Below, one piece after another: positions 1-64,000 of a stretch of 64,000 nucleotides of DNA. The notes under the pieces are model-generated. The model saw only the letters and a list, made by a program, of their open reading frames with translations, had not been told where the DNA came from and did no database searches. Every line of letters starts with the position of its first letter. Positions within the stretch are counted from its first letter, which is position 1. The translations under genes were made by a program, and so were the position numbers. The stretch is from Candidatus Latescibacterota bacterium (lineage in GTDB: Bacteria > Latescibacterota > UBA2968): the NCBI GenBank assembly GCA_022823725.1, contig JAJEHL010000010.1:1-64000 (forward strand), read 5' to 3'.

Positions 1-101
1 AGATGACCGCGATGCCATGGGCCTTTTGAGTCTCTGCGTGCCTTCCACCGTGGTGCAGCTGCATTCCATTTCGTATGATTTGACTCGTGCATCTTATTCA
101 T
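1..101 (-). CDS. 5' end of an unidentified gene (partial, runs off the window)
   Basis: An ATG at 101 (minus strand) is preceded at good spacing by AAAGGAG and opens a frame of 33 codons that stays open to the window edge. The product begins MNKMHESNHTKW and continues with a W-K-A-R-R-D stretch. N-termini of this kind (WN-x-AA-x-x-W) occur in some class I SAM-dependent methyltransferases, but too little is visible to name it. It lies just downstream of the PhyH-like gene on the same strand, separated by a terminator-like hairpin, so it is probably a separate transcription unit. Confidence 0.5.
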   Translation of the reverse strand, partial: MNKMHESNHTKWNAAAPRWKARRDSKGPWHRGH

Positions 102-121
102 TTTACAGACTCCTTTAAACC

Positions 122-166
122 AAAAAACCGCAGGCATTCAAATTGAATACCCACGGTTGTTTTTTA
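122..166. terminator. bidirectional intrinsic terminator after the PhyH-like gene
   Basis: The stem AACCG/CGGTT is extended inward by GCATTC/GAATAC with an interior bulge. It is flanked by an A-run on one side and TTTTTT on the other, so it has a U-tract in either direction. On the minus strand it follows the PhyH-like stop codon by about 25 nt. Confidence 0.6.
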
Positions 167-191
167 CTCAATTATTAAAATACCTCGAACA

Positions 192-722
192 TTACAACGT
201 TGGGCTTGCACTCGCTCCATTGGCACTCAGCATCGCCCTGGTCTCGTCCGTCAGCCGGATGTTATGAAAGCTGCCCGGGCCGCCGTGGAGCGTCCCGCCT
301 ATGTCCGGACCATCTGTCGGTTTCCGGCCAGGCTTGTAATGTATATTGTCGTGATCTAACCGGAACAAGGGGCGAAGCTCTTCCGGCATGTGTGCTGGGG
401 CATGGCCCCACGCTGGGTCGCCGAGAAGCTCTTCAAGGATGGGCAGCATGGTCTCGTTGTCGATCAGGTCTCTGTATGCCTTGCTCCAGAGCCTTCTCCC
501 TATGTAGGTATTGCCGTGCCGGTCAGTTGTCATGTGCTTGTCGCGCTCGCCGATGTAGAAGCGGTTCTGTTTGTCGGTGCGGGCCGTGGACAGCGTCTCC
601 TTCCGCTCAAAGATATGCTGATCATAGACTTGATTGAGTTCGTCAAGCTGCTGTTGATTGAGCACGTTGGGCACGACGATATAGCCTTGTCGTGCGAATG
701 TGTCACGCATCGCATTGTCCAT
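192..722 (-). CDS. phytanoyl-CoA dioxygenase (PhyH) family protein, shortened
   Basis: This 176-residue product resembles the N-terminal half of PhyH-type Fe(II)/2-oxoglutarate dioxygenases: an opening 'RQGYIVVPNVLNQQQLDEL' segment (residues 11-29) and a later 'RLDHDNIHY' and 'LHGGPGSFH' stretch (about 120-153). Members of the family are usually 250-300 residues or more. Here the protein ends about 20 residues after the LHGG segment, with a tail (RLTDETRAML) that looks like a family C-terminus. The middle part, with the distal iron/2-oxoglutarate-binding His/Arg region, therefore seems to be missing. The ATG at 722 has GAGGAG upstream. An internal in-frame deletion leaving a non-catalytic remnant is my inference; the substrate is unknown. 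Confidence 0.65.
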   Translation of the reverse strand: MDNAMRDTFARQGYIVVPNVLNQQQLDELNQVYDQHIFERKETLSTARTDKQNRFYIGERDKHMTTDRHGNTYIGRRLWSKAYRDLIDNETMLPILEELLGDPAWGHAPAHMPEELRPLFRLDHDNIHYKPGRKPTDGPDIGGTLHGGPGSFHNIRLTDETRAMLSANGASASPTL

Positions 723-859
723 CTTCTAATCTCCTCTACGTGTAGGAACTACAAGGGCCATTTCTTGCGCATGAATAGCTGGCAAGAAGTCGTTTTCGGC
801 AGTCGTTGTCAAGTGTTTTTGTCGTACTTGCGGATGGAGAAAGCATGGCTACATTAAAA

Positions 860-888
860 TTGCTTTCAATGATGAGGTTTGTTATCAT
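860..888 (+). promoter_or_regulatory. sigma-70-type promoter for the CYTH operon
   Basis: TTGCTT (860-865) and TATCAT (883-888) are separated by 17 bp, about 70 bp upstream of the chosen CYTH start. They lie in the gap between the divergent PhyH-like and CYTH genes. Assigned by inspection only. Confidence 0.45.
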
Positions 889-959
889 TAATTACCCCCC
901 GATTCCTGGGGATAAAGCAACCTGTTCTGCTTTTCATATCTGGGAACTCGCGTTTTGTT

Positions 960-1454
960 ATGACAAAAGAAATTGAGCGGAAGTTTTGCGTAAAAAAAAT
1001 GCCGGATCTGGTGGCTTGTAAGGGCGTAGAAATCTCACAGGGCTATCTCTCGGTAGGGGAGGATGGCACGGAGATTCGGCTACGTCGCAAAGGCGAGCGA
1101 TTTTATCAGACTGTGAAACAGGGCAAAGGTGTGCATCGGACGGAAGTTGAGGTGGAATTGAGCCGAGCGCAATTTGATACCCTATGGCCTTTAACTGAGG
1201 GCAGGCGGGTCGAAAAAGTGCGCTATGAGATCGTCGAAGGGATATGGGTAATTGAACTGGATATGTACCGCGGTCGCCTGAAAGGTCTGGTGGTGGCCGA
1301 GGTCGAGTTTGAGACCGTAGATGAAAGTTCGCGTTTTGTCCCGCCGTCCTGGCTTGGACGAGATGTGACCGATGATGACCGTTACAAAAATGCAACCCTT
1401 GCATGTAAGGGTACGCCCGATGATCACGCACAGCAAAACTTATGTTTTGAGTGA
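960..1454 (+). CDS. CYTH domain protein (class IV adenylate cyclase / triphosphatase fold)
   Basis: The 164-residue product has the CYTH signature 'EIERKF' at residues 4-9 (ExExK type) and the alternating acidic/basic strands of the triphosphate tunnel (for example 'EIRLRRKGERFYQTVKQGKG', 'EVEVEL' and 'VAEVEFE'). Small bacterial CYTH proteins typically hydrolyse inorganic triphosphate or a related polyphosphate substrate; adenylate cyclase activity is less likely but not excluded. The frame is open further upstream, but the ATG at 960 places the signature at the N-terminus as usual. Its 3' end overlaps the next gene, which carries a degenerate second CYTH-like domain plus CHAD, so the two probably act together. 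Confidence 0.85.
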   Translation: MTKEIERKFCVKKMPDLVACKGVEISQGYLSVGEDGTEIRLRRKGERFYQTVKQGKGVHRTEVEVELSRAQFDTLWPLTEGRRVEKVRYEIVEGIWVIELDMYRGRLKGLVVAEVEFETVDESSRFVPPSWLGRDVTDDDRYKNATLACKGTPDDHAQQNLCFE

Positions 1455-2952
1455 ACCACATGGATGGGATGTGGTCGAACAACTCGCGCCCGAGCGCCTG
1501 CTACCTGTATCTGAGGCTGAGAATACGGTGCGGTATTTCGACACGTTTGACTGGCGGTTGTATCGGAAGGGACTCGTGCTGATACAAGCGGGAAACGCGG
1601 TGTATTTGCAACGAATTTCAGATGGTGAATACCCTTTGGTAAAAGACCAGATCGAGATGAAACAAGATCCGGAAGGCCACTTTTGGTGGATGTTCCCCGA
1701 GGGCGAATTGCGCGACACATTGCGGGATGTGATCTCAATTCGGGCGCTGTTGCTTCGAGCACAGGTGACGCAAAAAGTTTGCGGATTTGGCGTTTTGAAT
1801 ACAGATGAAAAGACCGTTGTCCGGCTGTTTCTCACACATACCAACATAGAAAACAGACATGTTGCAACTCTGACATTGCGAAGCGTGCGGGGATATGAAC
1901 GCGATTTTGAGAAGTTGTGCTCTCGTTTTATTAAATTAGATATCGCACACCCGGCGGAAGACGTATTTGAGCGCGTGATGAATCTCGCAGGATGTGTACC
2001 GGGCAATTATTCCTCAAAGCTCAATCTCGACTTGAATCACGGAGCGAGTGGGGGCGAGGCAACATGTGAGATTTTGCAATATCTGCACGATGTAATGCGC
2101 CAAAATGAAGCGGGTATTCGCGCGGATTGGGATACGGAATTTCTGCACGATTTTAGAGTTGCGATTCGGCGCACGCGATCGGCGCTGAGTCAAATTAAAG
2201 GCGTTTTGCCCAAAGATGCTGTAGAACATTTTAAGGATGAGTTTCGGCAATTGAACAGATCGACCAATCGGTTGCGAGATCTGGACGTGTATTTGCTCGA
2301 AGAAGATACTTATCGCGCCATGTTGCCCCAATCGCTACAACCCGGGTTGGATGCCGTGTTTTCGCGCTTAAAAAGCGAGCGGCGGCGTGCCCTGAACGAT
2401 ATGGTGCAGGTTCTCGATAAACCCGAATATCTGGACATGATGGATTCATGGGCGGCTTTTTTGCAGGGTGAACAGGCTCGGGCGGAGAAGGATTCCGGCG
2501 TGCCAGCGATAGCCCTTGCGCGAAAATTTATTTATAAGCGTTTTAAGCAAGTGCTCAAAAGGGGCCAGGCGATTGCAGATGATACGCCCGATGAAGCATT
2601 GCACAATTTGCGAATTGACTGCAAAAAATTGCGGTATTTGTTGGAGTTTTTTGCATCGTTTTTTCCAAAAGATAAGATGGGTAAACTCATCGGATATATG
2701 AAGAAATTGCAGGATAACCTGGGGGATTTTAACGATTTATCGGTGCAACAGCAGGAATTGATGTCCTATTTGAACGAGGTATTGTCCCGCAGCCGGCGTG
2801 CGGATCGTCTGCTTTGCGCTGCGGCTATCGGCGGGCTTATCGCGCGTTTGCACAGCCAGCAGCAGGTTGTTCGGCACGAATTTGCCAGTGCTTTTGCCAT
2901 TTATGCAGGAAAAAAAAATGTTCGTTTGTACCGCGATTTGTTTAAGAAGTAA
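1420..2952 (+). CDS. degenerate CYTH-like domain fused to CHAD domain
   Basis: This 510-residue protein has a C-terminal CHAD domain from about residue 215, with the histidine-containing helices 'HDFRVAIRRTRS' at 243-254 and 'LHNLRIDCKKLRYLLEFF' around 394-411. CHAD domains bind polyphosphate and are often fused or adjacent to CYTH domains. The N-terminal 180 residues keep CYTH-like landmarks (YFDTFDWRLYRKGL, then RALLLRAQV and TDEKTVVRLFL), but the ExExK motif is missing, so this half is probably not catalytic. The ATG at 1420 has AAGG upstream and overlaps the CYTH gene by 35 nt; an in-frame ATG at 1372 is possible. A polyphosphate- or nucleotide-linked role with the preceding gene is inferred. 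Confidence 0.8.
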   Translation: MITHSKTYVLSEPHGWDVVEQLAPERLLPVSEAENTVRYFDTFDWRLYRKGLVLIQAGNAVYLQRISDGEYPLVKDQIEMKQDPEGHFWWMFPEGELRDTLRDVISIRALLLRAQVTQKVCGFGVLNTDEKTVVRLFLTHTNIENRHVATLTLRSVRGYERDFEKLCSRFIKLDIAHPAEDVFERVMNLAGCVPGNYSSKLNLDLNHGASGGEATCEILQYLHDVMRQNEAGIRADWDTEFLHDFRVAIRRTRSALSQIKGVLPKDAVEHFKDEFRQLNRSTNRLRDLDVYLLEEDTYRAMLPQSLQPGLDAVFSRLKSERRRALNDMVQVLDKPEYLDMMDSWAAFLQGEQARAEKDSGVPAIALARKFIYKRFKQVLKRGQAIADDTPDEALHNLRIDCKKLRYLLEFFASFFPKDKMGKLIGYMKKLQDNLGDFNDLSVQQQELMSYLNEVLSRSRRADRLLCAAAIGGLIARLHSQQQVVRHEFASAFAIYAGKKNVRLYRDLFKK

Positions 2953-2971
2953 ATATCATTGAGGGGCGGAT

Positions 2972-3712
2972 GTGAGTATCTTTGCGTTGTATAGCATGAA
3001 AGGTGGTGTGGGGAAAACCGCCGCCGCAGTGAATTTGGCTTATGAAGCAGTTCAATCCGGTGCAACCGCATTGCTATGCGATTTAGATCCACAAGGGGCT
3101 GCGGCTTTTTATTTTCGCATTCGCGCAAAGAAGAAGTTTGGACGCAAGCGTTTTTTGAAGGGCGGCAAGCACTTAAAAAATAATATTCGAGGGACGGACT
3201 TTGACGGTCTGGACTTATTGCCTTCGGCCATGTCTTTTCGCAATTTGGATTTGGGGTTGGATACGCGGGCGAAAAATAAAAACTATTTAAAGCGTCTGTT
3301 GACGCCGATACGGCAAGAGTACGATTATATTTTTTTTGATTGCCCGCCCAACCTGACGCTCCTGGCCGAGCATGTTTTCAGGGCAGCCGATTATGTGATT
3401 GTGCCGTGTATTCCGACGACTCTGTCGATGTTGACGCATCAAAAATTGGTGGATTTTTTTAAAAAAAATAAGTTGAAACGTAGAAAATTGGTGTCGTTTT
3501 TTTCACTGGTGGAACAGCGGAAAACAATGCATAAGGACACGATCGCGCAAGCAGGCGAGCGCAAGGAAAAATTTCTGAATGCGCAAATTCCGTACACGAC
3601 GGATGTGGAATGGATGGGCTGGGCGAGACAACCAGTGGCATGCTTCAGGCCGCGTTCAAAGGCAACTCAGGCATATCGGAAACTGTGGGTAGAATTGCAA
3701 ATGCTTAAATGA
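2972..3712 (+). CDS. ParA/MinD-type P-loop ATPase
   Basis: The 246-residue product opens with a deviant Walker A box, KGGVGKT at residues 10-16, followed by 'LLCDLDPQGAA' (switch I region) and 'YDYIFFDCPPNL' (switch II). This is typical of ParA/Soj ATPases that position plasmids, chromosomes or protein complexes. A basic insertion (RAKKKFGRKRF) after the DPQ motif is unusual. There is no ParB neighbour; the gene follows the CHAD gene by 19 nt and is probably in the same operon, so it may position a polyphosphate-associated complex rather than DNA (inference). The start is GTG at 2972 with GAGGGG upstream. Confidence 0.85.
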   Translation: MSIFALYSMKGGVGKTAAAVNLAYEAVQSGATALLCDLDPQGAAAFYFRIRAKKKFGRKRFLKGGKHLKNNIRGTDFDGLDLLPSAMSFRNLDLGLDTRAKNKNYLKRLLTPIRQEYDYIFFDCPPNLTLLAEHVFRAADYVIVPCIPTTLSMLTHQKLVDFFKKNKLKRRKLVSFFSLVEQRKTMHKDTIAQAGERKEKFLNAQIPYTTDVEWMGWARQPVACFRPRSKATQAYRKLWVELQMLK

Positions 3713-3754
3713 ATGGTGTAACTGCGAAGCCTCACCAGTAGTTCATAGACGCAC

Positions 3755-3791
3755 AAAACCCCCCGGCAAAATGTCGGGGGGTTGGTGTTTG
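3755..3791. terminator. terminator between convergent ParA-like and TonB-type genes
   Basis: A 9-bp GC-rich stem, CCCCCCGGC/GTCGGGGGG with an AAAAT loop, is flanked by AAAA and TTGG. It sits between the stop codons of the two convergent genes and can serve both. Confidence 0.75.
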
Positions 3792-3801
3792 CGTTCGTAA
3801 A

Positions 3802-4488
3802 TTACCTGTCGATTCGGAAACGTATGGGTATGACGAGATAGACTTTAACAGGTCTATCATTTTGGCGGGCTGGCTTAAAACGGTATTGATTAACGGCCTG
3901 AAGGGCCGCTTTGTAAAAAACTTCTTTGCCTTTGACTGCAACGGCTTGTTCGACTATTCCGGCTTTGTCAACCAGTATTTTCAAGTGAACGGTGCCTTCA
4001 ATACCCGCCTTGAGGGCGACTGGGGGATATATCAGTGTTCCTCGCTTGATGAGCACGGGTTTTTCTTCGACCATAAAATATTCGAGTATTTCTTCTTCTG
4101 GTTCCTCTATTACGGTGTCCTCACTAGGGGGTGGAGGCACATGGAGATCGACCTTGTCAAAATCGAGGTCGGTGGTTTCAATAGTAACATCGTCGGGCAC
4201 ATCCTCGCTTTCGGTTGCAATGGGAATGGATGGCCGTGGAGGTGGCGGTGCGCGGTGAATCTGACGGGTTTCCGGTATATCGACGTTTTCGATGACGATC
4301 GTGCGTCGCTCTATTTTGCGCGTGCCGGCTGTGAATGTAGGAAACATCATCCCTATGCCCACATGCAAGATGAATGCAATCCCCATACTGATGCGAAATA
4401 TGTGCTTATAAGTGCGTTTGAGATCACAATCTGGATTTTTGGTACGCGGAATTTCTGGCGTGATCCACTTATCTGATTTTTCGTTCAT
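3802..4488 (-). CDS. TonB family protein
   Basis: The 228-residue product has a cytoplasmic N-terminus, one membrane segment at about 31-50, a proline/acidic linker (RAPPPPRP at 79-86 and HVPPPP at 116-121), and a C-terminal TonB domain (about 152-228) opening with 'YPPVALKAGIEGTVHLK'. TonB proteins couple inner-membrane proton motive force (through ExbB/ExbD) to outer-membrane receptors. No exbB, exbD or TonB-dependent receptor is in the window, so its partner is encoded elsewhere. It is a single gene transcribed divergently from the next operon; the ATG at 4488 has a weak AGAAG upstream. Confidence 0.88.
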   Translation of the reverse strand: MNEKSDKWITPEIPRTKNPDCDLKRTYKHIFRISMGIAFILHVGIGMMFPTFTAGTRKIERRTIVIENVDIPETRQIHRAPPPPRPSIPIATESEDVPDDVTIETTDLDFDKVDLHVPPPPSEDTVIEEPEEEILEYFMVEEKPVLIKRGTLIYPPVALKAGIEGTVHLKILVDKAGIVEQAVAVKGKEVFYKAALQAVNQYRFKPARQNDRPVKVYLVIPIRFRIDR

Positions 4489-4719
4489 GGTTCTTCTCGG
4501 AAGTAAAGAATTGCAGACTTATGTGATTGAGCTTTCGGCTTGTTTTGTTGACTTCTGGCCGCTTGCACCTGCCTGTCTATAAATCTTAACACCGCTATAA
4601 TGGAAAGGCAAGGTATTTTTGCAAGCCCTTGTTCGCCAAAACTACTTGTTTATTCATGGTTCATATCAATATATTGAAGTCCGTTGATTAATAATCTATT
4701 CTTTTCGTGGTACAAGGCA

Positions 4720-6246
4720 ATGAAAAATCCGTACCTTCATTTGGTATTCGCGTGTGCTGCGGGCATTCTCATCGGATGTTATAACCCCCAACGCGATCTG
4801 AGTATAGACCCATACAATACACCGCTTATTCACATTATTGATGCCGCTTATGAGGCGAACACGGGAATGGTCGCTGTGCAGTGGGAGTACCTCGGGCAGA
4901 AGCGCGTTGAAAACTTTGTTCTCCAGCGTCGAGATATTTCCGGTTTTAGAAATATCGAGCGAACATCCGGTACCAGTACCAATGGCAGATACGCAACTGC
5001 GGGCGTATTTCAAGACAGCGAACTATTTGCTGGCGAGCGTCTGCAATACCGCGTGGTTGCTGAACATAGTGAGGGTGGCCAGGTAAGTACTTCTGCTGTT
5101 GAAGTCCTCATCCCAGGTGCTGGCTTACGCGAAATTCGGCGCAATCCCGTTGCCTTTACCGTGCAACTCGGCTGGGAAGCGGAAGCGGGTGAGGTAGTGA
5201 CTTATGAAGTTATCCGCGCCCCAGCAGGCGGCGATTACGAAACGATATTCGTTACGCAAGACGCGCAGCAGACATCCTTTTCGGACCGGTCAATTCCCGA
5301 CAATCGCCCCTATGTTTATGCTATAAGATCTCACCTGTCAACGGGTGTGAAACACACAAGTCGCAGCGTACGCATGCAATTTTATCGCGAAGTGGGGCGA
5401 TATGTCGTAGATCCCCTGATCGGTGCGAACGAACGAATGCGCCTTTCTATTGCCGATCCCTATAGCGAAGCCGACATGCTCGCCCTGATTGTTCGCCCCA
5501 ACCAGACTTTATTTTTTTACCTGCAGCATACCCTGAGTGTCGATATGTCCAATACGCTATCACACCACCTTGTCAGTTCGGATGCACAGAATGCAGGCTA
5601 CTTCAGGCCAAAATCTGTGGATCTGGTTGGACCTTCATCGCTTGAGGAGGTGGGTGCTTTTTCTCGCGCTTACATCAGCGGTCTGGATTCGATTGGACGC
5701 GTTGGCATTGTACGTATTGAATGGTCTCGTAATATCAGGACACAGTGGGCCCCTTCATTCCTCAATTGGGTAAGCGCATCTTCACACGTACGATTGGCTC
5801 AGGACAGTCAACGGCGGTTTTATATTGCGACAGGTGGGCAATTGCGCGTCTATTCGGTTGCGAGATCTCCTGTAGGTGCTTTTGATCTCGAATATAAAGA
5901 CCCCGTGGATATCGCTGTTCACAAGGGTGTTATTTGGATTGCATGGATAAATGGGATTCAACGAGGGCTTTTGCACTTTTCTGGTGAGAGGCTCAGCAAC
6001 ATCACGTGGGAGGTTGTGCTGCATCCGCAGATCGAACCGCGTGCTTTCGCACTCAATGCTGCGGGGCAGATTTTTGTACTGGATCGCACGCAGATACATG
6101 TGTTTGGGGCAAACGGCGAAGAATTTTTCTCGTGGCCCCTGCCTTCGGGCGCATTCTCAGCAGGTGATCTAACTTTCAGCAGACCGGGCCTGAATCTCTT
6201 ACATCTTTCAGATGAAAGTGGGAGGGTCATAACGTATGTACCGTAG
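4720..6246 (+). CDS. predicted lipoprotein with fibronectin-III-like and propeller-like regions
   Basis: The 508-residue product has a lipoprotein signal peptide ending 'GILIGC' (Cys20). A fibronectin type III-like segment follows (about 40-135, 'YEANTGMVAVQWEY ... FVLQRR'), then a second one (about 140-235, 'AFTVQLGWEAEAGEVVTYEV'). The C-terminal half has blade-like repeats (for example 'RFYIATGGQLRVYS', 'IFVLDRTQIHVFGANG') consistent with a beta-propeller; the domain calls are by eye. It overlaps the next gene by 11 nt and is first in a three-gene envelope operon. An in-frame TTG at 4684 would add 12 residues; the ATG is preferred because it gives a normal lipoprotein n-region. Function unknown. 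Confidence 0.65.
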   Translation: MKNPYLHLVFACAAGILIGCYNPQRDLSIDPYNTPLIHIIDAAYEANTGMVAVQWEYLGQKRVENFVLQRRDISGFRNIERTSGTSTNGRYATAGVFQDSELFAGERLQYRVVAEHSEGGQVSTSAVEVLIPGAGLREIRRNPVAFTVQLGWEAEAGEVVTYEVIRAPAGGDYETIFVTQDAQQTSFSDRSIPDNRPYVYAIRSHLSTGVKHTSRSVRMQFYREVGRYVVDPLIGANERMRLSIADPYSEADMLALIVRPNQTLFFYLQHTLSVDMSNTLSHHLVSSDAQNAGYFRPKSVDLVGPSSLEEVGAFSRAYISGLDSIGRVGIVRIEWSRNIRTQWAPSFLNWVSASSHVRLAQDSQRRFYIATGGQLRVYSVARSPVGAFDLEYKDPVDIAVHKGVIWIAWINGIQRGLLHFSGERLSNITWEVVLHPQIEPRAFALNAAGQIFVLDRTQIHVFGANGEEFFSWPLPSGAFSAGDLTFSRPGLNLLHLSDESGRVITYVP

Positions 6247-7012
6247 TCTATTTCTCTGGGTGTTGTTTTGCCTGGCGATGGGTTCGGCATGGGCGGATGA
6301 CCAAAAAATTGTCGAAAAAGCACAGACCGCCTATCGCGCAGGTGATTACGCTGGCGCATTTGAGACGCTCTCGCATCTTCCGAGTCTGTTGGGCGTGGTG
6401 CCTTTGTTCGATAGACCGCAACAGAGCCAGAGAGCCGAAATTTTTTTTGATCTGGGACGCATTCACATGGCTTCTGGCGATACGGTTCGTGCGCGTCTGG
6501 CACTTGTCGAGGCATTTCACCTGGATCCAGAGGTCAACAAGGGAATTATGGATATTGGCCCGGATCAGGCACTTGCAGATACGCGGGCATTACTTTCGGA
6601 CATGCGCCGCATAACGCTACGACAAACCCTTGGGAAAACCACGTTTTGGGGTGCTACTGGCCGCTCGCTGCTCTTGCCGGGCTGGGGGCAGTTGTACCGC
6701 GGGAATAAAAAACGGGGGTATGGCTTTATGGGGGTTTCTGCAGTGCTCGCGGCGGCCTGGCTTGTGAGCGATATATCCTATCGCAGTGCGTACAATACCT
6801 ATCGCGGTACGCGTTTGAATGATTTGCAACTGGGGCAACCCATAGCAGGCACGGATTCCGATGCGTTTACCCAAAATTTTGAACGCGCAAAATCTCGCGC
6901 TGGGCGGGCCAATCTCGTACTGGGCTTGCTCGCGGCGGTCTGGTTATCAAATGTACTGGATCATCTGGTGGTCGGACCCGCCCAAGTTACCCTGTCGGTA
7001 CCCATAAATTGA
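6236..7012 (+). CDS. TPR/DUF5683-like membrane protein with signal peptide
   Basis: The 258-residue product has a cleavable signal peptide (AWA at 18-20). An alpha-helical TPR-like region (about 22-120) follows, then a DUF5683-like hydrophobic segment with the signature 'RSLLLPGWGQLYRGNKKRG' (143-161) and membrane helices near 163-180 and 226-244. DUF5683 proteins are envelope proteins of unknown biochemical role, common in FCB bacteria. A strong GGGAGGG precedes the ATG. It lies between the lipoprotein gene (11-nt overlap) and the GWxTD gene (15-nt gap), so the three products probably form one periplasmic or outer-membrane complex. Confidence 0.7.
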   Translation: MYRSLFLWVLFCLAMGSAWADDQKIVEKAQTAYRAGDYAGAFETLSHLPSLLGVVPLFDRPQQSQRAEIFFDLGRIHMASGDTVRARLALVEAFHLDPEVNKGIMDIGPDQALADTRALLSDMRRITLRQTLGKTTFWGATGRSLLLPGWGQLYRGNKKRGYGFMGVSAVLAAAWLVSDISYRSAYNTYRGTRLNDLQLGQPIAGTDSDAFTQNFERAKSRAGRANLVLGLLAAVWLSNVLDHLVVGPAQVTLSVPIN

Positions 7013-7027
7013 GGAAGGCCGAGTTTG

Positions 7028-10000
7028 ATGCTATTGCTGAAGCGAAAAATATTCTATTGGGTATGTCTTTTTGTACTATCCGTCTTACTGTTGCCTGTCA
7101 GTGCTTTTTCTCAGTCGCCAGCCACCTTTCGATTGGCTATCGCGCCCTTTTATTCACCTTACAATGGCGATTACGGCGTCTATATGGCCGATCGCATCGC
7201 CTATGAACTCTACCGCCGCGCATATCATCCCGCTCTGGGAAGGGCGCGTTTTGTTTTAATAGAAACCGATGTATCGACAGGAGATATAAACCAGGTCGAT
7301 AAGCAGCTTCCACCCCAGATGCGCGAGTTCCTTAGCAAAAGGGTTCCCGCCACCTATCTTTTGACGGGTTCTGTCGCGTTTACGGGCATTTATACAATTA
7401 AACTCAAGCTCATTGATCTTCAGACGGGTATAATTGTCTGGACGGGTGATGCGCGGGACAATCCCGCGTGGGTGTGGACGCGGGCACATCGGTCTGTGGG
7501 AGAGATCCCCGCTGTCGAAGTGCGGTCTTCGCTTGGGTTTGCCGAAGAGGAAACACCTGTACCCGCGCCAGAATCTGAACATTTGTCACACCATATTCTC
7601 ATGCAACCACTCCACACGACAGAATATCTGCCTCTTGCTGCCGACTGTGAAATGCACTTCAAAAATGCGATTCAGCGCGATGGCCTGTTTTCCCTCGTAC
7701 CAGGGGCATTAAAAGGGAGACAGGGGCGCGAGCGGTTTGCTCGCATCAGTCCTGATTTGCGACGGCAAGCATCGGAAACAACGCTTGCAGAAGCCATCCT
7801 GACGGGCAGCTTACTTGTGCTGGGCAAAGATGGGTCAATGGATAATTTCGGGGTGGTGTTGCGTCTGATTGACGTGGAGACCGGACAAATTCTCTGGATA
7901 GGATCTTCAACTGGGCGAAGAGTCTGGCGATGGGACAAAATAGCGGATATTGTGTCTGCGACCATTGGACGACTTGGTGAAGACTTCGCGCAGTACGGGG
8001 CAGGGGCAGCAGAAACCCAGATTGCGGCGTTGCGCGACCATGCAAAAGATGGGAAATCGTGGAGTGTGCTCGGACATGCTTATCTTGATCGGGGACTGCT
8101 CAAGCAGGCTGAAGAAGCATTTGAAAAAGCTATGATTTTCCCCGATGCTTTGGCAGAGGCAAGCGCGGGAAAAGGGCTGGTGTTGCTGAGACGAGGAGGG
8201 CGTTTCAATGACGGAGTACAAGCACTCAGGTCTGCAATCCGAACTGATCCAGATTATCTGGATGCGTACAGCTATCTCGCGCAGGCTCTTCTCGATCAGG
8301 GGATGGTTGATGGCGTGAAAATTGCCGAAAACGCCATTCGGCGCGACTCGACATATCTCCCGCCATACCGCGTGCTGGGCGATTGGTATGCCGATCGCGA
8401 AGATCATCAGAGAGCGCGGACGTTTTACCGGGCGTATTTGACGCGTAACCCCGACGATGAAGTCGCTGAACGGTTGGGTAGAAGCCTGTTGCAGTTGAAA
8501 AATTATCGGGATATAGATCGCTTTATCGCGCCCATCGCACGCGATAAACCCGAAGCATCGCATTTGTTACCCATTATGGCAATCAAAGCGTTGCGAGTGA
8601 AACGCTTTGAGGAATCGACCCAATTATTCGAGCGATTTCTCGCGCAAATTAACGCGCGCGAACGCCAGCTTTACGACGATATTCAGCTGCTGTTATTGGA
8701 TGAGGAAATAGAGACTTATCGCGCGCTTGACGAAGCGGAAAAGAGAAATTATATGGCGCGTTTTTGGCGTGCAAAAAATCCGAACTTGTCCAGCGCATAC
8801 AACGAGCGACAACTGACGCACTACGAACGGGTCTGGATGGCGCGCTGGGCATTTGGGCGGGAAAATTATCCCTGGGACCGGCGCGGTGAGGTCTATATTC
8901 GCTACGGTGAGCCAGATTACCGCGCTCGCTCGGGATGGATTTCCTCTCTACCCCCAACGCGCGTGCAGGAAGTAAAGGAAAAAGTGTATCGAGAATTGTA
9001 TCGGGATCCCAATGATAGTGAATTGATTGGACCGGTTTTTCCCATTCGGAGCGATCGCGGATTTGCTGCTGAGCGCGCAAGAGAGGCGCTCGATATATCC
9101 GATCAAAATTCCTTTGGCTCGGTTGAGAGAAGCCGTGGGGAAACCGCTCGCAGCGACCCTTCTCAGGAGGTGTACGCGCCTGTTACCACACAACATGACC
9201 GCAGTATCGTGCCCTGGGAGTCGTGGGTATATACCGAGGTGGATGGCGGCATGGTCATCGATTTTACACGCGAATTAGGTGGCGTCTCCGGGTTTGATTT
9301 CGCACCTATTCCGCCTATTCCGCCCACTATGCTCAGAGACAATATCCGAATTGCCGAACACGCTCCGGCAATTCGCTACAAAAATGCCACAGTGAGCCAG
9401 TCCGATGAATTTCGCAAAGCACCCCGCTTGTCGCTGGGCACTTTTTATTTTGATCTGGCGGACTTTCGGGGGAGTGCAGGCAGAACCCGCGTAGATATTA
9501 TTTATAGCATACCGCTTGAAAATTTGCTCGTCGTTACAGACGGACAGCAGCCTCAGGTGGTGCTTGAACGCGCGGTCGCCCTGGCCGATTCGGCATACCG
9601 CGTGGTGTATCGAAACGCGCAAAAAGTGCAGCATTTTGTAGATACCTCAAATGTCATCACTCGGGAAGTTGTGGATATCACGCGCCAGGATGTGCCCGCA
9701 GGCATGTATCATCTCACACTGACTGTTACCGATGCTATGACCGCGCGGCAAGGGGTATTCGCGATCGATGTGACGATTGATGAATACGACGAAGAACAGC
9801 TTCATATCAGCGATCTCATGCTCGTTAAAAGTCTATCGGATACGCTGCGCGATACGCGATTTCGCAGGGGAAATTGGCAAGTTGTTCCCAATCCTCGAAG
9901 GACTGTTCGCGCGCCCAATCCACTGGCGTTTTATTGCGAAGTGTACAATTTGGCAAAAGACGAATTTGGGCAGACTCGCTATCGCGTGACAACCGCAGTC

Positions 10001-10222
10001 AAGGCAACGGGAACAGAGCAAAGACGCGGGCGAGGGAATGTTGGCCAACCCGAGGTCGCGCTGTCCTATACACAAGTGGGCAACAGCGATTGGGAACGCT
10101 TGCCCCTCGAAGTACACCTCGAACACGCACATGCAGGGCAAAATCGCCTTTTTGTAATTATTGAGGATCTCGTCGCGGGGACACGAGTGGCAAAGGATAC
10201 TTTTTTTCAGTATATTCGATAA
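7028..10222 (+). CDS. large periplasmic protein: two CsgG-like domains, TPRs and a GWxTD domain
   Basis: This 1064-residue protein starts with a signal peptide (about 1-28). Two similar alpha/beta units follow (about 30-165 and 195-335), each with 'YLLTGS'- or 'AILTGS'-type and 'LIDLQTGIIVW' or 'LIDVETGQILW' segments, as in CsgG/TolB-N-like envelope proteins. TPR-like helices follow (about 345-500, e.g. 'GLLKQAEEAFEKAMIFPDAL'). A GWxTD domain (about 575-700) includes 'YNERQLTHYERVWMARW' and 'RRGEVYIRYGEPD', in which the name-giving motif has drifted to YPWDRRG. The C-terminal 330 residues are beta-rich. GWxTD proteins are secreted or outer-membrane proteins of unknown function. The ATG at 7028 follows GGAAGG; an overlapping TTG lies 3 nt upstream. 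Confidence 0.75.
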   Translation: MLLLKRKIFYWVCLFVLSVLLLPVSAFSQSPATFRLAIAPFYSPYNGDYGVYMADRIAYELYRRAYHPALGRARFVLIETDVSTGDINQVDKQLPPQMREFLSKRVPATYLLTGSVAFTGIYTIKLKLIDLQTGIIVWTGDARDNPAWVWTRAHRSVGEIPAVEVRSSLGFAEEETPVPAPESEHLSHHILMQPLHTTEYLPLAADCEMHFKNAIQRDGLFSLVPGALKGRQGRERFARISPDLRRQASETTLAEAILTGSLLVLGKDGSMDNFGVVLRLIDVETGQILWIGSSTGRRVWRWDKIADIVSATIGRLGEDFAQYGAGAAETQIAALRDHAKDGKSWSVLGHAYLDRGLLKQAEEAFEKAMIFPDALAEASAGKGLVLLRRGGRFNDGVQALRSAIRTDPDYLDAYSYLAQALLDQGMVDGVKIAENAIRRDSTYLPPYRVLGDWYADREDHQRARTFYRAYLTRNPDDEVAERLGRSLLQLKNYRDIDRFIAPIARDKPEASHLLPIMAIKALRVKRFEESTQLFERFLAQINARERQLYDDIQLLLLDEEIETYRALDEAEKRNYMARFWRAKNPNLSSAYNERQLTHYERVWMARWAFGRENYPWDRRGEVYIRYGEPDYRARSGWISSLPPTRVQEVKEKVYRELYRDPNDSELIGPVFPIRSDRGFAAERAREALDISDQNSFGSVERSRGETARSDPSQEVYAPVTTQHDRSIVPWESWVYTEVDGGMVIDFTRELGGVSGFDFAPIPPIPPTMLRDNIRIAEHAPAIRYKNATVSQSDEFRKAPRLSLGTFYFDLADFRGSAGRTRVDIIYSIPLENLLVVTDGQQPQVVLERAVALADSAYRVVYRNAQKVQHFVDTSNVITREVVDITRQDVPAGMYHLTLTVTDAMTARQGVFAIDVTIDEYDEEQLHISDLMLVKSLSDTLRDTRFRRGNWQVVPNPRRTVRAPNPLAFYCEVYNLAKDEFGQTRYRVTTAVKATGTEQRRGRGNVGQPEVALSYTQVGNSDWERLPLEVHLEHAHAGQNRLFVIIEDLVAGTRVAKDTFFQYIR

Positions 10223-10302
10223 AAGCAATCCACTTAATTTTTTTAGGCTGACTGATTGACAGAAATGCGAGCATTGCTTAAGTTTGCTTGAAGGAGAGGA
10301 AA

Positions 10303-10653
10303 ATGGAAAAGCCAGATTTTAGCGAAGATGATCGCATATTGTCCGTTTTGACGGATAATGCGGATATTGAGGCGTTTAGCAATCTGATGGAACACGCACA
10401 CGAGCAAGGCGTTAGTGCGGCTGATTTTATTCGCGAAGAACCCCGGCGCACCTCTCGAAAGCGCATTCGCAAGCTCTGCCTGAAAAACCGCAAACGATCC
10501 CTGCAGGTGATGTTCCAATCCGTCATCAAATCGCTATGGGATCGCCCTGTTACCGACACCTCGGTTGTCGAATCCCTGTATGGGGGAATGCCTCCACAAT
10601 TTGGAAAGCCCCACCGCAATGGTCATATCAACAAAAGGAATAAGGGTGAATAA
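10303..10653 (+). CDS. hypothetical protein (116 aa)
   Basis: I do not recognise this protein. It is mostly helical, with an acidic first third (DFSEDDRILSVLTDNADIEA) and a strongly basic middle (RRTSRKRIRKLCLKNRKR, about 49-66) that could bind nucleic acid. The ATG at 10303 has a good AAGGAGAGG upstream. It heads a run of closely spaced genes (next gene, ruvX, mltG, helicase), and its stop codon overlaps the GTG start of the next gene. Confidence 0.6.
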   Translation: MEKPDFSEDDRILSVLTDNADIEAFSNLMEHAHEQGVSAADFIREEPRRTSRKRIRKLCLKNRKRSLQVMFQSVIKSLWDRPVTDTSVVESLYGGMPPQFGKPHRNGHINKRNKGE

Positions 10654-10822
10654 TCCACTGATCCTTCGGGCACATATCGATGAAATAGAATCCCTTAGAG
10701 ACGACCTGTTGCCATCTGCAAAACGCGGACAGGGCGATGCGCGTGAACTCGCGATTGTCCTCCACAAGATTGCAATGGAAAAGCGGGATCGTTTGCGAGG
10801 GCATACGAACAAACAACCCTGA
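10646..10822 (+). CDS. small hypothetical protein (58 aa)
   Basis: This short frame is wedged between the 116-aa unknown (8-nt overlap) and ruvX (2-nt gap). The GTG at 10646 has AAGGAATAAGG upstream; an ATG at 10619 would add nine residues but lacks such a site. The product is helical and charged (RAHIDEIESLRDDLLPSAKR), with no recognised domain. The overlap and the good ribosome-binding site are the main reasons to believe it; its role is unknown. Confidence 0.5.
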   Translation: MNNPLILRAHIDEIESLRDDLLPSAKRGQGDARELAIVLHKIAMEKRDRLRGHTNKQP

Positions 10823-10824
10823 TT

Positions 10825-11244
10825 ATGGCGCGTATTCTATCCGTTGACTTTGGCAGGAGCCGCATTGGGCTTGCAGTATGCGACGAATTGCAAATTTCTG
10901 TTCGGGGATTGCCCACACTCAAAGTTCGCAATTTCAATGACAGTATAGCAAGGGTCGCACAGGTCGCGGGGGATCAGGCAGCAGAGGAAGTGGTGGTTGG
11001 CTTGCCCTTAAACATGGATGGCAGCCGTGGGGACATGGCGCAGGTCGCAGAAAATTTCGCTTCTCAACTCGCTGTTTTGTGCAATATACCAGTTCGCATG
11101 TTTGATGAACGACTTTCATCGGTAGGAGCAAAACGAGAGTTGCATACCATAAAAAGAAAAAAACGCAAAGGAGAAGTAGATCGCCTGGCTGCTGTATTAA
11201 TCCTTGAAACCTATTTGCAGCGCAAAGGAAGATACCTCTCATGA
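10825..11244 (+). CDS. ruvX: RuvX/YqgF-type Holliday junction resolvase-like nuclease
   Basis: The 139-residue product has the YqgF/RNase H fold landmarks: 'LSVDFGRSRIGLAVCD' with Asp8, 'EEVVVGLPLNMDGSRGD', 'MFDERLSS' (Asp94), and a C-terminal Asp in 'GEVDRLAAVLILETYLQ' (Asp119). This family acts in 16S rRNA 5'-end maturation or Holliday-junction processing. Its size matches the family (about 135-150). The stop codon overlaps the mltG start in an ATGA, so the two genes are translationally coupled; yqgF-mltG pairing is common in bacteria. Confidence 0.92.
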   Translation: MARILSVDFGRSRIGLAVCDELQISVRGLPTLKVRNFNDSIARVAQVAGDQAAEEVVVGLPLNMDGSRGDMAQVAENFASQLAVLCNIPVRMFDERLSSVGAKRELHTIKRKKRKGEVDRLAAVLILETYLQRKGRYLS

Positions 11245-12266
11245 AACGATTTCTCTTTATTTTAAGCATTGTGCCTATTGTATGCATTTTGGGTGCTTGT
11301 ATAGGGGTTTTTATTTTAAATCGGCCAACGGGAGCAGGAAAGAAAGAGGTCGAAGTTCGGCATGGGGCAACAGTAAAACAAATCAGTCAACAACTCTATC
11401 GGAAACGCCTGGTCCACAGCCCGCGCCTGCTGCAGTTTTTCGCACAGATCAATGGGAGCAGTCGCCGTCTGAAGGCCGGTATTCATCCCTTCAATGGACG
11501 GATGACAACCTGGGAGGTTTTGCTCGAATTGGAACGTCCGCGCGATGTCACGCAAAATGTTACGATCCTCGAGGGTTTAGAAAAAAAACAAGTTGCGGCG
11601 ATCCTATCGGAAAAATTAAATCTCGACCAAAAAAAATTGCTGTTGCTAATGCACAGTCCCACTTTTTGCAAAACCCTTTCCGTACAGGCCAAAGACCTGG
11701 AAGGCTATTTGTTTCCCGAGACCTATAATTTTTCGACAACAGTATCGGAACAACAAGTTCTGCGCAGGATAGTTGAGCATTGTCGCGCTGTTTTTGATGA
11801 GCGGCTCCAGAGACGCGCAGAGGAACTCGAAATGAGCATTCACGAGGTGATCACCCTCGCATCTATTATCGAGGGGGAAACCAGTTGGGATTCCGAGCGA
11901 GATACGATTGCGGCAGTTTATCACAATCGCCTTAAAAAAGGCATGCGTCTGCAAGCCGATCCCACGGTGCAATATGCTCTTCCCGGTGAACCCCGGCGAC
12001 TATTTTATAGGGATTATAGATACGATTCGCCCTATAATACCTATCGCCATGCGGGACTCCCACCCGGGCCGATTAACAGTCCTGGGCGCGCATCTATCGA
12101 GGCTGCTCTTTTTCCCGCTGATATCGATTATTTGTATTTTGTCGCTACCGGCGAAGGCGGCCATATTTTTACACGTACTTTGCAAGAGCACGCGACTGCA
12201 AAAAAAAGGACTGCGGCTACACGAGAAAATACCTGGAAAAAAAGAAAACTGGTAACAGGGGATTAG
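11241..12266 (+). CDS. mltG: endolytic murein transglycosylase MltG (YceG-like)
   Basis: The 341-residue product has one N-terminal membrane segment (about 5-27). A LysM-like region (VEVRHGATVKQISQQLYRK) follows, then the YceG catalytic domain with 'LEGYLFPETYNF', 'ASIIEGETSWDSERDTIA' (catalytic Glu region, 211-213), 'RLKKGMRLQADPTVQYAL' and 'YNTYRHAGLPPGPI'. MltG cleaves nascent glycan strands and sets their length at the periplasmic face of the inner membrane. The C-terminus is basic and low-complexity (AKKRTAATRENTWKKRK). It is coupled to ruvX by a 4-nt overlap. Confidence 0.93.
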   Translation: MKRFLFILSIVPIVCILGACIGVFILNRPTGAGKKEVEVRHGATVKQISQQLYRKRLVHSPRLLQFFAQINGSSRRLKAGIHPFNGRMTTWEVLLELERPRDVTQNVTILEGLEKKQVAAILSEKLNLDQKKLLLLMHSPTFCKTLSVQAKDLEGYLFPETYNFSTTVSEQQVLRRIVEHCRAVFDERLQRRAEELEMSIHEVITLASIIEGETSWDSERDTIAAVYHNRLKKGMRLQADPTVQYALPGEPRRLFYRDYRYDSPYNTYRHAGLPPGPINSPGRASIEAALFPADIDYLYFVATGEGGHIFTRTLQEHATAKKRTAATRENTWKKRKLVTGD

Positions 12267-12292
12267 GGCTTGGGGGCTTTGACAACTGACTT

Positions 12293-14461
12293 ATGTCTTC
12301 GATTCTCGATGGATTAAATGATCCACAACGCAAAGCTGTACAGGCTGTAGATGGTCCTGTACTCATTCTCGCGGGGGCGGGATCCGGCAAAACGCGTGTT
12401 TTGACGCGGCGTATCGCTTATCTGTTGAGTGAATGCGGTGTTGATCCGCGCCAGATCCTGGCGATGACTTTTACCAACAAAGCCGCGGGGGAAATGCGCG
12501 AGCGCGTTGAAGACTTGCTGCATCGTTCGTGCAACGCCATGTGGATTGGCACATTCCACAGTTTGTGTGCGCGTCTTTTGCGATCACAGGCCGAACGAGT
12601 GGGACTGAGGTCCAACTTTACGATTTACGATGCAACAGACCAACTCGCGCTTCTGCGACGGGTTATTGCTGATGAAGAACTTTCTGAACGCGATTTTCCT
12701 GCGCGTTTGATTCGCACGCGGATCAGCCAGGCGAAAAACCAGATGGTGGGAGTCGATGTGTTTGCCCAGCGAGCAAGTGCGTTTCGGGAACAAATAATCG
12801 CGCGCGTTTTTCGCCACTATCAGGATGCTCTAAAGCAGAATAATGCCGTAGATTTTGATGATTTGTTGACATTGAGCGTGGAGTTAATCCGCGATCACGA
12901 AGATGTGCGCCAAACTTATCAGACGCAGTTTTCACATATTTTAATCGACGAATATCAGGATACCAATCGCCCACAATACCTTTTTGCGCGTTATTTGGCC
13001 GAAGTTCATCAAAATATATGTGTTGTTGGCGATGACGATCAGAGCATCTATGCGTGGCGTGGCGCAGATATTCGCAATATTCTCGATTTTGAAGCCGATT
13101 ATCCCAACGCGCTTGTCGTGCGTCTGGAGCAAAACTACCGTTCGACGCAGATTATCCTGGATGCAGGCAATTCCCTGATTCGCAACAATGCGGGGCGCAA
13201 GGGAAAAGAACTGTGGACAGATCGTGCGCGCGGCGAGAAAATCCGTTTAAAAAGATGCGCCGATGAAGCAGAAGAAGCCCGTTGGATCTCCGGCGTAGCG
13301 CGAGACTTTAAGCGCGCGCATACCTACCGGGATATGGCGGTGCTCTATCGCACGAATGCACAGTCTCGCGCCCTTGAAGAAGGTTTTAGACGCGCCGATA
13401 TCCCGTATCAAATCGTGGGTGATGTGCGATTTTACGAGCGCAAGGAAGTCAAGGATGTACTCGCATATCTCAAATTGGTAGTCAATCCGCGAGATTCCAT
13501 CAGTTTTTGGCGCGTGATTAACACACCGCGCCGCGGTATTGGAAAGACATCTGCTGGACGGCTCAATGAGTTTGCCATGCGCGAGGGGCTTGCGCCATAT
13601 CAGGCACTTGCACATTTAGACGATATTGATACTATTCCGAAGCGCACAGCCAACGCGATGCAGCGGTTTTACGACATGATCAAGGATTTTCGCCAGGATA
13701 TGGAGACGATACCCGCGGATGAACTCGCGGCAAAAATTGTCGAAGAAACAGGATATTTGCGCGATTTTGAAAAACTCCTGCCAGAAGAAAAGATATCACG
13801 GAGTGATCATGTCAAGGAATTGCTGACGGATATTCTGCTTTTTGTCGAGCAGTCGGACGATGTTTCTTTAGAGGCGTATTTGCGAAAAGTTTCGCTGGTG
13901 ACAGATGTGGATCAGTGGGAAAACGCCGCAGATGCGGTCACGCTGATGACTCTGCACAGTGCCAAAGGACTGGAATTTCCCATTGTGTTTGTTGCCGGCC
14001 TGGAAGAAGGGCTGTTTCCGATTTTGCGACCTGCTGGCGATGAGGGCAATATGGAAGATGCGTTAGAGGAGGAACGCCGTCTTTTTTATGTGGGCATTAC
14101 GCGCGCCCAGGATCGGCTCTTTTTGTCCTATGCGATGCGAAGACAGCGATACGGCGGTGCGGTATCCTGTTCGGCCTCGCAGTTTTTGTCTGAGATCCCC
14201 GAAGACCTGCTCGATGCCGGTTTTAAGATCAGTGAGGTCAGCAGCATTCCACGCCGAAAATCGGGCAGAGAACCCGCCCGCCGGGTCAACCCGGGAGAAC
14301 CGTTTTTAATGGATGTCGGATCCTGGGTTGTACATCCCGCATGGGGACGCGGACAGATTCAAAGTCGCTCAGGGTCGGGACAGACAGCCAGGCTCAAAGT
14401 GCGATTTGACGGCGGGACCAAAACCCTTATGGTCAAATTTGCCAATCTTCAACCCGGATAG
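12293..14461 (+). CDS. UvrD/PcrA-type ATP-dependent DNA helicase
   Basis: This 722-residue superfamily 1A helicase shows the full set of motifs: Walker A 'GAGSGKT' (28-34), Ia 'AMTFTNKAAGEMRERV', II 'DEYQDTNRPQ' (Asp219), III 'VVGDDDQSIYAWRGAD', IV 'LEQNYRST', V 'TLHSAKGLEFPIVFVAGLEEG' and VI 'FYVGITRAQDRLFLSYA'. The C-terminal 60 residues resemble the PcrA C-terminal Tudor-like region (HPAWGRGQI). PcrA/UvrD act in excision repair and in clearing proteins from DNA. The size fits PcrA (about 720-740). gatC follows by 27 nt, a linkage also seen in Firmicutes. Confidence 0.93.
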   Translation: MSSILDGLNDPQRKAVQAVDGPVLILAGAGSGKTRVLTRRIAYLLSECGVDPRQILAMTFTNKAAGEMRERVEDLLHRSCNAMWIGTFHSLCARLLRSQAERVGLRSNFTIYDATDQLALLRRVIADEELSERDFPARLIRTRISQAKNQMVGVDVFAQRASAFREQIIARVFRHYQDALKQNNAVDFDDLLTLSVELIRDHEDVRQTYQTQFSHILIDEYQDTNRPQYLFARYLAEVHQNICVVGDDDQSIYAWRGADIRNILDFEADYPNALVVRLEQNYRSTQIILDAGNSLIRNNAGRKGKELWTDRARGEKIRLKRCADEAEEARWISGVARDFKRAHTYRDMAVLYRTNAQSRALEEGFRRADIPYQIVGDVRFYERKEVKDVLAYLKLVVNPRDSISFWRVINTPRRGIGKTSAGRLNEFAMREGLAPYQALAHLDDIDTIPKRTANAMQRFYDMIKDFRQDMETIPADELAAKIVEETGYLRDFEKLLPEEKISRSDHVKELLTDILLFVEQSDDVSLEAYLRKVSLVTDVDQWENAADAVTLMTLHSAKGLEFPIVFVAGLEEGLFPILRPAGDEGNMEDALEEERRLFYVGITRAQDRLFLSYAMRRQRYGGAVSCSASQFLSEIPEDLLDAGFKISEVSSIPRRKSGREPARRVNPGEPFLMDVGSWVVHPAWGRGQIQSRSGSGQTARLKVRFDGGTKTLMVKFANLQPG

Positions 14462-14488
14462 AATCACCATAATCAAACACTAATCACT

Positions 14489-14776
14489 ATGCCAGTTTCA
14501 AAAGATGATGTAAAAAAAGTGGCGCAACTTGCGCGCCTGGATTTCGCGCCGGAAGAAGAGGCGCAACTAATCGACGACTTGAACCGCATGCTCGAATATG
14601 TTGCGGCACTTGATCAACTCGATACAACAGAGGTCCCCCCGACAGCGCATGTACTCCCCCTGGAAAATGCGTTTCGGGACGATGTAATGGGGCAGTCATT
14701 GGATCGGTCGGACGCGCTGGCGAATGCCCCGCTTTCCGGACAAGGCCACTTTCGAGTCCCCAGAGTGATTGAATAA
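14489..14776 (+). CDS. gatC: Asp-tRNA(Asn)/Glu-tRNA(Gln) amidotransferase subunit C
   Basis: The 95-residue product matches GatC throughout: 'VSKDDVKKVAQLARL', 'LIDDLNRMLEYVAALDQLD' and the C-terminal 'GQGHFRVPRVIE'. GatC stabilises the GatA-GatB interface in transamidation of misacylated tRNAs. gatA and gatB are not in the window. An asparaginyl-tRNA synthetase is encoded at 47.2 kb, so the enzyme may be needed mainly for Gln-tRNA; this is inference. Confidence 0.93.
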   Translation: MPVSKDDVKKVAQLARLDFAPEEEAQLIDDLNRMLEYVAALDQLDTTEVPPTAHVLPLENAFRDDVMGQSLDRSDALANAPLSGQGHFRVPRVIE

Positions 14777-14836
14777 GCACAAGTGTCGGCGGTAAATTTC
14801 CGCCGATTTTCTTTTGTGAAATACAGGGAGGACAAT

Positions 14837-16618
14837 GTGAAAAAAAATGATCGCGAGCCAAAATACATCGTGGTTGCCGGGGGGGTGATCAGTGGCGTGG
14901 GGAAAGGACTCGCCACGGCTTCTATCGGTAAAATTTTGCAGTATTACGGCTATAAAACCACAGCCATAAAGATCGATCCCTATTTGAATTACGATGCCGG
15001 AACACTCAGGCCCACAGAACACGGCGAGGTGTGGGTCACGGATGACGGGGGCGAGATTGACCTCGATCTGGGCAACTACGAGCGGTTTCTCGGCCTGGAT
15101 TTACCCCGCACAAACAATCTTACAACCGGGCAAATTTACCACGCGGTTATCGAGCGCGAGCGGCGGGGCGAATATCTCGGACAGACCGTTCAGCCGATCC
15201 CGCATATTACTGACGAGATCAAAGATCGGGTTCAGCATGCGGCACAGGGATCCGATATCGCGCTGGTCGAAATTGGCGGCACCATTGGCGACGATGAGAA
15301 TATCCCATTTTTCTTTGCAATGAAGGGCCTGGAGCGGGAAATTGGCGAGGCCAATATTATGTATGTGCTGGTTAGCTATTTGCCCGTGCCCGATCATATC
15401 AACGAGATGAAAACCAAACCCACGCAACACGCAGTCAAACTGCTCAGCGGGCATGGCATGGTGCCCGACTTCATTATTTGCCGCGCCACGCGACCGATTG
15501 ATGAGGTGCGAAAACGCAAAATTGAGGTTTCGGCCAATATTCCAAAAGATCGCATTATTTCTGCACCAGACCTGGATATCGTGTATCAGGTCCCGATCCA
15601 TTATGAAAGCGAACAGGTCGGTGTTAAAATGCTCGCGCACCTGGGGCTGAAACCCAAAAAAGAACCCGACTGGACGCGGTGGACGCAGTTGGTACAGAAG
15701 ATCCGTCAGCCTTCACAGACTGTTAAAGTGGCAATGGTTGGGAAATATGTCGAGATCGGCGATTACGAATTTACCGATTCGTATATTTCTGTGAACCAAT
15801 CACTCGAACACGCCGGTGCTAATTTGGACACGCGCATCGACATTTCCTGGATCGATTCGGCCAGCCTCGAAATGGGGAGGGGCGAAGATGTGCTTGGAGA
15901 ATTTGATGGCATTATTGTGCCGGGAGCCTTTGGTGAAGGAGGGGCTGAAGGGGTGATTGAAGCCATTCGCTATGCGCGAGAAAACGGTCTGCCATTTCTC
16001 GGACTGTGTTATGGGCTTCAGATGGCCATTGTTGAATATGCGCGAAATGTGGTGGGGTTGAAAGATGCCAATTCAGCGGAAAATGATCCCGATACACCCC
16101 ATGCAGTGATCGATATTCAGATGAGCCAACGAGAAATTATTGAAGAAAGTCGTTTCGGCGGCACGATGCGCCTGGGGGGATATGTGGCTGTACTCCGCCG
16201 AGAGAGTGTCGTACTCGATCTGTATGAACGCACAGGGCGCTTGGAAGAAGACGCCTGGCGCATCGATCAACTGAGAAAGAATCCGGCTGAGGCTTTCCGC
16301 CTGGGTGTTCTTCTCGACAGCGAGCGCTGTGTGATTGAACGCCATCGTCATCGCTATGAAGTATCGCCCAAATTCGTCGATTTACTCGATGAATTTGGCC
16401 TGATTTTTTCCGGGTATCACCGTCGAGAAGATGGCACCAAACTCATGGAATTTATCGAGTTGCCCGATCATCCTTTTTTTGTGGCTACGCAAGCCCATCC
16501 CGAATTTAAGTCGCGCCTCGAACAACCAGCCCCTTTATTTTACGGTTTTGTAGAAGCTGTTGTCGCTCACGCAAAGGCTCGAGTTGGTGATACGTCAGTT
16601 TCTGAAAAAAGCGTCTGA
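14837..16618 (+). CDS. pyrG: CTP synthase, divergent long form
   Basis: This 593-residue CTP synthase makes CTP from UTP, ATP and glutamine. The synthetase half starts 'VVAGGVISGVGKGLATAS' and contains 'KIDPYLNYDAGTL' and 'TEHGEVWVTDDGGEIDLDLG'. The glutaminase half has 'GLCYG' with nucleophile Cys391 and the His554/Glu556 pair in 'AHPEFKSR'. It is about 45-55 residues longer than the usual 535-550, and its N-terminus differs from the commoner 'GVVSSLGKG' form. GTG at 14837 follows GGGAGGA at proper spacing; the frame is open to 14783 but without such a site. The 3' end overlaps lptC by 32 nt, tying it to the LPS-export genes. Confidence 0.93.
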   Translation: MKKNDREPKYIVVAGGVISGVGKGLATASIGKILQYYGYKTTAIKIDPYLNYDAGTLRPTEHGEVWVTDDGGEIDLDLGNYERFLGLDLPRTNNLTTGQIYHAVIERERRGEYLGQTVQPIPHITDEIKDRVQHAAQGSDIALVEIGGTIGDDENIPFFFAMKGLEREIGEANIMYVLVSYLPVPDHINEMKTKPTQHAVKLLSGHGMVPDFIICRATRPIDEVRKRKIEVSANIPKDRIISAPDLDIVYQVPIHYESEQVGVKMLAHLGLKPKKEPDWTRWTQLVQKIRQPSQTVKVAMVGKYVEIGDYEFTDSYISVNQSLEHAGANLDTRIDISWIDSASLEMGRGEDVLGEFDGIIVPGAFGEGGAEGVIEAIRYARENGLPFLGLCYGLQMAIVEYARNVVGLKDANSAENDPDTPHAVIDIQMSQREIIEESRFGGTMRLGGYVAVLRRESVVLDLYERTGRLEEDAWRIDQLRKNPAEAFRLGVLLDSERCVIERHRHRYEVSPKFVDLLDEFGLIFSGYHRREDGTKLMEFIELPDHPFFVATQAHPEFKSRLEQPAPLFYGFVEAVVAHAKARVGDTSVSEKSV

Positions 16619-17123
16619 GGTTCTGTTGTGTACCCTGTGTGCCTGCGCCTCTGCTGACCGGATAGAGCAAGCAGCGGATGACGCGCCGGTTAACCGGGAA
16701 ATGTGGCACTGGTCCACGCACATTACAGATCGAGGCAAATCCCGGGCGCAGGTTCGCGCTGGCTCGTTTCAACAGGTGTCGGAAGATGAACCCGCGCGGT
16801 TTTCCGATGGTGTTCGAGTTGTCTTTTTTAATGCCCAGGGCGATACGGTTTCCACACTGAGGGCTGAACGGGGTGAAATAAACGCATCGGGCGACGATAT
16901 GAAAGTGTTTGAATCTGTCGTGGTAGTCGCGCGAGACTGTACGCAATTACAAACGGATTCGCTGCGTTGGCAGCGCGATGAAAATCGCATTATGGGCGAG
17001 GGCCATGTGACGATTTCTCGGCCCGACGGCACAGAGACAGGGGTGGGTTTTAATGCATCATCGGACCTGAAACAGTGGACACTTTTATTTGTAAATACGC
17101 GGATGAGACGCAAAAAGCCGTGA
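16587..17123 (+). CDS. lptC: LPS export protein LptC
   Basis: The 178-residue product has a short hydrophobic N-terminus ending 'LCTLCAC', which may be a lipoprotein signal (Cys20) rather than the membrane anchor of E. coli LptC. The LptC beta-jellyroll follows: 'FSDGVRVVFFNAQGDTVSTL', 'AERGEIN', 'VFESVVVVARDCTQLQTDSL' and 'GEGHVTISRPDGT'. LptC passes LPS from the LptBFG ABC complex to LptA. GTG at 16587 is chosen because it gives a normal signal sequence and has AAAGG upstream; a TTG at 16560 is the longer alternative. It overlaps pyrG (32 nt) and the lptA-like gene (GTGA). Confidence 0.85.
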   Translation: MIRQFLKKASEVLLCTLCACASADRIEQAADDAPVNREMWHWSTHITDRGKSRAQVRAGSFQQVSEDEPARFSDGVRVVFFNAQGDTVSTLRAERGEINASGDDMKVFESVVVVARDCTQLQTDSLRWQRDENRIMGEGHVTISRPDGTETGVGFNASSDLKQWTLLFVNTRMRRKKP

Positions 17124-18433
17124 AAAATATCAGACATTATTTTTTTTTGCGATCAGAACTCCGGGGCTTTCTCGGAGTTCTGTTTATATGTATCTGCACG
17201 GAGGTATATGCCGAGCAGAAGCTCAGTGCAGATTGGGTGGAAACGCTGCTTTTGAATGACCAGACGCAGCGCAATTACCGCGGAGGTGTGGTGTATGAAG
17301 ACAGCTTGCGCCAACTTATTGTAAAAGCCGATTCTGCACATGTGCGCGTTGGGGATGCGACCTATCTTTTTGTACATCAGGTGAGTTACAAAGACACAGT
17401 ACGAGAAATTCGTGCGGATACACTTGTTTTCCAGGACCGCGAAGACATCGCGACGTTTCGGGGGCATGTCTTGCTAAGCGACGATCAGCGCACGCTTGAG
17501 GCGCGCATTGTGCGATTTTTGAGCAACGAAGACTCGCTCATTGCCGAGGGGGATGTCGCCCTTCTCTTGCCCGAAGGTCGCAGACTTCGCGCTTCCCAAT
17601 TGCGCTACGATTTGATCCGCGAACGCGGAAATCTACAGGGCCATACGCAGTTACAAGTGGTGGGGGAACGCGGCGATACCCTCGAGGCGCAGTCCGATTC
17701 CATTGCCTTTATCAATCGCGGGCGTGAACTCTTTCTCAATGGCAACCTCATCTTGCAACAGGGATACACGCGGGGAAAAGCCCTGTCTGGCGCATACGCG
17801 GATTCTGTGATCGTCCTTTCTGGTAACCCCTTAATGACCTGGTCCAATCCCACTAACCGCGATTCCGTTTCTGCACAGGGCGAAAAAATTCTTATTGAAA
17901 TGCCTGATCAAACCATTGGCGCATTGGAGCTTTCGGATAGCACGCTCATCCATGCTATGGCTCTTGCCAATGGTCATTCGCAAAAAATACGCTCAGATTC
18001 TGCTCGGATTGTCTTTCGCGACGAGACCCCGCAGCGCATGCACGCATGGGGAAATGTAATGCTCGATCTGAGCGAACGAGATACGTCGCGGGCAGTAATG
18101 TCTGGCGGTGATCTCATATTGGCCTATCGAGATGGAAAACTGGATAGTTTGACGCTGTCTGGTGGCTGCCTCGGTTCTTATATTGCCCAGGATAGCCTAT
18201 CGGAAAGCCGCCTGGGGGGCAAGCGGTGTGTGTTGTGGTTTTCCAATGGGGAGTTAGACCAGATGGCAATTTTCGATGAAGCACATTGCACGCGGGTCAC
18301 GAGAGGTAGCGACGATGTAACGGTTTCTGGGGATTATCTCCTTTTGAACTTTGATCCCGGACGGTTGTTATCTATTCGAGCTGAGGGGGATGTACGAGGG
18401 CACTACACCGCCGAATTGGAGGATGCGCCGTGA
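17120..18433 (+). CDS. LptA/OstA-like LPS transport protein, long form
   Basis: The 437-residue product has a signal peptide ending at about Ala31 (TEVYA). Repeated OstA/LptA-type beta strands follow, alternating 'RADTLVFQDRED' and 'FRGHVLLSDDQRTLEA' patterns to the C-terminus. E. coli LptA has about 185 residues; this protein has more than twice the repeats, like the OstA-like proteins of Bacteroidetes, and could span more of the periplasm. GTG at 17120 overlaps the lptC stop in a GTGA, and its own stop overlaps the lptB start the same way, so lptC-lptA-lptB is a coupled unit. LptD, LptF and LptG are not in the window. Confidence 0.82.
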   Translation: MKNIRHYFFLRSELRGFLGVLFICICTEVYAEQKLSADWVETLLLNDQTQRNYRGGVVYEDSLRQLIVKADSAHVRVGDATYLFVHQVSYKDTVREIRADTLVFQDREDIATFRGHVLLSDDQRTLEARIVRFLSNEDSLIAEGDVALLLPEGRRLRASQLRYDLIRERGNLQGHTQLQVVGERGDTLEAQSDSIAFINRGRELFLNGNLILQQGYTRGKALSGAYADSVIVLSGNPLMTWSNPTNRDSVSAQGEKILIEMPDQTIGALELSDSTLIHAMALANGHSQKIRSDSARIVFRDETPQRMHAWGNVMLDLSERDTSRAVMSGGDLILAYRDGKLDSLTLSGGCLGSYIAQDSLSESRLGGKRCVLWFSNGELDQMAIFDEAHCTRVTRGSDDVTVSGDYLLLNFDPGRLLSIRAEGDVRGHYTAELEDAP

Positions 18434-19155
18434 ACCTGCGAGCCGAGGGGCTGGTGAAAAAATACGCGCGCCGCCTGGTTGTCAACCAGGTCAACTTGAT
18501 TGTCAATCCCGGCGAAATTGTCGGACTCTTAGGGCCTAATGGCGCGGGAAAAACAACGTGTTTTTACCTCATTGTCGGCGCAATTTCGTCAAATGCAGGA
18601 TACATTTTTTTAGGTGATCGAGACATTACTGCATTGCCGATGTATCGCCGCGCACGGCTGGGCATAGGTTATCTGGCACAAGAATCTACGGTTTTTAGAA
18701 AGATGACCGTGCTGGAAAATGTCCTATCCGTTCTCGAATACGAGAAAATGGGTAAGGCAGAACGGTTAGACCGCGCCCACAAGGTATTGGGAGACCTGGG
18801 AGTGGGACATTTATCGCATCAGCGCGCTGATAGTTTGTCGGGGGGGGAAACGCGCCGGCTGGAAATCGCGCGGGCACTCTCTCGAGATCCGCTCTTTATG
18901 CTACTCGACGAACCTTTTGCCGGCGTGGATCCGCGTGCGGTGGAAGATATTCAGAATATTATCGCCGAACTAAAACGCCGCAATATCGGGGTTTTGATTA
19001 CCGATCACAATGTGCGAGAAACTCTCGCAATTACAGATCGTTCCTATTTGCTTTCTGAAGGAAAGATTCTTCTCTCAGGTACACCCCGGGCATTGGCAGC
19101 AAGCGACGAGGCGCGTCGCATTTATCTCGGCGACCGGTTTCGCCTCGATTCGTGA
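18430..19155 (+). CDS. lptB: LPS export ABC transporter ATPase LptB
   Basis: The 241-residue ATPase has Walker A 'GPNGAGKT' (35-42), signature 'LSGGE' (136-140), Walker B 'LLDEPFAGVDP' (Asp160/Glu161) and switch His193. The 'LAQESTVFRKMTVLENVL' and 'ITDHNVRETLAITDRSYL' segments are characteristic of LptB. It powers LPS extraction from the inner membrane with LptF/G. The start is GTG overlapping the upstream stop. Signature 'LSGGETRRLEIARAL' matches the LptB consensus. Confidence 0.95.
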   Translation: MNLRAEGLVKKYARRLVVNQVNLIVNPGEIVGLLGPNGAGKTTCFYLIVGAISSNAGYIFLGDRDITALPMYRRARLGIGYLAQESTVFRKMTVLENVLSVLEYEKMGKAERLDRAHKVLGDLGVGHLSHQRADSLSGGETRRLEIARALSRDPLFMLLDEPFAGVDPRAVEDIQNIIAELKRRNIGVLITDHNVRETLAITDRSYLLSEGKILLSGTPRALAASDEARRIYLGDRFRLDS

Positions 19156-19172
19156 CAAATTTAGAAAAAGGG

Positions 19173-19202
19173 TTTACAACCTTCTCCGTTATTTGTTATT
19201 AT
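19173..19202 (+). promoter_or_regulatory. sigma-70-type promoter for MOSC-rpoN
   Basis: TTTACA (19173-19178) and TATTAT (19197-19202) are separated by 18 bp, 43 bp upstream of the MOSC start. This supports a transcription unit separate from the lpt operon. Confidence 0.5.
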
Positions 19203-19245
19203 TTAAGTTGCCTCTTCCACTTACTAAACACTGATGAGGATAAAA

Positions 19246-19794
19246 ATGAAACATGTAACACTGGCAGAGTTAGAAGCGGGATTAGAAAATATCCGTCAGT
19301 CGCCCACAAATGCGGGCGTGTTAGAGTTGATTGTGCGCCGGCCGCAGGTTGAGACGAGAGAGGTCCTGAAAGTTGGAGAACTCGATCTGGTTGAAGGACT
19401 CGTGGGCGACAACTGGAAAACACGCGGTAGTTCTCTAACCGCAGATGGGTCAGCCCATCCAGACATGCAACTCAATATCATGAACGCACGCGTGATTGCT
19501 CTATTAGCAGAAAAAAAAGAGCGTTGGTCACTGGCGGGAGATCAGTTGTATATGGACTTCGATTTGAGCGAGGAGAATGTACCGTCGGGCACCCGACTGA
19601 GTCTGGGAGATGCGGTGATCGAAGTTACAGATCAACCGCATACGGGCTGTAAAAAATTTGCTGCGCGTTTTGGGTTGGACGCACTAAAGTTTATTAGTTC
19701 TCCCGTGGGCAAACAGCTTCAGTTGCGCGGGATCAATGCAAAGGTCATTCGTTCTGGCGCGATACAGATTGGCGATACTGTAAAGAAAGTGTAA
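19246..19794 (+). CDS. MOSC domain protein
   Basis: The 182-residue product resembles MOSC (molybdenum cofactor sulfurase C-terminal) proteins: 'GELDLVEGLVGDNWKTRG' near the N-terminus and the conserved-Cys segment 'TDQPHTGCKKFAARFG', followed by 'LRGINAKVIRSGAIQIGDTV'. MOSC proteins handle sulfur or metal groups in molybdenum-cofactor chemistry; free-standing ones are poorly characterised. The ATG at 19246 has GAGGA 5 nt upstream; another ATG at 19234 is possible. rpoN follows by 3 nt. The fdhD gene at 26.5 kb is the only other Mo-enzyme-related gene in the window. Confidence 0.85.
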   Translation: MKHVTLAELEAGLENIRQSPTNAGVLELIVRRPQVETREVLKVGELDLVEGLVGDNWKTRGSSLTADGSAHPDMQLNIMNARVIALLAEKKERWSLAGDQLYMDFDLSEENVPSGTRLSLGDAVIEVTDQPHTGCKKFAARFGLDALKFISSPVGKQLQLRGINAKVIRSGAIQIGDTVKKV

Positions 19795-19797
19795 TCT

Positions 19798-21288
19798 ATG
19801 ATTGGTCTTGATCATACACAATCTCAGTTGCTTCAGCAGAAACTGGCCCCGCAACTCATCCAATCTTTGCGCCTGCTCCAATTGCCAACTCTGGAATTAG
19901 CGAAGTTAATTCAACAAGAATTGGAGATCAATCCTCTCCTGGAAATTGACGAAGATGTTACATTGGATTTGGAACAAGAAGAACCCAGAGCTGAACTGGA
20001 TGACGAAACCGAGAACGAAGACCAGGATGAAGAACCCGTAGAAGAATTGGAATTTGAAGACCCGGACTTAGATACACTCAATTCAGACATATTTGATGAA
20101 CATGACTGGGATCACTACTTAAACGAATCCGGGTATGCCAGTCCCCGCGAAGAATTTGAATCCAATACTGAAGACTGGCACAACGACAGGACCACTCCAA
20201 AAACGCTACGAGATTCACTTTTAGAACAGGTGGCAATCGCGGACCTTTCGCCGAGTGGTCGCGTCATAGCCGAATACTTAATTGGCAATATTGGCGAAGA
20301 TGGGTTTTTGGGATGTTCGACGGGAGAAGTGGCAGATGAGCTTGGGGTTAATCTCGATAATGTGGAATGCGTTTTGGGGATTATCCAGACATTTGACCCG
20401 GTAGGTGTTGGTGCGCGAAACCTTCAAGAGTGTTTGTTGATTCAATTAAAAGAAAAAAATATCACAAACGGTTTGGTTGCAAATGTGGTGCGCAATCACC
20501 TCGACGACTGGATCAACCGCCGTTTTAGCCAGATAAGTCTGGCACTCGATACAAGTGTGGATGATATGCGCGTTATTGAGGAAGTCCTCGCATCACTCAA
20601 TCCCAAGCCCAATATTGAACCCGAACCCGCATTGAATCTCAATCATGTCATTCCCGACCTCGAAGTTCAAAAGATCGGTGACGAGTACGTCGTTTCCCTG
20701 ACCGACCACACCCTGCCCGAATTGCGTATTAGTCCAATATATCGCACTTTGCTCAGACAATCGGATAAACCGGAGCGAGATGACCCAAAATTGCGAGAGA
20801 CCAAAAAATTTGTCGTTGAAAAACTCAATTCTGCACGCTGGTTTATCAATGCGATACACCAAAGACGCGCAACTATGCTAAAAGTCATGCGATGTATTGT
20901 CGAAAATCAGGTTCAATTTTTCGAACGAGGACCTGGTTTTCTCAAGCCAATGGTGCTTCAAGAAGTAGCTGATAAAGTGCAGATGCACATTTCGACTATC
21001 AGCCGCGTGAGCAATGGTAAGTATGTGCAAACACCGCATGGCGTTTTTGAGTTGAAATATTTTTTTGATGGAGGTTTGAGTCGATACGATGGCGCCGATG
21101 TCTCTGCCAGAAGTGTAAAAGAAAAAATTGCAAAGCTCATTGGCGGTGAAGACGTGCAGGATCCATTGAGCGATCAACACATAGCGGCTATTCTCAAAGA
21201 AGAGGGCATTAATATCGCACGGCGCACGGTCGCCAAATATCGAGATCAACTCAATATCAGCTCTGCGCGACTTCGGAAGGCACTTTAG
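19798..21288 (+). CDS. rpoN: RNA polymerase sigma-54 factor
   Basis: The 496-residue product has the Gln-rich activator-interacting region I ('LLQQKLAPQLIQSLRLLQLP'), a long acidic region II (about 50-90), the core-binding region III, and the C-terminal 'ARRTVAKYRDQLNISSARLR' that carries the RpoN box for -24 promoter recognition. Sigma-54 needs AAA+ activators to open promoters; none is encoded here. lptB-rpoN proximity is common in bacteria, but a MOSC gene is interposed. A consensus sigma-54 promoter lies 1 kb downstream at 22298. Confidence 0.96.
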   Translation: MIGLDHTQSQLLQQKLAPQLIQSLRLLQLPTLELAKLIQQELEINPLLEIDEDVTLDLEQEEPRAELDDETENEDQDEEPVEELEFEDPDLDTLNSDIFDEHDWDHYLNESGYASPREEFESNTEDWHNDRTTPKTLRDSLLEQVAIADLSPSGRVIAEYLIGNIGEDGFLGCSTGEVADELGVNLDNVECVLGIIQTFDPVGVGARNLQECLLIQLKEKNITNGLVANVVRNHLDDWINRRFSQISLALDTSVDDMRVIEEVLASLNPKPNIEPEPALNLNHVIPDLEVQKIGDEYVVSLTDHTLPELRISPIYRTLLRQSDKPERDDPKLRETKKFVVEKLNSARWFINAIHQRRATMLKVMRCIVENQVQFFERGPGFLKPMVLQEVADKVQMHISTISRVSNGKYVQTPHGVFELKYFFDGGLSRYDGADVSARSVKEKIAKLIGGEDVQDPLSDQHIAAILKEEGINIARRTVAKYRDQLNISSARLRKAL

Positions 21289-21324
21289 ACGAATCAGTCT
21301 GTCTGTTGGGTACTGATTTCGTCT
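21287..21324. terminator. inverted repeat between convergent rpoN and the unknown minus-strand gene
   Basis: The arms AGACGAATCAGT (21287-21298) and ACTGATTTCGTCT (21312-21324) pair with one bulge around a 13-nt loop. It covers the end of rpoN and the last codons of the convergent gene. There is no clear U-tract, so terminator function is uncertain. Confidence 0.4.
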
Positions 21325-22070
21325 TCTGAGATTTTGTGTACACTTTTGGGATTAAAGGTCTGCTGGGTATTGATGCGAAGTGCAACTTCAATCCGCCCGC
21401 CAGTTAGCACAAAAAACTGAATCAGAAACCCGCCACCTTGCATGGTTTCAATCTGGTAAGAATCGGTGTCTAATCCGTCGAGCAACTGAGGAAGGGTAGT
21501 TTCAAACCGCGGGTGTTGTGTAATATCGGGTGGCAACGCCATAATCAGGGTTCCCGGTTCTTCATTGAGATAACTTCCAATGCGTTGTCGCGTGTTGACC
21601 ATGTGAGCAATAACCCTGCATGCATAATCAAAATCATCCCCGCCATTTCGATCTGGTGGTACAATGCCCCAAGTGAGATGGTGGATAAAGGGATTGCCGT
21701 ATCCCTGGCCAAGCATCTGACTGAGTGCGGGTTGGTCAACGGGATGAACCACTGCGACATAGTGAAACCAGCCCCGTGCGAGGGCGGGGTGCCCGGGAGG
21801 CAATCCCGATGGCACATTGATATAATCCTGTTCATCGACAGGGGAGGGGTAGCATTTGGTGTCCCAACCTGCAATATAACCCATTGTTTTTAGAGGTCCC
21901 GCAACGAGGTAAGGGGGATCCGTAAAGATCGCTGCGTGGTCCATGTTGGGATACAATCTGACGCCGGCAGCAGAAATTTTTTCGGCGACTTGCAAGGCTT
22001 CGTCAAAGCGTTCAGTTGCATTCTCTATCTGGAGAACTGAGTGAAAGTCTTCGGGTAATTTACAGTCCAT
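21294..22070 (-). CDS. unrecognised 258-aa protein
   Basis: I do not recognise this family. The protein appears soluble, with no signal peptide or membrane segment, and is rich in His, Pro and aromatic residues (for example 'YPNMDHAAIFTDPPYLVAGP', 'ARGWFHYVAVVHPVDQPAL' and 'GNPFIHHLTWGIVPPDR'). The His-rich strands could suggest a metal-binding VOC-like or cupin-like fold, but I cannot show it. The ATG at 22070 has a perfect AGGAGG 9 nt upstream, so the longer frame to 22190 is rejected. It is a lone gene convergent with rpoN. Confidence 0.75.
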   Translation of the reverse strand: MDCKLPEDFHSVLQIENATERFDEALQVAEKISAAGVRLYPNMDHAAIFTDPPYLVAGPLKTMGYIAGWDTKCYPSPVDEQDYINVPSGLPPGHPALARGWFHYVAVVHPVDQPALSQMLGQGYGNPFIHHLTWGIVPPDRNGGDDFDYACRVIAHMVNTRQRIGSYLNEEPGTLIMALPPDITQHPRFETTLPQLLDGLDTDSYQIETMQGGGFLIQFFVLTGGRIEVALRINTQQTFNPKSVHKISEDEISTQQTD

Positions 22071-22145
22071 AGTCTTATCCTCCTGTTGGTTAGACGTTGT
22101 AATCAATAACACGTTTTTTCCATATACGTCAAGTATAAATGAATC

Positions 22146-22174
22146 CCGGTCACTTTGGTGGCCGGTTTTTTTTT
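22146..22174 (+). terminator. strong orphan intrinsic terminator (plus strand)
   Basis: An 8-bp stem CCGGTCAC/GTGGCCGG (22146-22153 and 22158-22165, one G-U pair) with a TTTG loop is followed by nine T residues. No plus-strand gene lies immediately upstream: the nearest is rpoN, which ended 860 bp before, across an oppositely oriented gene. Confidence 0.75.
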
Positions 22175-22297
22175 GAAAAATTTGATTCACTCATTGCTGA
22201 AAAATTGAACGATTCGTTCCCCAATGCTATTTGGTTATACAGACCTCCAGGGACGTAAGTTACTGATTTAAAGTCTCTTGCGGTATTTTTCTCAATT

Positions 22298-22314
22298 CTG
22301 GCACGCGATTTGCA
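22298..22314 (+). promoter_or_regulatory. consensus sigma-54 (-24/-12) promoter
   Basis: CTGGCACG-CGAT-TTGCA matches the YTGGCACG-N4-TTGCW consensus at every defined position. GG (22300-22301) and GC (22312-22313) are separated by exactly 10 bp. The predicted transcript would start near 22325, and the lamin-tail gene starts at 22350 after a GGAGG. rpoN itself lies about 1 kb upstream. Confidence 0.85.
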
Positions 22315-22349
22315 TAAGTCATGATCAAAAAACATTGCCGGAGGTCAAT

Positions 22350-25300
22350 ATGATGAGATACGGGATTGTTGTTGTGATGTTGGGAGTGCTCTGTGGGACA
22401 CAGGTTTTGCACACGGAAGCGGCTGTCGTGATCAATGAGGTCCTTGCAGATCCGCCAGCAGGAGAAAGGGGCGATGCCAATAGGGATGGTGATAGGCACG
22501 GCAGTCAAGATGAGTTTGTGGAAATACTGAATACGGGATTGGATACTATTGCGATCGGTGAGTGGCAGTTGTCGGATCGTGGAACCGATGCGAGCAAGCG
22601 TTTCGCTTTCCCACCAGACACAAAGATTGCTCCGGGCGAATACATCGTGCTTTTTGGCGGTGGGGATGAGGTAAAAATTAAATCTGAATTTGAGGGCCAG
22701 GTCTTTGTCGATGACGGCAAGATCGGCGGGGGATTGACTAATTCGGGAGACGCGGTGTTTTTGATAAATCGAACTTCAAACGATACAATTGCAAGTGCGG
22801 TATGGGGTAAAGAGGGAAATAAGGATCAATCTCTCGTGCGGTATCCTGAAGGGACTGGCGGGTGGGTGTTGCACAGTGCTGACCCTGGCAAGGGATTGTT
22901 TTCACCAGGCAAACCACGGTCGCTTTTCGACAAATTCGAGTCTCTGCCAGAATATCTGGACATGATGGAAGGAGAATCCGTTTCACTCATCCCCGTGATT
23001 TATAGCTACGAAACTGGGGAAACAAGGCGTATTGAAGACGAAGTTTTATGGGTATCGTGGGATACCACTATCGTGAGGATCGAACACGGCGACAGGGTGG
23101 TTGCTGTGCGTGCTGGCGAGACGGAGGTTGGATTTTTCTGGCGGGGTCGAGAAAGTAGTCACACATATATCCGGGTGTTGGAAAAGGAAAAACCGCCATT
23201 GGTGATCTCGGAGGTGTATCCCAATCCCGCCTGGGGTGAAGCAGGGGATACCAATGGCGACGGGGTGCGACACACCTATCAGGATGAATTTGTCGAAGTG
23301 GCGAACCAGGGCGCGCATCCCATTGACATTGGCGGCTATTTTCTCGGTGATGACGATGCCCCGGCAGATCGCTTATTTCGATTTCCCGATAACACAGTGC
23401 TCGACACGCAAGCAGTTGTAGTTCTCTTTGGCGGTGGTGAGGTATCCGGTAGCAATCGGATCTTTGTAGATGACGGCCGCATTGGCGACGGCCTGTCCAA
23501 TTGGAGCGATACCGTGCAGCTATTGGAACCCGATAGCAGCACAGTGGTCGCCTCAATGGTTTATGAGCGCTCGACCAGAGGTGTATCTTATGCCAGAAAT
23601 GAGGACGGTAATTATCTGTTACACAATCAGATATACCAAGAAGATTCCACCTCAGTCGGACGCTTAGAGCCGGGGGATGATCCAATTGAGCCTGAGGTAT
23701 TGACCGATACATTGACTGTCCCGGATGGTATCGTATTTTCCGAAATTCTGATGCTACCCGAACAGGTGGATGCCAATAACGATGGGATTGTCAATCGGCA
23801 TGCAGATGCTTTTGTCGAATTGACCAATATCGGTGTTGATACCCTCGACTTGAGCGGATGGCTGCTCGGCGATGACGATATCATTGTCTCTCGATTCTTT
23901 CCCTTTCCCGATAATGTCCTGCTCGTGCCCGGTGGTTATATCACCATTTTTGGTGGGGGAACACCTGTAGGCATTCCCGGTACTGTCTTGTCTGCCGAGG
24001 GTCAGATTGGCAATGGACTCAGCAGCGGTGGCGATGTCGTCCATCTGATCATGCCCGATGGTAAGACCGTGGTGCGGTCTGTGCGCGTGCCAAAGGCGAC
24101 ACCAGATGTTTCATGGCTTTTTTCACCCGATGATCCACCGATCTTACACCCCAAAATCCCCGGCTGGCACGCGATGTCGCCAGGCACATCATCAGATGGA
24201 CAGGAAGGACCTTCTATAGATATAGCAAATCGAGACACGCTCGACGCACAACTTCTCAAAGGCCTTGTGATCTCTGAAGTCTATCCCAATCCCGCCGCAG
24301 GCGATGCTGGCGATACCAATGGCGATGGGGGACGACACACCTATCAGGATGAGTTTGTCGAGATAGCTAATTTGGGCGTGCATCCCATCGATATTGGTGG
24401 CTATTACCTCGGTGATGACGATGTACCTGTGGAAAAACTTTTTCGATTCCCCGACAGTACAGTGCTCGATACGCAAGCAGTCGTAGTGCTCTTTGGTGGG
24501 GGGGATATGCCCGTTAGCGAGCGGATATTTGCCGATGACGGTCGCATTGGCGATGGCCTGTCCAATGGAGGCGATACCGTGCAGTTGCTTGCGCCAGATG
24601 GAAGCACAGTGATCTCCAAAATGACGTATGAAAACGCGCCTAAAGGTATATCATTTGCGAGAGACGATAATGGCAATTATCTGTTACACAATCAGATATA
24701 CGAAGAAGAGCCTATCTCTGTCGGACGCTTAGGACAGGGCGATGATCCGGATCAACACGAGGGACTAACTGTCTCCAATGGCATCGTATTTTCCGAAATT
24801 CTGATGTTGCCCGAACAGGTGGATGCCAACAACGATGGGATTGTCGATCGGCATGCAGATGCTTTTGTCGAATTGATCAATATCGGTGTTGATACCCTCG
24901 ACCTGAGCGGGTGGCTGCTCGGCGATGACGATATCATTGTCTCTCGATTCTTTCCTTTTCCCGATGATGTCCTGCTCATACCCGGCAGTTATATCACCAT
25001 TTTTGGTGGGGGTACGCCTGTGGGTATTCCCGGTACTGTCTTGTCTGCCGAGGGTCGGATTGGCAATGGACTCAGTAGCGGTGGCGATGTCGTCCATCTG
25101 ATCATGCCCGATGGTAAGACCGTGGTTCGGTCTGTGCGCGTACCAAAGGCGACACCAGATGTTTCATGGCTGTTCTCACCTGATGGTCCTCCTCTATTAC
25201 ATCCCCAAATCTCAGGCAGGCACGCGATGTCTCCGGGTACATCATCAATTTCGTCGGCGGAATCGGATACCCTAATTGGTGTGGATAGCGTATCGGGAAA

Positions 25301-25601
25301 ACCCAGTGTTTCTGAGGGTAAAGACCAGATGGATTGGGGCATTTACCCATCACCCAATCCTTTCAATACAGCCACTGTATTGGGTTTTTACACGTCAGGA
25401 GGCCCTGTTTATGTAACTATATATAACATCCTGGGACAACCCATCAGACGGTTGGTTCAACAATATTTACCTGCCGGATATTATCGACGTATTTGGGATG
25501 GTAAAAATGATTCTGGAATATCTGTGGGTTCTGGAGTCTATATCGTCTTTCTAAAAGATAAGAAAGCGACATTTACACAGCGCGTCGCACTCGTGAAGTG
25601 A
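22350..25601 (+). CDS. secreted lamin-tail-domain (LTD) repeat protein with FlgD/T9SS-like C-terminus
   Basis: The 1083-residue product has a signal peptide (about 1-24) followed by five lamin-tail-like domains starting near residues 26, 284, 461, 639 and 812. Each has an 'ISEV'- or 'SEIL'-type opening strand, 'DEFVEIANxG' and 'VVLFGGG'. A bacterial Ig-like segment (about 208-282) sits between the first and second. The C-terminal 90 residues (from 'YPSPNPFN') are the FlgD-Ig/type IX sorting-like domain ending in 'GSGVYIVFLKDKKATFTQRV'. Domains 4-5 are a recent copy of 2-3. It is probably a surface or extracellular protein; some LTD proteins are linked to nucleases, but no nuclease domain is present. 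Driven by the sigma-54 promoter; ATG follows GGAGG. Confidence 0.88.
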   Translation: MMRYGIVVVMLGVLCGTQVLHTEAAVVINEVLADPPAGERGDANRDGDRHGSQDEFVEILNTGLDTIAIGEWQLSDRGTDASKRFAFPPDTKIAPGEYIVLFGGGDEVKIKSEFEGQVFVDDGKIGGGLTNSGDAVFLINRTSNDTIASAVWGKEGNKDQSLVRYPEGTGGWVLHSADPGKGLFSPGKPRSLFDKFESLPEYLDMMEGESVSLIPVIYSYETGETRRIEDEVLWVSWDTTIVRIEHGDRVVAVRAGETEVGFFWRGRESSHTYIRVLEKEKPPLVISEVYPNPAWGEAGDTNGDGVRHTYQDEFVEVANQGAHPIDIGGYFLGDDDAPADRLFRFPDNTVLDTQAVVVLFGGGEVSGSNRIFVDDGRIGDGLSNWSDTVQLLEPDSSTVVASMVYERSTRGVSYARNEDGNYLLHNQIYQEDSTSVGRLEPGDDPIEPEVLTDTLTVPDGIVFSEILMLPEQVDANNDGIVNRHADAFVELTNIGVDTLDLSGWLLGDDDIIVSRFFPFPDNVLLVPGGYITIFGGGTPVGIPGTVLSAEGQIGNGLSSGGDVVHLIMPDGKTVVRSVRVPKATPDVSWLFSPDDPPILHPKIPGWHAMSPGTSSDGQEGPSIDIANRDTLDAQLLKGLVISEVYPNPAAGDAGDTNGDGGRHTYQDEFVEIANLGVHPIDIGGYYLGDDDVPVEKLFRFPDSTVLDTQAVVVLFGGGDMPVSERIFADDGRIGDGLSNGGDTVQLLAPDGSTVISKMTYENAPKGISFARDDNGNYLLHNQIYEEEPISVGRLGQGDDPDQHEGLTVSNGIVFSEILMLPEQVDANNDGIVDRHADAFVELINIGVDTLDLSGWLLGDDDIIVSRFFPFPDDVLLIPGSYITIFGGGTPVGIPGTVLSAEGRIGNGLSSGGDVVHLIMPDGKTVVRSVRVPKATPDVSWLFSPDGPPLLHPQISGRHAMSPGTSSISSAESDTLIGVDSVSGKPSVSEGKDQMDWGIYPSPNPFNTATVLGFYTSGGPVYVTIYNILGQPIRRLVQQYLPAGYYRRIWDGKNDSGISVGSGVYIVFLKDKKATFTQRVALVK
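23200..25225 (+). repeat. tandem duplication of a two-domain LTD module (two units of about 1.05 kb)
   Basis: The segment from about 23200 to 24170 recurs from about 24265 to 25225. The second halves (23730-24140 and 24783-25190) are nearly identical by eye, differing by scattered substitutions. The offset is 1065 bp in the first half and 1053 bp in the second, so small in-frame indels separate the copies. Confidence 0.85.
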
Positions 25602-25636
25602 GAAGCAAAATCTAATAGTAAGGGAGGTGATGCAGG

Positions 25637-25918
25637 ATGGCACAACCCGAAATTACATTTCGTCATGGTCTGTGCAGTGCTTCGATTTTCGAAAATGAAT
25701 ACACGCGTGGTGGAGATACTTTCACCGTGCGCACGGTTTCATTTCAGCGAAGTTATTTGGACAAAGATGGGAATTGGCAAAGGACCAATAGCCTGAACGT
25801 AAACGACATTCCCAAAGCTGTATTGGTGTTGAATAAAGCGTATGAGTTTTTGACATCGAACAGCCAGGCTGAAGCAGAAGTAGATGATGCGGCAGCAATA
25901 GGAGATGAACAGGCTTGA
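25637..25918 (+). CDS. small conserved hypothetical protein (93 aa)
   Basis: The product has alternating short strands and a C-terminal helix: 'FRHGLCSASIFENEYTRGG', 'FTVRTVSFQRSYLDKDGNW', then 'LNVNDIPKAVLVLNKAYEFL' and an acidic tail. This layout (four strands and a helix) recalls small ssDNA-binding PC4/YdbC-like proteins, and similar small proteins occur in archaea and bacteria, but the function is not established. The ATG at 25637 has GGGAGGTGAT upstream. It lies 35 nt after the LTD gene and could share its sigma-54 transcript; a terminator follows. Confidence 0.65.
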   Translation: MAQPEITFRHGLCSASIFENEYTRGGDTFTVRTVSFQRSYLDKDGNWQRTNSLNVNDIPKAVLVLNKAYEFLTSNSQAEAEVDDAAAIGDEQA

Positions 25919-25938
25919 GGAAAGGGTGATGTTATATT

Positions 25939-25975
25939 AAAAAAGAAGGTCCGGCTATTAGCTGGACCTTTTTTG
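25939..25975. terminator. bidirectional terminator between the 93-aa gene and HU/IHF
   Basis: The stem AAGGTCCGGCT/AGCTGGACCTT with an ATT loop and one mismatch is followed by TTTTTT on the plus strand and preceded by AAAAAAG, giving a U-tract on the minus strand as well. It serves both convergent genes. Confidence 0.85.
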
Positions 25976-26004
25976 CATGCCTGTTGATTTTAAGATAATA
26001 CTAC

Positions 26005-26301
26005 CTATGCATCTAAAGGCTCGTGCAATGCTTTCTTGATTAAAACACCGGCTTTGAAATAGCTCTTTCTCCGAGCCGGAACATAAACAATCTCACCTGT
26101 GCGAGGGTTGCGGGCAGCGGGTTTCGGTTTGGTCGGCTTGATACCCAGCACGCCAAATCCCCTGATTTCGATCCGATCACCGTCAATCAGATTTTCGCGC
26201 ATAGCGTTAAAAAGCGTATTTACAATCTCATAAGCGAGTTGCTTCTTGATTCCCAGACGATCAGATATTTTTAATGCTATATCTTTTTTTGTCATTGTCA
26301 T
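26005..26301 (-). CDS. HU/IHF family DNA-binding protein
   Basis: The 98-residue product has the HU/IHF core: 'MTKKDIALKISDRLGIKKQ', 'IRGFGVLGIKPTKPKPAARN' (DNA-inserting arm) and 'NPRTGEIVYVPARRKSYFKAG'. The Lys/Pro-rich 'KPTKPKPAARNPRTGE' arm carries the intercalating proline region. It bends DNA and compacts the nucleoid; HU versus IHF cannot be told from this sequence. IHF-like bending would assist sigma-54 promoters such as the one at 22298, but no specific link is shown. The ATG at 26301 follows GGGAGG at 5 nt. Confidence 0.93.
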   Translation of the reverse strand: MTMTKKDIALKISDRLGIKKQLAYEIVNTLFNAMRENLIDGDRIEIRGFGVLGIKPTKPKPAARNPRTGEIVYVPARRKSYFKAGVLIKKALHEPLDA

Positions 26302-26342
26302 TCGGTCCTCCCATTTCACTGGTATTATCAAGGCATTGGACT

Positions 26343-26372
26343 AATATATAACCCTGAACCCCTGATATGCAA
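26343..26372 (-). promoter_or_regulatory. possible promoter for HU/IHF
   Basis: Reading the minus strand, TTGCAT (26372-26367) and TATATT (26348-26343) are 18 bp apart, about 42 bp upstream of the HU start. This is a weak assignment in an AT-rich divergent region shared with fdhD. Confidence 0.35.
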
Positions 26373-26463
26373 GACAAAAATGTTTCACAATCGTCACAAA
26401 ATTGAAAAATTGCATTTGCTTTGTATGTCGCTTATTTTATTATCGTTAGTGAGGATAAGGTCT

Positions 26464-27291
26464 ATGAAAGCAAAACCGGAAACCAGTGTAATACACCGCG
26501 TCACGCGGTATGATGGCTCTATTGGCAAATCTGTAAATGATGTGCTGGTCGTAGAAGAGCCACTTGAAATTCGCGTTGCCGGAGAATCCGTTGCCGTGAC
26601 CATGCGAACGCCAGGGGATGACCGCGCCCTTGCGCTGGGATTTTTGTACGGCGAAGGGATCATTCGTGAAATTGGCGATGTCGGACGTGCGGAACACTGT
26701 GGGCGCCCGGGGACTCCTGAGTATGGAAATGTCATCGATGTTCTCCCTCATCCGGGCGAGATACTCGATCCCGAAAGGATTCGAGCAGGACGAAGAGGCA
26801 CACTGACTTCATCGGCGTGCGGGGTATGTGGGCGCGAGCAAATAGAAGATATGATGCAGCGGTGTCAGCCTATCAATGATCATCGCGCTGTTCGGGCGGC
26901 GATGATTTTTTTGGCACAGGAGCAAATGCGTCAATCCCAGTACGTGTTTGCGCAAACAGGGGGCGTTCACGCCGCTGCCGCATTTTCTGAAACAGGGGAT
27001 ATGTATTCCTGTTTTGAAGATATTGGACGGCACAATGCAGTAGATAAGGTTGTGGGGCATTTGCTCGAAACGCATAATATAGTAGAAGGGGAGGGGGTGC
27101 AGATACTCGCGGTAAGTAGCAGGGCGAGTTTTGAAATCGTGCAAAAGGCCGTTGTTGCGCGCATACCTGTCGTGGTTGCCGTATCTGCGGCGAGTTCATT
27201 GGCAGCAGACCTTGCACAGGCGATGGGAATAACCCTCATTGGCTTTGCACGCGAGAAAAGGATGGTCGTTTATACAGGAACTGTGCAATAG
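26464..27291 (+). CDS. fdhD: formate dehydrogenase accessory sulfurtransferase FdhD
   Basis: The 275-residue product matches FdhD: 'VVEEPLEIRVAGESVAVTMR', 'MRTPGDDRALALGFLYGEGI', the CxxC in 'SSACGVCGRE' (Cys119, Cys122), and 'VFAQTGGVHAAAAF' with 'DIGRHNAVDKVVG'. FdhD transfers sulfur from IscS to the molybdenum cofactor before insertion into formate dehydrogenase. No formate dehydrogenase or moa/moe gene is nearby. The ATG at 26464 with a GAGGATAAGG stretch upstream is chosen over the longer frame to 26380. Confidence 0.93.
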   Translation: MKAKPETSVIHRVTRYDGSIGKSVNDVLVVEEPLEIRVAGESVAVTMRTPGDDRALALGFLYGEGIIREIGDVGRAEHCGRPGTPEYGNVIDVLPHPGEILDPERIRAGRRGTLTSSACGVCGREQIEDMMQRCQPINDHRAVRAAMIFLAQEQMRQSQYVFAQTGGVHAAAAFSETGDMYSCFEDIGRHNAVDKVVGHLLETHNIVEGEGVQILAVSSRASFEIVQKAVVARIPVVVAVSAASSLAADLAQAMGITLIGFAREKRMVVYTGTVQ

Positions 27292-27324
27292 GGTGGGGAA
27301 GGAGATCTCGCATTCTATACTACA

Positions 27325-27359
27325 AGCGGTTGGGCTGGTTGGCCTAACCGCTAAATTTT
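27325..27359 (+). terminator. intrinsic terminator after fdhD
   Basis: An 11-bp stem AGCGGTTGGGC/GCCTAACCGCT (one G-U pair) with loop TGGTTG is followed by AAATTTT. It separates fdhD from the exporter cluster. Confidence 0.65.
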
Positions 27360-27367
27360 GTCATCTA

Positions 27368-27384
27368 TGGGAACACTATTTGCA
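27368..27384 (+). promoter_or_regulatory. partial sigma-54-like site upstream of the exporter cluster
   Basis: GG (27370-27371) and GC (27382-27383) are exactly 10 bp apart in TGGGAACACTATTTGCA. The -12 half TTTGCA is good; the -24 half (GGGAAC against TGGCAC) has two mismatches. It is about 45 bp upstream of the ATPase start. Confidence 0.3.
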
Positions 27385-27428
27385 AATTTCAGGTCTAATC
27401 GTTGGCAAAGGTAATGAGGAGCATACTA

Positions 27429-28322
27429 ATGGTCATTCGAATTTCAAACCTGACAAAAATATATCGCCGCGGCGCAGTTCCCGCCTTAGACGATGTCACG
27501 TTGGACATCCCGCACGGAACATTTGGCCTATTGGGACCCAACGGTGCAGGCAAAACGACGTTGATTAAAATATTATCGACTCAGATGGATGCATCGAGCG
27601 GCAGTGTGACCATGGATGATTTCGATCTGGCAAAAGACCGCACTGAAATACGCCGGCGCCTGGGATATTTGCCCCAACATTTTGGGACCTATCCCCAACT
27701 GACTGCCTGGGAATTTCTCGATTATATGGCTATTTTGGGCGACATACACAATAGAAGAGCGCGTCTAAATCGCGTAGAGCAAGCTCTAAACGAAGTCGGG
27801 TTGTACGAAGCACGCAATCGGCGCTCGGGCACGTTTTCCGGGGGCATGATGCGTCGCCTTGGCATTGCCCAGACCATTCTGACCAATCCAGAGTTTCTCA
27901 TTGTCGATGAACCCACTGTGGGGCTTGATCCGGAAGAACGCATACGGTTTCGGGGTATTTTGGGACGCTTGAGTAGTGATCGCGCAATTTTGATTTCTAC
28001 GCATATTGTGGGCGATATTTCAAGCACTTGCGAAGATCTGGCGGTCCTGGATACCGGACGGCTGATCTTTCGCGGTTCTCCCGGGGAACTCATTTCAAAA
28101 GCCGATGGCAAAACGTGGGAAGTACAGGTCGATGATGCCGGCTTTGAAATGCTGTCGCGGATGTTTCGCGTAGTCACAGTAAATGTTGAGGGCGACCTGA
28201 TGCGTCTGCGTATGGTGGGCGATGGCGAGCCTCCTGCCGATGCCGAAGCAGTCGCGCCCAACCTCGAAGATGCCTATGTCTATTTTGTCGGAGGCGATAC
28301 CACAGGCGAAATCGCCGCGTAA
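27429..28322 (+). CDS. ABC transporter ATP-binding protein (exporter cluster gene 1)
   Basis: The 297-residue nucleotide-binding domain has Walker A 'GPNGAGKT' (36-43), Q-loop 'GYLPQHFG', signature 'FSGGM' (136-140), Walker B Asp160/Glu161 in 'LIVDEPTVGLDPEERIR' and switch His192. The C-terminal extension ends 'AVAPNLEDAYVYF', as in NBDs paired with ABC-2 permeases. It is a paralogue of the NBD fused to the second RND protein: they share 'FGLLGPNGAGKTTL', 'GYLPQHFG' and 'STHIV.DIS'. The ATG at 27429 has GAGGAG upstream; the ABC-2 fusion gene follows by 12 nt and is the likely membrane partner. Confidence 0.93.
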   Translation: MVIRISNLTKIYRRGAVPALDDVTLDIPHGTFGLLGPNGAGKTTLIKILSTQMDASSGSVTMDDFDLAKDRTEIRRRLGYLPQHFGTYPQLTAWEFLDYMAILGDIHNRRARLNRVEQALNEVGLYEARNRRSGTFSGGMMRRLGIAQTILTNPEFLIVDEPTVGLDPEERIRFRGILGRLSSDRAILISTHIVGDISSTCEDLAVLDTGRLIFRGSPGELISKADGKTWEVQVDDAGFEMLSRMFRVVTVNVEGDLMRLRMVGDGEPPADAEAVAPNLEDAYVYFVGGDTTGEIAA

Positions 28323-28334
28323 AGGACCAATACC

Positions 28335-31300
28335 ATGTTATCTATCTTTCACAATGTATGGGGCGTTGCGCGTTATGAGCGCAAAATGCTCTTGCGAACC
28401 ACAAAATTTCGCATTTTGGGCGGTCTGGGGATGAGCATTCCCGTTTTACTCGGCATTGGTTTTGCCATAGCAGAAGCCAATGGTGCTGAACTGCCCGTGG
28501 GAATTGATTCTTATGTTCCATTTTTGGTGTACAGTTTCTTGCAGACCATTGTCATAGCATTTATTGTGGGAGATTTTAGAGCAGCGGATGAACAGGCGCA
28601 TATTTACGAAGTTGTCGCCGGGCGTCCCATTTCAACTGCGGAACTGGTAGCGGGTAAGTATCTGGGCATTGTTAGCGCACTTGTCTTTTTGAGTCTGGGC
28701 GTTCTGCTCTTGACTCTGGGCATCCAAGCGGCAAAGATCAGCATGACGAGCAATCCATTTATAATAGAACCCTATATTGGGTACCTCGTATTCATGAATC
28801 TGCCCGCTCTAATTTTTATGTCCTCTGTGACCTTTTTCCTGGGTGCAGTGTTGCGAAGGCAAGCGGCAGTCGCCCTGATTGTGATCGGGTATTTGCTGGC
28901 TGTCCTGTTATTCCTTGGCAGGCGATATGACGGTATCTATGATTTCGGTGCTTTTTTTATGCCTCTGTATTATTCCGACCTGATTGGTCTGGCAGATATT
29001 ACGCAAGTGGGGCTACAACGCCTGTTTTATGTCTTGCTCGGCATTGGATTTTTTGGCTTTTCGATAGATTGGTATCCCCGTCTTGCTCATTCCTTAGTCG
29101 CGCGGTGGTTTGGCCGGGGATGCGCGCTCACTGGTTTTGGACTGGCTGTGGGCCTTTACTTTTATATGGATGCAGAGGCGGAAGCGGGAAAAGCGTATCG
29201 CAATTCGCTGTTAGAGCAACAAGAAGCGGTTGCGAATATTCCCGTCGCGGAAATAACCCATTACGATCTGGCATTGACGCTTTTGGGAGAAGATCCATTT
29301 GTCGCCTCTGGCACGATTAGATTGAAAAATCCTCACGAATCTCCGCTCGATACGCTGATACTTTCGCTCAATTCCGGATTCAAAATACAGAGCCTGACGC
29401 GCGGTGATGGCGGCACAATAGCGTGGGAGCGGACGGGAAGCGTGATTCGCGTTGTGCCCGATAACCCCCTGCAATCGGAACAAAAACTCGATCTAACCCT
29501 GGCTTATGCGGGGGATATTAACACGGACAGTTTTGACCTCAAACGAGAAAAAGCAAGACCGAAGCTGCGCAAACGCGATAGGATATTTAATAAAGGCTCT
29601 TTGACGGCGTGGATTCGCGACAATTCCATCTTTTTGCCTCCGCGCAGCCGATGGTATCCGGTAACGGGCGTTGATTACGGCTATGAGGACACGCGTGCGG
29701 TCTCTTTTTCAACGGCAAATTTGCAAATAACATATCCGCAAGGTATTGAAGTTATTACTCAGGGACGGGTCGGCAAGACCGATACGCTCGGCACACAGGT
29801 AACGCGTCAATGGATCGTTGAAAAACCCGTGCCTGTCCTGTCGCTGAATGCGGGCGAATACCGCGTTTTTCGCACGACCATTCACGATATTGAGTGCGCC
29901 CTTTACGCCCACCCATCGCATCTGCGTCCGGTCCGATTTTTTGAAGGTGCCGAAGAAGAGATTTTGCGCGCACTCGGTCAAATCATGGACGCAATGGAAC
30001 AGGAATCGGGCATGAAATATCCCTATGCCAGTCTTTCTTTAGTGGAAATACCCTTCCATGTTCAATGGTATTACGAAGGCTGGGAAGAAAAGGGCGGTTT
30101 GACGCAGCCCGGTGTGTTAATGATAGAAGAAGATGTGTTCATGCGGCAGCAATTTACCCGCGATTTTAAGCGCTACCAGGAGCGCTCGCGCGGCAATCGA
30201 GAACCCAAAGACATCAAAAAAGACCTTTTAGTACGCGCGGTTTTTTCGACCTTTTTTTCCAGAGAAGGAAATTCGGGCAGACAGGGACAGCCAGGCGGAT
30301 TATTTCGCAGCCCCGTTGTTCAGCTCTGGGCTTATGACAAGCAGTTTGTGGGCGAACATCATTCCCTTCTCAAAAAGGGTATGCCCCTGTATCTCCAGAA
30401 TGATTTGAGTTCCAATATGACCTCTGCTTTTTATTCCAGCCAACGACGCGGTGGTGGTGGCGGCGATAGGGGGCGTGGCGGGCGCGATGGTCCCAGCGGG
30501 CGCGGTGGTCCCGGTAGTCGCTTCGGATCGGGCGGGGGATCGGGCGCTGCCTGGGATACGTTGATTGCGAAAATGCAACGCAAGTCATTTGCCGAATTAA
30601 ATCCCGAAAAGCAAGCCAGCCTCTATCGCCAGGTTCTCGACACAAAAGGTCCCGCACTTTTTCAAATGATGGAATCTTTTTTGGGTGAGGAAACATTTCG
30701 CACGGTCTTAGACGATATAGACCACAATCACAAATACGAGAACATCGATTTTTCGACCTTTGAACGCGCTGCTGTGGGCGATACCACAGAAAGCGAAGAG
30801 AGCCAAAAATTGCAACGCCTCGTCAACGACTGGATTTTTAGTACAGAAATCCCGGGCTATACCCTCACAAGGGTAAAAGCTCTAAAGATGGACGATGGCT
30901 TTGGGATGGTGGTCTATCAATTGATTCTGCGGATTAAGAATAGCGAACCGGGCAGGGGATATGTGCAAATTACAGCTACGGGACGTGGCGATGAGGCCGT
31001 AAAGGGCGTAGAGATTGAAGGTGGACAGGAAATTGAAGTCTCGATGGTTCTGTGGGAGCAGCCCTTCAGGGTGATGGTCGAACCCTTTTTTGCACGCAAT
31101 CGGCGACCTTTAATGTCCCCCGTGCGCGTTCCCGAAGATGTCACAGAGGGCTTTCCCGTCGCTTATGTCAAAGACGTGACGGGCGAAGAGTCCGGTCCTG
31201 TTGAGATTATTGTAGATAATGACGACGACGGATTTTCAATGCCCGTGCGACGCGCAACGCGCTACTTCCGGCCCGGACTCAAAGGTGGCAACTGGCGCGA

Positions 31301-31820
31301 ACACAGCATGCCAATGGCCTTTGGACGATTTGAGACAAATTATCGAAGAAAGTCCAAGGGGGATGGTGCACAGCCTGCGGTTTGGGCAGCGCAAATTCCC
31401 AGAGACGGCGAGTTTGATGTAAGTTTCTATTTTGTCGATCCCGCAATGGCCAGGCGCATTCGTGTTGCATCGACCTTTACACTCACTATTTTTCACGGGG
31501 GCAAGGCCGATACACTCGAAATAGAACGCGACCAGATGAAAGCCGGATGGAATTATCTGGGGCGATATAAATTTGCCGAGGGGGAAGAAGCCGCAGTTGA
31601 ATTGTCTGATCGTGCAGAAGGGCGTGGGGGTCTCTATGCCGATGCTGTGCGATGGCGCTTTTTTGATCCGCAAAACCCCGATGCCTACGAAGATGAAATG
31701 CCTACCTTTACTGGACGCGGTAGAGGTGGACCGGGTGGTGGACCTGGGGGGCGCGGCGGCGGGGATGGTAGGCGAGGTCCCGGTGGTGGCAGAGGTGGCG
31801 GCGGGTTGTTGGGCTTTTAA
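28335..31820 (+). CDS. ABC-2 permease fused to an inactive M1-peptidase-like domain and a golvesin-like domain
   Basis: This 1161-residue protein has an ABC-2 permease (about 1-285) with roughly six or seven membrane segments. A periplasmic M1-aminopeptidase-like region follows (about 305-700), recognisable by 'YDLALTLLGEDPFVASGTI', 'WYPVTGVDYGYEDTRAVSF' and a GAMEN-like 'WEEKGGLTQPGVLMIEED'. The zinc site is lost: no HExxH is present (the slot reads DLLVRAVFSTFF), and the usual EG-x-x-x-Y reads KGMPLYL. A Gly/Arg-rich tract lies at 704-738, a golvesin/Xly-like beta domain at about 955-1105 ('IIVDNDDDGF', 'GGLYADAVRW'), and a second Gly/Arg-rich tail ends the protein. ABC-2/M1 fusions are known in Bacteroidetes and relatives; the dead site plus golvesin-like end is unusual. 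Confidence 0.8.
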   Translation: MLSIFHNVWGVARYERKMLLRTTKFRILGGLGMSIPVLLGIGFAIAEANGAELPVGIDSYVPFLVYSFLQTIVIAFIVGDFRAADEQAHIYEVVAGRPISTAELVAGKYLGIVSALVFLSLGVLLLTLGIQAAKISMTSNPFIIEPYIGYLVFMNLPALIFMSSVTFFLGAVLRRQAAVALIVIGYLLAVLLFLGRRYDGIYDFGAFFMPLYYSDLIGLADITQVGLQRLFYVLLGIGFFGFSIDWYPRLAHSLVARWFGRGCALTGFGLAVGLYFYMDAEAEAGKAYRNSLLEQQEAVANIPVAEITHYDLALTLLGEDPFVASGTIRLKNPHESPLDTLILSLNSGFKIQSLTRGDGGTIAWERTGSVIRVVPDNPLQSEQKLDLTLAYAGDINTDSFDLKREKARPKLRKRDRIFNKGSLTAWIRDNSIFLPPRSRWYPVTGVDYGYEDTRAVSFSTANLQITYPQGIEVITQGRVGKTDTLGTQVTRQWIVEKPVPVLSLNAGEYRVFRTTIHDIECALYAHPSHLRPVRFFEGAEEEILRALGQIMDAMEQESGMKYPYASLSLVEIPFHVQWYYEGWEEKGGLTQPGVLMIEEDVFMRQQFTRDFKRYQERSRGNREPKDIKKDLLVRAVFSTFFSREGNSGRQGQPGGLFRSPVVQLWAYDKQFVGEHHSLLKKGMPLYLQNDLSSNMTSAFYSSQRRGGGGGDRGRGGRDGPSGRGGPGSRFGSGGGSGAAWDTLIAKMQRKSFAELNPEKQASLYRQVLDTKGPALFQMMESFLGEETFRTVLDDIDHNHKYENIDFSTFERAAVGDTTESEESQKLQRLVNDWIFSTEIPGYTLTRVKALKMDDGFGMVVYQLILRIKNSEPGRGYVQITATGRGDEAVKGVEIEGGQEIEVSMVLWEQPFRVMVEPFFARNRRPLMSPVRVPEDVTEGFPVAYVKDVTGEESGPVEIIVDNDDDGFSMPVRRATRYFRPGLKGGNWREHSMPMAFGRFETNYRRKSKGDGAQPAVWAAQIPRDGEFDVSFYFVDPAMARRIRVASTFTLTIFHGGKADTLEIERDQMKAGWNYLGRYKFAEGEEAAVELSDRAEGRGGLYADAVRWRFFDPQNPDAYEDEMPTFTGRGRGGPGGGPGGRGGGDGRRGPGGGRGGGGLLGF

Positions 31821-31825
31821 TTTTT

Positions 31826-31901
31826 ATCCGCAGATGGACGCAGATGGACGCAGGCATGTCCCTGCGGGTGTAAGCAGGGATGGACGCAGATGGACGCGGA
31901 T
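31826..31901 (+). repeat. dispersed GCAGATGGAC-type repeat element, copy 1
   Basis: The element starts ATCCGC and ends GCGGAT. It contains GGACGCAGAT-type 10-mers arranged around an inner inverted repeat (GCAGG/CCTGC). It fills the gap between the ABC-2 fusion gene and the adaptor gene. A related copy lies at 41490-41520 in the same orientation. Confidence 0.7.
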
Positions 31902-31931
31902 AATTTGAGAAATAGCAAATACAAGGGAGGA

Positions 31932-33005
31932 ATGGACGTGAAGTTTGATTTTTGCTCAAAATCTCTGCTGGTAATTGTCCTTTGTGGGATAGTCGCCTGC
32001 GATCAACAGGCGGAACAGCGCACAGTTGATTTGACGGTTCCCGTTACTGTTCAATCCGTAGAGACGGGAACAATCGAATCTATTGTGACAGCGACCGGAA
32101 CACTTAGACCCGTGCGCGAAGCCCAGATTACGACGGAAATTCGGGGAAGTCTATACTGGAGCAAAGGGGGGAATAACCGCTTGCTCGCCAAGGGGTCAGA
32201 GGTCAGAAGGGGACAGACCATAGCCAGGCTCGACAGCGATGAATGGGTTGTTGGCGCGCGGGTGGAAGCGCGCAAACTGGCGGTTGAAACAGCCAAGCGA
32301 ACGCTACAAGAGCAGGAAACCCTGTTTAGCAGGCAACTGGCAACGGAAATGGCCGTTGAAAGTGCGCGTAGAGCCTGGGCCGATGCAGAAGCCAATTATC
32401 AGGACGCCCTCATCAAGATCGATAAAACCAAACTTTTAGCCCCCATTCAGGGCGTGCTGTCAGAACTTGCGGATATTACGCAGGGAACGCTGGTGAATCC
32501 GAATACCGCAATCGCAAAAATTATGAATTATTCACAGGTATTTGTGGATCTGAAAATTCCCAACGCCCAGATTATTAACGTGAAATTGGGTCAGGGCATC
32601 CGCGTGAGCAATTACGCTTTGCCCGAAGAAGTTTTTGAGGGCGAGATTGTCGAGATGGATCCCGCTATTGATCCAGTCACGCGCACGGTTCAGGTTGTCG
32701 GAATGGTCGATAATCCAGACTTGCTGTTGCGAGCGGGTATGTTTGTCAAAACGGAAATTGTCACGGAATCGCGGCAAAATGTCGTACTTATTGCGCGCAA
32801 TCTCGTTTTGCGACGGCGAAATCAGAAGGTCGTTTTTGTCGAAGAAGAAGGACGCGCACAACAACGCGAAGTCGAAACCGGTCTGGAAGACCGAGACCGT
32901 GTGGAAATTGTGGTTGGTCTTGAACCGGGAGAACAATTGATCACGAGCAATTACGAAACGCTGAGGCCGCGCACCCGGGTGCGGGTCACGGGAGATAGAC
33001 GATGA
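31932..33005 (+). CDS. RND efflux periplasmic adaptor (membrane fusion) lipoprotein
   Basis: The 357-residue product has a lipoprotein signal ending 'GIVAC' (Cys23), then the adaptor layout: a beta-barrel/lipoyl half ('IVTATGTLRPVREAQITTEI'), a helical hairpin (about 105-160), the second lipoyl half ('ALIKIDKTKLLAPIQGVLSE') and a C-terminal barrel ('EGEIVEMDPAIDPVTRTVQV'). Adaptors link the inner-membrane RND pump to an outer-membrane channel; no TolC-like gene is in the window. The ATG at 31932 follows AAGGGAGGA. Its stop overlaps the RND start in an ATGA. Confidence 0.93.
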   Translation: MDVKFDFCSKSLLVIVLCGIVACDQQAEQRTVDLTVPVTVQSVETGTIESIVTATGTLRPVREAQITTEIRGSLYWSKGGNNRLLAKGSEVRRGQTIARLDSDEWVVGARVEARKLAVETAKRTLQEQETLFSRQLATEMAVESARRAWADAEANYQDALIKIDKTKLLAPIQGVLSELADITQGTLVNPNTAIAKIMNYSQVFVDLKIPNAQIINVKLGQGIRVSNYALPEEVFEGEIVEMDPAIDPVTRTVQVVGMVDNPDLLLRAGMFVKTEIVTESRQNVVLIARNLVLRRRNQKVVFVEEEGRAQQREVETGLEDRDRVEIVVGLEPGEQLITSNYETLRPRTRVRVTGDRR

Positions 33006-36000
33006 ATTTGCCGGAATTTTCAACGCGATATCCCGTGACAATTGCCATGGCGACCCTCGCGGTGGTGTTGCTTGGATGGATATCGCTGGACGGTTTGGGC
33101 ACTGATCTCTTGCCCGATTTGCAGACGCCTGTCGTCACCATAGACCTGACAGCACCGGGAAAATCGCCTATCGAGATCGAAGAACGCTATACGCGCCGCC
33201 TCGAACGCGATGTGAGCACGATCAAAGGCGTCAAGCGCGTGTATTCGATTACCCGCTCGGGGCAAGCCGTGGTCATTGCGGAATTTGCCTGGGATGCGGA
33301 TATGGATTACGGATTGCTCGATGTGCAAAAAAGAGTGGGGCGCTATGCGGTCAATGAAGATGTATCGCAGTTGGATGTGACGCGCGAAGACCCGCTCGCG
33401 CTCGCGGTGATGCGAATTGCGATTACAGCAGACGAAAACACGGAACTCGACGCACTGATGGGCACGGTAGAATTGCTGATAAAACCGAAATTGGAAGCCC
33501 TTGAAGGCGTGGCATCTGCCGAGGTGGAAGGGGGATCAGAAAAAGAAGTGCGTGTTTCGCTCGACCCCTATTTGCTCGAAGCGTTTGGACTTTCACCCGA
33601 TGCGGTCATCAATCGCATCGCTCAGGCCAATGCCGATGTATCCGGAGGTACACTCAGAGAAAATCAGCAGTCGTATCTGGTCAAAGCTCTTGGGCGCTTA
33701 AATGACATAAACGATGTGCGGGAAGTCATCGTGGGAGAAAAACGCGGGGGAGGGGGCGCGGTTTCTGGGGACCGCGTGCCGGTGCGTGTGCGCGATGTGG
33801 GCACAGTAGATCTAGAATATCAAGAGCGAGAAACCATTGTACGCCTTGATGGTCGGGAATGCGTTGGCCTCGCTATTTATAAAGAAGCTGGTAGCAATAC
33901 GGTCGCCGTGGTCAATACGGTATTGGATGCGATAGACGATATCGAAGCTGATCTGAGTGGCATGCACTTCACAACTGTCGAAAACCAGGCGCGATTTGTC
34001 GAAGACGCCATAGGCGAAGTCGAAACATCTGCTATCCACGGAGCATTTTTGGCGATTCTCGTACTTTTGATCGCGTTGCGGAGCTGGACAGTGACGCTGG
34101 TGATAGGGTTGGCGATTCCCATTTCCGTATTGGCGACATTCACACTTATGTACTTTGAAGGGCTGTCCCTGAATATTATGACGCTGGGCGGATTGGCTCT
34201 GGGCGCGGGCATGCTCGTTGACAATGCCATTGTGGTCATTGAAAATATTTATCGGCATCTCGAAAGTGGCGAGGATGCACGCACAGCATCGAGCCGCGGC
34301 GCATCTGAAGTCGGCGTGGCTATTCTGGCTTCAACGCTGACGACCGTGGCTGTTTTTTTGCCCATTGTCTATTTGCAGGGGCTGGCGGGCAAGCTCTTTG
34401 TGGATCAGGCGTGGACAGTTGCATTTTCGCTGCTGTCATCGCTAATTGTGGCAATGACGACGATTCCGATGCTGACGTCGCGCATTTTCCGGCGGCTGAA
34501 TACCACGCGTCACACAACTATTAGGTCGGACAAATACTATCGTTTTCTCGATGGTATTTTGAACCACAAGCCCATCCTGCTCGTCGTCGTGCTGCTCATT
34601 ATGGGGGGGACGGGATATATCGCCCGCGAGTTGCAGACCGAATTTATCCCGCGCGAGGATCAGGGGCTGTTTCAAATTGACCTCACATTGTCCGAAGGCT
34701 CGCGTGTGGAACTGAGCGATCAGGTCGCCCTGCACGCCAAAGAGATTGTCGAAAGCATTGGCGGGAGCGATGTGGCGCATGTGTACGCATTGGTCGGCCA
34801 CAATCCCGCTCTGGTATCGAGCGGAGGCGAACCGACGGGTCCCAATCGCGCGACCCTATCGGTGGCTTTAGAGACACAGCGGTCGCGCAGTGTTAGCGAA
34901 TTGGTACGCGATCTGGATCCCATTTTGAGTTCCATGCCCGATATAGAGGTAAAATACAAACTACACGAAACCGCGCTCGAAGGCGTGATGGGGGGGCAAG
35001 AAGCGCCCATTCAGGTCGAAGTGACTGGGGAAAATCTCGATATTTTGGCGCGCATCACAAAAGAGCTTCAGACGAGGATCGAGGATCTGCCTTCGGTGTA
35101 CAATGTGCGCACGAGTTTTCAGGGCGGACAACCAGAAATCGATCTGGCGATTCGCGATGAAGTGGCATCGGCTTTTGGACTGACCACGCAGACCATCAGT
35201 CGTACATTGGAAAGACAACTGTCGGGTGAAGTTGCTGGCGAACTGTCTAAAGACCAGCGCACGAGGGATATCCGGGTAAAATATCGAGATGTCGATCTGC
35301 GCGAACTCCACACCATGCAAATCGAGGGATTAGATGGCGCGATCCTGACATTGGGAGATATTGCCGAGCTTAATATTATTGAGGGTCCCCGCGAAATTTT
35401 GAGAGAAAATCAGCGGCGCGTGGGGCGCATTACGGGATATCTCACGGAAGGACGCATTTTAAGTGAAGCCATTGCCGATGTACGCGCCACTATGCAGGAA
35501 ATGGCGGTGCCGTCGGGGTATCGCATTGAAATTGGCGGTGAAGAGCGCGAACGCGCGGCGTCATTTGAAAGTCTCAAATTCGCACTCCTGCTTTCGATTG
35601 TGCTGGTGTATATGGTTATGGCATCGCTATTTGAATCCACGCTCCATCCGTTCACCGTCATGTTTTCCGTTCCACTGGCCGGCGTTGGCGTGATATTTGG
35701 ATTCTATCTTTTGGGCGAACCGCTCAGTGTGATGGCCTATATCGGCATTATTATGCTGGGTGGTATTGCGGTCAACGATGCGATCGTGCTCGTGGATCGC
35801 ATCAACCAACTCCGGCAAGCTGGCCTGACGCTGCGAGAAGCAATCCTCCAGGGCGGGCAGGACCGCTTGCGCCCCATTATGATGACGAGTGCGACGACTA
35901 TTCTCGCCTTGCTGCCCATGGCACTCGGCTTTGGCGAGGGGGCAAAACTGCGTGCGCCTATGGCTATAGCCGTCATTGCCGGATTGGTAACATCGACATT

Positions 36001-36067
36001 GATGACCTTACTCGTGATACCCACGATGTATGAACTGATTGATCGACTTCGGGGGAAATCCACGTGA
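33002..36067 (+). CDS. RND efflux permease 1 (AcrB/SwrC-like)
   Basis: This 1021-residue inner-membrane permease has 12 membrane segments in the RND arrangement, two large periplasmic loops, and typical N-terminal 'YPVTIAMATLAVVLLGWISL'. In TM4 the proton-relay pair is Asp407-Asn408 ('MLVDNAIVV'), and in TM10 the usual Lys is Asn925 ('AVNDAIVLVD'), a pattern seen in SwrC-like members. A short Gly-rich insertion (GEKRGGGGAVSG, near 244-256) lies in the docking region. Its stop overlaps the next gene by 4 nt; both RND genes probably work with the adaptor upstream, like heteromeric MdtBC-type pumps. Confidence 0.93.
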   Translation: MNLPEFSTRYPVTIAMATLAVVLLGWISLDGLGTDLLPDLQTPVVTIDLTAPGKSPIEIEERYTRRLERDVSTIKGVKRVYSITRSGQAVVIAEFAWDADMDYGLLDVQKRVGRYAVNEDVSQLDVTREDPLALAVMRIAITADENTELDALMGTVELLIKPKLEALEGVASAEVEGGSEKEVRVSLDPYLLEAFGLSPDAVINRIAQANADVSGGTLRENQQSYLVKALGRLNDINDVREVIVGEKRGGGGAVSGDRVPVRVRDVGTVDLEYQERETIVRLDGRECVGLAIYKEAGSNTVAVVNTVLDAIDDIEADLSGMHFTTVENQARFVEDAIGEVETSAIHGAFLAILVLLIALRSWTVTLVIGLAIPISVLATFTLMYFEGLSLNIMTLGGLALGAGMLVDNAIVVIENIYRHLESGEDARTASSRGASEVGVAILASTLTTVAVFLPIVYLQGLAGKLFVDQAWTVAFSLLSSLIVAMTTIPMLTSRIFRRLNTTRHTTIRSDKYYRFLDGILNHKPILLVVVLLIMGGTGYIARELQTEFIPREDQGLFQIDLTLSEGSRVELSDQVALHAKEIVESIGGSDVAHVYALVGHNPALVSSGGEPTGPNRATLSVALETQRSRSVSELVRDLDPILSSMPDIEVKYKLHETALEGVMGGQEAPIQVEVTGENLDILARITKELQTRIEDLPSVYNVRTSFQGGQPEIDLAIRDEVASAFGLTTQTISRTLERQLSGEVAGELSKDQRTRDIRVKYRDVDLRELHTMQIEGLDGAILTLGDIAELNIIEGPREILRENQRRVGRITGYLTEGRILSEAIADVRATMQEMAVPSGYRIEIGGEERERAASFESLKFALLLSIVLVYMVMASLFESTLHPFTVMFSVPLAGVGVIFGFYLLGEPLSVMAYIGIIMLGGIAVNDAIVLVDRINQLRQAGLTLREAILQGGQDRLRPIMMTSATTILALLPMALGFGEGAKLRAPMAIAVIAGLVTSTLMTLLVIPTMYELIDRLRGKST

Positions 36068-39000
36068 CACTTGCCGGTATTGCCGTTCGGCGGCCCGTGA
36101 CCACGGCCATGTTTTTTATTGGTCTGGCTATTTTAGGCGCGATTTCACTGGATCGGTTACCCATTCAGATATTTCCCGAACTCGTTTACCCGGAAGTCTT
36201 TGTCGCGCTCACTCAGCAGGGCTATTCTCCCGAACAGGTCGAGCGGGAATTGGTGATGCCCGTCGAGAGAGAAGTGGGAAAACTCGAAGGTGTTGAGGCA
36301 TATGAATCCTATTCGCGCCAGAATAGTGGCGGGGTACGCATTTCTTACGCGCCCAATACGGATATGAAATTCGCCCTGCTGCAGCTCGAGAGCCGCATCA
36401 CGCGCCTGCAACCCCTTTTGCCCCAAAGAACACGCCTCAATGTACAGCGCTTTGATGCCTCTGATCTGAGTGCCACAGTGATGCAAATTCACGTGTTGGG
36501 CGAAGGCGATATAAATTGGTTGCGCGAATTTGCCGAGGAGAAAATCCGACCGGAATTGGAAGCCGTTGATGGCGTTGTCAACGCGCAGGTCCTGGGCGGG
36601 CAAAGGACGGCTATTGAAATTATTGTCGATCCATTGATGCTGCAGGCGCACCAGCTTTCGATGTCCGATGTTCGCAATCGCATCAATGCGTTTAATACGA
36701 GCCGGCAATATCTCGGGCGGGTGTACGACGGCGACCAGGCTTATGCGGTCAGCATTCAGGGACAATTTACAGACCTCGTGCAAATCCGCAGGGTCGTTAT
36801 CAAGCCGGAACTGCCCCTGCACCTGGGCGACATTGCCAAAATTCGCTACGGCCTGCAGGAACGCACGGACCTGCAGCGCATCAATGGCAAAGCCGCCGTT
36901 GGCATTCGCATTCAAAAAGACGATGAAGCCAATCTGATCGAAATTGCAGGAGAACTCGAAGATACCATCGAACGCGTCAACCGCGATCTCGTCTATGAAA
37001 ATATTCAGCTCGTGATCAGCCAGAATCAGGCAGAGATTATGAACGAAGCCCTCAATTTCCTCAAACGGGCCGCTGTTGTCGGGGGATTGCTCGGGCTTTT
37101 TGTTTTGTTCTTATTTTTGAAAAATCTGCGCTTTGTCGCTGTTTTACTCCTCGCCATTCCGTGTTCTTTGCTGCTGACATTTAATCTGATGTATATGTGG
37201 GATCTCAGTTTGAATGTGCTCTCGATGTGCGGTCTCGCGCTTGCAGTTGGCATGTTGATGGACAACGGCATCGTGGTCATGGAAAATATCTTCAAGCATT
37301 TTGAGCAGGGCAAATCTCCCAAAGAAGCCGCAAAAGCCGGAACCGATGAGGTCGCACGCGCCGTTGTTGCGGCAACCGCGACTACGATTACGATTTTTGT
37401 CCCCGTAGTTTTTATTCAAAGTGACTTTCAGGATATCTTAAGAGAATTCGCGCTGTCCATCGCCTTTCCGCTACTCGCCTCTCTGCTCGTAGCCCTCACA
37501 CTCGTGCCTGCCCTCGCATCGAAAACCCTCTCTCGCGCATCTCGACCACCGACGGAAACAGGCGTGTTGATCGAGATGTACACAGTGTTTCTCAAAGCGG
37601 GATTGCGCCACAGAATTAGCGTATCGTTGGGTATTGTTGGCACGCTTGTCATCACGCTGATCATTTCTTTTTTCTTTATGCTACAACAGGATATCCGCCG
37701 GGAAGAAAGCCGTTTTACCGTCTATATCAGCATGCCCGAAGGCACGACCATCGAAGCCCTCGATGCTGTTGTTGGTGAAATTGAAAGTGCTGTGCGAGAT
37801 CTCAAAGGTGTGGATCGCTTTATGACCAGTATCAGCGAAACCCAGGCGAGTATCAATGTGGAGCTTTTGCCCTTATCCGAACGCCCCGATCAGATTTCTG
37901 TCGATCTTATCAAGGAGAATCTCGAGGAGTCATTCGAGAATGTCCAGGACGCGATTGTGAGTTATGAGGCCATCGCGCGCACAGGCAGGGGAGGTGGTGG
38001 GGGCCGAGGCGGGGGCGGGGGCGGTATTCGGGGTGCGCGCCGAGCCTCGGGCGGATTTAATCTTGAAGGGGGCACCCCTTCGGAAATGGCAGTGATTCGC
38101 GGCTACGATTTCACAGTGCTTCAAATGCTCGCAGACGATCTGGTCTATCGCCTCGAAGAAGTGGAGGAGATCGATCCCAATAGCGTGCGGGCCGATGCAG
38201 AACGCGGCGCATCTGAAGTGCATGTATTGCCCGATGAAGAGGTGATGTTTGACCGGCGGTTGCAGGTGCGCCAGGTACTCAATGCCGTAGCCGACGCCAA
38301 TCCGCGCGGCGCGCGTTCCAATATCGCATTTCTCACACCCGAAGGGGTTGAAATCCCGATTGATATTCGCAATGTCGAAGACCCCGAAGAAGAAGGGGAG
38401 GGGATTGCGGGATTGAGACAGACGCCGATTCTGGGTGCGGGAGGGACGTACATTCCTCTTGTGGAAGTTTCGCATGTGCGCCGGGACCAGGGCAGGAGCA
38501 TGATTTTGCGCACCGATCAATCGCGGCGCGTGATTGTGTCCTATAATTTTGCCGAAGATATTTTGCAGTCTCAACCTCTGCTGGAAGCCTCTCGCGCTTA
38601 TGTGCAAGATGTGGCTTCCGAAATGGTGCTGCCCGAAGGGTATAGCATCGAAATGATCGAGGCAGAGGAAGAGACGATTTATTACTGGATGATGGGCATT
38701 GCCGCGTTGTTGATTTATATGATTTTGGCCTCTTTATTTGAATCGCTTTCTGCACCTTTGATTATTCTGTGTACGTGGCCCGCGGCAATTATTGGATCGT
38801 GCTGGGCACTGGTCTTATCGGGTACGGGATTGACTTCGAGCGAAGCGCCAATGGCACTGTTGGGGCTTATTGTTTTGAGCGGTATTGCCGTCAACAACGG
38901 GATCGTGCTGATTGACGCGATCGAAACCCTGCGCCGACGCGGGTTCAGGCGAGAACGCGCGGTGCTCGCAGCGAGTCGGTCGCGCGTGCGCCCTGTTTTA

Positions 39001-40785
39001 ATGACTTCGGCAACCACCATTTTGGGCATGTTGCCCCTGGCACTCACGTTTGGCGGCGATTACGAAATTTGGCCGCCCTTTGCGATTGTGGTAATCGGAG
39101 GGCTGGCGGTTTCAACGGTTTCCACCCTCGTATTTATTCCCGTGGTGTATATGGGAATTGACCAGACCAAAGCCTGGCTGGCAGATATTGGCTGGTTCGG
39201 AATTATATTGGGTACGGCAGCCGCTGCGGGATTGACGTATTGGGTTGACGATTATTACCAGAGTTTGTTCTGGACATGTCTTTTGGCATTGCCGGCGTGG
39301 ATGTTGTGTATGGGCGCGGTCTGGATAGTGCAACGCATTTATCGCGCGCGCATGGCCTCTCTTGCTGAGATCGGCAATATTGAACATCTCGAAATTCGCA
39401 ATCTGACAAAAATTTACGGTGCGCCGGGGCAGTTTAAGCGCGAATGGGATCGCTTCAAGCGCCGCAATCAGCGGCTATTAGAGCGCGGGCAGGCATTGGT
39501 AGATAAAAAGGTGATTAGGGACAGTTTGTGGTGGAAGTTACCACTTCTGGCACTTCTGACCTATTTGGAAACCTATTTTGAACAGGGGACATGGATCTTT
39601 TTGACCGCGCTTGCTATATGGGGCCTCGTGCATCACCTCGTGTTATGCGCGGCTGCTTTGCGCGATTTTCGGATCGAGAATAGATGGATATCACAAATCG
39701 CCCGATTGATTTTACCGCTGGTCTTTGTGGCCTTTGTGCATTGGCGTTTGGAGCTTATATCTTTGACCATAGCCATCTGTGCGATCTATTTGCTCTATCG
39801 CATCATCGGATTTTTGGCAAATCGCGTTGCACGAGGTCGCGTTGATCCCGAACATATACCGGGCAAGTTGGGGCCTGTTAAAGGTATCGTGTACCGCGGG
39901 GCGGCAGCCATTCCCCTGATTGGGGTTCCACGCCCGCAATTTCAGGCTCTCGGCGGCGTGAGTCTCGACATTCCGCGCGGAATGTTTGGGCTTTTAGGTC
40001 CCAATGGCGCGGGAAAAACCACGCTGATGCGGATCGTGTGTCGGGTCTTATCATCGAATTACGGATCCGTACTTGCCAATGGCAAAATACCGCTTACACA
40101 TCGGAATATGCAGGGGGTGATTGGATATTTGCCGCAGCACTTTGGCCTGTATCTGCACATGTCTGCGTATAATTATCTGGAATACCGCGCGCTTTTGGAG
40201 GGATTTAAGGATGGGGTAGCTCGGCGCAAGCGCGTTCAGGAATGTCTGGAGCAGGTGAATTTGTGGGATAGGCGAGACGATCCGATCGGTTCGTTCTCCG
40301 GCGGTATGAAACAGCGCGTGGGCATTGCACAAACTCTGTTGCACTTGCCGCAGATTATTGTGGTGGATGAACCGACAGCGGGATTGGATCCGCTCGAGCG
40401 AATCCGATTCAGAAATCTGCTGGCGCGATTTAGTCAGGAAAAGATCATTATTTTTTCCACACATATTGTCGAAGATATTTCGGGTAGTTGTAACCAATTG
40501 GCCGTTCTGAATCACGGTAAGGTTCTTTACACGGGAACCCCGATTGAGATGCGCGATTTAGCGCGCGATAAAGTGTGGGAGGCTCTGCTACCAGATCAGC
40601 GCTTCGAAGCATTGGAACGCGATCTGGATATGATTACGCATGTGCGCGTACCCGATGGGATCCGGGTGCGATTTCTCGCCACTGATCCCATCCCTGAAGC
40701 GCGTGCTGTTGCGCCCACCCTCGAAGATGCGTACCTCTATCTTTTGCGACATGGCGATGAATACAAACAGTCTAACATGGCGTGA
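36064..40785 (+). CDS. RND permease fused to an ABC ATPase domain (RND-ABC hybrid)
   Basis: This 1573-residue protein has a full RND permease at about 1-1030 (TM4 Asp400-Asn401; TM10 Asn944-Asn945). A Gly/Arg-rich tract lies at about 640-665. Two further membrane segments follow (about 1045-1062 and 1071-1093), then an ABC ATPase domain. That domain opens with 'HLEIRNLTKIYG' (1107-1119), is interrupted by about 170 residues with several hydrophobic helices, and resumes at 'PQFQALGGVSLDIPRG' (from 1291). Then come Walker A 'GPNGAGKT' (1312-1319), signature 'FSGGM' (1411-1415), Walker B Asp1435/Glu1436 and switch His1467, all intact. The frame is open throughout with no stop. The 3' end overlaps the ABC-2 permease gene, a likely partner. 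I know of no described RND-ABC fusion. Confidence 0.88.
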   Translation: MTLAGIAVRRPVTTAMFFIGLAILGAISLDRLPIQIFPELVYPEVFVALTQQGYSPEQVERELVMPVEREVGKLEGVEAYESYSRQNSGGVRISYAPNTDMKFALLQLESRITRLQPLLPQRTRLNVQRFDASDLSATVMQIHVLGEGDINWLREFAEEKIRPELEAVDGVVNAQVLGGQRTAIEIIVDPLMLQAHQLSMSDVRNRINAFNTSRQYLGRVYDGDQAYAVSIQGQFTDLVQIRRVVIKPELPLHLGDIAKIRYGLQERTDLQRINGKAAVGIRIQKDDEANLIEIAGELEDTIERVNRDLVYENIQLVISQNQAEIMNEALNFLKRAAVVGGLLGLFVLFLFLKNLRFVAVLLLAIPCSLLLTFNLMYMWDLSLNVLSMCGLALAVGMLMDNGIVVMENIFKHFEQGKSPKEAAKAGTDEVARAVVAATATTITIFVPVVFIQSDFQDILREFALSIAFPLLASLLVALTLVPALASKTLSRASRPPTETGVLIEMYTVFLKAGLRHRISVSLGIVGTLVITLIISFFFMLQQDIRREESRFTVYISMPEGTTIEALDAVVGEIESAVRDLKGVDRFMTSISETQASINVELLPLSERPDQISVDLIKENLEESFENVQDAIVSYEAIARTGRGGGGGRGGGGGGIRGARRASGGFNLEGGTPSEMAVIRGYDFTVLQMLADDLVYRLEEVEEIDPNSVRADAERGASEVHVLPDEEVMFDRRLQVRQVLNAVADANPRGARSNIAFLTPEGVEIPIDIRNVEDPEEEGEGIAGLRQTPILGAGGTYIPLVEVSHVRRDQGRSMILRTDQSRRVIVSYNFAEDILQSQPLLEASRAYVQDVASEMVLPEGYSIEMIEAEEETIYYWMMGIAALLIYMILASLFESLSAPLIILCTWPAAIIGSCWALVLSGTGLTSSEAPMALLGLIVLSGIAVNNGIVLIDAIETLRRRGFRRERAVLAASRSRVRPVLMTSATTILGMLPLALTFGGDYEIWPPFAIVVIGGLAVSTVSTLVFIPVVYMGIDQTKAWLADIGWFGIILGTAAAAGLTYWVDDYYQSLFWTCLLALPAWMLCMGAVWIVQRIYRARMASLAEIGNIEHLEIRNLTKIYGAPGQFKREWDRFKRRNQRLLERGQALVDKKVIRDSLWWKLPLLALLTYLETYFEQGTWIFLTALAIWGLVHHLVLCAAALRDFRIENRWISQIARLILPLVFVAFVHWRLELISLTIAICAIYLLYRIIGFLANRVARGRVDPEHIPGKLGPVKGIVYRGAAAIPLIGVPRPQFQALGGVSLDIPRGMFGLLGPNGAGKTTLMRIVCRVLSSNYGSVLANGKIPLTHRNMQGVIGYLPQHFGLYLHMSAYNYLEYRALLEGFKDGVARRKRVQECLEQVNLWDRRDDPIGSFSGGMKQRVGIAQTLLHLPQIIVVDEPTAGLDPLERIRFRNLLARFSQEKIIIFSTHIVEDISGSCNQLAVLNHGKVLYTGTPIEMRDLARDKVWEALLPDQRFEALERDLDMITHVRVPDGIRVRFLATDPIPEARAVAPTLEDAYLYLLRHGDEYKQSNMA

Positions 40786-41485
40786 GTTGTTTTTTTTCGT
40801 CGGAAAGATGCACAGCCTGAGCATGAGAATCGTTTTTCACCGCAAAATGATTTTTATGTTCGGCGGAATTGTGGCGTATTACGCAATTTTATACGCGATC
40901 GCAATCTGGCGTCCCGGCGAAGGATTTTCAGTTGAACAAGCCCTCCATGTACTGGTCGAAGTACCGGGGACAGTGCTTGCGATTTATCTCACGATGGATC
41001 TGGTGTCGGGGGAGAGGGATAAGGATACGCTTGAGATCTTGTTCAGTACGGCGATCAGCCACTATGCGACGTGGTCTGTGAGAATTGTGTCGATCAGTGC
41101 TGCGCTATTTGCCACGCTGATGGCAATGAGCACGATTTCCTATTATTTTTTTGCGGAGTTTCCCTATATTCTGGGCGGCTTGAATGCCTGTATTCCCGCC
41201 TTTTTTATGGTGGGAGCCACATTTTTATTTTCTGTTTTGTGTCGCAGCGGCAATGCGGCAGGTATGCTCGCTGTTGGGCTTCTGATTGGTATTTTGCTTT
41301 CTACCGAGGCGTTTGAGGATACATCGTATTACCTTTTTCTCAAGCCATTTGACCCGCCCTCTGATTTAGATACCAGCCTGTGGATAAATCGCGTGGTCTT
41401 AAACCGCGCGGGCATTGCGATTCTGGGTATATTGTTCATTTTTCTCGCCCTGAGGCGAATGATAGAACGCGAAAAGCTGCTATAA
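40757..41485 (+). CDS. ABC-2 type permease (exporter cluster gene 6)
   Basis: The 242-residue product has about six hydrophobic segments in the ABC-2 arrangement, with the cytoplasmic 'LVSGERDKDTLEILFSTAIS' that matches the conserved 'ERE.GT.E.L...P' type loop. It lacks an ATPase of its own, and its gene overlaps the 3' end of the RND-ABC fusion by 29 nt, so the fused ATPase domain is the natural partner. The start is uncertain: ATG at 40757 keeps the overlap, while ATG at 40808 would shorten the protein by 17 residues. Confidence 0.8.
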   Translation: MNTNSLTWRELFFFVGKMHSLSMRIVFHRKMIFMFGGIVAYYAILYAIAIWRPGEGFSVEQALHVLVEVPGTVLAIYLTMDLVSGERDKDTLEILFSTAISHYATWSVRIVSISAALFATLMAMSTISYYFFAEFPYILGGLNACIPAFFMVGATFLFSVLCRSGNAAGMLAVGLLIGILLSTEAFEDTSYYLFLKPFDPPSDLDTSLWINRVVLNRAGIAILGILFIFLALRRMIEREKLL

Positions 41486-41489
41486 AAGC

Positions 41490-41520
41490 ATCCGCAGATG
41501 ACGCAGATGGACGCAGATGA
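41490..41520 (+). repeat. dispersed GCAGATGGAC-type repeat element, copy 2
   Basis: ATCCGCAGATGACGCAGATG followed by GACGCAGATGA repeats the unit of the element at 31826, here without the inverted second half. It begins 5 bp after the stop codon of the ABC-2 permease gene. Confidence 0.7.
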
Positions 41521-41536
41521 AGGCAAAAGCAATATC

Positions 41537-41580
41537 CATAAGAAAGCCCCTCGTCAATATAGACCAAGGGCTTTCTTATG
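41537..41580. terminator. 13-bp perfect inverted repeat, possible terminator
   Basis: The arms CATAAGAAAGCCC and GGGCTTTCTTATG match perfectly around an 18-nt loop. There is no U-tract. It follows the exporter cluster and may stop or stabilise its transcript. Confidence 0.45.
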
Positions 41581-41786
41581 TTGAAGGTGAAACAATTGGT
41601 CTTTAGATCGAGAAAACCCGAATCGGTTTTATCCGTGCTATCAGAAAAAGGCGTTCCAGTGCAACGGATGCAACGACAAGGAAATGAATAACATTTTCTT
41701 CTTTATCTTGCCCCAATTGCGTAATTTATATACCTTACACCGCAGAACTTTAACATCTCATAATAGGGTAGGGGAGGAGAATATTT

Positions 41787-42449
41787 ATGCAGCCACCACA
41801 GCCACAACAAGAAGACATACTGGTCTGGTTTCTCAAGGTTTGGGGACAGATCGAAGCAAATTATATCAGAATCCTCACGGGATTTGGGATTGCCATTGTC
41901 GCTGCGTTGATAGTCCTGTTTTTTTATCGCACACAAACACAACACGCAGAGGCGGCTCGAACGGCTCTCGGAGACGTTTATATCGCACTTTATGAGGGAC
42001 GTGTGGAAGATGCGCTTGCCGCATCACAGGAAGTCATAGAAACCTATGCAGGCGAAGCCGAAGCAGGCGAAGCATTGATGGCGCTGGCCAATTTGCACTA
42101 TGAAGAAGGACGCATCGCAGAGGCCCAGACATATTTTCAACAATATCTGGATGAATATCCAACAGACGGACCACTGGGGTATGGTGCCTGGTCGGGTTTG
42201 GCGTCGTGTCTTGAAAATGAAAAACAATTCTCAGAAGCAGGTCAACAGTTCGCAACTTTTGCCGAAGCGCACCCCGGGTCGCCATTTGCGCCTATAGCCC
42301 TGAAAGAAGCTGGCAGATGTTATGAACTCGGAAAAATGCCTCAGCAGGCGAGTGATGCGTACCAAAAGGTCGTCAACGAATACGCGAAGTCATCCGTCGC
42401 AAGATTTGCACGCGGGCAATTGAGCATGATGGGTATTGAGATAGATTAG
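41787..42449 (+). CDS. YfgM-like membrane-anchored TPR protein
   Basis: The 220-residue product has a short cytoplasmic N-terminus, one membrane helix (about 28-47, 'ILTGFGIAIVAALIVLFFYR') and a periplasmic TPR region (e.g. 'NLHYEEGRIAEAQTYFQQYL', 'EFAEAGQQF'-like helices and 'ALKEAGRCYELGKMPQQASD'). This is the layout of YfgM/Tol-Pal-associated TPR proteins, which act as periplasmic chaperone helpers near the Sec translocon. It is monocistronic, with GGGGAGGAG upstream and a strong terminator after it. Exact role unknown. Confidence 0.75.
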   Translation: MQPPQPQQEDILVWFLKVWGQIEANYIRILTGFGIAIVAALIVLFFYRTQTQHAEAARTALGDVYIALYEGRVEDALAASQEVIETYAGEAEAGEALMALANLHYEEGRIAEAQTYFQQYLDEYPTDGPLGYGAWSGLASCLENEKQFSEAGQQFATFAEAHPGSPFAPIALKEAGRCYELGKMPQQASDAYQKVVNEYAKSSVARFARGQLSMMGIEID

Positions 42450-42482
42450 CGCAAATCTTTGAATTTGGCATAATACCAAAAA

Positions 42483-42528
42483 TAAAACCCTGGGAAGCAG
42501 AAAAACGCTCCTCAGGGTTTTATTTTTT
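42483..42528 (+). terminator. intrinsic terminator after the TPR gene
   Basis: The stem ATAAAACCCTG/CAGGGTTTTAT with a small inner stem AGC/GCT is followed by TTTTTT. It lies about 35 nt after the stop codon of the TPR gene. Confidence 0.8.
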
Positions 42529-42741
42529 CAGGAAAAATGCTTGAGGTTCTCAAATAGACCAAAATTGGCCTGATTGGCAGATGATAGGACTCGTCAAAAA
42601 ATAATAATAAAAAATACGGTATAAGGGACATTATGTAAACTTAAAGAGATAATTGCCTAAATCCTGTTTTGAACTGCCATGCTTTAAACACTGATTCTTT
42701 GGTGCTGGCACAAATAACCCCTTTTGGTCTGCGACCTGTAT

Positions 42742-43365
42742 TTATTGACGCTGTGGTGCTTGAAGCGATCCATCGTCCGTGCGTCCAAGTCCGAGAGCTC
42801 TCTGATATAACAGATCTGACAGCCGTTTATTCTCTTCGCGGAGTTTCTGGATCGTTTCATCGCTTTTCTGAGCGGTTATTTCTTTTTCTTTTTGTTGCTT
42901 ACGCAGCCAATTTACGTCTTGTTCCGCTTGTTTTTCCCTTTCTTTTGCCATATTCAGCTCTTCTCGCGTTTTTTCGAGTTCTTCTTTTAAAGCACGTGCT
43001 TCCGTCCATCCAGACGCTGATGACGCCTCTAATTGCGCATTGCGTTCGTTCATACTGCGAATTTCCGCTCTCAGTTCCCTTTCAACGGTTTCGATCACTG
43101 CCAATTTTCCCAATTTTTGTTGTTGGGCTTCAAATTCAGATTTTTCGACGAGAATTTGATCGGAATTATGGCTCATACCAATCTGATTTTCCATTAATTT
43201 TTTTCCAAATTTTTTCCTGAATAATTCCTCAATTTCATCTCTGGATATTCTCCAGGTCCCATTCCATTTTTCAGGCTTCAAAAAACCTCTATTTATATAA
43301 TTTCTTATTGTTTTATCAGTTACTTTGAGAATTTTTGAAGCCTCGTTAATTCCGTAACTTTCCAT
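42742..43365 (-). CDS. HTH (MerR/excisionase-like) protein with long coiled coil
   Basis: The 207-residue product starts with a MerR-type helix-turn-helix ('INEASKILKVTDKTIRNYIN', 6-25, then 'RGFLKPEKWNGTWRISRDEI'). A long charged coiled coil (about 75-190) follows, rich in E/K/R/Q heptads such as 'ELRAEIRSMNERNAQLEAS' and 'EKTREELNMAKEREKQAEQD'. The HTH suggests DNA binding and the coil oligomerisation. There is no ligand-binding domain. The gene is alone in an AT-rich stretch (about 42.5-43.6 kb), and its bases look more AT-rich than its neighbours, so acquisition from elsewhere is possible. The ATG at 43365 follows GGGGGAAG. Target unknown. Confidence 0.75.
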   Translation of the reverse strand: MESYGINEASKILKVTDKTIRNYINRGFLKPEKWNGTWRISRDEIEELFRKKFGKKLMENQIGMSHNSDQILVEKSEFEAQQQKLGKLAVIETVERELRAEIRSMNERNAQLEASSASGWTEARALKEELEKTREELNMAKEREKQAEQDVNWLRKQQKEKEITAQKSDETIQKLREENKRLSDLLYQRALGLGRTDDGSLQAPQRQ

Positions 43366-43592
43366 TTCTTCCCCCTTTTTTATTTTCTAAAGTATTTACA
43401 ATTATTTTCCATTAAGTTAGTATTATTTTTCCATATCGTCAAGGGGCGAAATAACAAAAAAAGAGGCGTAGATAATGAATTTTTGTTATTTTTTAAAAAA
43501 AAGACGTATTAAAACAAGACAATATCTCAAAAAATGAATATTTCAATAAAAATGGAACAAAAAAACTAAGGATACAAAAAGAGAGGTAAAAA
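43366..43592. other. AT-rich divergent intergenic region
   Basis: This 227-bp region separates the divergent HTH and gcvT genes. It is very AT-rich with long A and T runs, ideal for promoters in both directions, but I cannot fix a clear -35/-10 pair. No glycine riboswitch was recognised. Confidence 0.4.
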
Positions 43593-44684
43593 TTGGAAAA
43601 CCTAAAAAAAACCCCACTAAACGAAACACACCACAAAACCAATGCCCGAATGGTTCCATTTGGCGGCTGGGAAATGCCGGTTCAATACGAGGGAATAGTC
43701 GCGGAACATCAAGCGGTGCGATCACAAGCCGGACTTTTTGATGTCTCGCACATGGGAGAATTTGAATTTAAAGGCAAGGGAGCCAAAAAACTGGTCCAAT
43801 TTCTAACAGCCAATGACATAGACCGCATCGGCATTGGGCGCGGGCAGTATTCTCTATTTCTCAACAAAAATGGCGGCGCAATTGACGACATCATCGTTTA
43901 CCGCCTCGGCGAGACAACATACCTGATCGTCGTAAACGCCGCAAATGTCGATAAAGACTGGAAACATGTCCAGATGGTCGCAAAATCCTTTGACAATGTT
44001 CAAGTAACCAATCGCAGTGAAGAATTTGCCCTTCTCGCGCTTCAAGGCCCAAAAGCAGAGGCTGTACTCTCCCCTATCGCAAATCGGAATCTCTCTGAAA
44101 TCGGTTTTTTTCGCATTCGCAAAATAGAACTCGCGGGAATACCCGTTCATATTGCCCGCACGGGATATACTGGCGAAGGAAGGAATGGATTTGAAATATT
44201 TACACGAATAGAAGATGCAACGGCAATCTGGAGCGCCCTCATCGCATCACCCGATGTATCACCTGCAGGGTTGGGCGCGCGAGATACACTCCGCATCGAA
44301 GCCTCTCTCCCCCTTTACGGCCAGGAACTCGACGAGGCAACAACACCATTAGAAGCTGGATTGGATAGATTCATCTCACAGAAGAGCGGATTCGCAGGTG
44401 CTGACGCCCTTGAGAAACAGCAGGCGGATGGTCTGACAAAAACACTCGTAATGATCGAAATGATCGACCGAGGTATCCCCCGCCACGGTTACAAAATCCT
44501 GGATCGTTCGGGAAATTCAATTGGCAAAGTCACCAGTGGCACAACCGCGCCCTATCTAAAAAAGAATATCGCAATGGGTTATGTCCCTCCCAATCATTCA
44601 GAAATTGGAACAGAACTCGCCATTGCGATCCGAAACCACGCCCTCAAAGCGCGAATTGTTCCCAGGCCCTTTTTCAAGCGATAA
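43593..44684 (+). CDS. gcvT: aminomethyltransferase (glycine cleavage system T protein)
   Basis: The 363-residue product matches GcvT from end to end: 'MVPFGGWEMPVQYEGIVAEH', 'GLFDVSHMGEFEF', 'IDDIIVYRLGETTYLIVVNA', 'ARTGYTGEGRNGFEIF', 'LGARDTLRIEASLPLYGQEL' and 'VTSGTTAPYLKKNIAMGYV'. It transfers the methylene group of glycine to tetrahydrofolate. The start is TTG at 43593 with GAGAGGT upstream; no in-frame ATG lies nearer than residue 20. The gcvH and gcvP genes are not adjacent, and a terminator follows, so it is a single-gene unit. Confidence 0.95.
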   Translation: MENLKKTPLNETHHKTNARMVPFGGWEMPVQYEGIVAEHQAVRSQAGLFDVSHMGEFEFKGKGAKKLVQFLTANDIDRIGIGRGQYSLFLNKNGGAIDDIIVYRLGETTYLIVVNAANVDKDWKHVQMVAKSFDNVQVTNRSEEFALLALQGPKAEAVLSPIANRNLSEIGFFRIRKIELAGIPVHIARTGYTGEGRNGFEIFTRIEDATAIWSALIASPDVSPAGLGARDTLRIEASLPLYGQELDEATTPLEAGLDRFISQKSGFAGADALEKQQADGLTKTLVMIEMIDRGIPRHGYKILDRSGNSIGKVTSGTTAPYLKKNIAMGYVPPNHSEIGTELAIAIRNHALKARIVPRPFFKR

Positions 44685-44703
44685 CTATCTATAAAATAAT
44701 AAA

Positions 44704-44740
44704 TAAAAAAAGAGACAGGTGAAAACCCGTCTCTTTTTTT
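44704..44740. terminator. bidirectional terminator between gcvT and leuS
   Basis: AGAGAC-A-GG and CC-C-GTCTCT arms with a short loop are flanked by AAAAAAA and TTTTTTT. It has a U-tract in both directions and serves convergent gcvT and leuS. Confidence 0.9.
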
Positions 44741-44760
44741 GTACATCCGCTGTGTAAGGG

Positions 44761-47199
44761 TTACACCACAATATTGACCAGCCGATTGGGAATGACGATT
44801 ATCTTTTTGGGATTTTGATCCTGGACATGCGCTCGCACATTCGGCTGTTCCAGAGCCAAACTTTCAATCTCCTCCTGCCCAGCATCAACCTCCACTTCCA
44901 TTCGCGCACGAACTTTGCCATTGACCTGAACTGGCATCTCAATTGTTGCGGGCCGAGCGAGATCTTCGTCCCATTCGGGCCAATTCTGTTGATGAACGCT
45001 GTACTCTCCCCCAATGTGCGACCAAAGCTCTTCGGAGAGATGTGGCGTTATCGGTGCCAGAAGCAAGATAAGCGCCCGAATAGCTTCTTTCCACGCATCT
45101 GTATGCACGACAGGCGTATTTTGGGCCGCCAATAAACCATTGCTAAACGTCATGAGCGCGGCCAATGCTGTATTAAATCCGAAGGTCTCAAAATCTTCAG
45201 ACACCTTGCGGATGGTCTGATGTGTTAAGCGCCGCAGATCATCCTGGGCCTCTTGCGTAGCATCGCCCTTTGCTGGCGCACCATTTTCAACTACTATACG
45301 CCACACGCGGTTCAAAAATCTCGGAATACCTTCCACACTCGATGAATTCCAGGGACCACCCTGTTCCCACCGACTCAGAAACATCAAATAAGCCCGAATG
45401 CAATCTGTTCCATACTGTGCAATCAGATCGTCAGGATTGACAACATTGCCTTGAGACTTGCTCATTTTTTCTTGATCTTCACCCAAAATAACGCCCTGAT
45501 TAAACAAGCGAGTCATCGGCTCATCATCACTGACAAGGTCCATATCGCGCATGGCTTTGGTGAAAAATCGCGTGTAAAGCAGATGCATAGTCGCGTGTTC
45601 TATACCCCCTGTATATTGATCGACGGGCAACCAGTATTCACCCTCATGAGGTTCAAAAGGTCCCGCATCATAATGTGGGCTTAAATAGCGATATTGATAC
45701 CAGGAAGAACACATAAAGGTATCCATAGTATCTGTCTCTCGCTGGGCTGGTGCGCCGCATTTGGGACAGGTCGTGTTTAGAAAACCCTCGTGATATTTTA
45801 GAGGTGATTCACCTGTCGGCAAAAATTCTGCATCATCGGGCAGCATTATGGGTAGATCACGCACTGGCACGGGAACAATGCCGCATGTATCACAGTAAAT
45901 AATCGGTATGGGACACCCCCAATAACGCTGGCGGGAAATCAGCCAATCGTGAAGACGGTAATTGACTTTTCGCTCGCCAATGCCCTGTGATTCCAGGTCA
46001 TCGGCCACTGCGTCTTTTCCATCTTGCGAGAACAAACCATCAAATTGTCCCGAGTTTACCATGCATCCCTCACCAGTATATGGCTGGGTAAGTTCTTTAC
46101 CGTCCCAATCATTTGAAGCAATCACAACGGGAATGGGCAACCCATACTTTCTTGCAAAATCAAAATCGCGTTCATCGTGTGCAGGCACAGCCATAATGGC
46201 TCCAGTGCCATATTGAAGCAACACATAGTCGGCGATGTAAATGGGCACATCGGCATTGTTCATGGGATTAATCGCATAAGCACCAGTGAAAATGCCATCC
46301 TGTTCTTTATCTGCAGAAAGTCGCTCGATTTCCGATTGCCGTTCGGCTTTGACACAATATGCTTTAACAGCTTCCCGTTGCTCGGGCGATGTTATCTCAT
46401 CAACCAATGGATGTTCGGGTGCTAAAACCGCAAATGACATGCCAAAAATGGTATCTGGACGCGTCGTGAACGCGCGAAACGAAGCATCTGAATTTTTGAC
46501 GCGCATTTCAAATTCAACGCCCTCACTCCTTCCAATCCAATTTTCCTGCATGGCCTGTACGCGGTCGGGCCACTCAATTTCTGAAAAATCGAGTAATTCT
46601 TCAGCATATCTGGTAATCCGAAACAACCATTGATCCAGGTCTTTTTTAATCACAGGTGTGTTACACCGCTCACAGTGCCTGTCCTCCCCCCAAACCTGCT
46701 CTCTGGCCAGAGTGGTATTGCACTGTGGACACCAATCAACAGGTGCTTTCTCTCGATAAGCCATACCATTGGCATAAAATTTGAGGAATAACCACTGCGT
46801 CCATCTATAATATTCGGGCAAACAAGTGATCGCTTCGCGCGTCCAGTCAAACATTGCACCCATTGTTTTTAGTTGTCCGCGCATGCGTTCCACATTGTCC
46901 AGCGTCCATTTGGCCGGGTGAATACCCCGTTGGATTGCAGCGTTTTCAGCGGGCAATCCAAAAGCATCAAAACCGATGGGAAACAGTACATTATGTCCCT
47001 TCATCCGCATATATCGCGCCCGAACATCAGAGGGAACAATCGCATACCAGTGACCAATGTGGAGATCACCCGAAGTATAAGGCAACATAGTCAAAGCATA
47101 GTGCTTGGGGCGACTGGGATCGATTTGACTGCGGTACAGATCAGTATCTTCCCAGCGTTGACGCCATTTTTTTTCAATTTCAGCAAACTCGTAAGCCAT
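44761..47199 (-). CDS. leuS: leucyl-tRNA synthetase
   Basis: This 812-residue class I synthetase shows 'LPYTSGDLHIGHWYAIVPSD' (HIGH at 47-50), an editing domain (CP1 region with 'TTRPDTIFGMSFAVLAPEHP'), a Cys-rich zinc-ribbon segment ('CPQCNTTLAREQVWGEDRHC') and KMSKS at 578-582. The ATG at 47199 follows TAGGAG; the frame is open about 60 codons further upstream into asnS, but that extension is not LeuRS-like. It charges tRNA-Leu. asnS lies 13 nt upstream, so the two synthetases probably form one transcription unit. Confidence 0.96.
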   Translation of the reverse strand: MAYEFAEIEKKWRQRWEDTDLYRSQIDPSRPKHYALTMLPYTSGDLHIGHWYAIVPSDVRARYMRMKGHNVLFPIGFDAFGLPAENAAIQRGIHPAKWTLDNVERMRGQLKTMGAMFDWTREAITCLPEYYRWTQWLFLKFYANGMAYREKAPVDWCPQCNTTLAREQVWGEDRHCERCNTPVIKKDLDQWLFRITRYAEELLDFSEIEWPDRVQAMQENWIGRSEGVEFEMRVKNSDASFRAFTTRPDTIFGMSFAVLAPEHPLVDEITSPEQREAVKAYCVKAERQSEIERLSADKEQDGIFTGAYAINPMNNADVPIYIADYVLLQYGTGAIMAVPAHDERDFDFARKYGLPIPVVIASNDWDGKELTQPYTGEGCMVNSGQFDGLFSQDGKDAVADDLESQGIGERKVNYRLHDWLISRQRYWGCPIPIIYCDTCGIVPVPVRDLPIMLPDDAEFLPTGESPLKYHEGFLNTTCPKCGAPAQRETDTMDTFMCSSWYQYRYLSPHYDAGPFEPHEGEYWLPVDQYTGGIEHATMHLLYTRFFTKAMRDMDLVSDDEPMTRLFNQGVILGEDQEKMSKSQGNVVNPDDLIAQYGTDCIRAYLMFLSRWEQGGPWNSSSVEGIPRFLNRVWRIVVENGAPAKGDATQEAQDDLRRLTHQTIRKVSEDFETFGFNTALAALMTFSNGLLAAQNTPVVHTDAWKEAIRALILLLAPITPHLSEELWSHIGGEYSVHQQNWPEWDEDLARPATIEMPVQVNGKVRARMEVEVDAGQEEIESLALEQPNVRAHVQDQNPKKIIVIPNRLVNIVV

Positions 47200-47212
47200 T
47201 GAAATACAACTC

Positions 47213-48508
47213 CTAAGGATATAATCTTTGCAAAAGTCGGGGAAATGGAATCGTCTCGCGGACATGGGACAACCCGCATATCCACGCGACTGTACGCTCA
47301 ATACCCAATCCGAAACCGGAATGTGGCACCGATCCATAGTCCCTGAGGTCCAGGTACCACTGGAACGGCGCCTCGTCAAGACCGTGTTCGGCGAGCTTCC
47401 GCCTTAAGATCTCCTGATCGTCCTCGCGCTGTCCTCCACCGACAATTTCGCCGTATCCTTCGGGAGCCAACACGTCCATACACAATGCCAGTTGGGAATC
47501 TTCCGGATCCCCCTTCATATAAAAAGCTTTGCAATCTGCCGGATACCGATGCACGATCACGGGACGATCGTGTGCATTGGCCAGCACAGTTTCCTCTTCA
47601 GCACCAAAATCCTCTCCCCATGTGTGATTGTGACCCGCTTCTTTTAGCAACTCGTGTGCATCTGAATAAGATATCCTGGGAAATGGTTTTTGCACCCGTT
47701 GTAGGGGCGCAAGGTCGCGTTGTAAGGCCACAAGTTCAGACCGACAGGTTTCTATCACGCGCTGAACAACACAACAGATAAAGTCTTCAGCCAGATCCAT
47801 ATTACCCGACAGGTCCATATAGGCCACCTCTGGCTCGACCATCCAAAATTCGGTCAAATGGCGCCGCGTCTTGGATTTCTCAGCTCGAAAGGTCGGCCCA
47901 AAACAGTACACTTTGCCAAATGCCATAGCTGCTGCTTCCATATATAGTTGACCACTCTGTGTCAAATATGCTGTCTCGTCGAAATAATCGGTTTCAAAAA
48001 GCGTGCTGGTACCTTCGCAGGACGACGGTGTAAAAATGGGCGCGTCAACAAGTGTGAAGCCATTGTTGTCGTAATAATCGCGACAGGCTTTGACAATCTC
48101 GGCACGTACGCTTAAAATGGCGTGTTGACGCGATGAGCGCAGCCACAAATGGCGATGATCCATCAGAAATGCCGTTCCGTGTTCTTTGGGCGTAATCGGA
48201 TAATCCTCTGCACAATGCACAATTTCGATATCGCTGACGCCTATTTCAAACCCTATAGGTGAACGCGCATCGGACCGAACCACACCCGTCACGCGAAGAG
48301 ACGACTCTTGCCCCAGATCTGAAGCCCTTTCAAAGACGTCTGGCGATACATCGCCCTGAAACACCACGCACTGAATCGTACCAGATCCATCTCTGACCTG
48401 AAGAAAGTGCAATTTTCCACTTGATCGTTTGTTGTACAGCCATCCCTCGATCACAACTTCTTTATTTTCCCACGCACTTACGTCGTTTATCCTGATGATA
48501 TCTGGCAT
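47213..48508 (-). CDS. asnS: asparaginyl-tRNA synthetase
   Basis: This 431-residue class IIb synthetase has an N-terminal OB-fold anticodon-binding domain ('[20 protein letters not shown]', '[18 protein letters not shown]'), motif 2 '[19 protein letters not shown]' and motif 3 '[18 protein letters not shown]'. The '[17 protein letters not shown]' and '[14 protein letters not shown]' segments are AsnRS-type and point away from AspRS. It has AGGGAAAG upstream and is followed by leuS. Confidence 0.95.
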
Positions 48509-48601
48509 ATATCTTTCCCTGAGAGTAAAAAAACGAAAGACGACCGGGTATCACCTGCTTGCCCACCGATCGCCTTGTGTTTTTTCGTGTGTATGCAAAT
48601 C

Positions 48602-50719
48602 TCACGATCTTCGGGGGGGGTGCTGCCTACCCTGCTGATTCGAATCACCATTGGGTTTGTCGATAAGAACTTTGCGACTCAGTCGAATTTTGCCCTGGTC
48701 ATCAATAGCGATCACTTTGACCTGAACTTTTTCGCCTTCACTGAGCACATCGTTCACTTTACGCACCCGATGATGTTCAAGCTCGGAAATATGGCAAAGC
48801 CCATCCTTGCCGGGCAAAATCTCGACAAACGCGCCAAAGTCCGTGATTCGGCGCACTGTGCCATCATAGATTCGTCCAACTTCTGGCTCTTCGACGAGAG
48901 CTTCAACCATACCCATTGCGGTTTCACCGGCTTGCGCGTCTAAAGAGGTGACCGTAACCAACCCATCATCCTCGACTGAAACCGTTGCGCCTGTCTCTTC
49001 AATGCTGCGAATGGTCTTCCCGCCCGGGCCAATAACCGCGCCGATCTTTGCTGGATCAATGCGGATGGACAAAATGCGCGGTGCGTATTCCGACAAGCTC
49101 GTTCTCGGCGCGGAAATAGCTTCTTCCATGAGACCGAGAATATGGTTTAATGCATCTCGGGCGCGAGCAAATGCCGTATTGAGAATTTCAAAACTTATAC
49201 CACCGATCTTAATATCCATCTGAATCGCAGTAAGACCCGATCGCGTCCCCGCTATTTTGAGGTCCATATCGCCCAAATGGTCTTCTTCACCTAAAATATC
49301 TGTGAGAACCGCCCACTGATCTCCTTCCATGACCAGCCCTACGCCAGCACCGGCAACATGGCTCTTAATAGGCACGCCTGCATCCATCAAAGCGAGAGAA
49401 CCGCCACACACCGTGGCCATTGAAGACGAACTGTTGGATTCTAAAATCTCGGAAACCAGCCGGATCGTGTATGGGAAATGCTCTTCACCGGGTACAACTG
49501 GCTCGAGGGCCTTTTCAGCCAAAGCTCCGTGACCAATTTCTCGGCGACCAGGTGCTGCAATCCGACCCGTTTCACCAACACTGTAGTTGGGAAAGTTGTA
49601 ATCGAGCATAAAGCTCTTGAACGATTTACCTTCAAGATCGTCAACCATTCGGGTGTCCATCTTGCTTCCGAGCGTCGCAATGCACAAAGCCTGCGTCTGC
49701 CCGCGTGTAAAAATGGCGGACCCGTGTGCGCGCGGCAATACACTCACATCGATGTCTATGGGCCGCACCTCTTTGAGATCGCGTCCATCAATGCGCTGAT
49801 TTTCCGAGAGGATCATCGCGCGCATATCCTTTTTGATCAATCGATCGATTTCACCGCCAATTTCACCTGCGTCAAAGTCTTCTGCGAGTGCTTCTCGCAC
49901 CTCGGCGCGGATTGCAGACAACGACTCTGAACGCGCCATCTTATCCGGCATGCGATTGGCTGCGTGAATCTGCTCTGAAGCGCGTTCGGCAACGGCAGTG
50001 GCAAGGGCCTCATTTTCTTCAGGCTCGTCGTAAGACCGCTTCGCTTTCCCGACACGGGCAATCAGATCATCCTGTAATTCAATCAGTTGTACAATGCCCT
50101 GGTGGGCAACGCGCAGTGCTTCTACAACATCACCGTCGGCTACTTCGTGAAAATCACCTTCAACTGAAATAATGGACTCGCGATTACCCGATACCATCAG
50201 GTGGACATCGCTTTCTTCGAGTTGGGAAAGTGTGGGATTGACCACAAATTCTCCATCGATTCGTCCAACGCACACAGCGCCAATGGGGCCGTCAAACGGA
50301 ATATCAGAAATACACAGTGCAGCCGAAGCACCTGTCATTGAGAGTACTGCAGGATCGTTCTCACCATCGAAAGACAACACAGTGACATAAACCTGCGTTT
50401 CAAAATCATAAGCCTCTGGAAATAGGGGCCTGATTTGATGATCAATTAAACGCGCATGCAATTTTTCAGTTGTTGAAGGTGCGCCTTCCCGCTTAAAAAA
50501 GTTGCCGGGAATGCGTCCCCCAGCATACATCTTTTCGCGATAATCGACTTGAAGCGGAAAAAAATCAAAATCCGAAGGTTTATTATCGGAAACGGCAGCC
50601 ACCAACACAATGGTTTCACCGTACTGCATCCACACAGCCCCATGTGACTGTTTGGCCACCCGACCCGTTTCTATGGTCAGCGGACGACCGGCATATTCAA
50701 GCTCTACTTTTGCTGTCAT
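48602..50719 (-). CDS. pnp: polyribonucleotide nucleotidyltransferase (PNPase)
   Basis: The 705-residue product has two RNase PH domains ('[20 protein letters not shown]'; '[20 protein letters not shown]'), an alpha-helical linker, a KH domain ('[20 protein letters not shown]') and a C-terminal S1 domain ('[20 protein letters not shown]'). PNPase degrades RNA by phosphorolysis in the degradosome. The ATG at 50719 follows GAGGAG. It is downstream of rpsO as in most bacteria, with a hairpin in the leader that may mediate regulation. Confidence 0.97.
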
Positions 50720-50752
50720 TCTATCTCCTCTATTTACCTTAAAACACATCTA

Positions 50753-50798
50753 TTCCAGCGCTCTGACAAAAGGCCAGAGATACGACCAACTGCTGGAA
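50753..50798 (-). promoter_or_regulatory. two-tier hairpin in the rpsO-pnp intergenic leader
   Basis: The outer stem TTCCAGC/GCTGGAA (50753-50759 with 50792-50798) encloses an inner stem CTCTG/CAGAG (50761-50765 with 50775-50779). It sits 11 nt after the rpsO stop and 34 nt before the pnp start. In E. coli a hairpin at the same place is cut by RNase III and mediates PNPase autocontrol; a similar role here is inference. Confidence 0.5.
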
Positions 50799-50809
50799 AA
50801 ATGAAAAAC

Positions 50810-51079
50810 TCAACCGCGAATATCCAGTGCCGCAATCAAGCTACGATAACCTTCTAAATCCACGCGCCGCAAATATCGCAACAGACGGCGACGACGCCCT
50901 ACCAGTTTGAGCAGTCCCCGACGCGAGTGATGATCCTTCTTGTGGGTTTGAAAATGTTCGACCAGTTGTACAATACGCTCTGTAAGTTGCGCAATCTGGA
51001 CTTGTGGCGATCCTGTATCGCCTTCTTTGCGCCCGTATTGTGTGATCAACTCGGCCTTCTTTTCTTTTGTTAACGCCAA
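50810..51079 (-). CDS. rpsO: 30S ribosomal protein S15
   Basis: The 89-residue product is a typical S15: '[20 protein letters not shown]', '[20 protein letters not shown]', '[20 protein letters not shown]' and '[17 protein letters not shown]'. S15 is a primary binder of the central domain of 16S rRNA. Its 5' end overlaps the 3' end of ribF by 10 nt. Confidence 0.97.
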
Positions 51080-52023
51080 AATTTACCTCCATAGGTATGG
51101 TGCTGCGAAAGCATATCTTCCGCGGTCTGTATATCTGTTTGAATCTGTTCGACTAACGCTTCTTTGCTGCCAAATTCACGCTCGCCGCGAATGCGGTGCC
51201 AAATCTCAAGGGGTAAAACTTTTCCATAGAGATTTTGTGAAAAATTGAGCAAATGTACTTCACAACGCGCTGACTGCCCCCCAAATGTTGGGCGTTCGCC
51301 ATAATTGACAACAGCGATGTAGGGCCGGTCCAGCCTGGCAATACCAGCATAAACACCCGGTGTTGGCAAGAGTTTTCCCGGCGTTTCAAACAAGAGATTA
51401 GCAGTGGGAAAACCAAGTGCCCTGCCCCGTTTCTCTCCCTCTACTACACGCCCCCACAAGGGATAAGGATGCCCCATAAGCTGAATAACCGCATCCATGT
51501 CTCCGCCTAAAAGTGCGTTGCGGATACGAGTACTGCTCACAGGTTTTTCGGCAATGCATACAGCCGGTGGTGAAAAAACAGAGAAACCAAACTGTTTCCC
51601 CAATCTTTTCATCGTCTCAAACCCACCCTGACGCCCCCTTCCAAAACCGTGATCATAACCTATGATCACAGACCTGGCACTGAGTCTATCAATTAGGAAG
51701 CATTTGACAAATACTTCGGGAGGCATCCGCCGGAGTGCTTCATCAAATTCAACAACAGCCAGAATATCTACCCCCAACGAGGCGAGACAATGCTTTTTTT
51801 CCTCAAGCGATGTCAACACCCCAGGGGCATCGGCACCGTCGATAAACTGGCGAGGATGCGGGTCAAAAGTGACGACGACAGATGTGCCCCTACACGTCTG
51901 TGCCATATCAATCATGGCCTCAATGACAGAGACATGCCCGATGTGAATGCCGTCAAATGTTCCAACCGTGACCACCGGGTGAGCAAGCGCGACCGGTTCT
52001 TCAAGCGTTATGATGCGCATCAT
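51070..52023 (-). CDS. ribF: bifunctional riboflavin kinase / FAD synthetase
   Basis: The 317-residue product has an N-terminal FAD synthetase (nucleotidyl transferase '[10 protein letters not shown]', 21-30; '[14 protein letters not shown]'; '[14 protein letters not shown]') and a C-terminal riboflavin kinase ('[15 protein letters not shown]', '[16 protein letters not shown]'). It makes FMN and FAD. The start region has TTG-ATG-ATG in tandem at 52026-52018; the ATG at 52023 overlaps the truB stop. It belongs to the translation cluster, where ribF-rpsO order is common. Confidence 0.94.
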
Positions 52024-52892
52024 CAATTATGGATCACGCGAATAGGCTTCAAGACGCCCTCGACGATATGACCGAGACCGAGCAAAATACCCCGGGAATT
52101 TTGCACTGTTACAATATCCTGGACATCTAATGAAATACCGGTCACGGAATTGCCATTTGAAAAACGCCCCTGCTGCGCCTCTGTCAAACACACCGATGAC
52201 AGATTAAAAACAGCGTGGGGATTGAGCAACACATCAGCAATGCATTCTGCGCGCTCGAGTTCATAAACCGAAACACATTGCCCCAATTCAACACACCCTA
52301 CCGCAGTTCTGCGAAGCGTTGAGAGATGGGCACCACACCCGAGCCGTTTGCCGATATCGTCAGCAAGTGACCGAATATAAGTACCCTTAGAACAATGTAC
52401 GTTCAGGTGCAAAAGCGGTGGTGCATATACCACAATATCGAGCTTATGTATGCATACATTACGCGCTGGGCGATCAATTTCAATGCCTCTTCGGGCGAGT
52501 TCATAAAGCCTGCGCCCTCCCATACGTATGGCCGAATGCATAGGTGGAACTTGTGCAATCGCTCCTCTGAATTCGGCAACGGCGGCATCGACTTGTGCAA
52601 AATCGGTTGGTATATCTCCCGACCTGCTGGTAACCACACCATCGGCGTCGAGAGAATCGGTTGTTATTCCCAAACGCACAACCGCGCGATATTGTTTGTC
52701 ACTGTCCGTAATATAGGAACTCAGACGTGTATAAGCCCCCAAACAAAGTAGCAAAATGCCCGTAGCCATAGGATCAAGGGTGCCTGTATGCCCTACTTTT
52801 TTTATCCCAAAGTGCTTACGCACCCAACTGACGACATCTTGAGAAGTCCAGCCAGCGGGTTTGTCTATACCCAGAAAGCCGTTTATTGGCAT
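52023..52892 (-). CDS. truB: tRNA pseudouridine(55) synthase TruB
   Basis: The 289-residue product opens with 'INGFLGIDKPAGWTSQDVV', contains the catalytic Asp40 in 'HTGTLDPMATG', and has 'SKGTYIRSLADDIGKRLGC' with a PUA-like C-terminus. It converts U55 to pseudouridine in the T-loop of tRNAs. A GTG at 52895 directly follows the rbfA stop; the ATG one codon later is used here, and both share the AGGTG context. Its stop overlaps the ribF start. Confidence 0.95.
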   Translation of the reverse strand: MPINGFLGIDKPAGWTSQDVVSWVRKHFGIKKVGHTGTLDPMATGILLLCLGAYTRLSSYITDSDKQYRAVVRLGITTDSLDADGVVTSRSGDIPTDFAQVDAAVAEFRGAIAQVPPMHSAIRMGGRRLYELARRGIEIDRPARNVCIHKLDIVVYAPPLLHLNVHCSKGTYIRSLADDIGKRLGCGAHLSTLRRTAVGCVELGQCVSVYELERAECIADVLLNPHAVFNLSSVCLTEAQQGRFSNGNSVTGISLDVQDIVTVQNSRGILLGLGHIVEGVLKPIRVIHN

Positions 52893-52895
52893 CAC

Positions 52896-53237
52896 CTATG
52901 TGTTGAGACTACTGAGCAATTGCTCGATATGCGACCCCTGAGTGATGGAATCATCCCAAGCAAAGACCAACTCAGGCACATGCCGCAATTGAACGCGCTG
53001 AGCGAGCGCACGGCGAAAAAAAGACATTGCCCCCATCAGGCGTTTGAGCACCTGCATTTGCGCCCCAGAGTCACTCATCGCACTGACGTAAACCCTGGCC
53101 GTGCGCAGGTCACGAGACATCTTGACAGCCGTAATCGTGACTTCGGCAAGACCGGGATCACGGGTTTCTGTATGCAAAATTTCACTCAGGGCAACCTGAA
53201 TGGCTTTTCCCACACTTTCCGGCCGATAAGATGGCAT
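52896..53237 (-). CDS. rbfA: ribosome-binding factor A
   Basis: The 113-residue KH-fold protein includes 'SVGKAIQVALSEILHTETRD', 'ITAVKMSRDLRTARVYVSAM' and 'LRHVPELVFAWDDSITQGSH'. RbfA assists late 16S rRNA processing and 30S assembly, especially in the cold. It lies between DUF503 (1-nt gap) and truB in the usual cluster order. Confidence 0.95.
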   Translation of the reverse strand: MPSYRPESVGKAIQVALSEILHTETRDPGLAEVTITAVKMSRDLRTARVYVSAMSDSGAQMQVLKRLMGAMSFFRRALAQRVQLRHVPELVFAWDDSITQGSHIEQLLSSLNT

Positions 53238-53238
53238 G

Positions 53239-53520
53239 TCAGAGCAACTCCAGCGAATAGTCCATCAAAATAAGGCGATCTTCGCGCTCGATTAAATCAA
53301 CCACCTTTGACAACACCTGATTGGCATACCGCGAGTCGTTGGCAACTATTGCGATACCCAACTGTGCCCTTTGCCAGCGATCATTGTCACCCAGTTCAGA
53401 AACAGAGACATTGAATTTGTTGCGTGCGCGCGTCGTGATGCTCTTGAGCACGCTGCGTTTCTGTTTCAACGAGGCACATTCGGGTAAATACAGATCGATA
53501 TTACAAAAACCAATGGTCAT
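53239..53520 (-). CDS. DUF503 (YlxP-like) family protein
   Basis: The 93-residue product matches DUF503: 'IGFCNIDLYLPECASLKQKR', 'VLKSITTRARNKFNVSVSEL' and 'RWQRAQLGIAIVANDSRYAN'. These proteins are encoded between infB and rbfA in many bacteria and are thought to help ribosome maturation. The start overlaps the infB stop by one nucleotide (TAATG), so it is translationally coupled. Confidence 0.92.
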   Translation of the reverse strand: MTIGFCNIDLYLPECASLKQKRSVLKSITTRARNKFNVSVSELGDNDRWQRAQLGIAIVANDSRYANQVLSKVVDLIEREDRLILMDYSLELL

Positions 53521-55961
53521 TAGATTGTGCGAGTAGTTTCAACGCGTTCGTAAGTTTCAATGACATCGCCGACTTTGACATCGTTAAAATTTTCGATACC
53601 AATGCCGCATTCAAAGCCGTTTTGCACCTCGCGGACATCATCTTTAAAACGCCGCAAAGATCCGATACGGCCGTCGTAAATAACAACGCCATCGCGCAAA
53701 ACGCGCGCATTAGTCGTGCGGTGGATAAGCCCTTGAGAAACCAGACAGCCAGCAATTGTACCAATGCGCGGCACCTGGAAAAGCTCGCGTACCTGCGCTT
53801 CTCCCTGCACATTTTCTTCAATTTTGGGTGCCAACAACCCGGAAAGGGCAGCGCGAATATCTTCGACCACTTCGTAAATCACGCGATACAAACGAATATC
53901 AACGCGTTCTCGTGTCGCAACTTCTCTTGCATTTGCATCGGGACGCACGTTAAATCCGATAATGATGGCATCTGAGGCGGATGCGAGCAGGATGTCAGAT
54001 TCGGAGATCGCACCCACAGCGCGGTGAATCACCGATAGCTGCACTTCTTCGTGCTCAATTTGCAATAGCGCGTCTTGCAGAGCCTCGACAGACCCATTGA
54101 CATCGCCTTTGATAATCAGGCGCAATTCTTCCATATTGCCCGTCTCAATCTGGTTGTGAATATCGGACAATGATACGCGACGCACGCGATGAAATTCTTG
54201 TTCGCGCCTGAGTTGCTGCCGTTTTTGGCTGATATCGCGCGCTTCGCGCTCATTTTCAACGACGTGAAATGTATCCCCTGCCTGGGGCAATCCCGCTAGA
54301 CCGAGAACCTGAACCGGACGAGATGGGCCAGCCGTTGCCACGGATAGACCGCGCTCGTCGAGCATTGCGCGGACGCGGCCACTGAACATGCCAGTAATAA
54401 AAGGATCGCCCACTTGTAGCCTGCCTTCTTGCACGAGCACTGTGGCGATATTTCCACGTCCTCGGTCGAGTTTTGATTCTACAATGGTACCTTTGGCGCG
54501 TTTATCTGGATCTGCCCTAAGTTCGAGCATTTCTGTTTCAAGAGCCAATAGCTCGAGCAAAGCATCGACATTCTGTCCTGTTTTAGCGGAAATTTCGCAA
54601 ACTTGAACACTACCGCCATAATCTTCTACGACGACATTGTGTTCAGTCAACTCCCGTTTGATTTTATCGGGATCGGCGGTGGGCAAGTCGATTTTGTTTA
54701 CTGCAACGACCAGGGGTACATTGGCCGCTTTGGCATGATCAATGGCTTCTACTGTCTGTGGCATCACACTATCATCTGCAGCCACTATCAGAACGACGAC
54801 ATCGGTTACACTGGCACCTCTGGCACGCATCGCCGTAAAAGCTTCGTGTCCGGGCGTATCGAGAAAACATATTTCACGACCATCACCGAGTTCAACGTGG
54901 TACGCACCAATATGCTGCGTAATGCCGCCGGCTTCACCTTCCATCACATTGGTCTCTCGGATATAATCCAAAAGAGATGTTTTGCCGTGATCCACATGTC
55001 CCATAATTGTCACTACCGGGGGCCTTGGTTTTTGACTCTCATCAGAAGTTTCTACCTCCGCATTTTCCAATATCTCTTCGCCGTATTCTTCAAGTTCCTC
55101 AATGCCAAAACCAAATTCATCGGCAACAAGCGTGATGGTATCCATATCAAGACGCTGGTTGATGGTCGCCACCATACCGAGTTTGAGACATTGTGTGATG
55201 ACTTCGGTGGGGCGCACATCCATCTGAGAAGCGAGTTCGCCAATGGTTGTAAACTCATTGACTTTGAGAACTTGTCCGTCTGTGGTTTCGTCTTCTGGCT
55301 CTTCACTATCTTGACGACGGCGACGGCGCACCCGTGATGGTGCTGCACCACTCGACATTTGCGCCCGTGTTCGACGCACATTCTCTAATACTTCGCGCTC
55401 ATCAACGACAGGGCGCTTACGCCTGCGGCGACGTTTTCTTGGAGACCGCGTGCGGCTTTTCTTTACCTGTACGGGCTTTTCTTCAGACCTGGCTTCGTCC
55501 TGAACTACGGGTTTTTCCTCTTTGGCTTTTGGCGCTTTTGTTTCGGGTTTCTGCACCGGCGTCCGACTGACATCTTCTACGACAACAGTTGGATAATCTG
55601 TTCGGCGCCTTCTGCGCCGCGGACGTTGCCTTCTCTCGCCGCTGGTCTCAGTCTTTTCATCAGACTGAGCCGAACGATCCCGGCTCACGCGAGGCTTTTG
55701 CACAGGGCTTTCGCGTTCTTTTCTTTCATCATCCTTGCGTCTGAGTTTTCGCCGCGTCGCCTGGCGTTCTGAATCAAATTTCTCTTGCACTGCCTCGACC
55801 ATTGCAGTCGTACAGACCGCCATGTGATTTTTGACTTCAAAACCAAGGCTTCTAATCTGCTCAACCATTGCGACGCTCGATAAATTGAACTCGCGCGCAA
55901 TCTCGTAAACTCGTTTTTTCTTAGCTATTGTTTTGCCTTTTGTCTTCGCCAATAGGCTCAC
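53520..55961 (-). CDS. infB: translation initiation factor IF-2
   Basis: This 813-residue GTPase has an N-terminal IF2-N helical domain ('[20 protein letters not shown]'), a long charged Arg/Lys/Glu-rich linker (about 70-215), a second IF2-N module ('[20 protein letters not shown]'), G domain '[14 protein letters not shown]' (G1 at 321-328), 'DTPGHEAF' (G3), 'NKIDLP' (G4), and C-terminal domains II-IV. IF-2 delivers initiator tRNA to the ribosome. A YlxR gene, often present between nusA and infB, is absent. Confidence 0.97.
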
Positions 55962-55967
55962 CTCCGA

Positions 55968-57275
55968 TTATTTATCTGTTGCTTCTGCTTGCAAACGCGC
56001 TTGTTCTTCGCGGTAAGCAGATACTTTGTCATTGACAATTCCCTGCGCGGTCTCTCGCAACTTCTCAGCCGTCGTTTCACCGATACCAGGCACTTTGAGC
56101 AAGGTATTTAAGGATACACGGACGAGGTCGTTGGCAGATAAGATACCCGCAGCCTCGAGTCGATCTCGCGTCACTTGACCAGTACCGGGCACTTCGGTCA
56201 ATGGCACTGTCGTGGCCTGGCGTTCGGTTAGTATTTCCTCATAACGTGTTTCCGTCATGATATCGACATGCCAGCCCGTCAACTGCGATGCCAAACGGGC
56301 GTTCTGTCCCTCTTTACCAATAGCCAGCGAAAGCTGATCATCATCGACTATGGCTGACATGCGCTTTTCGCGTCGGTCAATCACCACGCGACGGACTGTG
56401 GCAGGGTTCAATGCGCGCGACAAAAAGATCGCTTCGTCGTCACTCCAGGGGACTATATCTATGCGTTCACTACTCAACTCGCGCACCACAGCCTGTACAC
56501 GCGAGCCTTTCATACCCACGCAAGCACCCACGGGATCTATACGCGCATCATTGGAGTAAACAGCAATTTTGGCCCGCACACCTGGTTCGCGAGAAACGGC
56601 CTTAATTTCGATAACACCTTCATAAATTTCAGGAACTTCAAGCTGGAAGAGCCTTTCGAGAAATACCGGATGTGTGCGACTCAACACCACCTGGGGGCCT
56701 TTGGCTGTACGCAAAACATCGAGCAAATAGGCCCGAATGGGATCCCCCTGTCGATAGCGTTCCTTTCTGATTTGCTCCTTAAGCGGAATAATCGCTTCTG
56801 TTCGCCCCAGGTTGATCAGAATATCCCCCCGACTGATTTGCTGCACGGTTCCCGAAACAATCTCTCCGATGCGCCCCTGATAATCTTCGTAGATTTTCTC
56901 GCGCTCGGCTTCCCTGACCCGTTGGACGAGTACCTGCCTTGTCGTTTGAATCGCATTGCGCCCAAAATCGTCAAAATTGAGGCGGAATCTCACTTCCCCG
57001 CCGACCTTCGCACCTGTGTCTGCTTTTCGCGCCTGTGTCACGCCAATTTGGATTCCCGGATCTTCGACCGAGTCGTCGGCAACAATTTCTTTGACCGCTT
57101 CAACGACAATCTCTCCAGAGTTATTGTCGAAGTTGACTTCCACATTGTCTCCGGTTCCAAATCGCTTTTTTGCCGCAGAGATTAACCCCATTTCAAGGGT
57201 TTCGACAACCATATCTCGGTTGACATTTTTTTCCTGGGCAATTTGCCTTAACGCTTCGAGAACTTCGTAATTCAA
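55968..57275 (-). CDS. nusA: transcription termination/antitermination factor NusA
   Basis: The 435-residue product has the NusA N-terminal domain ('NYEVLEALRQIAQEKNVNRD'), S1 ('YQGRIGEIVSGTVQQISRGD'), two KH domains ('DPVGACVGMKGSRVQAVVRE', 'SLAIGKEGQNARLASQLTGW') and a C-terminal helix-hairpin-helix repeat ('RDRLEAAGILSANDLVR', 'LLKVPGIGETTAEKL'). The TTG at 57275 is chosen: GAGGAGG lies 8 nt upstream and the protein then starts MNYEVLEALRQ, as most NusA proteins do. ATGs at 57299 and 57296 overlap rimP but have no ribosome-binding site. Confidence 0.95.
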   Translation of the reverse strand: MNYEVLEALRQIAQEKNVNRDMVVETLEMGLISAAKKRFGTGDNVEVNFDNNSGEIVVEAVKEIVADDSVEDPGIQIGVTQARKADTGAKVGGEVRFRLNFDDFGRNAIQTTRQVLVQRVREAEREKIYEDYQGRIGEIVSGTVQQISRGDILINLGRTEAIIPLKEQIRKERYRQGDPIRAYLLDVLRTAKGPQVVLSRTHPVFLERLFQLEVPEIYEGVIEIKAVSREPGVRAKIAVYSNDARIDPVGACVGMKGSRVQAVVRELSSERIDIVPWSDDEAIFLSRALNPATVRRVVIDRREKRMSAIVDDDQLSLAIGKEGQNARLASQLTGWHVDIMTETRYEEILTERQATTVPLTEVPGTGQVTRDRLEAAGILSANDLVRVSLNTLLKVPGIGETTAEKLRETAQGIVNDKVSAYREEQARLQAEATDK

Positions 57276-57295
57276 GTGAGGATCCTCCTCAACCA

Positions 57296-57736
57296 TCACA
57301 ACTTAAAATGCACAGTGGCTTTCTGAATTTTGGCGCGTTCAATAGTGGTTGGTTCACCTTGTAACTCGACATCGAGATGATCAGCTTTGACCTGTAAGAG
57401 CGTTCCGACCACAACACCCAGGCCATCTACAACAAGACGAAGTGCTTTACCAACTACCCGCTCAAAATCTCGGTCTGCCTTTAAGGGCCGCGTCAAACCA
57501 GGAGATGAAACTTCGAGCAGATATGTGCCATCAATCGGATCGCGCGTATCCAACATATCTGCAATATCCCGACTCAGCGCAGCACATTCGTCAACTGTAA
57601 TTCCATCGGGACGATCGACAAAGATGCGTACGATTTGCCGTCTATGGTTGCCAGAGACCGCTAACTCAACCAACTCGACATCCCGACGCTTGAGAAGCGG
57701 AAGAATCAGATGGGTCAGGGTGTCTTTGATAAGCAT
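57296..57736 (-). CDS. rimP: ribosome maturation factor RimP
   Basis: The 146-residue product matches RimP: 'LILPLLKRRDVELVELAVSG', 'RQIVRIFVDRPDGITVDECA', 'DPIDGTYLLEVSSPGLTRPL' and an SH3-like C-terminal domain. RimP is needed for 30S maturation. It heads the rimP-nusA-infB operon. The 5' region (57737-57820) shows no clear promoter to me. Confidence 0.95.
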   Translation of the reverse strand: MLIKDTLTHLILPLLKRRDVELVELAVSGNHRRQIVRIFVDRPDGITVDECAALSRDIADMLDTRDPIDGTYLLEVSSPGLTRPLKADRDFERVVGKALRLVVDGLGVVVGTLLQVKADHLDVELQGEPTTIERAKIQKATVHFKL

Positions 57737-57824
57737 TGGATAACTCGATACTGCCGCTTTTTGGAAACTGATGGCTATGCCTTGCAGTGGGCCTGGCGGT
57801 TCTAACTACCCCTATATACTCAAA

Positions 57825-57850
57825 AGAGTGGGCAGAAGCCCACTCTGTAA
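57825..57850 (-). terminator. intrinsic terminator after the MerR-family gene
   Basis: A 9-bp perfect stem AGAGTGGGC/GCCCACTCT with loop AGAA (plus-strand sense) lies about 45 nt after the MerR stop. On the minus strand it is followed by TTTTGAG. It isolates the MerR gene from rimP. Confidence 0.7.
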
Positions 57851-57892
57851 TCAGAAATTAAATATAGAGAATTATACAGTATAACGCAAGTT

Positions 57893-58270
57893 TTATTTCC
57901 CCGCATTCGATGTGTTATCCCCTTCTATCAGTTGCTTGAGCTCGACCAACATTCGCTGTAATTCAACCAGTGGATTTTCAACATTAGACGTCGCGCCTTC
58001 AATACTCTGGTTTTCCCATAAACTGCGGTCTATCTTCAGCCTTTCAACCGCCCCTTGAATCGTGTATTTCTGGCCGTAGAGCAAGTCCTTAATAGCCAAA
58101 ACAACCTTGATATTTCGCTCTGTGTACGTGCGATTGCCCGATCGGCCACGTCTGGGATTCAGTTGAGAAAATTCCTTCTCCCAAAACCGCAGGACATGAG
58201 ATTCTATGCCAGTGAGTTCCGATACCTCTCGGATCGAATAATAGAGCTTTTTGATACCAGTCGAACGCAT
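57893..58270 (-). CDS. MerR family transcriptional regulator
   Basis: The 125-residue product has a MerR winged HTH ('YYSIREVSELTGIESHVLRF', then 'WEKEFSQLNPRRGRSGNRTY') and a helical C-terminus without metal-binding cysteines, as in the short MerR group often encoded near essential genes. The ATG at 58270 has AGAAG upstream; an in-frame GTG at 58279 lies inside a 27-bp tandem repeat. It follows der closely and its targets are unknown. Confidence 0.88.
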   Translation of the reverse strand: MRSTGIKKLYYSIREVSELTGIESHVLRFWEKEFSQLNPRRGRSGNRTYTERNIKVVLAIKDLLYGQKYTIQGAVERLKIDRSLWENQSIEGATSNVENPLVELQRMLVELKQLIEGDNTSNAGK

Positions 58271-58317
58271 AAATATCACTTCTTTTTAAAAACGCATAAA
58301 TATCACTTCTTTTTAAA
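58264..58317. repeat. 27-bp perfect tandem duplication at the der/MerR junction
   Basis: Two identical 27-bp units (58264-58290 and 58291-58317) lie head to tail. One carries the der stop codon in AAGAAGTGA, the other the same sequence at the MerR start region (AAGAAGTGATATTTATG). Confidence 0.95.
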
Positions 58318-59607
58318 TAAGATGCGGATGGGGGTGCCCAAAAAGTCAAACGCCTGTCTGAGTCTGCGCTCTAAAAACCGGCGGTAGTGCACGGGAACAT
58401 CTTTGGGGCGCCCGGTAAAAAAGAGAATGGTTGGCGGTGCACTGCGCGGCATAACGCAGAAAGACATGCGAAAGACCCGTCCATTCTTGGTAGGCGGAGC
58501 CGTTGTTGAATTGAGATGCGTCAAAAAGTCGTTCAAATCGCCCGTTGAAATGCGATGGCGACGTTTCAGTGCCACATCTAGAGCCAGATCAATAACGCGC
58601 CAGGCGCGTTGTCCTGTAAGTGCCGAGAGAAAAACAATAGGATAGTTTTCGAAGTGTACAAAGCGCGAGCGAATTTGTTGAGCTATTTTATCGGCTGTGT
58701 GGCCGTCTTTTTCAATTAGGTCCCATTTGTTAATGCCTAAGATCAGCCCCTTGCCCAGAGCAATAGCGCGTTCTGAAATTTTGACATCCTGTACTGTACA
58801 TCCTTCCACTGCATCAACCAACACAATCGCCACATCGGAGCGCTCAAGGCTTTCCACAGTGCGGAGTGAACTGTAAAAATCGACTTGCTCTTTGACGCGC
58901 GTCCGCCGCCTCAAACCCGCTGTGTCAACGAGAACAAATGGTCGTCCATTGCGTTCCATCGAGAGGTCAATCGCATCGCGAGTCGTTCCTGGGATCTCGC
59001 TCACCACCACCCGATCCCGCCCCAGCAGACGGTTCACAAAGGTAGATTTACCCATGTTCGGACGGCCCAATACCGCGATTCGAGGGGGCAATTCTTCTTG
59101 TGAGTCGCCTTCTTCTGCTGGCAAACATGTGAGGATTTCATCTAGCAAGTCACCCGATTGCCGTCCGTTGATAGCAGAAACGCATAGCGGATCGCCCAGG
59201 GCAAGACCGTAAAAAGCCGCGCCGTCAGCTTCGTTCTCATCTTTATCGACTTTGTTGACAATCAGCCGGTAAGACGCGCCCGAATCGCGGATCTTGCGCG
59301 CCATAATTACATCGTAATCCGTAGGGCCAGTCACTGCATCTACCACAAAGAGCAACAGGTCTGCTTCCCCCAAAGCAAGCTCGACCTGCCGGGAAACCAG
59401 GTCGGCGATTATTTCGTCGGCATTGGGCACATATCCGCCCGTATCGACCAGCGTAAACGTTCTGCCATTCCAGGTACACTGGGCATAGTTGCGATCGCGC
59501 GTGACACCGGGAAAGTCATCTACCACAGCTTTGCGCTCGCCAATTAGCCGATTAAAGAGTGTTGACTTGCCGACATTTGGCCGTCCTACAATCGCCACGA
59601 CGCCCAT
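58303..59607 (-). CDS. der: ribosome biogenesis GTPase Der (EngA)
   Basis: This 434-residue protein has two tandem GTPase domains ('GRPNVGKSTLFNRLIGERKA' at 8-27 and 'GRPNMGKSTFVNRLLGRDRV'), each with DTxG ('DTGGY', 'DTAGL') and NKxD ('NKVD', 'NKWD'), followed by the Der KH-like C-terminus ending 'PIRILFKKK'. Der is essential for 50S assembly. Size and motif order match the family. The stop codon lies in the tandem duplication. Confidence 0.97.
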   Translation of the reverse strand: MGVVAIVGRPNVGKSTLFNRLIGERKAVVDDFPGVTRDRNYAQCTWNGRTFTLVDTGGYVPNADEIIADLVSRQVELALGEADLLLFVVDAVTGPTDYDVIMARKIRDSGASYRLIVNKVDKDENEADGAAFYGLALGDPLCVSAINGRQSGDLLDEILTCLPAEEGDSQEELPPRIAVLGRPNMGKSTFVNRLLGRDRVVVSEIPGTTRDAIDLSMERNGRPFVLVDTAGLRRRTRVKEQVDFYSSLRTVESLERSDVAIVLVDAVEGCTVQDVKISERAIALGKGLILGINKWDLIEKDGHTADKIAQQIRSRFVHFENYPIVFLSALTGQRAWRVIDLALDVALKRRHRISTGDLNDFLTHLNSTTAPPTKNGRVFRMSFCVMPRSAPPTILFFTGRPKDVPVHYRRFLERRLRQAFDFLGTPIRILFKKK

Positions 59608-59610
59608 TGC

Positions 59611-61035
59611 CTAATTCTCCATCTGATGTGATGCAATATACGGGTGCGCCACAATCTCACTGCCTGTCCCCATAGAAGCAGACACACCCCAGACGGCATT
59701 TTGAATGGTCTCCACCAGATCGTAAGTACCCACAATGATCCGACAGCCCACCTCTTGCACCAGGTCTTCAAGCAAAAGGTCATCTAAAAATAAACCGTTA
59801 TGATTTAAGCAGTTGGGAGGTAAGAGGACGGTCTCATTGCTCCTGACAGAGGCCTCTGTCAGGGCGCGACCAATATCATTTCCCGATAGCAATCCAGAAA
59901 CCGTTATACCTTCGCCGAGGAAGCGATTGACCACAGGTACAACGCGGGCATTAATCCAGGTAATTTGGTTCAAGCGTTTGACCATTGCGTCTAAAAAATG
60001 CGTACCCAACATACCCGTTACAAAAACAAAACTCTGCGGTGGTAATACTAAGTTATCGAGCTCCTCAATCCGATTTTCAAATCCATCGACAAAGCGGCGA
60101 ACCATGCCAATTCCATTTTCGACGAGTGGAAACCCATCGTATTCAGATTGCGGAGGCACAGATTGGCCCGTCAGTAAATACATTTCATCGCCCAAATACA
60201 CAAAGCGCGTGCCCAGGCGTTTTTTTAGCATACTCTGCCATGCTGTTACCTGGCGAATTGCCTGGGCTGCATCGGCTTGTGTCACGCGGTTCAAGCTGGG
60301 GAGATTCTTGCGAAATTTTGTCAAGCCCAGTGGCACAACCCCCACAGATTCAACGCGCGGATGACGCGCAGCAAGATCAAAAACCGTCTGTTTAAGTGCT
60401 TGACCATCGTTGATACCCGGGCATAAAACTACTTGTGCATGCATCTGAATTCCGTGTTTGGCTAAGATATCAATCCGATCTAAAACAGGCGTTGCCCGCC
60501 TGCGCCCGAGCAACTCGGCTCGCAATTTGGGATCTGTTGCGTGAACCGAGATGTACATTGGACTCAATTTTTGGTCAATAATGCGCTGAAATTCATCCTC
60601 AGATAGGTTAGTCAGCGTGACATAAGCCCCGTGCAAAAAAGACAATCGATAGTCGTCATCCTGGTAATACAGGGTTTTACGCAGACCTTTGGGCATCTGG
60701 TGCAAAAAGCAAAAAACGCACTTATTATCGCATTTGAGAATGGGCATGTCTTCAAAATCCACGCCCAGATCGTCTTCAATATCTTTTTCAATCTCAAATA
60801 AAAATCGATCCTCTCCTCGCCGCACTGTGGCCGACACGTCTTCTTCACCTATGTAAAAACGGTAATCAATGGGATCGCGCACGGGATGTCCATTGATCGT
60901 TTCTACGACATCGCCGCGTTGCAACCCAATGGCTTCTCCAATCCCATCGGGATGTACCAAACGGATTTGCAAACCGGTATCAACGCTTTCAACACTGCGC
61001 CGTCCCTCGACCTGTGCCCCTTTTATAACATCCAT
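59611..61035 (-). CDS. DUF512 protein with PDZ-like and radical-SAM-type Cys motif
   Basis: The 474-residue product has an N-terminal PDZ-like segment (about 20-65, 'GIGEAIGLQRGDVVETINGH'), a CxxxCxxC cluster at Cys102/106/109 ('CDNKCVFCFLHQMPKGLRKT') of the radical-SAM type, 'MYISVHATDPKLRAELLGRR', and the C-terminal DUF512 region ('FVFVTGMLGTHFLDAM', 'VSGLLSGNDI'). DUF512 proteins sit next to der in Firmicutes as well; the reaction is not known. The gene precedes der by 3 nt. The start at 61035 has GGAA upstream. Confidence 0.85.
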   Translation of the reverse strand: MDVIKGAQVEGRRSVESVDTGLQIRLVHPDGIGEAIGLQRGDVVETINGHPVRDPIDYRFYIGEEDVSATVRRGEDRFLFEIEKDIEDDLGVDFEDMPILKCDNKCVFCFLHQMPKGLRKTLYYQDDDYRLSFLHGAYVTLTNLSEDEFQRIIDQKLSPMYISVHATDPKLRAELLGRRRATPVLDRIDILAKHGIQMHAQVVLCPGINDGQALKQTVFDLAARHPRVESVGVVPLGLTKFRKNLPSLNRVTQADAAQAIRQVTAWQSMLKKRLGTRFVYLGDEMYLLTGQSVPPQSEYDGFPLVENGIGMVRRFVDGFENRIEELDNLVLPPQSFVFVTGMLGTHFLDAMVKRLNQITWINARVVPVVNRFLGEGITVSGLLSGNDIGRALTEASVRSNETVLLPPNCLNHNGLFLDDLLLEDLVQEVGCRIIVGTYDLVETIQNAVWGVSASMGTGSEIVAHPYIASHQMEN

Positions 61036-61250
61036 TTCAATTCCAGTAATTGATTGTTAGACAATACAATATTTCAATAACTTATAAGTATCTATGAATC
61101 ATTGAAAACTTACGATAAAGCAAAATTAAGGTCAAGAGAAAAGCCGACTACCCGCGATATAATATCTGACAAGTCCAGAATATCTCTTTATCTTCAACAC
61201 CATCAAAATACAGAAAAAGATTCTCCAGTCAACATGGGAGGACACACCTT
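61036..61250. other. divergent intergenic region
   Basis: This AT-rich 215-bp region separates the divergent DUF512 and GT2 genes. It probably holds both promoters, but I cannot pick out a confident pair. GGGAGG ends it as the GT2 ribosome-binding site. Confidence 0.4.
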
Positions 61251-61943
61251 ATGCCCGCCCCCTCACGCATTTCAGTTATTATCCCGGTTTTTAACGAGCA
61301 GGATGCCATAGAAAAAGTAATTGGCGATATTCCCAGTCATTTACCCACCGAAATCATCGTCGTCGATAATGGGTCAACCGACCAAACCGCAAAATTAGCT
61401 GCCGCAATGGGCGCCCGCATTGTTCGAGAAAATCGCCGTGGATACGGTTCTGCCTGTCTCGCGGGTATCGCAGCGGCCAATGATCCCGATATCGTCGTCT
61501 TTCTCGATGGCGACTACAGCGATCACCCCAACGAAATGCCAGACCTGATTGCGCCCATCCTGGAAAAACGAGCCGATCTCGTGATAGGCTCGCGCGTTCG
61601 GGGCAATAGTGAACCCGGTGCGCTGATGATTCAGGCGCGCTTTGGCAACCGTCTGGCAACCAGCCTTATTAAAATTCTCTTTGGCGTATCCTATACAGAC
61701 CTGGGACCTTTTCGGGCGATTCGCTATCTGGCACTCTTGGACTTAAATATGCGAGATAAGACTTTTGGATGGACAGTAGAAATGCAGGTCAAAGCGGCAA
61801 AACAGGCGTTAAAAATACAAGAAGTGCCAGTAAGTTATAGAAAACGCATCGGCGTTTCCAAAATTACTGGCACTCTAAAAGGCACCCTCAAGGCAGGGTG
61901 GAAAATTTTATTTACAATTTTCAGGTACTGGTTTACGAGATGA
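61251..61943 (+). CDS. family 2 glycosyltransferase (polyprenyl-phosphate sugar transferase-like)
   Basis: This 230-residue GT-A enzyme opens 'ISVIIPVFNEQDAIEKVIGD', then 'EIIVVDNGSTDQTAKLAAAM', 'FLDGDYSDHPNEMPDLIAPI' (DxD at 86-88) and 'GVSYTDLGPFRAIRYLALLD'. This is like the dolichol/undecaprenyl-phosphate mannosyl- or glucosyltransferases (DPM1 type). No C-terminal membrane anchor is evident. The donor and acceptor are not determined. It has its own strong ribosome-binding site and is convergent with zapA. Confidence 0.9.
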   Translation: MPAPSRISVIIPVFNEQDAIEKVIGDIPSHLPTEIIVVDNGSTDQTAKLAAAMGARIVRENRRGYGSACLAGIAAANDPDIVVFLDGDYSDHPNEMPDLIAPILEKRADLVIGSRVRGNSEPGALMIQARFGNRLATSLIKILFGVSYTDLGPFRAIRYLALLDLNMRDKTFGWTVEMQVKAAKQALKIQEVPVSYRKRIGVSKITGTLKGTLKAGWKILFTIFRYWFTR

Positions 61944-61971
61944 GAAGTAAGAGGGTCCCTCTTACTTCTTT
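61943..61971. terminator. shared terminator between convergent GT2 and zapA
   Basis: AGAAGTAAGAGGG and CCCTCTTACTTCT form a near-perfect palindrome around a single T, giving a 12-bp stem, and are followed by TTT. It overlaps both stop codons. Confidence 0.7.
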
Positions 61972-62267
61972 GCATCATCTATCTGTTGTTCCAAACGCCT
62001 GAGTGCTTCATCTATGCGAATACGGTCTTTTTGGTGCCGATTGTTTTGACGCACAATTTGATCGGCAATATCAAATGCAGCCATCAGTGCAATCCGGGTG
62101 GTATCACCCGTATTTTCGGCCCCGGCAATCTGGTTCATTTTTTCATCGACAAAATTTGAAATTTCAGAGGTATATTCCTCCGACTCCTCACTGCTGAGTA
62201 CATATTCCGAGCCAAAGATCGTCACCTTCGTCTTATGTAAATTATCAGAATGGGACATAATTATCAC
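61962..62267 (-). CDS. zapA: cell division protein ZapA
   Basis: The 101-residue product matches ZapA: 'KVTIFGSEYVLSSEESEEYT', 'FVDEKMNQIAGAENTGDTTR', 'IALMAAFDIADQIVRQNNRH' and a C-terminal coiled coil ('RIDEALRRLEQQIDDAKK'). ZapA bundles FtsZ filaments at the division site. The GTG at 62267 overlaps the upstream stop (GTGA); an ATG at 62258 is an alternative, and neither has a strong ribosome-binding site. Confidence 0.9.
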   Translation of the reverse strand: MIIMSHSDNLHKTKVTIFGSEYVLSSEESEEYTSEISNFVDEKMNQIAGAENTGDTTRIALMAAFDIADQIVRQNNRHQKDRIRIDEALRRLEQQIDDAKK

Positions 62268-62515
62268 GGCTTTGCCACAAGGTCCATGCGAACCACGCCA
62301 TCAGTGGCGGGCACTTCCAATTCCACAATCCACCCTCTGACGACCTCACCTTTCACAACAATTTCTTTGGCTTCTTTTGAAAGGATTTTGGCATCTTCTG
62401 ATACGCGCGACAGCGCGTGACACTTGTCGTCATCCACACAGAAATAACGCTGAATCCGCGCTTCGGGCATTCCTCCAAGTCTGGGACATTCTGCTTCGTG
62501 TTTTTCTTCGCTCAT
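62264..62515 (-). CDS. small hypothetical protein (83 aa)
   Basis: The product has two Cys near the N-terminal half ('HEAECPRLGGMPEAR', 'YFCVDDDKCHALSR') and a beta-rich C-terminal part ('EIVVKGEVVRGWIVELEVPA'). No family is recognised. The ATG at 62515 is used; the frame is open upstream, but that would overlap nadD extensively. It lies between nadD (34-nt gap) and zapA (4-nt overlap) and is probably co-transcribed. Confidence 0.6.
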   Translation of the reverse strand: MSEEKHEAECPRLGGMPEARIQRYFCVDDDKCHALSRVSEDAKILSKEAKEIVVKGEVVRGWIVELEVPATDGVVRMDLVAKP

Positions 62516-62549
62516 AACAAAACCCGTAGAAAGTTGTGGATCTCTATCC

Positions 62550-63131
62550 CTAAAGATATAACCCCTGGGTTCTAATATAATCTGCGACAGCGTCGGGAAC
62601 CAAAAAAGAAATCGGTTTTCTGTTGCGTACGCGTTCTCTAATCGCCGTTGACGATATATCCAGCAGGGGTGTTTCAATAAACTGCATCCTGGATTTGAAA
62701 GCGGGATCAACGCGCTCTCGCTCAAAACCCGGGCGTTCAGCTACGAGTACCTGAGCCAGGTCCAACACGCCTTCTGGGTCAAACCAGTCGCCCATTTCAA
62801 CGGCGTTATCGGCCCCAATAATCAAAAATATCTTTGTGTCCTCACCCATATTCCTGCGCAAATGACGCAAGGTATCAATCGTATAGGATTTCCCGGAGCG
62901 CGACAACTCGAATCGACTCAGTTCAAACCCCGGATAATCGCGCACGGACAGGCTGACCATCACCGCGCGATCTTCAGCCGAAGTCATAGTGTGTTTGAGC
63001 GGAGGGTCGCCCGACGGCATAAACACAACCCGATCGAGCGCACATTCGAGCATAATTTCCTGCCCGATAATTAAATGCCCGATGTGAATGGGATCAAATG
63101 TCCCGCCAAAAATGCCAACGCGCTTTGTCAT
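62550..63131 (-). CDS. nadD: nicotinate-nucleotide adenylyltransferase
   Basis: The 193-residue product matches NadD: 'GIFGGTFDPIHIGHLIIGQE' (nucleotidyltransferase HIGH-like motif), 'VVFMPSGDPPLKHTMTSAED', 'FLIIGADNAVEMGDWFDPEG' and 'ISSTAIRERVRNRKPISFLV'. It makes deamido-NAD in NAD biosynthesis. The start is just after bamD (11-nt gap), so bamD-nadD-unknown-zapA looks like an operon. Confidence 0.94.
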   Translation of the reverse strand: MTKRVGIFGGTFDPIHIGHLIIGQEIMLECALDRVVFMPSGDPPLKHTMTSAEDRAVMVSLSVRDYPGFELSRFELSRSGKSYTIDTLRHLRRNMGEDTKIFLIIGADNAVEMGDWFDPEGVLDLAQVLVAERPGFERERVDPAFKSRMQFIETPLLDISSTAIRERVRNRKPISFLVPDAVADYIRTQGLYL

Positions 63132-63142
63132 CCTGAGGTTTT

Positions 63143-63898
63143 TCAGTTGGACTGCGTTTTTTTTATTTTTTCCATCTCTTCAATGACTTTTTCCTTCAAC
63201 TTCTCCGGTAAGTCCTGCCCTATCAGCAATGTAAGCTCATTGAGCGCCTCGTCGAGTGCCCCAGTCTTCAAATTGACCTGTGCAATAATAAAGCGCGCCT
63301 CCAAAGCAGATTCTGTGTCGGGATATTCCTTCACCACGCCTTCCGCGTAGAGTTTGGCTGAGGTATAATATTTCCACAGAATATAATCGTATGCAATCAT
63401 GACATCCTTCCGGGCCAGTTGATTGCGCAACGCTTTAATTTTTTCCTCTGCTCGAGATGCGAAATCGCTTTGTGGATAGTCTTCGATAAACCGCGCAAAT
63501 TCTCGAATCGCCTTGTGCGTTTCATCCTGGTCGTGGTGAATATCGCGCGCATCTTGATAATAACACTCGCCAATCTGGAATCGCGCTTCGGCGGCATAAG
63601 GACTCACGGGATATTCGTTGAGCAGACGTTCGTATTCAAAAATAGCAGTCACATAATCTTTTTGACACTGAAAAGCTTTGCCCAATCCAAACTGTGCCTC
63701 ATCTGACAAATGAGATCCGGGAAAATCAGATAGCATATTTCTAAACAGCAACTCTGCGTCGTAGCACTTCTTATTATCGAGTGCTTCTTGCGCGTCTTTG
63801 TAATAAACCTCTGGGCTCAATCGCCTGTATTTTTTTTGTGCACACCCCAAATACAACACCATCAGACACGCACAACAGATATATAAAAATCGTCTCAT
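63143..63898 (-). CDS. bamD: outer membrane assembly lipoprotein BamD
   Basis: The 251-residue lipoprotein has a signal peptide with lipobox 'LYLGC' (Cys19) and TPR repeats ('YYKDAQEALDNKKCYDAELL', 'SHLSDEAQFGLGKAFQCQKD', 'YAAEARFQIGECYYQDARDI'). BamD works with BamA to insert outer-membrane proteins. Its length (E. coli 245) fits. The ATG at 63898 puts the signal peptide at the N-terminus; the longer frame to 63922 adds eight residues before it. Confidence 0.88.
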   Translation of the reverse strand: MRRFLYICCACLMVLYLGCAQKKYRRLSPEVYYKDAQEALDNKKCYDAELLFRNMLSDFPGSHLSDEAQFGLGKAFQCQKDYVTAIFEYERLLNEYPVSPYAAEARFQIGECYYQDARDIHHDQDETHKAIREFARFIEDYPQSDFASRAEEKIKALRNQLARKDVMIAYDYILWKYYTSAKLYAEGVVKEYPDTESALEARFIIAQVNLKTGALDEALNELTLLIGQDLPEKLKEKVIEEMEKIKKTQSN

Positions 63899-64000
63899 AA
63901 TCCGCCAATCTGCATAATTCAAAGAACCGTTAACATATTGTCCTGTCTGATAAACGATGCAGATTATGTAATGTTCCCCTGTTTTAAAAATAAAAAGGGC

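Follow-up and report, generated by a model that had tools for sequence, protein, structure and literature searches.

Gene organization at the locus

The window, which is the whole stretch of 64,000 nucleotides of Candidatus Latescibacterota DNA that we analyzed, contains a gene at positions 28335 to 31820 whose frame opens with ATG and has no internal stops. Its product, P0001, is a predicted inner-membrane export protein of a sponge-type Latescibacterota bacterium, and the nearest named relatives, from Candidatus Latescibacterota MAGs, are at most 96% identical across the whole protein. P0001 starts with an ABC-2 permease half and an M1-like domain, followed by a linking region, a Golvesin_C domain, and a Gly/Arg tail. 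The features of the gene and its operon are as follows.

27325..27352, + strand: 12-bp stem resembling a terminator, separating the FdhD gene from the operon (consensus scan only)
27429..28322, + strand: ABC ATPase 1 (NBD1); PF00005, 110 bits
28335..31820, + strand: P0001, ABC-2 permease fused to a dead M1 domain and Golvesin_C; 1161 aa
28335..29180, + strand: ABC-2 permease half of P0001, residues 1-282, about seven TM helices; hydropathy, and loop charges in 20 relatives
29232..30890, + strand: residues 300-852 of P0001, with an M1 fold but no zinc site; hhalign probability 99.8, HExxH absent from the family
31284..31652, + strand: Golvesin_C domain, residues 984-1106; PF25275, 61.3 bits
31890..33005, + strand: membrane-fusion protein (MFP), HlyD/CusB type; PF16576, 88.5 bits
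33002..36067, + strand: RND transporter 1; PF00873, 776 bits
36064..40785, + strand: RND transporter 2 fused to ABC ATPase NBD2 (P0002); PF00873, 606 bits, and PF00005, 91 bits
39448..39948, + strand: insertion in NBD2 between strand 1 and the second strand/Walker A, about four TM helices; alignment against relatives and NBD1, ends approximate
40757..41485, + strand: second ABC-2 permease (P0005); ABC2_membrane_2, 16.2 bits, below cut-off; conserved position

Reading of the sequence suggests that NBD1 probably starts at ATG 27429, not TTG 27402, and that P0005 probably starts at ATG 40757, inside the end of the fusion gene. The Walker A, FSGG, Walker B, and H-switch motifs of NBD1 are all intact. 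In relatives of P0001 with 20-28% identity the conserved order is ABC ATPase, P0001 gene, (TolC), MFP, RND, RND::ABC, and ABC-2 permease. Other families and phyla have this order too, and the deeper of them include TolC; a TolC (OEP) match was over the cut-off in five relative loci, and the operon in the window has no TolC gene. This gene set, conserved in at least four bacterial phyla, appears to join ABC and RND pumps as one export machine. A first-pass annotation of this DNA had recognized the dead M1 domain on a permease and overlooked the conserved ABC/RND operon.

The ABC-2 part of P0001 scored 15.9 bits against ABC2_membrane_5, under the Pfam cut-off, and the same part of its relatives gave ABC2_membrane_2/3 matches reaching 1.7e-7. 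Together with the Pfam and hhalign results for the other domains, these matches bear out the fusion of an ABC-2 permease to an M1-like and a golvesin-like domain that the first-pass annotation had described. Loop charges in 20 relatives place the N-terminus of P0001 inside, and from the position of the last TM helix we infer that the M1-like and Golvesin_C domains are periplasmic. A sequencing or MAG artefact was dismissed, as the P0001 and P0002 genes are both open in two single-contig genomes (G007 and G008). A search of viral contigs found no relatives. An AlphaFold prediction of P0001 from seven near-identical rows had a pLDDT of 31.8 and was not used as a model.

Two other features of the region were seen by motif reading or by eye only. 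Both RND proteins (33002-36067 and 36064-40785) keep one TM4 Asp (VDN/MDN) and have N where AcrB has D408 and K940. At 22278-25601 lies a large protein whose repeats resemble lamin-tail-type domains and have turns rich in Asp; its C-terminal end looks like a sorting-type tail.

The middle region of P0001 has an M1 fold without a zinc site

Pfam Peptidase_M1 matched P0001 over a C-terminal piece only (residues 757-833, 22.1 bits, below GA). We therefore rely on profile comparison, in which residues 300-890 of the P0001 family (20 relatives with 20-83% identity to P0001) were aligned by hhalign with 13 M1 proteins containing HExxH. The match had a probability of 99.8 and an E of 9.9e-29 over 424 columns and ran from the N-terminal domain of M1 through to where the catalytic domain ends. 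Control profiles, five column-shuffled and one reversed, gave probabilities of 0.1 or less. The catalytic half alone gave 98.3-99.3 in a second profile comparison, and one relative from another phylum (L120) was over the Pfam M1 cut-off at 34.3 bits. As judged by these profiles, the assignment of the middle region to an M1 fold over the N-terminal and catalytic domains stands, in agreement with the first-pass annotation.

HExxH was absent in all 46 aligned sequences of the family, which come from four phyla; the survey covered 30 loci, then further loci, and then a set of 20 drawn almost entirely from other phyla. An HExxH elsewhere in the fold was ruled out, since none occurs anywhere in P0001 or the relatives examined, so the M1 domain is dead as first proposed. 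The first-pass annotation had put DLLVRAVFSTFF in the place of HExxH. HExxH is indeed gone, but profile alignments favor a place near residues 657-665 (FRSPVVQLW) for its helix, with approximate pairing, and both this segment and DLLVRAVFSTFF lack zinc ligands. The third ligand, a Glu, is missing as well: LKKGM (679-683) faces LSEGM of the active fusions in profile alignments, and the family has no invariant Glu at this place. The first-pass annotation had given this region as KGMPLYL. A segment first described as GAMEN-like is conserved as a strand, but the GAMEN residues are gone and Q591-P592 is near-invariant at this position.

In the M1-like domain, no Asp, Glu, or His apart from H529, E571, and E599 is invariant across the 46 aligned sequences, and E555 nearly is; W440-Y441-P442, P573, and P592 are also invariant. 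H529, the sole invariant His, lies about 100-130 residues ahead of the HExxH position. Judged from the conserved residues, the zinc geometry of two His and one Glu is unavailable. Because HExxH is absent from every sequence while residues such as W440-Y441-P442, H529, E571, and E599 are kept, the site that is conserved is not the catalytic one. Recent decay was dismissed, as the loss is common to four phyla. That four phyla have retained a dead domain, and with it invariant residues outside catalysis, speaks for a non-enzymatic role.

The dead domains form one clade next to active permease::M1 fusions

In a tree of M1 domains, 26 dead domains formed one clade (support 1.0) that was sister to three active ABC-2::M1 fusions (support 0.999). 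This topology suggests that catalysis was probably lost once within the permease::M1 lineage and that the domain was kept. The three active fusions (L052, L126, and L127) belong to the proteins that carry the annotation 'ABC transporter permease/M1 family aminopeptidase'. As in P0001, an ABC-2 permease precedes the M1 fold, and an ABC ATPase gene adjoins. Unlike the P0001 family, they keep HExxH (HEAAH, HEIAH, HETAH) and have no Golvesin_C match. L126 and L127 have two ABC-2 stretches before M1, whereas P0001 has one and P0005 the other. No RND genes were found beside M1 in L127, and the L126 locus has an RND fragment at one edge. The first-pass annotation had called a pseudo-enzyme on a permease unusual; the dead form is real, but permease::M1 fusions with active sites are already known, and it is the dead, golvesin-bearing form that is new.

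The GAMEN strand of the active fusions is degenerate (for example, YAQGFP) despite their intact HExxH. The genome to which the window belongs has a single Peptidase_M1 match, the dead domain of P0001; genuine HExxH M1 proteins are present in other genomes of its phylum. Dead-M1 permease paralogues can occur several to a genome, as in G052 (L049, L054, L055, and L056) and in G118, which carries four, including L123.

Golvesin_C and the Gly/Arg tracts

The Golvesin_C match of P0001 (61.3 bits against a gathering cut-off of 31.6) recurred in 20 of 20 aligned relatives, confirming the golvesin-like domain of the first-pass annotation. It resembles weakly the C-terminal domain of xanthan lyase (6f2p, E 0.014), and by this analogy Golvesin_C may be a glycan binder. 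In literature on golvesin, xanthan lyase carbohydrate-binding modules, and Latescibacterota transporters, we found nothing about a P0001-type protein.

Gly/Arg tracts lie at about residues 704-737 and in the C-terminal tail (1127-1161) of P0001. The tract that had been listed as a further addition is present, but only near relatives share it, and it falls outside the conserved parts. A Gly/Arg-rich tract also occurs in P0002, at about 637-660, so that two different proteins of one operon carry one. Some relatives (L043 and L047) have such tracts placed differently.

An RND transporter is fused to an interrupted ABC ATPase

P0002 contains ACR_tran (residues 5-1032, 605.8 bits) and ABC_tran (1298-1439) in one frame, and the Walker A, signature, Walker B, and H-switch of its ATPase part are intact. 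The order is RND, two hydrophobic helices, NBD strand 1, an insertion of about 165 residues, and the remainder of the NBD. The figure of about four TM helices in the insertion is our own count, of which hydropathy resolves only part. Strand 1 (LEIRNLTKIYG) has an aromatic A-loop residue, and its K and Y are invariant in relatives. In seven of eight relatives, the best hit of a strand-1 profile derived from NBD1 proteins lay 202-217 residues ahead of Walker A. Individual scores overlap those of shuffled controls, and it is this constant position that carries the weight. An AlphaFold prediction of the C-terminus from four rows had a pLDDT of 33.7 and was not used as a model. In a tree that sampled few other ABC ATPases, NBD1 and NBD2 were sister groups, and the NBDs of the active ABC-2::M1 fusions fell elsewhere. 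With its interrupted NBD, the RND::ABC fusion may amount to something beyond a variant, and it is possibly more novel than the dead M1 domain.

The dead-M1 protein and the RND::ABC linker occur together

Among 386 genomes around the window, full-length relatives of the dead-M1 protein were found in 35 and the RND::ABC linker in 36. Both were present in 34, leaving one genome with the dead-M1 protein only and two with the linker only (Fisher p of about 3e-45, with shared ancestry ignored). By our count, the two were on one contig in 26 of these 34 genomes. We also looked at phyla that are defined only as distinct from that of the window. The phylum to which G383 and G253 belong, not represented among the dead-M1 sequences of the query, had the dead-M1 protein in 27 of 59 genomes, the linker in 28, and both in 26, with one and two discordant genomes, respectively. 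The dead-M1 protein was present in five of six genomes in the small phylum of G118 and in one of 60 in the phylum of G203. Four dead-M1 paralogues (L054, L055, L056, and L123) lacked the operon.

Possible function of P0001 in a composite exporter

We tentatively favor, at a little under an even chance, a model in which P0001 contributes one of the permease subunits to a composite ABC/RND exporter of the envelope, where the dead M1 and Golvesin_C domains would serve as a periplasmic binding or hand-over module. The ABC-2 half of P0001 would pair with NBD1, and P0005, the second ABC-2 half, with NBD2, the C-terminal part of the RND::ABC fusion. A heterodimeric ABC-2 exporter formed by P0001 and P0005 is the simplest reading because the active fusions have two ABC-2 stretches, here split between these proteins, and because NBD1 and NBD2 are sisters. 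The RND::ABC fusion would tie this exporter physically to the RND pair, the membrane-fusion protein, and a TolC channel; it is the fusion and the operon that point to such contact. Dead M1 and Golvesin_C would bind cargo (or the adaptor) at the cargo's exit from the ABC part and relay it, uncut, to RND/MFP/TolC. The "binding or handover" role first suggested for the dead M1 domain is plausible. Against this explanation, the paralogues without the operon indicate that a dead-M1 protein can persist without RND genes. It is possible, although doubtful, that the conserved loci represent an exporter class of at least four phyla that combines a heterodimeric ABC-2 exporter with an RND pair, draws on both ATP and the proton gradient, is joined by the interrupted-NBD RND::ABC protein, and hands over cargo through dead M1/Golvesin_C.

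ABC and RND pumps normally work apart, and the orphan dead-M1 genes have no RND neighbors. Both points would fit two separate but co-regulated exporters, an ABC-2 exporter with dead M1 and an RND efflux pump, where the RND-fused NBD is only the second ABC-2 ATPase. We consider this rather unlikely given that the NBD and RND are one polypeptide, that the interrupted NBD is conserved in several phyla, and that the co-occurrence of dead-M1 protein and linker is near-perfect.

The M1-like domain could also bind no cargo and act instead as a structural or mechanical scaffold, docking to the MFP or TolC or anchoring to glycan through Golvesin_C. The weak resemblance of Golvesin_C to the xanthan lyase domain would suit this role. 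Other inactive metallopeptidases serve as binding or docking modules, and Tma108, a yeast M1 pseudopeptidase described as inactive, acts by interacting with proteins (PMC11266112). Tma108 is like P0001 an inactive M1 family member, but it is eukaryotic, soluble, and ribosome-associated and is not on a transporter, whereas P0001 sits on a permease. There is no direct counter-evidence to a scaffold, and sequence cannot tell docking from cargo binding; we nonetheless regard it as unlikely. That the M1-like domain is still an enzyme through other residues or another metal site, as the invariance of H529, E571, and E599 might hint, is very improbable given that all 46 sequences lack both HExxH and the third Glu and that the one invariant His lies so far before the HExxH position.

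Comparison with known systems

In tripartite exporters, ABC and RND pumps are usually seen as alternatives for the engine. A conserved operon fusing the two, with a membrane-interrupted ATPase, would open dual-energy coupling to experiment. As a sister group of the active fusions, the dead M1 clade is a clean example of an enzyme turned transporter module, and its invariant residues mark a candidate site. In the open-access literature, which leaves most subscription papers outside, we found no description of the dead M1 clade or of an ABC/RND-fusing operon.

Pumps of the MdtABC type are RND tripartite pumps with two RND subunits. The operon in the window is similar in having an MFP and two consecutive RND genes, with TolC in deep relatives, but one of its RND proteins bears a C-terminal ABC ATPase and it has two ABC-2 permeases. 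In MacAB-TolC, an ABC exporter cooperates with an MFP and TolC (PMC8277102). MacB is one NBD-permease protein with no RND part, whereas the operon described here joins ABC-2 permeases and RND pumps. The GldA/GldF gliding motility ABC transporter was among the nearest named NCBIfam models for the permease and the NBD, with scores well below the equivalog cut-offs (GldF, 19.7 versus 288.5; GldA, 174.9 versus 402.6).
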